Of a stretch of DNA of 24,046 nt, positions 1 to 24,046 are shown one piece after another. Position numbers and translations under genes: made by a program. The DNA comes from a virus: IMG/VR virus record IMGVR_UViG_3300044630_005339, positions 1-24,046 of that record; one strand, written 5' to 3'. Each line of letters opens with the position of its first letter. Positions within the stretch are counted from its first letter, which is position 1. Under the pieces are notes generated by a model. That model made no database searches. It saw nothing but the letters and a program-made list of their open reading frames with translations, and was not told the origin of the DNA.

Positions 1-3000
1 AAAAGATATGCTTTCGGTTCCTACTGTAAAGTCATTGATTGATACTGAATAACCTTCTCTACCAAACGTTGCTTCACCAGCGCCAAAAATTCTGTTAAGT
101 GTTTTTTCAATTTGAATTTTTACTTGAACTTTCTCATCATTAGTAATACCTGAGTTGTATCTATCAACTAATTCTTTAAGTTTTTTTAGAGAAGGTCTGT
201 TTTTAGCAGCGCGAGCTGCCTTTGCTGCTCTATCTGCTGACCACCCTTTTGACATGTAATCTTGTTGAGTAACATCGTTTCCATCAACTTGTAATCTATC
301 TGGATCTACATAATCAGGATTATTTTCTTTAACTCCCTTTATAGATCCGTCATACTGCTCAACGCCACCAGCAGGAGTTCTTGATTCCAAAGGACGATTC
401 ATAAATCTTTCAGCAATAGGTGTTGATTCAGGAAGAGTTGAATCTGGAGAAATTACTTCAGGTGCCTCTGCTTGAGGTGTAGGCGTTGGCGTTGGGGTAG
501 GCGTAGAGGTTCTCGGTATACGACCTGGTAGTTGTGTAGGTACACCAGCCTCTCTTGGAAGTGCTTGTACTGGATTTGGATCACGCTCTCTATCAGCGCG
601 AACTATTCTTTGCCATTGACGACGCATCTTTCTATCGTTATAAATTGCATCTTCAACAGCTCTTCTTTCACTAATAGAACCTCTATTGTTTAAGAAAAGC
701 ATTCTTACTGCTAATTTTTTAAATATCGGTCCACGCTGTGGCTGACCGTTTTCATCTAATACAAGATTACCTTCGTCATCTCTTATTACTGCTTGAGGGA
801 AATAAACCCATGCGTATGCTCTACGAAGTCTGTCATTTGGATTTAGTGTGTGCTCTAGGGCAACAACAGTTCCATCTCCCCAGCCTCTAAATTCATTTTC
901 TTCTCCGCCCCAATGATTAACAACATCTCCGCGACGCGCTTGATTAATTCCATCAGCAAATACAAAGTTATCTTCTTGCCATATTCTGTATGGATCGCCT
1001 TTCATCGGACGACGTCTTGCGTCTAACAAAGACTGAATACGCTGTCTAAAACCGTCTAAAGTGAAAGGGCTTCTATCTTCATCTGATACAACAAAATTAG
1101 GTGTAGGGATAGTCTCTGTTGTTCTAGAGGCAGGCTCCCCAGATGTAAATGCTCCGCTTTCTGGATTAAATCTTTCTGTGCGAATATCATTTTCTGGGAT
1201 ATTTATATTTTGTGTAGTTGGAGGCGGAGTGCTAGGAGTACTACCTGGAGGAGGAGGCGGAAGTATAATATTTCCATCTGGATCTCTTGGTAAATCTTCA
1301 ATAGGTGTTGGACCCATCGGGGCTGTAACTAAATTAAATCTTTGAGTGGGGTTATAAACTCTTCCAACTTCTAAACTTCCAGCCTGATCAGGGTTAGAAA
1401 AATTAATTGGACTTCTAGTACCATCTGGGTTGTACCATGCCCAAACTTCTTCACCTTCAATTTCTCTAAAATTAAGTATGGCTCCATCTTGAGGAGAAGT
1501 GTTAAATCTAGGAATATTAAAAGTGTTTCTAAGAGTCTCTGGGAAATCTTCTGGCATCGGGTCACTACTTCCAACGCCTTGCATCATTTCTTCCCAATAA
1601 GCTTGAGCAAACTCGTTCCAAGAATCTTGATTGCTAGGAAGTTCTATCTCAACGCTTCCAGTGTTTTCTGGCGTAGGAATAGTCTCTTTTGGATCTTCAT
1701 TAATTTTTTGAGAAGACGGAGTTTGTTTTGGTTTATTTTTGCTGTCATCAATGGAAATAACTTTAATTTTAGGCTCTATAAAAGTAACATTACCTTGATT
1801 TCTGAGATCTCTAATTTGTGCACTGAGGTTAAGCATCTTATTAAATGCCTCGTTACGAAGCACGTAAAGTTCAATCACCTCTGGGTCATTCATGGGTACA
1901 CCGTCTAAGGCTTTTTGACGAATTTTTTCTTCTAAATCTTTATACTCTTCTTCAGCTTTGGCTTTTTGATCTTCAAGTTTATTAGATGGAGAGACATCAC
2001 CTTGATTTTTAATTTCTCTATTAAGGTCGAGCATCCTATTAAATGCATCATCGCGAAGTCTGATAAGTTCAGCAATCCTCGGGTCAATAATGGGGATTCC
2101 ATCGCGAAGCATTTGACGAATTTCTTTATCTAAATCTTCATACTCTTTTCTAGCTTTGTCTCTTTGCTCCTCGAGAGGACCTTGATAGCCTGAAGGGGGA
2201 TTTCTAAATTTTTCGGGTTTAGTTGCATCACTAGGCGCAGAGTCTGAATCTGTAGAAGGATTTAGTACTCCAGTTCTCTGATCTGTGTCACCAACTTGCT
2301 CTAATTTTCTAACAAGATTTTGTAGTTTTTCAAAAAGTTGTGGACTTCTGTTGTAGTACATAACAAATCTGTACATAAAACTATTTTTTAACTCTACATC
2401 TTCAGTCCAAATAAACTCTTTCATATCTGAAGGTGGAGTAAAACCTCTTTTAGCACTTAAAACTTCTCTACGCCAAGATCTTTGCTCGGAAACAAAATCT
2501 GGATCTCTTCTACCCTCTAAATAATCTTGAGGGTTAGGAGGATTTAAAGCACCAGCAGATCCTGACTCTGGTACCTCTGCACCACGAATAACTCTTAACT
2601 GTCTTGAAGAAGTAATTTGTTCTGGGTATGCTTGCTCTTCATGACCTGGATAGTAACCACGAATAATAACTCTTGTGGGGGCTAAGTCAACTATAGTTGG
2701 TCTTCTACGATTAACAAATCTATCTCTTCCAATAGAATTTTCTACAGGAATAACATCAGTTATAACAAAGTGATCCTTTGTAATAATGTCGCCTTTTTGA
2801 AGATCTCCAGGGCCAGCATTAACAATGTACGCAGACTTAGGCTCTCCTTGTACATCGTCCTGATTAATAGGAAGTTCATTTCTAGGATTTTTAGCGTTTT
2901 CAATTAAATCATTTACAATTAATTTAGCATCTTCAGAGCCTTCTTCTGAAGTGATATCTACATTTGCTAATTCACCATTAAATTGTTTTTCTATTTTAGA

Positions 3001-5733
3001 AGTTTTTTGCTGTTCAGAAACTAAGTCTTTATCTACATCTCTAGTAGACACCTCTTTTAAGCTTGCCCGAAAGCCAGCAACTATTTTATTAAGTTGATTA
3101 ATTTTTTCAAAGACACGAGATACATCTAAGTCCTGACGTATCTCATCTAAATCTCTACCAGAAAGAGTTTTTTCATACCAAGCAATTTGTTTCTGCAATT
3201 CTGCAGTTACAGAAGCCAAAGCTTCTCTAACTTCTATCTCTTCTGAGTCGTTTGGGTTAGTAGGCAGTTTTATTTTGTCAATTGCTTTTTTAGTATTAGC
3301 ATCCAAAACCTCTGGAGTTATGTCTGACTTAGTTTCGTTATCTTCAGGTTTTATAGCAGCTAAATAATTTAAAACTGCTTCAGTTTGAGCCCAGCTCTTT
3401 CTTTGAGCAGCACGAGGTAAATCAACCCAATGACGAGTCTCATAATCATCAACATCGGAAGCCCAACGGGATGGAAAACCGTAAGTAGGAGGGGTTGAGT
3501 CTAAAAGATTTTTTACTTCTTCATAAGATTTATTATCTCTTATTGCATTTTGAATTTCTTCGCTGTAATAAGGCTCTCCTTGAAAATCTAGTGAACCTTC
3601 TAAAGCACGTAAAGCTAAACCTCTTAATCTGTTAACTTCTTCTTCGCTTACTACTGGAACAACCTCGGTATCAGTGTCTGCATTTTCTTGATCGAGAATA
3701 GCTTTTGCTTCATCCTGATCAACAGACTTAACTTGACCAGCGCGTCCCTCTTCAGCAACTTCTCTTAAGATTTCATTTGTATCTACGCCTTTAAGTTGTA
3801 GAGCGTCTCTTAAAACTTCTGAAGGGAGAGTAATCTCAACTTGCTCATCTTCATCATTTATAAAATCAAATTTACCGTAGCCAGGTAGTTCAGAAGGTTC
3901 TAGAGAACCTCTAAAAGCAAACTTAAGAGCCTCTTCATCATATTTAGTTGCTTGATACGGATCGTCTGTGTATCCAATTGGATACTCTACTCCAGTCATA
4001 TCTAAAATCGCTCTTGATTCTTCAGGAGTATCTATAGTTATAAAATTATTATTTGGATTTATAGGGTCACTATCAGGGGTGTAGTAACCTTGAGGCATTT
4101 CAACTTCTTCGTTTTCAGGAAGATAAGGTCTGTAATCACCAGACTCGTCAAATGCTGCTTTCTCTTCTTCGGTTAAACCTTCAAGCAATGCTGGGGTAAA
4201 TGTTTTTTGTTTTTCTGTAGATTCTGGCTTAACTGTTTCACCTAAATCTAAACGAGCAATTTCCTCGGAAACATCGGAACCTGCTTCACCTCTTTCAGCA
4301 TTAAGCGCATCCTGATTTTCTGTGGTACCCAAAGCACCGTCATAGATTCTTGCAACTTCTGAGTCAGCGTCTTCACCTTGCATTCTTAATGCTTGATAAA
4401 TTGCTTCAGCTTTAATATCTTGTAGTCCGCCTTCAAATCCAAGAAGTCCTCTACCATTTGCAGGCACTGACTCAATTGGGAGAAGTGCCTCTTCTAATGC
4501 ACCGACCAAATCTGCTTTACTAAATTTAAGAGCTAACTCTTTAGGATTATCTGTGGCACCTTCAACACCATCTTCGATACCTTGAGGTAAATAACCAACA
4601 AACCTATTTAACTTATAAGCACCCTCTGGGTATTGAGCCCAGCGGTTTTCAACATCATCAAATTCAGAGCCATCTTCGTTTCTTGCAAGACCTGCAAGAT
4701 CCACTTCTCTACCTCTAAGTTGGTTTTGAATCTCAAACCAATTATCAAAGTCACCGACTGAAGTTCCGTCAACTGTTGATACAGATAATTTTCTTTTTCC
4801 ATCAACATCTCTAGATATAACTGCATTAAAAGCACCATCTGTAAACTCTAAAGGATTGTTTGGGTCTGTCCTTGTCCAACCATTAGGAGCTTCAACTTTA
4901 GTAGCACTTGAAAGATCAACAATTGGATCTGACTCAGAATATTTTGCACTAGCAGGACTAAAACCATCAGCAGTAGGGTTAATAAGTGCTTTAATAAACT
5001 CGGTTGAAGTCGATGGAACTTCATAAATACTTTCATCTGGAGCTTCTATTTGAATATAACCAGGTCTTGGGGAATCAGCAACATATCTACCAGTAAAACT
5101 TTTAACATCTCCGTTTAACATTCTAAAGAACGCCCTAACAGCGCCACCCATCCAAGCAAATCTTCCTTTTAAATCACGAAGTTGTTTAGCAGCACGAGCG
5201 CGACGAGCTGCAGTAGAGTTTCCGTCACCAATTGCAGCAAGCAATGCTTCTTGAGAGACAAGACCTTGAGGTAAATTAGTCAAACGAGTAATAGCGTATT
5301 TGTATTCAACAGAATCACAAGGATTGATAATTGCACTAGCAATTAACGGCTTTGCTTCTTCAACTATATTAAAATCTGCTGTAATCCATCTTGCTTTTTG
5401 CGTTAAATAGTCTTGTAAAGAATAATTATGGCTTGCTGTGGATTTTGGATGACCTATAGGAAGTAAATCAGTATTTTTTGCATTACTAAAAGAGGTTTTG
5501 TTCTTCTGTGAAAGGGTAATAAAGTCTGATAAGTCTCTTAGAGCCTTAAAGTCTCTTTCTTTATTAGGCAAGCCAATGGTTTTTTCTAAAGATCTTTGAA
5601 CAACAGTTAAAGCATCTAGTTTAGTGACTTGACGCTCTACAGGAACATCATTATTTGAAAGACTAACAATCTCAAAAACTCTATCTCTTAAATACTGAGC
5701 CTTTATTTTTTCTTTTGAAATGTTTTTGTTCAT
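1..5733 (-). CDS. Giant virion-associated protein, C-terminus cut by window edge (>=1911 aa)
   Basis: One frame stays open from the ATG at 5733 to base 1, giving 1911 codons without a stop, so the C-terminus lies outside the window. The ATG overlaps the TAA of the upstream gene (TAATG), which suggests translational coupling. I do not recognise the family. The N-terminal ~60 residues are helical and charged. A basic segment rich in Ala and Arg lies near residues 175-200, and the motif NTDLLPIGHPKST near residue 100 resembles DNDLLPSSHPRST in the upstream 478-aa protein. The middle is acidic. Residues ~1185-1310 hold a tandem coiled-coil-like duplication. Proline-rich linkers follow near residue 1490 (PPPPPG) and 1740 (TPTPTPTPTP). 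Two Gly/Trp-rich, probably beta, segments lie between them. No signal peptide or membrane segment is seen. Its place after the portal suggests a virion or head-morphogenesis role; this is inference. Confidence 0.85.
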   Translation of the reverse strand, partial: MNKNISKEKIKAQYLRDRVFEIVSLSNNDVPVERQVTKLDALTVVQRSLEKTIGLPNKERDFKALRDLSDFITLSQKNKTSFSNAKNTDLLPIGHPKSTASHNYSLQDYLTQKARWITADFNIVEEAKPLIASAIINPCDSVEYKYAITRLTNLPQGLVSQEALLAAIGDGNSTAARRARAAKQLRDLKGRFAWMGGAVRAFFRMLNGDVKSFTGRYVADSPRPGYIQIEAPDESIYEVPSTSTEFIKALINPTADGFSPASAKYSESDPIVDLSSATKVEAPNGWTRTDPNNPLEFTDGAFNAVISRDVDGKRKLSVSTVDGTSVGDFDNWFEIQNQLRGREVDLAGLARNEDGSEFDDVENRWAQYPEGAYKLNRFVGYLPQGIEDGVEGATDNPKELALKFSKADLVGALEEALLPIESVPANGRGLLGFEGGLQDIKAEAIYQALRMQGEDADSEVARIYDGALGTTENQDALNAERGEAGSDVSEEIARLDLGETVKPESTEKQKTFTPALLEGLTEEEKAAFDESGDYRPYLPENEEVEMPQGYYTPDSDPINPNNNFITIDTPEESRAILDMTGVEYPIGYTDDPYQATKYDEEALKFAFRGSLEPSELPGYGKFDFINDEDEQVEITLPSEVLRDALQLKGVDTNEILREVAEEGRAGQVKSVDQDEAKAILDQENADTDTEVVPVVSEEEVNRLRGLALRALEGSLDFQGEPYYSEEIQNAIRDNKSYEEVKNLLDSTPPTYGFPSRWASDVDDYETRHWVDLPRAAQRKSWAQTEAVLNYLAAIKPEDNETKSDITPEVLDANTKKAIDKIKLPTNPNDSEEIEVREALASVTAELQKQIAWYEKTLSGRDLDEIRQDLDVSRVFEKINQLNKIVAGFRASLKEVSTRDVDKDLVSEQQKTSKIEKQFNGELANVDITSEEGSEDAKLIVNDLIENAKNPRNELPINQDDVQGEPKSAYIVNAGPGDLQKGDIITKDHFVITDVIPVENSIGRDRFVNRRRPTIVDLAPTRVIIRGYYPGHEEQAYPEQITSSRQLRVIRGAEVPESGSAGALNPPNPQDYLEGRRDPDFVSEQRSWRREVLSAKRGFTPPSDMKEFIWTEDVELKNSFMYRFVMYYNRSPQLFEKLQNLVRKLEQVGDTDQRTGVLNPSTDSDSAPSDATKPEKFRNPPSGYQGPLEEQRDKARKEYEDLDKEIRQMLRDGIPIIDPRIAELIRLRDDAFNRMLDLNREIKNQGDVSPSNKLEDQKAKAEEEYKDLEEKIRQKALDGVPMNDPEVIELYVLRNEAFNKMLNLSAQIRDLRNQGNVTFIEPKIKVISIDDSKNKPKQTPSSQKINEDPKETIPTPENTGSVEIELPSNQDSWNEFAQAYWEEMMQGVGSSDPMPEDFPETLRNTFNIPRFNTSPQDGAILNFREIEGEEVWAWYNPDGTRSPINFSNPDQAGSLEVGRVYNPTQRFNLVTAPMGPTPIEDLPRDPDGNIILPPPPPGSTPSTPPPTTQNINIPENDIRTERFNPESGAFTSGEPASRTTETIPTPNFVVSDEDRSPFTLDGFRQRIQSLLDARRRPMKGDPYRIWQEDNFVFADGINQARRGDVVNHWGGEENEFRGWGDGTVVALEHTLNPNDRLRRAYAWVYFPQAVIRDDEGNLVLDENGQPQRGPIFKKLAVRMLFLNNRGSISERRAVEDAIYNDRKMRRQWQRIVRADRERDPNPVQALPREAGVPTQLPGRIPRTSTPTPTPTPTPQAEAPEVISPDSTLPESTPIAERFMNRPLESRTPAGGVEQYDGSIKGVKENNPDYVDPDRLQVDGNDVTQQDYMSKGWSADRAAKAARAAKNRPSLKKLKELVDRYNSGITNDEKVQVKIQIEKTLNRIFGAGEATFGREGYSVSINDFTVGTESISF
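1786..2181 (-). repeat. Tandem ~60-aa duplication inside the giant protein
   Basis: Two adjacent coding segments, roughly 2181-1999 and 1978-1786 on the minus strand, encode similar ~60-residue units. My hand alignment gives about 31 identical positions of 60. Shared landmarks are an EEQ/EDQ start, EY-x-DL, IRQ, DG(I/V)P, DP, E(L), LR-x2-AFN-x-ML and a closing NQG(D/N)V. Both units are Lys/Glu-rich and heptad-like, so a helical hairpin or coiled coil is likely. The second copy has a three-residue insertion near its end (RDL). Confidence 0.85.
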
Positions 5734-7169
5734 TAAAAGTCACCACCAAGTTTTCTAGGTAGCAAATCTGCATCTCTACTCTCATAACCAAGTGTTGAAA
5801 GTTCTGCAGCCCTATCAAAAGGGTTTTCTCCATCTTTAACGGCTCTTAACCAAGAGGCGCGAAGGGGAGTAGTCGCTTCATAACCCATCTGGGAGTACTC
5901 TGCCATAGCAAGTATTGCTTCCTCTGGTGTTTCATAATAACTCTGGTCTTTTAATTCTACAGTTAATTCTCTATCTATATAAATCTCTTCAACTAAATCT
6001 GGAAGTTCTTTTCTTTCTTCCATATAGTTTTTAATTGCGTCTTGATTAATTAAATTGTCTGGAATAACAGCAAGACGACACTTACCTAAATCTTCAATCT
6101 CAAGTGCAACTATTTGACATACGTCGCCCTCTTCGGTTTCCTGATAAAAAACACAGTGGGCACAGATAACTCCAATTTTTGCATCTTCATTTTCTGCAGC
6201 AGGAGTGTAACCAGCCCAAACACCAACACCATCTTCATTAAATTTTCCGTGCTTTTCAACGACAGATAAAATTGCGTTAGCCAAATCTTGTTCTTCTGGA
6301 ACTAAAGCAGATGCAGTTAAAGAAGAGTTAGATTTTTTAGTGGATCGAGGATGAGACGATGGAAGTAAATCATTATCTGCTACATAAGCAGAGTTGGAAG
6401 GCTTTCCAGATTTTAAAAGTTTTAGAAACGCATTAACTCTGGCAAATGCCCAACCATTTCTAGACATACCTGGTCTGTGTGAAACAGAGTAAGCTCCAGC
6501 ACCACGACGGAAAACGGCTTTTAAAGTTCCCAGAGTAGTTTTACGACCTTTTGGAACCGTTTCATTGTGTTTAGAAACTTTTTCTTTTAAAGTTTTTTCT
6601 ACAGACTTAGAGAAAACAACTTTACGAGCAGACTTTGAACTAGAAGCAGATCCTTTTTTATTTACTTTAGAACCTTTAATTCTGTCTTTTTTAGGGGCAG
6701 GAGTTTGAGAGATAGTGCGTTTTGCAGCAGCAGTAATTGGTCCGCCACCAACCCAAGCGCGACATGTTCTAGCAGAAGCACATTTAAAATCAAATGCTTC
6801 GCAGTAACCTAACTCACCTGCTTCATCAATTGCGTCAAAAGTATCTGAGTCGCCAGTTAAACCAGACTGAATGCAGTCTTTCATTGATGGAGAAATATTA
6901 AATACAGCGCAATTACCACAACGCTGTTGTTTTGCTGTTTCAGTATCCACAGACCACTCGTCTGCAAGTGTTTGCCAATACTCTTCGTTTGGTTCTGCAG
7001 GATTTAGCGGACCATACATTGCTGTGTCTATAGCATTTTTACGATTTTTAAGATTAAGACCAATGTCTTGAGTGGGGGCAGGACAAGAAGTCTCTTCAGT
7101 TTTAACAGGTTGCTCTTGCAACTCTTGTAAAATTTTTGTAGAAGAAGTGTCAGGTGAATCAGGAGACAT
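5733..7169 (-). CDS. Post-portal structural protein with two Cys clusters (478 aa)
   Basis: This gene lies between the portal and the giant gene and overlaps both by single bases (TAATG at each end), so it belongs to the head operon. Residues ~80-145 hold a first Cys cluster: CGNC, then a single Cys, then GYCEAF-x-FKC and RTCRAWVGGG. Residues ~330-370 hold a second set: CAHC-x-FY, then DVC and GKCRL. The layout recalls metal-binding or HiPIP-like clusters, but I cannot assign a cofactor. A Lys/Ser-rich linker (about residues 150-200) leads to a conserved-looking block (about 200-280) with RRGAGAYS, WAFARVNAFL and DNDLLP. In other phages this position often holds a maturation protease or MuF-like protein, but I see no clear protease motif. 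Coding status is certain; function is open. Confidence 0.85.
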   Translation of the reverse strand: MSPDSPDTSSTKILQELQEQPVKTEETSCPAPTQDIGLNLKNRKNAIDTAMYGPLNPAEPNEEYWQTLADEWSVDTETAKQQRCGNCAVFNISPSMKDCIQSGLTGDSDTFDAIDEAGELGYCEAFDFKCASARTCRAWVGGGPITAAAKRTISQTPAPKKDRIKGSKVNKKGSASSSKSARKVVFSKSVEKTLKEKVSKHNETVPKGRKTTLGTLKAVFRRGAGAYSVSHRPGMSRNGWAFARVNAFLKLLKSGKPSNSAYVADNDLLPSSHPRSTKKSNSSLTASALVPEEQDLANAILSVVEKHGKFNEDGVGVWAGYTPAAENEDAKIGVICAHCVFYQETEEGDVCQIVALEIEDLGKCRLAVIPDNLINQDAIKNYMEERKELPDLVEEIYIDRELTVELKDQSYYETPEEAILAMAEYSQMGYEATTPLRASWLRAVKDGENPFDRAAELSTLGYESRDADLLPRKLGGDF

Positions 7170-8923
7170 TATCTTTCTTGACCTTCTACTGGAGCTTCAG
7201 TATTTTCTGGACTTAATGCGTCTTGAACTTCTGAAGGCAAAGATTCATCAGGCTTACTTGTTTCTTCAACAGGTGTGGTGCTCTCATTTGCAACATTTTG
7301 TTGATCTAAAACTTGTTGAACCTCTGGAGGTATTGGAGCAACAGAAGATGCTTGCTGCGCACCGCGAATACTTTCCATAACTTCAGGGGCAACTGCTCCA
7401 AGCATCGCCTCTGTTAATTCTGGAGTGACAGATCCCTTTTCAACCATCATTCGAATTGCAATCTCATTTGGTGAAGGTGCATCAGCGGCAGAGAACCCGT
7501 GAGCACGACGCCAAGTGTCATAAGAAACGGCACCGCGATCAAAACCTGCGTCAGCATCTGTTGCACGGTCATTACGAGTTGCAATTGCTGATGGGTCGTA
7601 CCAAACAACCATCTTCTTAACTTCTGCTTCAGGATAACCCTGAGCAATTAAATATGGTCTTAGGTAGACAACTGTTAAAGCATCTGCAATTAAAAGCATC
7701 AACGGTTCAATGTGTGCCTTATATAGAGACTCATCAATTTGAAGTGCGTTTGAGTACTTAACATTTGCTAAACCTGTAACAATATCTTTTGGAACATCTA
7801 AGCCTTGCAAAATTCTTTCTAAGACACGGTCTGCACGTTGTGCAAGCGCTGGGTCGAATGAACGCTCAAACTTAAATTGTTTAATCTTGTCGCCAAGTTC
7901 TGCTGGACCACGAATGATTAGAGGAACAACTGCTGATGCGGACTCTTCATCACGAATCGGAGTTGTCATAGCGTCCATTAATTGCTCTTCAAACTCATCC
8001 TCTGCTTCTTCAACAGTGAAACCTGGATTTAATTCATCATCAGAGTCATATGGAAAATCACCATCGCCTTGTGCGGCAACTGACAAACCATCTGGTAAAT
8101 AAAGAGCACCTGCGTTTAAGCGAGAACGTGCTGTTGCACGAAATGTTCTGTTAAGGAGGAGTAGTTCAGCACAAAGATCTAACAAACCGCGAAGTGAGGA
8201 ATCTGCTTCATCTGAGTAGCGTGGATGTGAGCGCCAAATTCTTCCAATAAAAGCATTTTTACCTAATCTAATAGATGTATTTTGATTAGCAGCACTGTTT
8301 CCTTGGCTTACTGCTTGCTCTCTTCTACCAATAACATTAAAACCACCGCGAGCATCTGCCATAACTTCATCTACAGAGCGAATATCCCAAGAATCTGGAA
8401 TACCTTGACTTGGTTTACCAGGAATATTAATTAGGTAACACTCGCCAGACACGACTAAGTTAAGTGCTGCATCTCTTAACAAACCTGACTGACCACCGTA
8501 TGCAGAATCTAAACGAGCAACTGCTCTTTCTGCAGCAGCGGCAAGTCTTTGATCTGTTACATCTGAATTTGAAACTGGAGTAGGTGATTCTGCAGGATTA
8601 TCTACACTTGCAGCAAAAATTCTAATTCTTGAAACTACAGAAGCAACTAAATTAAAAGCGTACTTAATTTCACCGATTGCGTCGTAGTATTCCCATGCTT
8701 CTGCTTGCCAACCAGATGAACCAGCAGCACGGCGAGAGCGAAATTGTTCAAACTCTCCCTTATCGTTAATTTTTATTTGAGCAGCCGCCGCAGTTAAAGA
8801 GCGAGGGGAAGAATAGTTAACAGGGATAGCTGGTTGCAAGAACAGAGACGAAGGACCTGTAATTTGAGGTTTAGAAGCGCCCGTAATTACTGATGGCTTT
8901 TCTTCTCGTCTAAAGACGCCCAC
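7169..8923 (-). CDS. Portal protein, actinophage type
   Basis: Portal subunits form the dodecameric ring at the head vertex through which DNA is packaged. The 584-aa length is usual for the family. Residues ~65-95 (WEYYDAIGEIKYAFNLVAS) match the N-terminal helix region typical of actinophage portals. The segment around 370-430 (RILQGLDVPKDIVTG, then YSNALQIDESLYKAHIEP and LMLLIADAL) matches the stem and crown region. The segment DPSAIATRNDRATDAD near 445-470 is also typical. The C-terminus is a Pro/Glu-rich tail. The start is GTG at 8923, preceded by a strong AAGGAG six bases upstream. The stop overlaps the ATG of the next gene. The assignment rests on pattern recognition. Confidence 0.88.
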   Translation of the reverse strand: MGVFRREEKPSVITGASKPQITGPSSLFLQPAIPVNYSSPRSLTAAAAQIKINDKGEFEQFRSRRAAGSSGWQAEAWEYYDAIGEIKYAFNLVASVVSRIRIFAASVDNPAESPTPVSNSDVTDQRLAAAAERAVARLDSAYGGQSGLLRDAALNLVVSGECYLINIPGKPSQGIPDSWDIRSVDEVMADARGGFNVIGRREQAVSQGNSAANQNTSIRLGKNAFIGRIWRSHPRYSDEADSSLRGLLDLCAELLLLNRTFRATARSRLNAGALYLPDGLSVAAQGDGDFPYDSDDELNPGFTVEEAEDEFEEQLMDAMTTPIRDEESASAVVPLIIRGPAELGDKIKQFKFERSFDPALAQRADRVLERILQGLDVPKDIVTGLANVKYSNALQIDESLYKAHIEPLMLLIADALTVVYLRPYLIAQGYPEAEVKKMVVWYDPSAIATRNDRATDADAGFDRGAVSYDTWRRAHGFSAADAPSPNEIAIRMMVEKGSVTPELTEAMLGAVAPEVMESIRGAQQASSVAPIPPEVQQVLDQQNVANESTTPVEETSKPDESLPSEVQDALSPENTEAPVEGQER

Positions 8924-8958
8924 TACTTCTCCTTGCTGTCTCTGTTGCGGAACATGAA

Positions 8959-9246
8959 TTATTTATCTTCATGTGCGGTCAACAAACCTGCTATTGCTGA
9001 AAGGGATAAAACCAAGACAACAATATCGGTCGGTATAGGAATAATGATACGCGATATTTGGATAAGTGAGGCTACCCAAATGGACATACACCACTCGCAT
9101 GTCAAAAGATATCCGAGTTTACTCGTCTCAGGGGGTCTTTTCTTCCAAAACCAATTCCTAAAACCAGCAAGTAACTCGTCTCTTGTTATTAATCTCGTAA
9201 GCCTATAAGTAGCAAGACCTAAAAGCGTGAGTTCTACAAAAGTCAT
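8959..9246 (-). CDS. DUF1360 small membrane protein
   Basis: A 95-aa protein with the hallmarks of the DUF1360 phage and Bacillus family. These are an early ATYRLTRLITRDE block (about residues 12-25), then GYLLTCEWCMSIWVAS (about 45-60), and a hydrophobic C-terminal helix (about 68-90). Two Cys residues sit three apart in CEWC. The family has no established function and is often encoded near phage structural genes. Its ATG overlaps the TGA of the preceding gene (ATGA), and the portal follows 35 bp downstream, so it is co-transcribed with the head operon. Confidence 0.85.
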   Translation of the reverse strand: MTFVELTLLGLATYRLTRLITRDELLAGFRNWFWKKRPPETSKLGYLLTCEWCMSIWVASLIQISRIIIPIPTDIVVLVLSLSAIAGLLTAHEDK

Positions 9247-9608
9247 TGAAACGGATCAGCCTCCGATGTCAATATACCTTTGTGAGGCGCCCAACTCCTT
9301 AAACGACTCCCACAACCACAATTATTATCTTTTCTAAAGGCTAAAGTTTTTCCAGAAATGGTTTGGACTTTAGTAATGTGATTGTCTTGAATCATCTTTG
9401 CCAACTCTTCTCTAAAAATTAACTTAGGCCCCATGGGAGAGTCGATTGCAATCATCAAAACATTATTTATAACCACTACCCTCGTTCTATCTATTCTCTT
9501 TGCACCCTCTGGTATTGCCCCATCTGAAGAAAGTGCTTCTAAATTAGAAACTGCCCCTGAAGGTGCTGCAACAACTATGGCTGGAAATATATCTATCGTT
9601 TTCTGCAA
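9243..9608 (-). CDS. Conserved-looking phage protein, Cys-rich C-terminus (121 aa)
   Basis: I do not recognise a named family. The start is TTG at 9608, directly after the upstream stop, with AAGGAAA in good position. The first two thirds alternate beta-like hydrophobic stretches (DRTRVVVINNVLMIAID). The C-terminal third carries FRKDNNCGCGSRLRSW, a CxCG pair that could bind a metal or sit at a subunit interface. The stop overlaps the DUF1360 start. The position between the HTH gene and the portal suggests a role in packaging or head assembly, which is inference only. Confidence 0.8.
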   Translation of the reverse strand: MQKTIDIFPAIVVAAPSGAVSNLEALSSDGAIPEGAKRIDRTRVVVINNVLMIAIDSPMGPKLIFREELAKMIQDNHITKVQTISGKTLAFRKDNNCGCGSRLRSWAPHKGILTSEADPFQ

Positions 9609-9962
9609 CTAAATTTCCTTATAAATAGAGGGAACATAGAAACTGTCCCAACCTAAAAACTCTATGGCAAGCGGTAAGGGAACTAAAACAGGTTTATTCT
9701 TAGTTGCAAATTCATTACTGTTTTTAACTAGCAACCATTTATCCACATCTTGTTTGGATTGAGCAATCGGACATTTAACCCATGCTGGATGACCGCTTAA
9801 CTTTCTTGTAGGGAAAGCTATAGGAAATGGAGACTTATCTGAAACCATAGTCTCAAGTGATCTAGTCTGTGGACTGTCCTCATGACGAGAGTTGACCCAC
9901 ACCACTACAGATAAATCTTTTTCGTCGTATATACCTGAATCTGTTTTATAAGTCTTAGACAT
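9609..9962 (-). CDS. Hypothetical protein of the head operon (117 aa)
   Basis: No family is recognised. The ATG at 9962 directly follows the TAA of the HTH gene, and the stop directly precedes the TTG of the next gene, so this gene is embedded in the operon. The protein is soluble, with mixed alpha/beta character. Visible features are VVVWVNSRHEDSP (about 19-31), an AWVKCP segment near residue 60, and a C-terminal PLPLAIEFLGWDSFYVPS block. No membrane segment, Cys cluster or enzyme motif is evident. Confidence 0.78.
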   Translation of the reverse strand: MSKTYKTDSGIYDEKDLSVVVWVNSRHEDSPQTRSLETMVSDKSPFPIAFPTRKLSGHPAWVKCPIAQSKQDVDKWLLVKNSNEFATKNKPVLVPLPLAIEFLGWDSFYVPSIYKEI

Positions 9963-10472
9963 TTAAATTATTCCCCTTTTACTTAGACGTTTTGCCATAG
10001 CTCTGTATGTAACTTCTGCGGCGTCAGCAATAGCCGCGGTAGGTACTCCACGATCTCTTAAACTTACTGCTAGTTCTGTTAACTCTCTGTTAGCAATTGC
10101 AAAAGGACTGTTGTATGGAGTTTTGGCACGATAGCGTTTTGATAGCATTGACAGTTCTTTTAATTTTATTCTGGCATCAGGAGGAACTCCTGGAGAGATA
10201 CTTTTAACTTTTGCCGAAGTACTTAAAGGAGTTAAAGAAGAAAGACTTTTGGGAGGAGGATTAGGGACTACCCTTCTTTGCTCTCCAGCCTCAATATGCA
10301 TAATCCAAAAATGAACTGTAGTTTTTCCGCGATTTGGTTTAAGCGCAAAACCTAGAGTTGAAAGCGACCAACCTGCTTCCCAGAGTGCACGAAGTCTTTT
10401 ATTGCGCAACTCATCGGAAAGGCTATTTAAAAATAGACTCTCATCTGCTGGAAGTGATGGTTGACGTTTCAT
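9963..10472 (-). CDS. Two-HTH DNA-binding protein, terminase small subunit-like candidate
   Basis: The protein has helix-turn-helix-like segments at both ends. The N-terminal one (about residues 22-55) reads LRALWEAGWSLSTLGFAL followed by a TVHFWI helix. The C-terminal one (about 130-165) reads ELAVSLRDRGVPTAAIADA followed by TYRAMAKRLSKRG. A Pro/Ser-rich linker joins them. As first gene of the head operon upstream of the portal, it sits where a small terminase often lies. A transcriptional regulator is equally compatible, and no large terminase follows. I place the start at the ATG at 10472, exactly 6 nt from a TACTAT -10 box, predicting a leaderless message. An in-frame GTG at 10475 is the alternative. 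DNA binding is likely; the terminase role is a guess. Confidence 0.75.
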   Translation of the reverse strand: MKRQPSLPADESLFLNSLSDELRNKRLRALWEAGWSLSTLGFALKPNRGKTTVHFWIMHIEAGEQRRVVPNPPPKSLSSLTPLSTSAKVKSISPGVPPDARIKLKELSMLSKRYRAKTPYNSPFAIANRELTELAVSLRDRGVPTAAIADAAEVTYRAMAKRLSKRGII

Positions 10473-10478
10473 CACTCT

Positions 10479-10484
10479 ATAGTA
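10479..10484 (-). promoter_or_regulatory. -10 box (TACTAT) of the head operon, leaderless
   Basis: TACTAT on the minus strand is followed by six bases (AGAGTG) and then ATG. The spacing matches that of six other genes in the window. No convincing -35 is seen. Confidence 0.5.
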
Positions 10485-10511
10485 CTAGTATTTAAACAAG
10501 CGTTTAGTGAA

Positions 10512-11174
10512 TTAAACTTGATAAATAGTGTCTTTATGGTGGAGAACTTTTATATTTGGATCCGCCCAAATTTTGTATCCAGCATCAATCGCTCTCTTAC
10601 ACCACGAATAATCTTCTCCGACATTAGTTTCAAATGGAAGATGAGGCCATTGAATTCTTTCTATGAGAAACCAAGGTCTTTTAATACTCTCAAAAACACC
10701 ACTCTTCATCGCAACAAAACCAAAACCAACACCTATTACTTCAAATGGATCCTCCCAAAGGAGGAACTCGACTTTGTTTACTTGTCTTAGAAGACCTGCA
10801 TCGTCTGGGAGTGCTAGTGCAACTATCCCACTTGGACCAGTTTGATAAATGCCCGAAATGATGTCTTTATCTGAATCAAGAAGTTTTTTAAAAGTATCTA
10901 CTTCCCAACTAATATCTGAATCTATCCAAACAATTTTGTCGTAAGTAAATTCCCCAGAACCTATCTCGTTTGTGTCGTAGTTAGGGGTGTAGCTATTTGT
11001 AGCAGTTAGTTCTCTAGCGCTAGGGACGAAGGAAGAATACCTACTTAAGAATTTATAAGTTAAACCCTGAGCGCTAAGCCAAGCACAAGTATTAACCACA
11101 CTCTCTACATACTCTGGAACAAAGTTTCTCCCAGGGGTTGCTATCAATACATTAAAATGTGGTTTCTTCTCCAT
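10512..11174 (-). CDS. GT-A fold glycosyltransferase (family 2-like)
   Basis: The 220-aa protein looks like a compact nucleotide-sugar-dependent glycosyltransferase. The N-terminus (FNVLIATPGRNFVPEYVES) is the family-2-like first strand and helix. WIDSDISW near residues 97-104 supplies the DxD metal/nucleotide site. FGFVAMKSGVFE is a typical acceptor-side strand. VGEDYSWCKRAIDAGYKIW carries the ED acid motif, and VLHHK closes the fold. Phage enzymes of this type modify DNA bases, virion proteins or host surface glycans; the substrate cannot be read from sequence. The ATG lies exactly 6 nt after a TATAGT -10 box, so the mRNA is probably leaderless. The gene precedes the head operon by 37 bp and has no visible terminator. 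Confidence 0.85.
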   Translation of the reverse strand: MEKKPHFNVLIATPGRNFVPEYVESVVNTCAWLSAQGLTYKFLSRYSSFVPSARELTATNSYTPNYDTNEIGSGEFTYDKIVWIDSDISWEVDTFKKLLDSDKDIISGIYQTGPSGIVALALPDDAGLLRQVNKVEFLLWEDPFEVIGVGFGFVAMKSGVFESIKRPWFLIERIQWPHLPFETNVGEDYSWCKRAIDAGYKIWADPNIKVLHHKDTIYQV

Positions 11175-11180
11175 GCAAAA

Positions 11181-11186
11181 ACTATA
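11181..11186 (-). promoter_or_regulatory. -10 box (TATAGT) of the glycosyltransferase gene, leaderless
   Basis: Minus-strand TATAGT, then six bases, then ATG at 11174. No clear -35 at 16-18 bp. Confidence 0.5.
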
Positions 11187-11455
11187 GCAGATAAGGGTTA
11201 AACTTTTGTACGAAAGATAAAAAATATGAACCTTTCCATTTTTTGCTTTTGGCCTGTGAGAAGGAAGCGGTTTATTTTTCAGCTTTTCTAAAATCGTTTC
11301 CTAATTTTTCGGCAAATCCGTACCTAGCAGCAAGTTTTTTATAGAGCTGGCTTAAATATTATTTTTAATTTATTTTATTTTTTATCTACTCTGCCTCTAC
11401 TCTCTGACTTAGAAATAATTCTTAGTTTGCTTGTGCAACTCTTATAAATGCTTAC

Positions 11456-11516
11456 TAGGTGTTTTATAGGCTTTTGAGAGTTTTGGGCGTTTTTAGGTGT
11501 TTTACTAGGAAAACAC
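11456..11516. repeat. Direct repeat plus perfect hairpin
   Basis: TAGGTGTTTTA occurs at 11456-11466 and again at 11494-11504. The second copy runs into an inverted repeat, GTGTTTT at 11497-11503 and AAAACAC at 11510-11516, with a 6-nt loop. It lies about 25 bp upstream of the -35 of the next promoter, so it fits an operator. No T-run follows, which argues against a terminator. Confidence 0.6.
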
Positions 11517-11541
11517 TTAGACACACTTGAAACTTAAATAC

Positions 11542-11570
11542 TTGACTAGTTAGTCATAGTTAGTTATATT
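11542..11570 (+). promoter_or_regulatory. Sigma-70-type promoter TTGACT-17-TATATT
   Basis: TTGACT at 11542-11547 and TATATT at 11565-11570 are separated by 17 bp. The spacer contains two AGTTAGT copies (AGTTAGTCATAGTTAGT). The predicted start of transcription is near 11577, about 38 bp before the ATG. Confidence 0.75.
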
Positions 11571-11614
11571 TGTAATAGAGGCTGTTAGGGTCTTTAGAAA
11601 AGGTAGGTAGGTAG

Positions 11615-11809
11615 ATGTTTGGAGTTTCAATCACTGCTGGAGGAGTTACATACAACTTTGCTTTAGATAGTGAAAAAGATGTACGTAATCTTGTACAAAA
11701 TAGTCATAGGGTTACTAATGTTGAAATCTGGTCTGGGAAAGAAAAACTTTCAGATTCTCAGGTTATTGACATGATTAACCAAGAAGAACCAGAACTTATT
11801 AACTCTTAG
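11615..11809 (+). CDS. Small hypothetical protein (64 aa)
   Basis: The first rightward gene after the 440-bp gap. The ATG at 11615 is preceded by AGGTAGGTAGGTAG, a triple tetranucleotide repeat that supplies the ribosome-binding site. The protein starts with a beta-hairpin-like MFGVSITAGGVTYNF, then a helix and an acidic C-terminus (NQEEPELINS). No family is recognised. Downstream a hairpin at 11825-11845 may end the transcript. Isolation behind its own strong promoter suggests an early or regulatory product, which is inference. Confidence 0.75.
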   Translation: MFGVSITAGGVTYNFALDSEKDVRNLVQNSHRVTNVEIWSGKEKLSDSQVIDMINQEEPELINS

Positions 11810-11824
11810 TATCCGTAAGCCTAG

Positions 11825-11845
11825 CCCCTAGCGACACGCTGGGGG
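11825..11845 (+). terminator. Hairpin after the 64-aa gene, weak terminator
   Basis: CCCCTAGCG pairs with CGCTGGGGG around an ACA loop, 9 bp with one G-U pair. The T-run is poor (GATTAG), so efficiency is uncertain. Confidence 0.5.
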
Positions 11846-11854
11846 ATTAGTTAC

Positions 11855-11882
11855 TTGACTATACCCGTATATGTTCTATAAT
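11855..11882 (+). promoter_or_regulatory. Sigma-70-type promoter TTGACT-16-TATAAT
   Basis: TTGACT at 11855-11860 and TATAAT at 11877-11882 are separated by 16 bp. It drives the 49-aa membrane protein at 11911. Confidence 0.8.
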
Positions 11883-11910
11883 AGTATTACAAGATAGAGA
11901 GAGGGACACA

Positions 11911-12060
11911 ATGAAGCAAAAGACATACGCACTCACCAAAAGAGGAGAGTCGGCAGTTATGTTTGCTCAGGCATTACTACTGGTCGGTATTGGGTTTGCC
12001 GTATTAAACATATTCGCTAGAGTTGTTGTTTGGTTAGGCGATTTCCTAAACATCATATAA
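11911..12060 (+). CDS. Small single-pass membrane protein (49 aa)
   Basis: Its start has a purine-rich site (GAGAGAGGG) seven bases ahead of ATG. The protein has a basic N-terminus (MKQKTYALTKRGESA), a hydrophobic segment of about 22 residues (LLLVGIGFAVLNIFARVVVW) and a short tail. It has its own promoter and a strong terminator. The gene sits next to the holin gene, facing it across a shared terminator, so a lysis role such as an antiholin or second holin is possible. That is inference; no family is recognised. Confidence 0.75.
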   Translation: MKQKTYALTKRGESAVMFAQALLLVGIGFAVLNIFARVVVWLGDFLNII

Positions 12061-12073
12061 CCTAGAAAAACAG

Positions 12074-12112
12074 AAGCCCCCTAATTCTTGGCTAGGGGGC
12101 TTTTGCTTTTGT
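12074..12112. terminator. Strong, probably bidirectional terminator
   Basis: AAGCCCCCTA (12074-12083) pairs perfectly with TAGGGGGCTT (12093-12102) around a 9-nt loop, followed on plus by TTTTGCTTTT. It sits between the convergent 49-aa membrane gene and the holin-like gene and could serve both. Confidence 0.88.
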
Positions 12113-12121
12113 GGGTATTAG

Positions 12122-12370
12122 TTAGGTTGTTGGGTCATTATTAACGGCAGAGAAAACGGCGTTCATCTCATCTTCTGATAAGTCACCATCTGCCAAATAT
12201 GCACGAGATAGTTTTTCAACAACTACCGCAACACCACTAATTCCAGCCATCATGACTGCTTTCCATAATTCAACTCCAGCAATCGTACCCGCACCAACAA
12301 CGCCAAGAGCTGACGCTAGAAATGTTGCGAATATTCTTCCTAGAATTTTTTTCATTTTTTTAACTGACAA
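12122..12370 (-). CDS. Holin-like small membrane protein
   Basis: A phage protein of about 82 aa with a hydrophobic stretch LGRIFATFLASALGVVGAG and a second one WKAVMMAGISGVAVVVEKL. These are followed by a polar tail with ADGDLSEDEMNAVF. The two-helix plan and acidic tail resemble small actinophage holins of the r1t type. Holins permeabilise the membrane and release endolysin. The lysozyme-like gene lies just upstream in the same direction, completing a lysis cassette. The start is uncertain. TTG at 12370 has AAGGA eight bases upstream, and ATG at 12355 (MKKILGR) is the alternative. The membrane call is firm; holin is likely. Confidence 0.75.
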   Translation of the reverse strand: MSVKKMKKILGRIFATFLASALGVVGAGTIAGVELWKAVMMAGISGVAVVVEKLSRAYLADGDLSEDEMNAVFSAVNNDPTT

Positions 12371-12400
12371 GAGGTCCGTCCTTCCAAGGGTATACCTCAA

Positions 12401-12526
12401 GTACTAACCAAATAGCACTTATGTAGTAAAACAATTTTACTAAAGAAGCCGCAGTGTTAGTTTGCTGCTTGTATTTTTTAGGGGAGGTGAGCTGCTTGTT
12501 CTGTTAGGCAGCTCTACGGCAAGTTG
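12401..12526. other. Intergenic spacer with dispersed element copy 1
   Basis: The 126-bp stretch between endolysin and holin-like genes contains TTTGCTGCTTG, element copy 1 and the AGCTGC-type palindrome GAGCTGC with GGCAGCTC. No gene was found. Confidence 0.6.
12472..12485 (+). repeat. Dispersed element copy 1 (TATTTTTTAGGGGA)
   Basis: G-rich strand on plus. Flanked by GCTGCTTG on the left and GAGCTGCTTG on the right. Confidence 0.8.
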
Positions 12527-13207
12527 TTAGTTTTGGTTAGGGAATTTGGCTGACCATTTATAGAAACTACTTCTGTCAGGCTTCCCACTTCTGTCATATG
12601 CATTAGGACCAATGTTCCAAGGTCCCCAATCCGTACCACCTTTACTCATCTGAAAGGCAACGCGGGCATTTATTGTTGGGTCATATAAGTCTGAGTTTGA
12701 CTTAAGTCCGTACTTCTCTAATCTGTAGGGACCTAAATCTCCAATCATGTTTATCTGAAATAAACCAAAAGATAGATCTCCAGACTTAGGATTGTTGTTT
12801 AGTGCGTTTGGATTACCAGTTGACTCTTTCATGACAACAGCCCAAGCAGTCCGTAAACTTTCTCCCTTAAAACCAGCAGAGCGAAGAAGACTTATTAAAT
12901 AATCATCTTCTATAAAGTGCTCTGGTTTCTTGGTCATGCCCGTATCAAGGGCTAGTTTTGCTCTTTCTTGTTCTACCTTAATTCTGAACGCTTCTTGAGC
13001 CATCCTGATAGATGTTTCGCGTTGTGTAGCGTAGGCACTTTCTATGTATGTCGTGTATGTCATTAAGAATATGGATGTAAACAGCACACTTATTGCTTGT
13101 TTTTGTTTTCGGGTAACACTATTCCTAGTTTTATTCAAACTTTTTTCCTTTGTTAGGGGATAGGGGATATAGCCAAATAACTCGGCTAAGTGTCTCTGTT
13201 TCTTCAT
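12527..13207 (-). CDS. Membrane-anchored lysozyme/transglycosylase-like endolysin
   Basis: The 226-aa protein combines an N-terminal hydrophobic segment (about residues 39-57, AISVLFTSIFLMTYTTYIES) with a C-terminal lysozyme-fold domain. The motif AWAVVMKESTGNPNALN puts the likely catalytic Glu at residue 128. SFGLFQIN (147-154) is the classic G-L-F-Q-I-N signature of SLT/goose-type lytic enzymes. DPTINARVAFQMSKGG and WGPWN follow as expected for the fold. It should cleave peptidoglycan glycan strands. The N-terminal segment may act as a signal-anchor-release helix or a plain signal peptide (AYA at 58-60 is a cleavage-like site). The holin-like gene lies downstream. A TATACT -10-like box sits at 13222-13227. 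Confidence 0.88.
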   Translation of the reverse strand: MKKQRHLAELFGYIPYPLTKEKSLNKTRNSVTRKQKQAISVLFTSIFLMTYTTYIESAYATQRETSIRMAQEAFRIKVEQERAKLALDTGMTKKPEHFIEDDYLISLLRSAGFKGESLRTAWAVVMKESTGNPNALNNNPKSGDLSFGLFQINMIGDLGPYRLEKYGLKSNSDLYDPTINARVAFQMSKGGTDWGPWNIGPNAYDRSGKPDRSSFYKWSAKFPNQN

Positions 13208-13321
13208 ATGTCGCTCTATCTAGTATACCAAGTATATCAGTATCTACATATAAAAGTAAGTCTATGCGTGTCGCCAGAGCACACATAGACCTACCCGTAT
13301 GCAGAGAGAGGTAGGAAAGGT

Positions 13322-13471
13322 CTATCTCTCTCTTACAGACAAAGTTGCAGCAGTTAGCGAGGCAAAGCCAAACGCTACAACCCACTCAACTGAATTTTGA
13401 TATGCAGAAATAAAACTTGCTACAGCAAACAATGTTGCAGCAACCGAACTCCAAATAATGTTACTTTTCAT
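13322..13471 (-). CDS. Small membrane protein (49 aa)
   Basis: A short gene starting at ATG 13471, four bases after the stop of the HTH gene, so the two are probably co-transcribed. The protein has a first hydrophobic stretch (IIWSSVAATLFAVASFIS), a short polar turn (AYQNSVEW), then a second one (VVAFGFASLTAATLS) and a basic end (VRER). The hairpin topology and place upstream of the endolysin fit a lysis accessory or holin-like role, but no family is recognised. Recoded frames over the same bases give a Cys-rich peptide that I consider spurious. Confidence 0.72.
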   Translation of the reverse strand: MKSNIIWSSVAATLFAVASFISAYQNSVEWVVAFGFASLTAATLSVRER

Positions 13472-13475
13472 GAAC

Positions 13476-13703
13476 TTAGATATACCTACCTTTCTTATCT
13501 CTACTCATAGCCCCTGCTCTATCTGACCTACTACTTGTTCTACCTAGGAGTCTTGTAGATGCATCTCTAAAAGTTACCCCAGACATTAGTATTGCTTTGC
13601 GAGCCGTGCGATATGCAACGCCTAACTCGCAAGCAACATCTTCTACAGATAGCCCAGATAAATACAGATCTGCTGCCTTCTGTGAAATTCTTTTGCTTTT
13701 CAA
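13476..13703 (-). CDS. Small helix-turn-helix protein (75 aa)
   Basis: The N-terminal half is a clear HTH. It reads ADLYLSGLSVEDVACELGV (helix-turn) followed by AYRTARKAILMSG (recognition helix), of the type used by small phage regulators and terminase-like DNA binders. The C-terminal half is basic and Ser/Arg-rich (RTSSRSDRAG) and ends in KKGRY. The start is TTG at 13703. Its ribosome-binding site is the AGGGGA of dispersed element copy 2, and the element also carries the stop codon of the upstream deacetylase gene. It could regulate the adjacent enzymes or lysis genes; this is inference. Confidence 0.8.
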   Translation of the reverse strand: MKSKRISQKAADLYLSGLSVEDVACELGVAYRTARKAILMSGVTFRDASTRLLGRTSSRSDRAGAMSRDKKGRYI

Positions 13704-13705
13704 GC

Positions 13706-13719
13706 TTCCCCTAAAAAAT
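13706..13719 (-). repeat. Dispersed element copy 2, doubling as stop codon and RBS
   Basis: Minus strand ATTTTTTAGGGGAA. Its TAG is the stop of the deacetylase gene, and AGGGGA is the ribosome-binding site for the TTG at 13703. Confidence 0.85.
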
Positions 13720-14679
13720 CTGAGCTGCTGTAAGCTGATCAGCTGGATCAGTTGTTTTTTCCGTAACTCCTGAGTAGACAGTCTTTACAACTTCAGCCCA
13801 AATTTTTGGTGTGTGCGTGTATGGCTGATAACCACCAGCACCACCAATAAGAACTCTGCCATTTGAATACTTGTTTGCAATTTTTGCGATTTGTTTTGCC
13901 GCATATGCATAACCTGGGTAATCAAACTGCAAACCACTTAGTGGGTCAGTTTTGTGTGCGTCTGCACCTGTTGCAAGTAGCACGACATCTGGTTGATACT
14001 TGTCTGCAAGTTCAACGATTTCATCTATTGCTTTTGCAAACATTCCATCCCCTGCACCATTTGGTAGCGCCCAGTTATAAGCATGGTTTTCTATGTCATG
14101 TTCATTACCTGAGAATGGATAGATATCCCTTTGATGTATTGAGCATGTTGGAATATCGGTATCCAACAATAACTTTTCAACACCATCACCATGATGTGCA
14201 TCCCAATCGATGTACATAGGTTTTAGATTAAATCTATGAAACTCTTTTGCTGCGAAAGCCATATCGTTAAATACACAGAAACCACTTGAATGGTTGTAGT
14301 GAGCATGATGCTTCGCACCTTGAGGATTGAAAGCAACTCTTGCTTCTCCAACTATCATTAACTCAGTCAGCCGTGCAGTTCCTGCGAACATTTGCAAAGC
14401 CGTAGTTCCTAATTCTTTATTTTTACCTGACCACTCAGATGAAAAGCCTTGCTCTACTACATCATCTACATAATTTTTGTCATGTATTTTGTAGAGGTCT
14501 TCTTTGTCATAGTCCTTAACTGATGGTTCAATTTGTTCTATGCGGCCTGATTCTAGAGCTTCCCCTAAAAAATTTACAGCAAGAAGAGCTCTGTCTGGGT
14601 TAGTTGGGTGACCTTCACCTAACTGCCAATTCAGATACTCATTGCCGTATGCAATAAATAGTTTGTCATTCGTTTTCAA
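13711..14679 (-). CDS. Histone deacetylase / AcuC-family amidohydrolase
   Basis: The 322-aa protein carries the catalytic set of the zinc-dependent arginase-deacetylase fold. AKHHAHYNHSSGFCVFND gives the paired His124/His125. MYIDWDAHHGDG gives Zn ligands Asp160 and His162. ATGADAHKTDPLSG gives the third ligand Asp240. GGAGGY gives the transition-state Tyr284. All key residues are present, so activity is expected. Family members remove acetyl or similar groups from lysines, polyamines or small amides; the substrate is unknown. The start is TTG at 14679, overlapping the upstream phosphatase gene by 14 bp with AGGAAA upstream. Element copy 3 lies inside the coding sequence and copy 2 covers the stop codon. 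This is an unusual cargo for a phage. Family assignment is strong. Confidence 0.93.
   Translation of the reverse strand: MKTNDKLFIAYGNEYLNWQLGEGHPTNPDRALLAVNFLGEALESGRIEQIEPSVKDYDKEDLYKIHDKNYVDDVVEQGFSSEWSGKNKELGTTALQMFAGTARLTELMIVGEARVAFNPQGAKHHAHYNHSSGFCVFNDMAFAAKEFHRFNLKPMYIDWDAHHGDGVEKLLLDTDIPTCSIHQRDIYPFSGNEHDIENHAYNWALPNGAGDGMFAKAIDEIVELADKYQPDVVLLATGADAHKTDPLSGLQFDYPGYAYAAKQIAKIANKYSNGRVLIGGAGGYQPYTHTPKIWAEVVKTVYSGVTEKTTDPADQLTAAQIF
14570..14583 (-). repeat. Dispersed element copy 3, inside the deacetylase gene
   Basis: Minus strand ATTTTTTAGGGGAA encodes FLGE near residues 37-40. The flank AGCTCTAGA resembles flanks of intergenic copies. Confidence 0.7.
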
Positions 14680-15205
14680 TTAAATCTTTTCCTCTCCAGT
14701 TTGCTTCGTTTATCGATAGCAACCATTTTTTGAAATCTTCGTTACACATCACCCATTGACTTCTTGCATCCGTAATGGTGCTTAGCGCATGCTCAGCCGT
14801 GTAACCTTGTCTTACTAAAACTAATGCGTTCACCAAGCCAGAGCGATTAAGCCCAGCCAAGCAACGAACTAAAACTCGTTTTCCTTGTTTAAGTTCTTCG
14901 TCTACATATTTTGCTAGAAAGAATAAATCTTTAGCAAATACGTCTTTACCTACTTCACCATCGTGAAATGGGTAGCGTAGTTCCTTTACCCCCCAGTCGG
15001 CAGGGTTTGACCAAGCATGAAGGGTAACGACCGTGTCGAATTCCTCTGTTGTGATGCGAGGTTCATAATTCGCATCTAAAACTTTCATTCCGATTATGTC
15101 GTCGTCGTCAGTTCCCCCTTGCCATAGGTTAGGGGCTACTTCTGTCCATATGTCTTTTGGGAGGAAATCGTCGTAGTTTGCGTCATCGTATGTTGTTAAT
15201 GTCAT
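14666..15205 (-). CDS. Dual-specificity-type protein phosphatase
   Basis: The 179-aa protein has the Cys-phosphatase signature VLVRCLAGLNRSG, with nucleophile Cys115 and phosphate-binding Arg121 (CX5R) followed by Ser. RYPFHDGE at about residues 77-84 supplies a likely general acid, Asp82. The upstream segment VAPNLWQGG fits the start of the DSP fold. The enzyme should dephosphorylate phospho-Ser/Thr/Tyr proteins or another phosphorylated ligand. The ATG at 15205 has AGAGGA upstream and a TTGGAT-17-TATACT promoter. Its 3' end overlaps the deacetylase gene, so two modification-removing enzymes share one transcript. Fold and active site are well supported; substrate unknown. Confidence 0.9.
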   Translation of the reverse strand: MTLTTYDDANYDDFLPKDIWTEVAPNLWQGGTDDDDIIGMKVLDANYEPRITTEEFDTVVTLHAWSNPADWGVKELRYPFHDGEVGKDVFAKDLFFLAKYVDEELKQGKRVLVRCLAGLNRSGLVNALVLVRQGYTAEHALSTITDARSQWVMCNEDFKKWLLSINEANWRGKDLIENE

Positions 15206-15224
15206 TATATCCTCTCATTAAAAA

Positions 15225-15253
15225 AGTATAGCATGAACGCTCCGAGCATCCAA
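15225..15253 (-). promoter_or_regulatory. Promoter TTGGAT-17-TATACT for phosphatase-deacetylase operon
   Basis: Minus-strand TTGGAT at 15253-15248 and TATACT at 15230-15225 with 17 bp between. Back to back with the plus promoter at 15268. Confidence 0.75.
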
Positions 15254-15267
15254 ATCGGGCGTCTGAG

Positions 15268-15297
15268 TTGACTTGCAGGCTTTGCTAGTGTTATAAT
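15268..15297 (+). promoter_or_regulatory. Promoter TTGACT-18-TATAAT, leaderless
   Basis: TTGACT at 15268-15273 and TATAAT at 15292-15297, spacer 18. The ATG at 15304 lies exactly six bases past the -10, so transcription should start at or next to the start codon. Confidence 0.82.
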
Positions 15298-15303
15298 AGA
15301 TTT

Positions 15304-15573
15304 ATGACAAACAAATGTTCTCACCCTTGTATTACCTGCAGAACATCTTACTATTGGAATCAAAGTAAAACTCTCAACGAGGGAGAATACCTTGGAGAAC
15401 TTAAATTCACAACAGAGGGTGTTGATGAGAGATTTAATTTTAAAAGATATGTTGTAACAATTAAAAAATCAAACACCGTATTAGTCTATGAAATTTTTAA
15501 GAATAGAAAACAAGCAAGAATTTTCTTAGAAGCAGAATTTGAAAAACTAACTACAAAAGAGACAACAAGATGA
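15304..15573 (+). CDS. Small Cys-motif protein preceding the ART-like gene (89 aa)
   Basis: The protein begins MTNKCSHPCITC, a compact C-x3-C-x2-C group with a neighbouring His that could bind zinc. The rest is beta-rich (GEYLGELKF, KRYVVTIKK, TVLVYEIF) and ends in a helix. No named family is recognised. Its message is predicted leaderless. The TGA overlaps the ATG of the ADP-ribosyltransferase-like gene (ATGA), so the two proteins are translationally coupled. A partner, immunity or targeting role for the ART-like enzyme is possible but speculative. Confidence 0.75.
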   Translation: MTNKCSHPCITCRTSYYWNQSKTLNEGEYLGELKFTTEGVDERFNFKRYVVTIKKSNTVLVYEIFKNRKQARIFLEAEFEKLTTKETTR

Positions 15574-16211
15574 GTATTAATACAGATAACAGTTTAGAAA
15601 TGCTCAAGCAATACTCCAATGTAGAACTATGCCCAGAGTTACAGAAATTTGTTGTTGACACTGAAATCGGTAAGTACATAAAGCACCCTTTAGTATTCTC
15701 ACCTCTAGTTTTACCAGGACTTGCGAACCAAATGCTAGAACAAAAAAACAAGCAACTACGAGAAGCTTTAGATACCAAAAATTTCAGTCGATACGTTTTT
15801 CTACACGAAAGACCGTACAGACTCTCGGCATTCAAAGACATCAAACATCAACTAACTGATGAGAACTACTGGAAACTTCTGTCAAGCATATGGACTGACA
15901 CTGAAAACTCACACCAAGACCTAGGCACTTGGAAGAACCTTTTCAAATCTAAGAAAAATCAAAGGCACAATTTGATGACCGAAGAAGAACTAACAACTAT
16001 GGAATCTTTAGATGACACGGTAACTATTTTTAGGGGTTGTGTGAAGAACCTTAACGAAGACGGTTTGTCTTGGACTCTTGATAGAGAACGTGCAGAGTGG
16101 TTTGCTAATAGGTTCGACCAAAAAGGAATTGTCATTGAAAAAGCGATAGGCAAGGAAGAAATTGTTGCTTACTTCAGTGGCAGAGGGGAACAAGAAATTA
16201 TAGTTATTTAA
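15570..16211 (+). CDS. Putative ADP-ribosyltransferase, R-S-E type
   Basis: The C-terminal ~65 residues of this 213-aa protein match the ART core. TIFRG puts the NAD-binding Arg at 155. GLSWTLDRERAEWFANRF gives the Ser-x-Thr motif (S167-W-T169) and its helix. RGEQEIIV gives the E-x-E active-site pair (E207, E209). This spacing and the closing hydrophobic strand are typical of arginine-type mono-ADP-ribosyltransferases, the class that includes phage T4 Alt and Mod enzymes. The N-terminal 140 residues are unassigned and may bind a target. The enzyme would transfer ADP-ribose from NAD+ to a host or phage target. It ends 8 bp inside the convergent proteasome-like gene, without a terminator between. 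The call rests on motifs only. Confidence 0.78.
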   Translation: MSINTDNSLEMLKQYSNVELCPELQKFVVDTEIGKYIKHPLVFSPLVLPGLANQMLEQKNKQLREALDTKNFSRYVFLHERPYRLSAFKDIKHQLTDENYWKLLSSIWTDTENSHQDLGTWKNLFKSKKNQRHNLMTEEELTTMESLDDTVTIFRGCVKNLNEDGLSWTLDRERAEWFANRFDQKGIVIEKAIGKEEIVAYFSGRGEQEIIVI

Positions 16212-16776
16212 CTTCGTGTTTCTGAATAACGGTATTTATTGGTTCCCCAGTTCCTGGGTCGAGTTGTGCAGCAATTTGAACAGAGTTTTTAACTACAGTC
16301 CGTGCAATAGTTAAAGTTCTTTTCTTAGTACTTAACTCTGAAAAAATAGCGCCAAGTGCATAACTAGCACCTGAACCTAAAGCATAGATACCTCTAGAGT
16401 CTCTAGCCCACTCGTAGTTAGAACCAAGTTCGTAGATAGTTCCATTAACTACAACCATTATGTAAGAGTCTTGCTCTCCCTCTTTACCGTAACCATTTTC
16501 TTCAAAACAACTTTTTAGTTCAGGTATAAATTTGCTAGTAATAAATTTGTCTAGTTTCTCACCAACTTCATTGTTAGTTGGGATTGGTGGTTTGAAAGAG
16601 TGAGCCATCAAATTTATAGCTCGCATGTCTCCAGCTGCCCCTAAAAAATATGGACCATTCTTAACCAGCTTGGGATTATCTTTTGGAAGAAGGTAAAGTC
16701 TGTTTTCTTCTGTAACTCTTGAGTCATAACCTATTACAGCCCAACCCTCTCCTTGAATTGCTGCAAGTGTTGTCAT
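16204..16776 (-). CDS. HslV/20S-proteasome-like Ntn-hydrolase peptidase
   Basis: The 190-aa protein starts MTTLAAIQ, so Met removal exposes Thr1, the nucleophile of proteasome-type peptidases. Counting from Thr1, GYDSRVT places Asp17 and Arg19 as in proteasome beta subunits. A Lys at 35 (NPKLVK) may fill the Lys33 role. FLGAAGDMRA matches the glycine turn and following helix. YALGSGASYALGAIF matches the Gly-Ser-Gly segment. Length is close to HslV (about 175 aa) and there is no propeptide. I chose ATG 16776, not an in-frame ATG at 16791, because it overlaps the upstream TGA (ATGA) and yields the N-terminal Thr. Element copy 4 lies inside the gene. Regulatory ATPase partner not seen. Confidence 0.87.
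   Translation of the reverse strand: MTTLAAIQGEGWAVIGYDSRVTEENRLYLLPKDNPKLVKNGPYFLGAAGDMRAINLMAHSFKPPIPTNNEVGEKLDKFITSKFIPELKSCFEENGYGKEGEQDSYIMVVVNGTIYELGSNYEWARDSRGIYALGSGASYALGAIFSELSTKKRTLTIARTVVKNSVQIAAQLDPGTGEPINTVIQKHEVK
16637..16651 (-). repeat. Dispersed element copy 4, inside the peptidase gene
   Basis: Minus strand ATATTTTTTAGGGGC followed by AGCTGG. It encodes YFLGAA, an essential turn of the fold. Confidence 0.7.
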
Positions 16777-17018
16777 TCGAATGGATTCCAAATATCTTCT
16801 CGTAGGACTTCAAATCTTTCTGAATTATGTGAGTTAGTTTTAGAAATGTCTTCGTTTTCTATTAACTTATCTAACGACAAGACAGCCGTACAACCACTAT
16901 CCTCAAACATGATTACTAATTTTGTATCGCCATCAAGTAGGTCGTCAACGATAGCCGTATAGAACGGAACTTCGTGCCCATTAGGGTGATAATGGCGCTC
17001 AACAATCTTCAGATTCAT
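16773..17018 (-). CDS. Small protein coupled to the proteasome-like gene (81 aa)
   Basis: Acidic soluble protein, beta-rich in the first half (HEVPFYTAIVDDL, TKLVIMFED, CTAVLSLDKL), helical after that. No family is recognised. The ATG at 17018 lies exactly six bases after TAAAAT, predicting a leaderless message. The TGA overlaps the start of the peptidase gene. An adaptor or substrate-selection role is conceivable because of coupling, but nothing in the sequence shows it. Confidence 0.75.
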   Translation of the reverse strand: MNLKIVERHYHPNGHEVPFYTAIVDDLLDGDTKLVIMFEDSGCTAVLSLDKLIENEDISKTNSHNSERFEVLREDIWNPFE

Positions 17019-17024
17019 ACCAAA

Positions 17025-17030
17025 ATTTTA
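17025..17030 (-). promoter_or_regulatory. -10 box (TAAAAT), leaderless
   Basis: Minus-strand TAAAAT, six bases, then ATG at 17018. No good -35 at 17 bp. Confidence 0.45.
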
Positions 17031-17062
17031 TCCCCTAATCCAGAGGTTTATCGGTAGCAACA

Positions 17063-17097
17063 CCAGTATCACTTTGAGAGAGGGTAAGTGACACTGG
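17063..17097. repeat. 12-bp stem-loop
   Basis: CCAGTATCACTT (17063-17074) pairs with AAGTGACACTGG (17086-17097) at 11 of 12 positions, loop 11 nt. No T-run. Confidence 0.75.
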
Positions 17098-17099
17098 CG

Positions 17100-17128
17100 C
17101 AGGGGGTATTAGGGTGGGTTACCCCCTG
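17100..17128. repeat. 9-bp GC-rich stem-loop
   Basis: CAGGGGGTA (17100-17108) and TACCCCCTG (17120-17128) pair perfectly, loop 11 nt. It lies two bases after the preceding hairpin. Confidence 0.75.
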
Positions 17129-17242
17129 TTCCTATGGGCGGAATAATTAAACTCGACGCTTAACCATAGTAGTAAAAGTGTAATATAAACAAGAAACCTT
17201 GATTCTCAAAAAGTGACCGTATGCCGCAACCCAGCTGATCCA

Positions 17243-17258
17243 TCCCCCCAAAAAATAT
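17243..17258 (-). repeat. Dispersed element copy 5, variant
   Basis: Plus TCCCCCCAAAAAATAT. The right flank GTGAAGGCAGCC matches that of copy 10 (GTGAAGGTAGCT). Left flank carries AGCTGATC. Confidence 0.7.
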
Positions 17259-17283
17259 GTGAAGGCAGCCAGGTTAAAAACAA

Positions 17284-17318
17284 AAATACCCTTAGATGTT
17301 TTCCATCTAAAGGTATTT
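17284..17318 (-). terminator. Terminator of the 128-aa gene
   Basis: AAATACCCTTAGATG and CATCTAAAGGTATTT form a 15-bp stem with one mismatch and a 5-nt loop. On the minus strand the tail is TTTTTGTTTTT. Confidence 0.88.
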
Positions 17319-17343
17319 ATGTCTAGTATTTAAGAAACTAAAG

Positions 17344-17730
17344 TTAGATAGTTTCTAAAATTTTTCTTTGTTTCCAACCATCACCATAAGTTTTTACTCT
17401 AAAAGCCATTTCCATAGAAATTGCTAATGATTCAGTAATGTCGGTGTAATCCCTTTCAGGGTTTTCCCCCTTTGGAATGTAAGGAGTGTCGGATTCTTCT
17501 GTGTAATCTCCGTACACAACAACTCTGTCTCCAGCCCAATGACCTGACATTGGAGTTGCTAGTAAGTCACCACCACCTCTTTGTGGAGACGTCATAACCA
17601 ACAAATAGAGAGCATCTGATAAAGAACCCTGCACATTTAAGTGCTCAAGTTGCTTTGCACCCAAACCCAATCCATGTGGATTAACTATTTCTTTCTTGTC
17701 TATATTTACTAACGAGTGATATTGTCCCAC
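17344..17730 (-). CDS. Conserved-looking MGQY...RGGGD...WAGDRV protein (128 aa)
   Basis: The sequence MGQYHSLVNIDKKE, then PHGLGLGAKQLEH, RGGGDLLAT and HWAGDRVVVYGDYTE form a pattern I recall from uncharacterised proteins of actinobacteria and their phages. No function is established to my knowledge. It is soluble with no Cys residues and has a strongly conserved Gly-rich centre. The start is GTG at 17730, with AAAGGTAGGA upstream. It has its own TTGACT-17-TATAAT promoter and a strong terminator, so it is a monocistronic unit. Confidence 0.82.
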   Translation of the reverse strand: MGQYHSLVNIDKKEIVNPHGLGLGAKQLEHLNVQGSLSDALYLLVMTSPQRGGGDLLATPMSGHWAGDRVVVYGDYTEESDTPYIPKGENPERDYTDITESLAISMEMAFRVKTYGDGWKQRKILETI

Positions 17731-17752
17731 TTTGTCCTACCTTTCTAAATCT

Positions 17753-17781
17753 ATTATAGAAACTAATAACTAAAAAGTCAA
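17753..17781 (-). promoter_or_regulatory. Promoter TTGACT-17-TATAAT
   Basis: Minus-strand TTGACT at 17781-17776, TATAAT at 17758-17753. Drives the 128-aa gene. The TTGTC spacer motif is absent here. Confidence 0.85.
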
Positions 17782-17788
17782 ATTTTAA

Positions 17789-17817
17789 AAAGTTAGTTCT
17801 CGGGAACTAATAACTTT
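17789..17817. repeat. Core inverted repeat AAAGTTA...TAACTTT
   Basis: AAAGTTAGTTC, then TCGG, then GAACTAATAACTTT: an imperfect palindrome. Its right arm reads AAAGTTATTAGTTC on minus, the core also found at 18933-18946. Confidence 0.7.
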
Positions 17818-17855
17818 TGCGTGAGCTAGCTGCCAGCTGGAGCTGCCTTCTCCAC

Positions 17856-17871
17856 TTCCCCTAAAAAATAT
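17856..17871 (-). repeat. Dispersed element copy 6
   Basis: Plus TTCCCCTAAAAAATAT between the terminator of the 74-aa gene and the promoter of the 128-aa gene. Left flank is AGCTAGCTGCCAGCTGG and AGCTGCC. Confidence 0.85.
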
Positions 17872-17885
17872 TTCGTCTTCGGCCG

Positions 17886-17918
17886 CAAAAAAATAAACCC
17901 GAGCGATTGCTCGGGCTT
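17886..17918 (-). terminator. Terminator of the 74-aa gene
   Basis: Minus AAGCCCGAGC-AATC-GCTCGGGTTT followed by ATTTTTTT. Perfect central 7-bp GC stem. Confidence 0.9.
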
Positions 17919-17941
17919 ATCTTTGTCGGCGTCTTTACTTT

Positions 17942-18166
17942 TTAATTCAAACCATGACGCTCTCGGTAGTCTCTAGATTCATCTACAAATCTTTTAACTG
18001 AATCGTTTAAGTCAACTATCTGACTTGGTGAGAGTAATGCGCTCATTACTCCAGTTAGGTGGGCATACATACTGCCCGTGTTGCCGTAATGTGCTTCAAG
18101 CAACTCTTTGCACTCATCTAGCAAGTCCCATTTAACTTGGCTAGTTACCTCTTTTAATGTTTCCAT
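17942..18166 (-). CDS. Small helical protein (74 aa)
   Basis: Starts METLKEV at 18166, exactly six bases after TATTAT, so leaderless. A longer in-frame reading to 18205 would include the promoter itself and is rejected. The protein is mainly helical: DLLDECKELLEAHYG, then MYAHLTGVMSALLSP, then a charged C-terminal helix. No family is recognised. It is a single-gene unit with its own promoter and terminator. Confidence 0.78.
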   Translation of the reverse strand: METLKEVTSQVKWDLLDECKELLEAHYGNTGSMYAHLTGVMSALLSPSQIVDLNDSVKRFVDESRDYRERHGLN

Positions 18167-18172
18167 ACTTCT

Positions 18173-18201
18173 ATAATAAACCATACCCCTGACAAAAGCA
18201 A
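18173..18201 (-). promoter_or_regulatory. TTGTC-family promoter 1, leaderless
   Basis: Minus TTGCTT (-35, 18201-18196), TTGTCA directly after it (18195-18190), 11 bp, TATTAT (18178-18173), six bases, ATG. The -35 overlaps the T-tail of the preceding terminator. Confidence 0.8.
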
Positions 18202-18229
18202 ACACGCCCCCAAACTTTCGAGGGCGTGT
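18196..18229 (-). terminator. Terminator of the 112-aa gene
   Basis: Minus ACACGCCC and GGGCGTGT stem with 12-nt loop, then TTGCTTTTG, which is also the -35 of promoter 1. Confidence 0.8.
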
Positions 18230-18243
18230 CTGACTAAGTTTAT

Positions 18244-18582
18244 TTACTTAGTTACTAACTTAATGTAAGGGTTAGCATAACTTACTGCTTCCCAAACTTC
18301 AGAGAAATTAGTTTTTAGTTTTTCTCTGTCAATGTCGGTGCGTGGTACTTCTTGTAGAAACACACGAGGGACACCATTGATAATTCCCTCTTTGGCTTCG
18401 CCCATTAAGTCAAAAATAACTTTTTTAACTTCTTTTTCTTGGGCTTCTAGTGCTCTTAGAGTACGGCGCACTTCATTTAATTGATTGATGTGGTTCACTA
18501 TGTCGGTAGATGTTAAATCTACTGCCTTAGATGTGCTGACCACTTCGGTAGTAACTACGCGATTGATGATTGTAGTTGTCAT
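18244..18582 (-). CDS. Small alpha/beta protein of nuclease-associated type (112 aa)
   Basis: After an N-terminal beta segment, residues ~30-70 form a coiled-coil-like helix (LNEVRRTLRALEAQEKEVKK). Then follow GEAKEGIINGVPRVFLQEVPRTDIDREKLKTNF and a closing basic strand. This layout (helix, G-x-x-NGVP-x-V, R-T-x-D-x-x-x-L) resembles short segments found at the ends of YqaJ-type phage exonucleases or as free-standing proteins beside them. No catalytic residues are present. I regard it as a possible accessory in DNA metabolism, low certainty. It is transcribed from promoter 2 with a 5' UTR hairpin. Confidence 0.75.
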   Translation of the reverse strand: MTTTIINRVVTTEVVSTSKAVDLTSTDIVNHINQLNEVRRTLRALEAQEKEVKKVIFDLMGEAKEGIINGVPRVFLQEVPRTDIDREKLKTNFSEVWEAVSYANPYIKLVTK

Positions 18583-18611
18583 GGTTTTGTCTTTGCCTCT
18601 TTTTCTTTTTA

Positions 18612-18635
18612 GTTAGGTAGCGCCTTGCTACTAAC
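18612..18635 (-). promoter_or_regulatory. 5' UTR hairpin A (TAGCAAGGCGCTA)
   Basis: Minus GTTAGTAGCAAGGCGCTACC followed by TAAC forms a hairpin. TAGC pairs with GCTA and GTTAG with CTAAC with a bulge. A copy with compensated arms is at 19400-19421. Both lie between promoter and RBS. Confidence 0.7.
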
Positions 18636-18795
18636 TTCTTACTTCTATAATAGATGAAACCCCTGACAAAAGCAAGTCGATTTCTTCCATTTCTTTTCTT
18701 ATTTTTGCAGCCATAAAGATACGCCCAGCGTCGGTATGTTCTTGAGCAATTCTCTTTAGTCTGCTTCGCCTTGCTTGTAGTTGTTCTCTATTCAT
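18631..18795 (-). CDS. Small basic helical protein (54 aa)
   Basis: Starts at ATG 18795, six bases after TATTAT, so leaderless. The protein is rich in Arg and Gln in its first half (MNREQLQARRSRLKRIAQEH), then a helix (FMAAKIRKEMEEIDLLL) and a short tail (SGVSSIIEVRS). It may bind nucleic acid, but no motif proves this. Its last codons coincide with promoter 2 of the next gene: LLLSG is encoded by the -35/TTGTCA box and SSIIEV by the -10 region. Confidence 0.7.
   Translation of the reverse strand: MNREQLQARRSRLKRIAQEHTDAGRIFMAAKIRKEMEEIDLLLSGVSSIIEVRS
18647..18675 (-). promoter_or_regulatory. TTGTC-family promoter 2, inside a coding region
   Basis: Minus TTGCTT (18675-18670), TTGTCA (18669-18664), 11 bp, TATTAT (18652-18647). 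Drives the 112-aa gene. Confidence 0.8.
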
Positions 18796-18801
18796 ACTTC
18801 T

Positions 18802-18824
18802 ATAATAGATTAAACCTCTGACAA
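18802..18824 (-). promoter_or_regulatory. TTGTC-family promoter 3, leaderless
   Basis: Minus TTGTCA (18824-18819), 11 bp, TATTAT (18807-18802), AGAAGT, ATG at 18795. The hexamer upstream at 17 bp (CCGAAA) is a poor -35. Confidence 0.75.
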
Positions 18825-18888
18825 TTTCGGGGATTTGTGTTTTCGGCGTGTCGGGCTTGACCAGGAAATTAGCAGCCAGAAGATTTTA

Positions 18889-18903
18889 ATATTTTTTAGG
18901 GGA
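18889..18903 (+). repeat. Dispersed element copy 7
   Basis: Plus ATATTTTTTAGGGGA followed by GAGCTGCTTCGCAGC, itself a palindrome. Confidence 0.85.
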
Positions 18904-19016
18904 GAGCTGCTTCGCAGCGGCGGCAGGCGGCAGAACTAATAACTTTTTCTTGCGAGCCGCGCAGCACCTCCACCGCCACCACCACCAACACCACTTCCAC
19001 CTCGAACTTCCATCTG

Positions 19017-19032
19017 TCCCCCTAAAAAATAT
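19017..19032 (-). repeat. Dispersed element copy 8
   Basis: Plus TCCCCCTAAAAAATAT followed by ACGAAGGTAGCAGC, like the flanks of copies 5 and 10. Inverted relative to copy 7. Confidence 0.85.
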
Positions 19033-19065
19033 ACGAAGGTAGCAGCAAAAATTTTTGCATAGGGC

Positions 19066-19095
19066 AAAAAAAATAGCCGCGCTTTCGCGAGGCTA
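19066..19095 (-). terminator. Terminator of the 86-aa gene
   Basis: Minus TAGCCTCGC-GAAA-GCGCGGCTA with one mismatch, GAAA tetraloop, then eight T. Confidence 0.88.
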
Positions 19096-19111
19096 CTTTT
19101 CTTTATTTCTT

Positions 19112-19372
19112 TTACCAAGCAGGTGGAACAAATCCACTCGGTGGCTCTGGGGTTTCGTCGTAAATAATTACTTGACCATCGTGGTTTTCTAGTGTTGAAA
19201 CGCTGTAGTCCATTTCAATCCCTCGATTACGTTCGTAACTATCTGGCAAATCCGAGATGTTAAGTTCATCATCAATAACTTTGTTGATGAGTGACTTTGC
19301 TTGCTCGTCATCTGCTGCCTCGAACCAAACTTGGTTCATTGAAACTTCATTAAATCTAAATGAATATAACAT
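19112..19372 (-). CDS. Small hypothetical protein (86 aa)
   Basis: The N-terminus is beta-like (LYSFRFNEVSMNQVWFEA), then a helix (DDEQAKSLINKVIDDELN), a DLPDSYERNRGIEMDYSV segment, and a Pro-rich end (PEPPSGFVPPAW). I recall similar small proteins in actinophages but no function. The chosen ATG at 19372 keeps the full first strand; ATG at the internal MNQ is possible. The RBS is modest (AGAGGG about 12 bases upstream). Promoter 4 and 5' UTR hairpin B lie upstream; a strong terminator follows. Confidence 0.78.
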   Translation of the reverse strand: MLYSFRFNEVSMNQVWFEAADDEQAKSLINKVIDDELNISDLPDSYERNRGIEMDYSVSTLENHDGQVIIYDETPEPPSGFVPPAW

Positions 19373-19399
19373 GTGTTAGTTGTTTCCCTCTTTCTCTAA

Positions 19400-19421
19400 G
19401 TTGTAGCGCCTTGCTATCAAC
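19400..19421 (-). promoter_or_regulatory. 5' UTR hairpin B (TAGCAAGGCGCTA)
   Basis: Minus GTTGATAGCAAGGCGCTACA then AC. TAGC pairs with GCTA and GTTG with CAAC. Loop and inner stem are identical to hairpin A while the outer arms changed together. Confidence 0.72.
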
Positions 19422-19432
19422 CTGTTAAATCT

Positions 19433-19455
19433 ATTATAGCAACACCGACTGACAA
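19433..19455 (-). promoter_or_regulatory. TTGTC-family promoter 4
   Basis: Minus TTGTCA (19455-19450), 11 bp, TATAAT (19438-19433). Confidence 0.78.
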
Positions 19456-19459
19456 TTTT

Positions 19460-19573
19460 CTATGCTTCGCAATCGTGTCCGTACATACATTCTTCGCTGT
19501 CAAAGAATGTTGAATCACATTCGTTGCATTGCCAAAATATCTTGCCTTTTTCAACCATCATTAGTAATGACAT
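19460..19573 (-). CDS. Zinc-ribbon-like microprotein (37 aa)
   Basis: Very short reading frame with good context. It has its own promoter 5, an AAGGTGG ribosome-binding site and ATG at 19573. The peptide contains FWQCNECDSTFF, then CMYGHDC. This gives a C-x2-C pair and a C-x3-H-x-C group, the arrangement of a small zinc ribbon or finger. It could bind nucleic acid or a protein partner. Stop at 19460 lies five bases from the TTGTCA box of promoter 4. Coding status is inferred from motif and signals. Confidence 0.68.
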   Translation of the reverse strand: MSLLMMVEKGKIFWQCNECDSTFFDSEECMYGHDCEA

Positions 19574-19597
19574 GTTCCACCTTGCCTCTCTAACTCT

Positions 19598-19627
19598 ATA
19601 ATAACACACCGCAGCGACAATTTTCAA
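19598..19627 (-). promoter_or_regulatory. TTGTC-family promoter 5
   Basis: Minus TTGAAA (19627-19622, -35 at 18 bp), TTGTCG (19620-19615), 11 bp, TATTAT (19603-19598). Confidence 0.78.
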
Positions 19628-19628
19628 T

Positions 19629-19657
19629 AAAAAACCCCCCGTATGTTTACAGGGGGT
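19629..19657 (-). terminator. Terminator of the 56-aa gene
   Basis: Minus CCCCCTGTA and TACGGGGG around AACA, then TTTTTT. One bulged base. Confidence 0.85.
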
Positions 19658-19679
19658 AATTATTTTTAAATCCAGTTAG

Positions 19680-19850
19680 TTAGATTGTGAGTTCTACAGA
19701 ATCTGGCACAACGTGCTCTAGTGCTCTAACTATTGCGTGTTGGAGGGTGTCTTCTCCTCGTTCAACTAAAAGTTCTCCCGTTACAGCGTCGTACACATCA
19801 ACTTTGTACCAGCCATCAAACTCGTGTATTTCTATTGTTAGCGAATGCAT
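19680..19850 (-). CDS. Small acidic protein (56 aa)
   Basis: ATG at 19850 with AGAGGA five bases upstream and a TTGCGT-17-TATTAT promoter. The peptide begins MHSLTIEIHEFDGWYKVDVY, a beta-hairpin. It continues DAVTGELLVERGEDTLQHAI and then a helix (VRALEHVV), ending in a beta strand (SVELTI). The overall plan (strand-strand-helix-strand) is a plausible tiny domain. No family recognised. A strong terminator follows. A reading frame on the opposite strand over the same bases is rejected as a shadow. Confidence 0.78.
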   Translation of the reverse strand: MHSLTIEIHEFDGWYKVDVYDAVTGELLVERGEDTLQHAIVRALEHVVPDSVELTI

Positions 19851-19874
19851 TTATTTCCTCTTTTCTTAAAACAA

Positions 19875-19903
19875 ATAATACCAAAATTATTTAATAAACG
19901 CAA
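19875..19903 (-). promoter_or_regulatory. Promoter TTGCGT-17-TATTAT
   Basis: Minus TTGCGT (19903-19898) and TATTAT (19880-19875). Lacks the TTGTC spacer box. Confidence 0.7.
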
Positions 19904-19976
19904 GCCTCCGTAATTTTTACGGGACGCCGCTTACAAACAAAAAGTTATTTTTTCCTGGGGCCGCGCCTTCGATCAG

Positions 19977-19992
19977 TTCCCCTAAAAAATAT
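19977..19992 (-). repeat. Dispersed element copy 9
   Basis: Plus TTCCCCTAAAAAATAT followed by GACAGCTGCTGAAGG. A core-like AAAAAGTTATTTTTTCC lies about 30 bp to its left. Confidence 0.85.
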
Positions 19993-20007
19993 GACAGCTG
20001 CTGAAGG

Positions 20008-20053
20008 TTAAAAATAAAGAAAGACACGGGGTGATTATGGAGTAAACCCCGTG
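20008..20053 (-). terminator. Terminator of the 109-aa gene
   Basis: Minus CACGGGGT and ACCCCGTG arms around 13 nt, then TCTTTCTTTATTTTT. Confidence 0.85.
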
Positions 20054-20100
20054 CCTTTCCTTTTTCCTAACTTCTACGCATCTCTCGTGCGTAATTAAAG

Positions 20101-20430
20101 TTATGAAACTTTCATCACTTCTTTAAGTGGTCGAGGAGTCCAATACAAATCTCTCTCAACTGCTGGTACTTCCGTGCCAAACATTTTTGTTGTTACTTTG
20201 TCTAGTTCGGAAAGACTGAAAGTTCCTAGTTCGTTCTCGAAACCCTCAACATACCCGAAGAAGACATCCTTGCCATCAAACTCGGTGGCGTACCAAGTCC
20301 AATTAGAGTACGGGCTAAAGAATTTCACCTGTACTACTGCGTCCAAGCCTTTTTCTTCTTGCGAATAAAGGTCTGGCATTTTTTCTATGAGTTCCTTGGT
20401 CATTAGTTTATGACCTCTTAAATTACTCAC
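20101..20430 (-). CDS. Hypothetical protein (109 aa)
   Basis: GTG start at 20430 with AGAGAGG six bases upstream; an in-frame ATG at 20403 is the alternative. The centre is Trp/Phe/Tyr-rich (VQVKFFSPYSNWTWYATEFD, then VFFGYVEGFENELGTFSLSEL), which resembles DUF2958-like small proteins common on plasmids and phages. The end carries ERDLYWTPRPLKEV, also seen in that group. I judge DUF2958 membership likely. That family has no known activity. Transcribed from promoter 6. Confidence 0.8.
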   Translation of the reverse strand: MSNLRGHKLMTKELIEKMPDLYSQEEKGLDAVVQVKFFSPYSNWTWYATEFDGKDVFFGYVEGFENELGTFSLSELDKVTTKMFGTEVPAVERDLYWTPRPLKEVMKVS

Positions 20431-20453
20431 GGCTTACCTCTCTTTCTACTTCT

Positions 20454-20482
20454 ATAATAACCTAAACCTCTGACAAAATCAA
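20454..20482 (-). promoter_or_regulatory. TTGTC-family promoter 6
   Basis: Minus TTGATT (20482-20477), TTGTCA (20476-20471), 11 bp, TATTAT (20459-20454). The -35 overlaps the stop codon of the 49-aa gene. Confidence 0.82.
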
Positions 20483-20628
20483 TTTCTCTGGTCGTCAATG
20501 GCTCTGCGTTTTTTCTCTGACCTTGTCCGATTTCTTTTCGTTCGCCTGTCATCAAAGATTTGATGCTTCTGGTCTTGTACGTAGCTGCCTCGACCCATAA
20601 CAAATTTTTTTAAGAAACTATTTTTCAT
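20479..20628 (-). CDS. Small very basic protein (49 aa)
   Basis: The ATG at 20628 overlaps the end of the 24-aa frame by 11 bp. The peptide begins MKNSFLKKFVMGRGSYVQDQ and continues with DDRRTKRNRTRSEKKRRA; about one third of its residues are Arg or Lys. The block GRGSYVQDQ-(K/R)H followed by a basic helix is one I recall in small actinophage proteins. Binding to DNA or RNA is likely from charge, but no fold is named. A shorter start at MGRGSY is possible. Confidence 0.65.
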   Translation of the reverse strand: MKNSFLKKFVMGRGSYVQDQKHQIFDDRRTKRNRTRSEKKRRAIDDQRN

Positions 20629-20692
20629 TCTTATCGTTTTCCTTTACGGGTGCAGGATATCCGTACCAATCCCACCAACCTAGCTTTTCCAT
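20618..20692 (-). CDS. 24-aa leader peptide candidate
   Basis: ATG at 20692 has a strong GAGGG site seven bases upstream and a promoter (TTGCGG-18-TATTAT). The peptide MEKLGWWDWYGYPAPVKEND is aromatic-rich, with four Trp/Tyr pairs in its first 12 residues. Its stop lies inside the next gene, so ribosomes finishing it could reinitiate there. It may be a translational leader or a true microprotein. Confidence 0.5.
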   Translation of the reverse strand: MEKLGWWDWYGYPAPVKENDKNEK

Positions 20693-20717
20693 AAAATTTC
20701 CCTCTCTTTCTACTTCT

Positions 20718-20747
20718 ATAATACCACGAAATAAGTTCTTGCCGCAA
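20718..20747 (-). promoter_or_regulatory. Promoter TTGCGG-18-TATTAT
   Basis: Minus TTGCGG (20747-20742) and TATTAT (20723-20718), directly next to element copy 10. Confidence 0.65.
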
Positions 20748-20749
20748 GC

Positions 20750-20765
20750 TTCCCCTAAAAAATAT
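20750..20765 (-). repeat. Dispersed element copy 10
   Basis: Plus TTCCCCTAAAAAATAT followed by GTGAAGGTAGCTGATC. Confidence 0.88.
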
Positions 20766-20854
20766 GTGAAGGTAGCTGATCTCCAGCTCCCAGGCAGCTC
20801 TAGAAATTAAAGTTATTTGTTTAGCTGCAGGTGTAGCTGCAGGTGCAGCTCTAA

Positions 20855-20870
20855 TTCCCCTAAAAAATAT
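20855..20870 (-). repeat. Dispersed element copy 11
   Basis: Plus TTCCCCTAAAAAATAT, preceded by GTGCAGCTCTAA and followed by TTAAGCTCCCAGGCAGCTC. Confidence 0.88.
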
Positions 20871-20904
20871 TTAAGCTCCCAGGCAGCTCGAGCTCGCTGC
20901 ACAT

Positions 20905-20940
20905 GAAAATACCCCGCGTGCCAAGTTTCAGCACACGGGG
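20905..20940 (-). terminator. Terminator of the 79-aa gene
   Basis: CCCCGCGTGC and GCACACGGGG form a 10-bp stem with one G-U pair. Minus tail is TATTTTC, short. Confidence 0.75.
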
Positions 20941-20951
20941 CATTTAGTTAT

Positions 20952-21191
20952 TTAGTTGACCGCAAACACTTTGGTGTTACGAGCGTATCGAACTAAGACT
21001 TTGATTCCAAGTCGCTCCGCATCAGATTTATTTAGATACGAACCGCTTCTAGAATCTTTGAAGTCTTTGTTATCGCGCCAGTCTGCTTTTATCTCAGACT
21101 GATTCTTGTAATCCCTGCCGTATGCTGGAACCGCTTCAATGTAATTCACTGTTTTTACTACCTCACTTTCATTTACTAGATTACCAGACAT
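20952..21191 (-). CDS. Small hypothetical protein (79 aa)
   Basis: Contains AVPAYGRDYKNQSEIKADWR, then DFKDSRSGSYLNKSDAERLG and a C-terminal VLVRYARNTKVFAV. I recall this small family (VPAYGRDY...Y-(I/L)-NK) in actinophages but know no function. The start is uncertain: ATG 21191 is taken, and an in-frame TTG at 21200 lies five bases after a TATAGT -10-like box (21206-21211). The first codons of the longer form contain a TTGTCAG match. Divergent from the plus operon. Confidence 0.75.
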   Translation of the reverse strand: MSGNLVNESEVVKTVNYIEAVPAYGRDYKNQSEIKADWRDNKDFKDSRSGSYLNKSDAERLGIKVLVRYARNTKVFAVN

Positions 21192-21246
21192 CACTGACAA
21201 AATTAACTATAAGAAATTTTGTGTCTGATTTGGCTGCCGACCTATT

Positions 21247-21269
21247 TTGTCAGTCGAGTGTTCTATAAT
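21247..21269 (+). promoter_or_regulatory. TTGTC-family promoter 7
   Basis: Plus TTGTCA (21247-21252), 11 bp, TATAAT (21264-21269). The only plus-strand member of the family; drives the 60-aa gene. Confidence 0.78.
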
Positions 21270-21324
21270 AAATTTATAGAAGTTAGCAGGGTGCAAACTT
21301 TGAGAAAGTGAGGAAACACAAACC

Positions 21325-21507
21325 GTGAAAGTTTGGAACATAGACTGGGTAGATGAAGACGGTAACCATAATGTAGGTACTGCTTTGTTTGCATCATTAG
21401 AACTGGCAGAATTGTACCTAAGAGTAATGCTTAATCCAATGGTGGAGAAAGGCTTCGACGGCAACACCTACACCATAGGCGAGTTAGTCGTAGTTACAGA
21501 ACTCTAA
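21325..21507 (+). CDS. Small hypothetical protein (60 aa)
   Basis: GTG start preceded by GAGGAAACACAAACC; the same leader type recurs at the 64-aa gene at 21805. The peptide MKVWNIDWVDEDGNHNVGTA is a beta-hairpin, then a helix (LELAELYLRVML), a VEKGFDGNTYTIGELVV segment and end. A strand-helix-strand microdomain is plausible. No family recognised. Followed by a hairpin at 21517-21548. Confidence 0.78.
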   Translation: MKVWNIDWVDEDGNHNVGTALFASLELAELYLRVMLNPMVEKGFDGNTYTIGELVVVTEL

Positions 21508-21516
21508 ATTAAAAGC

Positions 21517-21548
21517 GCCTAGTCCCTGATAAATTTCAGGGGCTAGGC
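21517..21548 (+). terminator. Hairpin after the 60-aa gene
   Basis: GCCTAGTCCCTGA pairs with TCAGGGGCTAGGC, 13 positions with one G-U. The T-run is weak (AATTTAG). Confidence 0.7.
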
Positions 21549-21592
21549 AATTTAGAAGAAATGTCAGTCCGCTATGTAATACTAATAAAACT

Positions 21593-21790
21593 ATGAAAGA
21601 TAACAATAAAGCAAGTGAATACGGATACCAAGCCCTTATGGGTACCATCTTCGGAACTGGTTATAAACAGCCAGTAGACGAAAACCCGATAGTACAAAAG
21701 CGTCGCGCTGAATGGTTGCACGAACATTTAACAGATGATGAAATCTGGGAAATTTACGACACCCTAAAGTGGCAGCAGGAAATGAAATGA
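21593..21790 (+). CDS. Small hypothetical protein (65 aa)
   Basis: ATG at 21593 without a visible RBS. A TACTAA -10-like box lies seven bases upstream and ATGTCAG further up, so a weak leaderless promoter of the same family is possible. The peptide has YQALMGTIFGTGYKQP followed by a charged amphipathic helix (VQKRRAEWLHEHLTDDEIWEIYD). It looks like a small helical adaptor or inhibitor, but no family is recognised. Its stop region carries the RBS of the next gene. Confidence 0.72.
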   Translation: MKDNNKASEYGYQALMGTIFGTGYKQPVDENPIVQKRRAEWLHEHLTDDEIWEIYDTLKWQQEMK

Positions 21791-21804
21791 GGAAAAACCA
21801 AACC

Positions 21805-21999
21805 GTGAAAATTTATAGAGTATCCTTCGTTGGAAAATACGGTGAAGCAGATGTTCTCGTTGAGAGTAACATCAACCATCTAGATGAAGAAACGTCAAAC
21901 ATTATTATTGACGAAGGCATCAAGATTGGTTATCAAATACACGGAACAGACTTCCGTGATCGTTTAGACACTTACGCGATTACCGCGATGCCTGCCTAA
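21805..21999 (+). CDS. Small hypothetical protein (64 aa)
   Basis: I place the start at GTG 21805, since GAGGAAAAACCAAACC precedes it just as a near-identical leader precedes the GTG at 21325. An in-frame ATG at 21769 lies inside the previous gene and would add a poor N-terminus. The peptide opens MKIYRVSFVGKYGEADVLVE, then a helix (EETSNIIIDEGIKIGY) and ends with FRDRLDTYAITAM. No family recognised. A very strong terminator follows. Confidence 0.75.
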   Translation: MKIYRVSFVGKYGEADVLVESNINHLDEETSNIIIDEGIKIGYQIHGTDFRDRLDTYAITAMPA

Positions 22000-22010
22000 T
22001 CAAATAAAAG

Positions 22011-22047
22011 TTACCCCTCGTAGAAATACGGGGGGTAATTTTTTTTT
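22011..22047 (+). terminator. Strong terminator with GAAA tetraloop
   Basis: TTACCCCTCGTA-GAAA-TACGGGGGGTAA forms 12 pairs with one G-U, then nine T. It ends the plus operon. Confidence 0.95.
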
Positions 22048-22069
22048 CGTGTGCCGTAGCAGCTGGAAA

Positions 22070-22085
22070 ATATTTTTTAGGGGGA
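22070..22085 (+). repeat. Dispersed element copy 12
   Basis: Plus ATATTTTTTAGGGGGA, left end of the inverted pair. Confidence 0.88.
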
Positions 22086-22148
22086 GGAGCTGATGCGCAG
22101 CTCGGAACCAAAAGTTTTTACTTTAGCTGCGCGAACTAGCTGCAACAC

Positions 22149-22164
22149 TTCCCCTAAAAAATAT
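22149..22164 (-). repeat. Dispersed element copy 13
   Basis: Plus TTCCCCTAAAAAATAT, right end of the inverted pair. Confidence 0.88.
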
Positions 22165-22219
22165 CTCAAGTAAAAAATGACCCCGAGCCCGTTTCCCACA
22201 AAAAGCTCGGAGTCATTTT
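22165..22219 (-). terminator. Terminator of the 81-aa CGIC gene
   Basis: Minus AAAATGACTCCGAGC and GCTCGGGGTCATTTT arms with 16-nt loop, tail TTTTTT followed by ACTTG. Confidence 0.85.
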
Positions 22220-22221
22220 GG

Positions 22222-22267
22222 TTTAACGGCAAGAGAGAAAGGGGAAATTTGTATTCTTGCCGTTAAA
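22222..22267. repeat. Perfect 13-bp inverted repeat in a 3' UTR
   Basis: TTTAACGGCAAGA (22222-22234) and TCTTGCCGTTAAA (22255-22267), 20-nt loop. It lies three bases after the stop of the 81-aa gene and just before its terminator. There is no T-run of its own. Confidence 0.85.
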
Positions 22268-22270
22268 GTT

Positions 22271-22516
22271 TTATTGTGGAACTGGAAATCCACCTGTCAT
22301 AATTTCCCAACACGCTGGGTGCGTGCCTGAAACAATTTGCTCGCGCAAAGTTTTATCTAAGTCGGGGAAAGCATCTTGAATTAGCGCACCGATTTGTCTT
22401 GCCATAAATCCGATTGCTGGAACTTCAACTTCACCCTCTTGACTACAAATACCACAAACTGGCGTTCTCATCAAAACTGTTTGCTTTTCAAATATTTCTG
22501 TGACATCTTTTGTCAT
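22271..22516 (-). CDS. Small CGIC-motif protein (81 aa)
   Basis: The motif RTPVCGICSQEGEVEVPAIG (about residues 17-36) contains C-x2-C, and a further Cys lies in HPACWEI near residue 69, so a metal site or disulfide is possible. A helix (ARQIGALIQDAFPDL) connects them, with REQIVSGTHPACWE after it. Similar small proteins occur in actinophages without known function. ATG at 22516 has AGAGAGGTGG upstream and a consensus promoter. Confidence 0.8.
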   Translation of the reverse strand: MTKDVTEIFEKQTVLMRTPVCGICSQEGEVEVPAIGFMARQIGALIQDAFPDLDKTLREQIVSGTHPACWEIMTGGFPVPQ

Positions 22517-22536
22517 TTTCCCACCTCTCTACTTCT

Positions 22537-22565
22537 ATAATACATTACTAGAAACTACTTGTCAA
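22537..22565 (-). promoter_or_regulatory. Consensus promoter TTGACA-17-TATTAT
   Basis: Minus TTGACA (22565-22560) and TATTAT (22542-22537). The -35 lies in the last codons of the 71-aa gene. Confidence 0.88.
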
Positions 22566-22770
22566 GCCCAGCCGTAACTTTTTTCTTAGCCTTGTCAATC
22601 TTTGTTTTGGTTCTTTTCTCTACTAAATCAAATTGCTTGTTGAGATTTTTATAGATGTGATTTAGTTCGACATTAAACTGTTGCTCAACTCGGTCTAACT
22701 TTTTGTTAAAGGTGTCAAGTATTTTAATTTCGTCTGGCTTCCGTATTGCATAGATTAGTTCACTCTTCAT
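22555..22770 (-). CDS. Small coiled-coil protein (71 aa)
   Basis: From residue ~15 onward the protein is one long Lys/Glu/Asp-rich helix with a heptad pattern (ILDTFNKKLDRVEQQF, then LNHIYKNLNKQFDLVEK, then RTKTKIDKAKKKV). No Cys or enzyme motif. It may be a scaffold or an antirepressor-like helical protein, but nothing specific is shown. The ATG at 22770 has AAGGA upstream, eight bases after the stop of the small membrane protein, so the two share a transcript. Confidence 0.78.
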   Translation of the reverse strand: MKSELIYAIRKPDEIKILDTFNKKLDRVEQQFNVELNHIYKNLNKQFDLVEKRTKTKIDKAKKKVTAGLDK

Positions 22771-22777
22771 TTCTTCC

Positions 22778-22909
22778 TTACCATCTCTTTCTGTTTATGT
22801 GCTTGCCCTTGTTGGCATAGTCAAAAATAGTTATTATAATAGTTATTGTTATTAAAGTAAAACCTATAAAGACAAGACCCGTTTCAAAATAGCTTAAATC
22901 GGGCAGCAT
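22778..22909 (-). CDS. Small single-pass membrane protein (43 aa)
   Basis: Starts at ATG 22909 with AGGGGA five bases upstream, which is the G-rich half of element copy 14. The peptide MLPDLSYFETGLVFIGFTLI continues TITIIITIF and ends DYANKGKHINRKRW. It has one transmembrane helix of about 20 residues and a basic C-terminal tail, predicting the tail in the cytoplasm. No family recognised. Followed closely by the coiled-coil gene. Confidence 0.65.
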   Translation of the reverse strand: MLPDLSYFETGLVFIGFTLITITIIITIFDYANKGKHINRKRW

Positions 22910-22912
22910 CTT

Positions 22913-22928
22913 TTCCCCTAAAAAATAA
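22913..22928 (-). repeat. Dispersed element copy 14, used as an RBS
   Basis: Plus TTCCCCTAAAAAATAA. On minus AGGGGA is five bases from the ATG at 22909. Confidence 0.82.
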
Positions 22929-22942
22929 TCTTTCATTTGGTT

Positions 22943-23251
22943 CTACAAATCCTTGCCGTAAACTTCTTTTTCAATTATTTTCTCGTACTCGGTTACTTCT
23001 TCTTCGCTCCAACCAAGTATGGCAGCGAACTTGTGGAGAAGATGTGTAGCCGTCATTTTTTCAGAAAGCATGGCAAAGAATATCTCTTGCTTCACGCCGC
23101 CTACTTCTTTTCCCCCAAAAAAGTTATCTTCGGGGTTGTAGTTCTTAATCCACTTTTCGTGCTCGGAAAGAAAAGCTCCAACCGAGCCGACTAAAATATC
23201 TAGTTCTTCCCTGGATATTTCTATGTTTATTTTCTCTGTATCATTTGTCAT
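22943..23251 (-). CDS. Small acidic helical protein (102 aa)
   Basis: The start ATG directly follows the TAA of the upstream gene (TAAATG). Mostly helical and acidic: INIEISREELDILVGSVGAF, then a loop with PEDNFFGGKEVGG, then FFAMLSEKMTATHLLHKF and a C-terminal helix WSEEEVTEYEKIIEKEV. No family is recognised. It is the second gene of the transcript started at promoter 8. Element copy 14 follows its stop. Confidence 0.78.
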   Translation of the reverse strand: MTNDTEKINIEISREELDILVGSVGAFLSEHEKWIKNYNPEDNFFGGKEVGGVKQEIFFAMLSEKMTATHLLHKFAAILGWSEEEVTEYEKIIEKEVYGKDL

Positions 23252-23497
23252 TTATTTTTTGCCCGAACCTTTCATTAAATCATTGTATCCCAAGCCCATG
23301 ACATAATTAGTTATTTCATCTGGAATAACTCTTTCATCAGTAACCTGGATATCATCAACCCAATAAGCGATTGTGTGGTCTTCTACGCCCTCTTCGTCAA
23401 ACAAAAAAGAAACTTCGTAGTTTTTATTTTCATTGAAGATAGTGAGTGTTGTTTCCCAACGGCAAGCCGTAGGTTTAGTTCTTTTAATTTCTCTCAT
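23252..23497 (-). CDS. Small hypothetical protein (81 aa)
   Basis: ATG at 23497, exactly six bases after TATAAT, so leaderless. Beta-rich first half (CRWETTLTIFNENKNYEVSF), followed by EEGVEDHTIAYWVDDIQVTD and a Gly/Lys-rich end. No known family. The stop abuts the next ATG. A reading frame on the opposite strand is a shadow. Confidence 0.78.
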   Translation of the reverse strand: MREIKRTKPTACRWETTLTIFNENKNYEVSFLFDEEGVEDHTIAYWVDDIQVTDERVIPDEITNYVMGLGYNDLMKGSGKK

Positions 23498-23503
23498 AAA
23501 ACT

Positions 23504-23532
23504 ATTATAACACTCACTACCGACAAAAGCAA
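23504..23532 (-). promoter_or_regulatory. TTGTC-family promoter 8, leaderless
   Basis: Minus TTGCTT (23532-23527), TTGTCG (23526-23521), 11 bp, TATAAT (23509-23504), six bases, ATG. Confidence 0.85.
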
Positions 23533-23539
23533 CCTCATT

Positions 23540-24046
23540 TTAGAAATGGAAATCAACCACAACTAGGTACTGATTACCTCTTTTTTCAGGGTCAGCAAGT
23601 TTCTCTCTGAAATACCTAAGTTCAGCCGTGTACTCTTCCATGTCATAGACACCAGAAGAAGAGTTCCACTCTCCACTAAGTATTTGTAAAATAGACTTTG
23701 CTTGCCATAACTTCATACGACCCTCAAAGTATTCGTGATTCATCTCTGGTTCAACTTCTGGGTTGTAGTTAAACACATAAGTATTTAAGTCAAAACTATT
23801 TCCAAGTCCCTCGAGACAATGTTTAACTTCAATACTGCGAGCAGATAGAAAGTCTTTAATTACTTTTTCTGCAAGTTCTGGGTCATCTTCATAGCGCATT
23901 GAACCTTGTGGGTGTTTTTCTCCAAAAACATCTCCAGCCCAGCGACCAGCAAGACCTGAACCAAAAGCACCCTCGCCATGCCAATCAGACCAATCGGGGG
24001 AAAGTCCGTCAATAGTTAATTTGTTTTCTACTCTCGATACAGCTTG
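23540..24046 (-). CDS. Hypothetical protein, N-terminus cut by window edge (>=168 aa)
   Basis: The frame is open to the last base of the window, 49 codons beyond the first internal ATG at 23899. The upstream peptide looks real (WSDWHGEGAFGSGLAGRWAG, then DVFGEKHPQGS), so the true start lies outside. Visible parts are a helix (DPELAEKVIKDFLSARSIEV), CLEGLGNSFDLNTYVFNY, GRMKLWQAKSILQILSGEW and a charged end with ELRYFREKLAD. The protein is acidic, soluble and not recognised. Its stop lies shortly upstream of promoter 8. Confidence 0.75.
   Translation of the reverse strand, partial: QAVSRVENKLTIDGLSPDWSDWHGEGAFGSGLAGRWAGDVFGEKHPQGSMRYEDDPELAEKVIKDFLSARSIEVKHCLEGLGNSFDLNTYVFNYNPEVEPEMNHEYFEGRMKLWQAKSILQILSGEWNSSSGVYDMEEYTAELRYFREKLADPEKRGNQYLVVVDFHF

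Follow-up and report, generated by a model that had tools for sequence, protein, structure and literature searches.

Giant post-portal proteins in viruses of Actinobacteria as probable head-carried, multi-enzyme effectors

Introduction

Polyvalent proteins, which unite many activities in one polypeptide, are encoded by portal-adjacent genes and are predicted to ride in the virion (PMC5512222). P1 DarB is a 250 kDa protein packaged into the head via an N-terminal signal; its gene adjoins those of the portal and protease, and it is believed to enter the cell (PMC9024508). T4 Alt is a head-packaged ADP-ribosyltransferase that is injected with the DNA and modifies host proteins (PMC5512222). In the 'Gratiaviridae' gut phages, a HipA-like kinase is encoded between the portal and the major capsid protein (MCP), and its late expression led the authors to propose a role in superinfection exclusion (PMC8008677).

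The present analysis concerns a stretch of viral DNA of 24,046 nucleotides (IMG/VR record IMGVR_UViG_3300044630_005339, referred to as the window), at the left edge of which a preliminary description had pointed out a giant open reading frame (ORF) after the portal gene. The product of this gene is, in our assessment, probably a virion-packaged polyvalent effector of ~280 kDa, comprising a head-loading N-terminus, a flexible middle and a GNAT/kinase payload. The swapping of enzymes among its relatives, together with the portal-adjacent position of a giant gene, points to the pattern of polyvalent proteins as represented by P1 DarB and T4 Alt.

The giant gene and its neighbours

The window holds the first 1911 of the 2563 codons of the giant gene (1..5733, minus strand), open from the ATG to the window edge, with the 3' end outside. 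Close copies of the locus occur in three public contigs. The sister contig L003 shares a stretch of 13,988 bases with the window, in which only 4 positions differ, and holds the whole frame (L003:8256-15947), from which the C-terminus of the full-length protein of 2563 aa was read (P0004 numbering, used throughout); contig L004 covers the first 211 bases beyond the edge with 0 mismatches to L003. This near-identical complete frame, the agreement of L004 and the retention of the N-terminus in hundreds of relatives show that the frame is not due to chance. An ORF of more than 1911 codons leaving the window, as first described, is therefore real, and the 652 further residues exclude a frame that ends just beyond the edge with low-complexity sequence only. 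The part of the product encoded in the window matched nothing in PHROGs and, in Pfam, DUF465 alone and below threshold, and megablast of window:1-8923 against phages gave no match.

The portal gene (7169..8923, minus strand; 584 aa; phrog_776 portal, E 1.8e-107; 847 phage records) is followed by P0002 (5733..7169, minus strand; 478 aa), which carries a DUF5824 domain at aa 162-268 (Pfam, E 1.9e-8). The earlier description, which placed the giant ORF after the portal, is to be corrected in that the giant gene is the second one after it. TAATG overlaps chain the portal, P0002 and giant genes in this order, which suggests translational coupling of the three. P0002 is itself a mosaic, parts of which match DSL-LC01 WJZ48512, the C-terminus of WJZ48514, and WJZ48509. 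Downstream of the giant gene, L003 encodes ORFs of 213 aa and 131 aa, a protease-like protein of 1599 aa (L003:16982-21781) and then an MCP-like capsid protein whose N-terminal region is long and acidic. The 1599-aa ORF shows a weak Peptidase_S78 match, below cut-off, and long alignments with annotated capsid maturation proteases. It corresponds to a fusion of three consecutive DSL-LC01 genes (WJZ48513-48515), and Mimi and Gordonia phages divide it otherwise than DSL-LC01, as expected of a polyprotein cut at module borders.

A lineage of giant post-portal proteins with swapped payloads

The window portal is closest to that of the Actinomycetia phage DSL-LC01 (70%) and to those of large Microbacterium, Arthrobacter and Gordonia phages; DSL-LC01 comes from lake water and its predicted host is Actinomycetia (PMC10611076). 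Within a few kb after the portal, a gene of 883-3289 aa is present in 8/8 phages (DSL-LC01, Zooman, Pumpernickel, Cece, Mimi, Atuin, Phendrix and GMA2), and Sixama has two such genes, of 774 and 1285 aa. In searches of viral contigs, the N-terminus had 112 relatives, the RD-GRF module described below 238 and the DSL-LC01-type kinase 259. Complete ORFs that carry the N-terminal module numbered 68 unique sequences (median 2666 aa, largest 5188 aa), or 43 non-redundant ones spanning 1.1-5.2 thousand aa. In 39 of the non-redundant members the contig extends more than 2 kb upstream of the ORF, and 38 of these have a portal there, with a median gap of 1.2 kb. By this sequence census of relatives with an upstream portal, the giant post-portal protein is a feature of the lineage and not a curiosity of one phage, and the proteins form a large, barely described family in viruses of Actinobacteria. 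The size and position of the gene, initially considered unusual, are so only in part, since a giant gene in the post-portal slot is the rule for this phage lineage. The longest complete relative seen, of 5188 aa (L019:5036-20599), has a DSL-LC01-type kinase at aa 1656-1884. Identity of the giant as a tape measure protein was rejected because the tape measure gene of DSL-LC01 and GMA2 lies downstream of the MCP gene, among the tail genes.

The N-terminal head modules are retained among the relatives and the remainder is swapped, with clear-cut effector and anti-restriction enzymes among the payloads. The DSL-LC01-type kinase is carried by 22 of the 43 non-redundant members. The post-portal slot holds a UvrD helicase in Mimi, UvrD plus ADPrib_exo_Tox in Atuin, and a PI3_PI4_kinase match (7.2e-5) in Pumpernickel, while Sixama gp75 matches ADPrib_exo_Tox (1.7e-16). 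One relative of 3540 aa (L230:3758-14377) combines RNase_T, UvrD helicase, ArdC-N (6.9e-30) and MPTase-PolyVal (2.8e-28), and further relatives have RNase_T, NUDIX or a clear GNAT (1.9e-24). Separately, the post-portal ORF10 of GMA2 (L013:7981-10632), whose label "putative structural protein" is an annotation alone, shows a weak C-terminal match to Acb1 (anti-CBASS)/2H phosphoesterase (8e-4) and may represent a head-carried anti-CBASS enzyme.

N-terminal modules and a short recurring motif

The first 200 aa of the giant have a net charge of +10, in keeping with the basic N-terminal segment noted earlier. They begin with a DUF5824-like domain (aa 15-110; 5404..5691, minus strand), for which hhalign of 94 DUF5824-type segments against 40 giant N-termini gave a probability of 97.2 (E 2.8e-11), and BLAST matched the giant N-terminus to P0002. 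By these alignments, the first ~110 residues of the giant and the DUF5824 domain in its P0002-type neighbour are homologues, and both kinds of gene are present in 92 of the 164 loci having a DUF5824-type domain. In both protein types the domain ends with the conserved motif DLLPxxHPxST, which in the window giant reads DLLPIGHPKST (aa 89-99; 5437..5469, minus strand); in many relatives [LM]TA[SA][AG] follows directly, and the window copy is without it. The RD-GRF module (A2; Q-x-RDxxGRF-x-x-MGG plus a beta region) occupies aa 160-254 (4972..5256, minus strand), and its motif recurs in the capsid-protease polyprotein, Mimi gp79, Atuin gp74 and DSL-LC01 WJZ48507. The sharing of DUF5824-like and RD-GRF modules between the giant and neighbouring head proteins, as judged from these matches, is new here.

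A short motif, [ILMV]TA[AGS][AGS], occurs in the first 90 aa of 38/42 non-redundant portals (0.33 expected) and is absent from their remainder. It stands directly after DLLPxxHP in 24/52 P0002-type proteins (0.10 expected) and 13/32 giants (0.07 expected), counts that, like those of the portals, are not independent because the sequences within each family are related. Among other ORFs, 1/70 has the motif in its first 90 residues, and it is also found at the presumed scaffold/shell junction of MCPs. Its pattern makes it a candidate prohead-protease or loading site, as the same motif in portal, MCP and cargo points to one partner common to all three, for which the prohead protease is the simplest choice. 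The giant of the window itself has no strict match to the motif, and cleavage of that protein is therefore not claimed. It is conceivable, although we hold it only tentatively, that the DUF5824-like/DLLPxxHPxST/[LM]TA[SA][AG] segment and RD-GRF together act as a portable head-loading and processing tag that sends interchangeable effectors, including HipA/CotH-type kinases, to the capsid, and that the prohead protease cuts at the short motif in portal, capsid and cargo alike. Confirmation of the N-terminal module as a loading tag would make cargo proteins recognisable by sequence across the lineage.

The middle region

The long acidic middle, the tandem coiled-coil duplication and the TPTP/PPPP linkers of the preliminary description were all recovered. 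Residues 201-1000 (2734..5133, minus strand) have a net charge of -3 to -18 per 100 aa, and aa 300-760 are conserved in 126 relatives. The coiled-coil duplication, of ~60 aa per copy (aa ~1187-1248 and ~1253-1317; 1783..2175, minus strand), has a local score of 169 (mean 28 and maximum 64 in 500 shuffles) and a weak match to DUF465; both this and a TipAS match were rejected as coiled-coil look-alikes. A PPPPP linker lies at aa 1492-1496 (1246..1260, minus strand) and a TPTPTPTPTP linker at aa 1744-1753 (475..504, minus strand).

The C-terminal GNAT-like and kinase domains

The suggestion that this is a multi-domain protein with C-terminal enzyme domains past the edge agrees with what L003 encodes, the C-terminus being predicted to consist of a GNAT-like acetyltransferase (aa ~1900-2110), starting close to the window edge (aa 1911), and a kinase of the CotH/HipA/PI4K type (aa ~2250-2563). 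For the last ~665 residues, 18 relatives were gathered, and an AlphaFold model fed with their alignment reached a mean pLDDT of 62 and a pTM of 0.60, with lower confidence in much of the kinase; a model of the C-terminus alone (pLDDT 35) was discarded. Fold comparison matched the kinase to CotH (Z 12.9), HipA (11.0), PI4KII (11.0) and CtkA (10.0), the last also by Foldseek (E 8.5e-4), and the GNAT-like part to 1y9w (Z 9.2) and 2g3a (Z 8.9). Pfam PI3_PI4_kinase matches 16 of the 18 C-terminal relatives (best 2.8e-5), CotH matches one family member (3e-4), and the profile of the kinase family against the PDB found CtkA (0.0023) and PI4K2B (0.003). The GNAT and kinase of the window protein itself do not reach the cut-offs of Pfam (HipA_2, E 0.003-0.013). 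Searching the PDB with the C-terminus by phmmer gave no match, and in tblastn against phages the window kinase returned only chance matches to ssRNA phages (E ~6). The residues of the kinase superfamily are in place, namely the ATP-binding Lys, a Glu, the catalytic loop D/N/D..N and the metal-binding Asp. K, E, D-x4-N-x-DRH-x2-N and DN are invariant in seven aligned members, and nearly all of these positions are conserved at 90% or more in the 18; in the alignment they correspond to K2318, E2334, D2422, N2427, D2429-R-H, N2434 and D2458-N.

The kinase of DSL-LC01, Sixama and Phendrix (type I) was rejected as a direct homologue of the window kinase, as an HMM search found no link between them. 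Profile-profile comparison matched the two over the N-lobe only (68% probability, E 4.8e-5), which makes a related fold likely; the type I profile had no good match in the PDB. This kinase-like domain, also designated DAWLANWD-type (L007:8801-18667 and 259 viral-contig loci), has a G-loop GSNxGG, YVK, D-x4-N-x-D and VDxGG, has no Pfam match in DSL-LC01 and is common in giant phage proteins. A HipBA toxin-antitoxin was also rejected: the kinase domain of the window giant forms the end of a 2563-aa product with head modules, and none of the three ORFs that follow (213, 131 and 1599 aa) gave a HipB-like match.

Comparison with described systems

Like the polyvalent proteins of Iyer et al. 2017 (PMC5512222), the giant is very long and multi-domain, and is encoded near portal and virion genes, and GNAT and ART payloads occur in its family. 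Its 2563 aa hold DUF5824-like, RD-GRF, paired coiled-coil, GNAT-like and kinase parts in one chain, both enzymes being assigned by fold or profile, and its gene lies among late genes, with the portal at 7169-8923 and the protease and MCP downstream in L003. The class hallmarks ArdC-N and MPTase-PolyVal are carried by members of its family, whereas the window protein itself has a GNAT by fold only (Z 9.2). Unlike the published proteins, it has N-terminal DUF5824-like and RD-GRF modules. The kinase of that paper, moreover, is of a truncated Ser/Thr/Tyr group found mainly in (pro)phages of Verrucomicrobia-Chlamydia and Bacteroidetes, whereas that of the giant is CotH/HipA/PI4K-like; the terms "HipA" and "PI3" are absent from the text of PMC5512222.

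P1 DarB, the strongest precedent with experimental support, resembles the giant in its size of ~250 kDa and in a gene next to portal and prohead protease, and some members of the giant's family have helicases. Its loading signal, however, is shorter than 30 residues, whereas the candidate loading region of the giant is a ~300-residue, two-module segment. DarB-type helicase and methyltransferase domains had no match in the window protein, the UvrD-type helicases being those of relatives, and the comparison of the two proteins is one of size, gene place and proposed packaging, not of sequence. T4 Alt is an ADP-ribosyltransferase, whereas the window protein has no such domain and is predicted to carry GNAT and kinase; ART domains are found in the relatives Atuin gp71 and Sixama gp75. 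The 'Gratiaviridae' kinase is of the same HipA family and occupies the same late-gene slot but belongs to phages with Bacteroidetes hosts and is not described as part of a giant cargo protein (PMC8008677). The post-portal giants of actinophages (DSL-LC01 WJZ48510, Pumpernickel gp82, Zooman gp70, Cece gp68, Mimi gp77 and Atuin gp71) share the slot and the RD-GRF module, and WJZ48510 additionally has the long N-terminus of the window giant, but their payloads are unlike that of the window and their annotations go no further than hypothetical protein or DNA helicase. No prior description of the N-terminal modules, the short motif or CotH/HipA/PI4K-type kinase cargo was found in the open literature; as the search was confined to open-access papers, one may exist elsewhere.

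Proposed role and alternatives

In the proposed mechanism, the giant would be made late, alongside portal and capsid, and incorporated into the prohead. Its N-terminal ~300 residues (the DUF5824-like part ending in DLLPxxHPxST, then RD-GRF) would serve as the head-loading part, used by neighbouring head proteins too, and the protein might be trimmed near its N-terminus by the prohead protease, the gene of which follows after two small ones. The middle, acidic and rich in Pro/Thr with a coiled-coil part, would act as a flexible tether for the C-terminal payload of GNAT-like acyltransferase and CotH/HipA/PI4K-type kinase. At infection, the protein would leave with the DNA and modify host proteins before phage gene expression. 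We infer its packaging, trimming, ejection, catalysis and targets and, by analogy, its loading through the N-terminus and the delivery of its C-terminal enzymes; no virion proteomics of this phage, GMA2 or relatives was found in the open literature.

The late-gene position alone is also compatible with a role in head assembly, in which the giant would act as a scaffold inside the prohead during morphogenesis and be degraded or retained, its enzyme-like domains being secondary. A gene between portal and prohead protease/MCP, an acidic middle and modules common to head proteins, including the protease polyprotein, are all consistent with this, but the swapped payloads are typical of host takeover or counter-defence, a pure scaffold needs none, and the MCP already has a long acidic N-terminal region; we regard such a role as unlikely. 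It is improbable, too, that the giant is a late-expressed effector that stays unpackaged in the producing cell, for instance in superinfection exclusion as proposed in 'Gratiaviridae'. The slot and the kinase type are those of the latter phages, and late expression was the argument of those authors (PMC8008677), yet fusion to head-protein modules fits the entry phase, as do the ArdC-N, MPTase, helicase and exonuclease payloads of the giant's family. Swappable C-terminal enzymes near the portal are likewise known from MuF-type polymorphic toxins, which would be directed against competitors and not serve infection; as neither the window protein nor any relative scanned matched the Mu-F domain, this reading has very little to recommend it.

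A packaged polyvalent effector, by comparison, offers one testable model for a poorly annotated post-portal slot of actinophages, in which multi-enzyme effectors ride in the head, are ejected and combine a common N-terminal head module with swappable payloads. It would add a CotH/HipA/PI4K-like kinase to the list of cargo, widespread kinase cargo being new here, and would allow the HipA-like kinases that gut phages encode between portal and MCP (PMC8008677) to be read, alternatively, as head-carried cargo.

Other genes of the window

A search of the window for tRNA genes found none. Overlapping genes at window:13711-15205 (minus strand) encode a member of the histone-deacetylase superfamily (5.2e-56) and a dual-specificity phosphatase (2.6e-12), with homologues in 18 and 17 loci, respectively, of the set collected before the A4 scan. 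This predicted deacetylase and phosphatase thus co-occur with the predicted acetyltransferase and kinase of the giant, a pairing that may be coincidence. Upstream of the portal, an ORF at window:12527-13207 (minus strand) encodes an SLT/lysozyme-like transglycosylase (1.5e-19) with homologues in 38 loci of the same set, and the ORF at window:16204-16791 (minus strand) resembles an HslV-family peptidase (phrog_1040, 7.5e-24).
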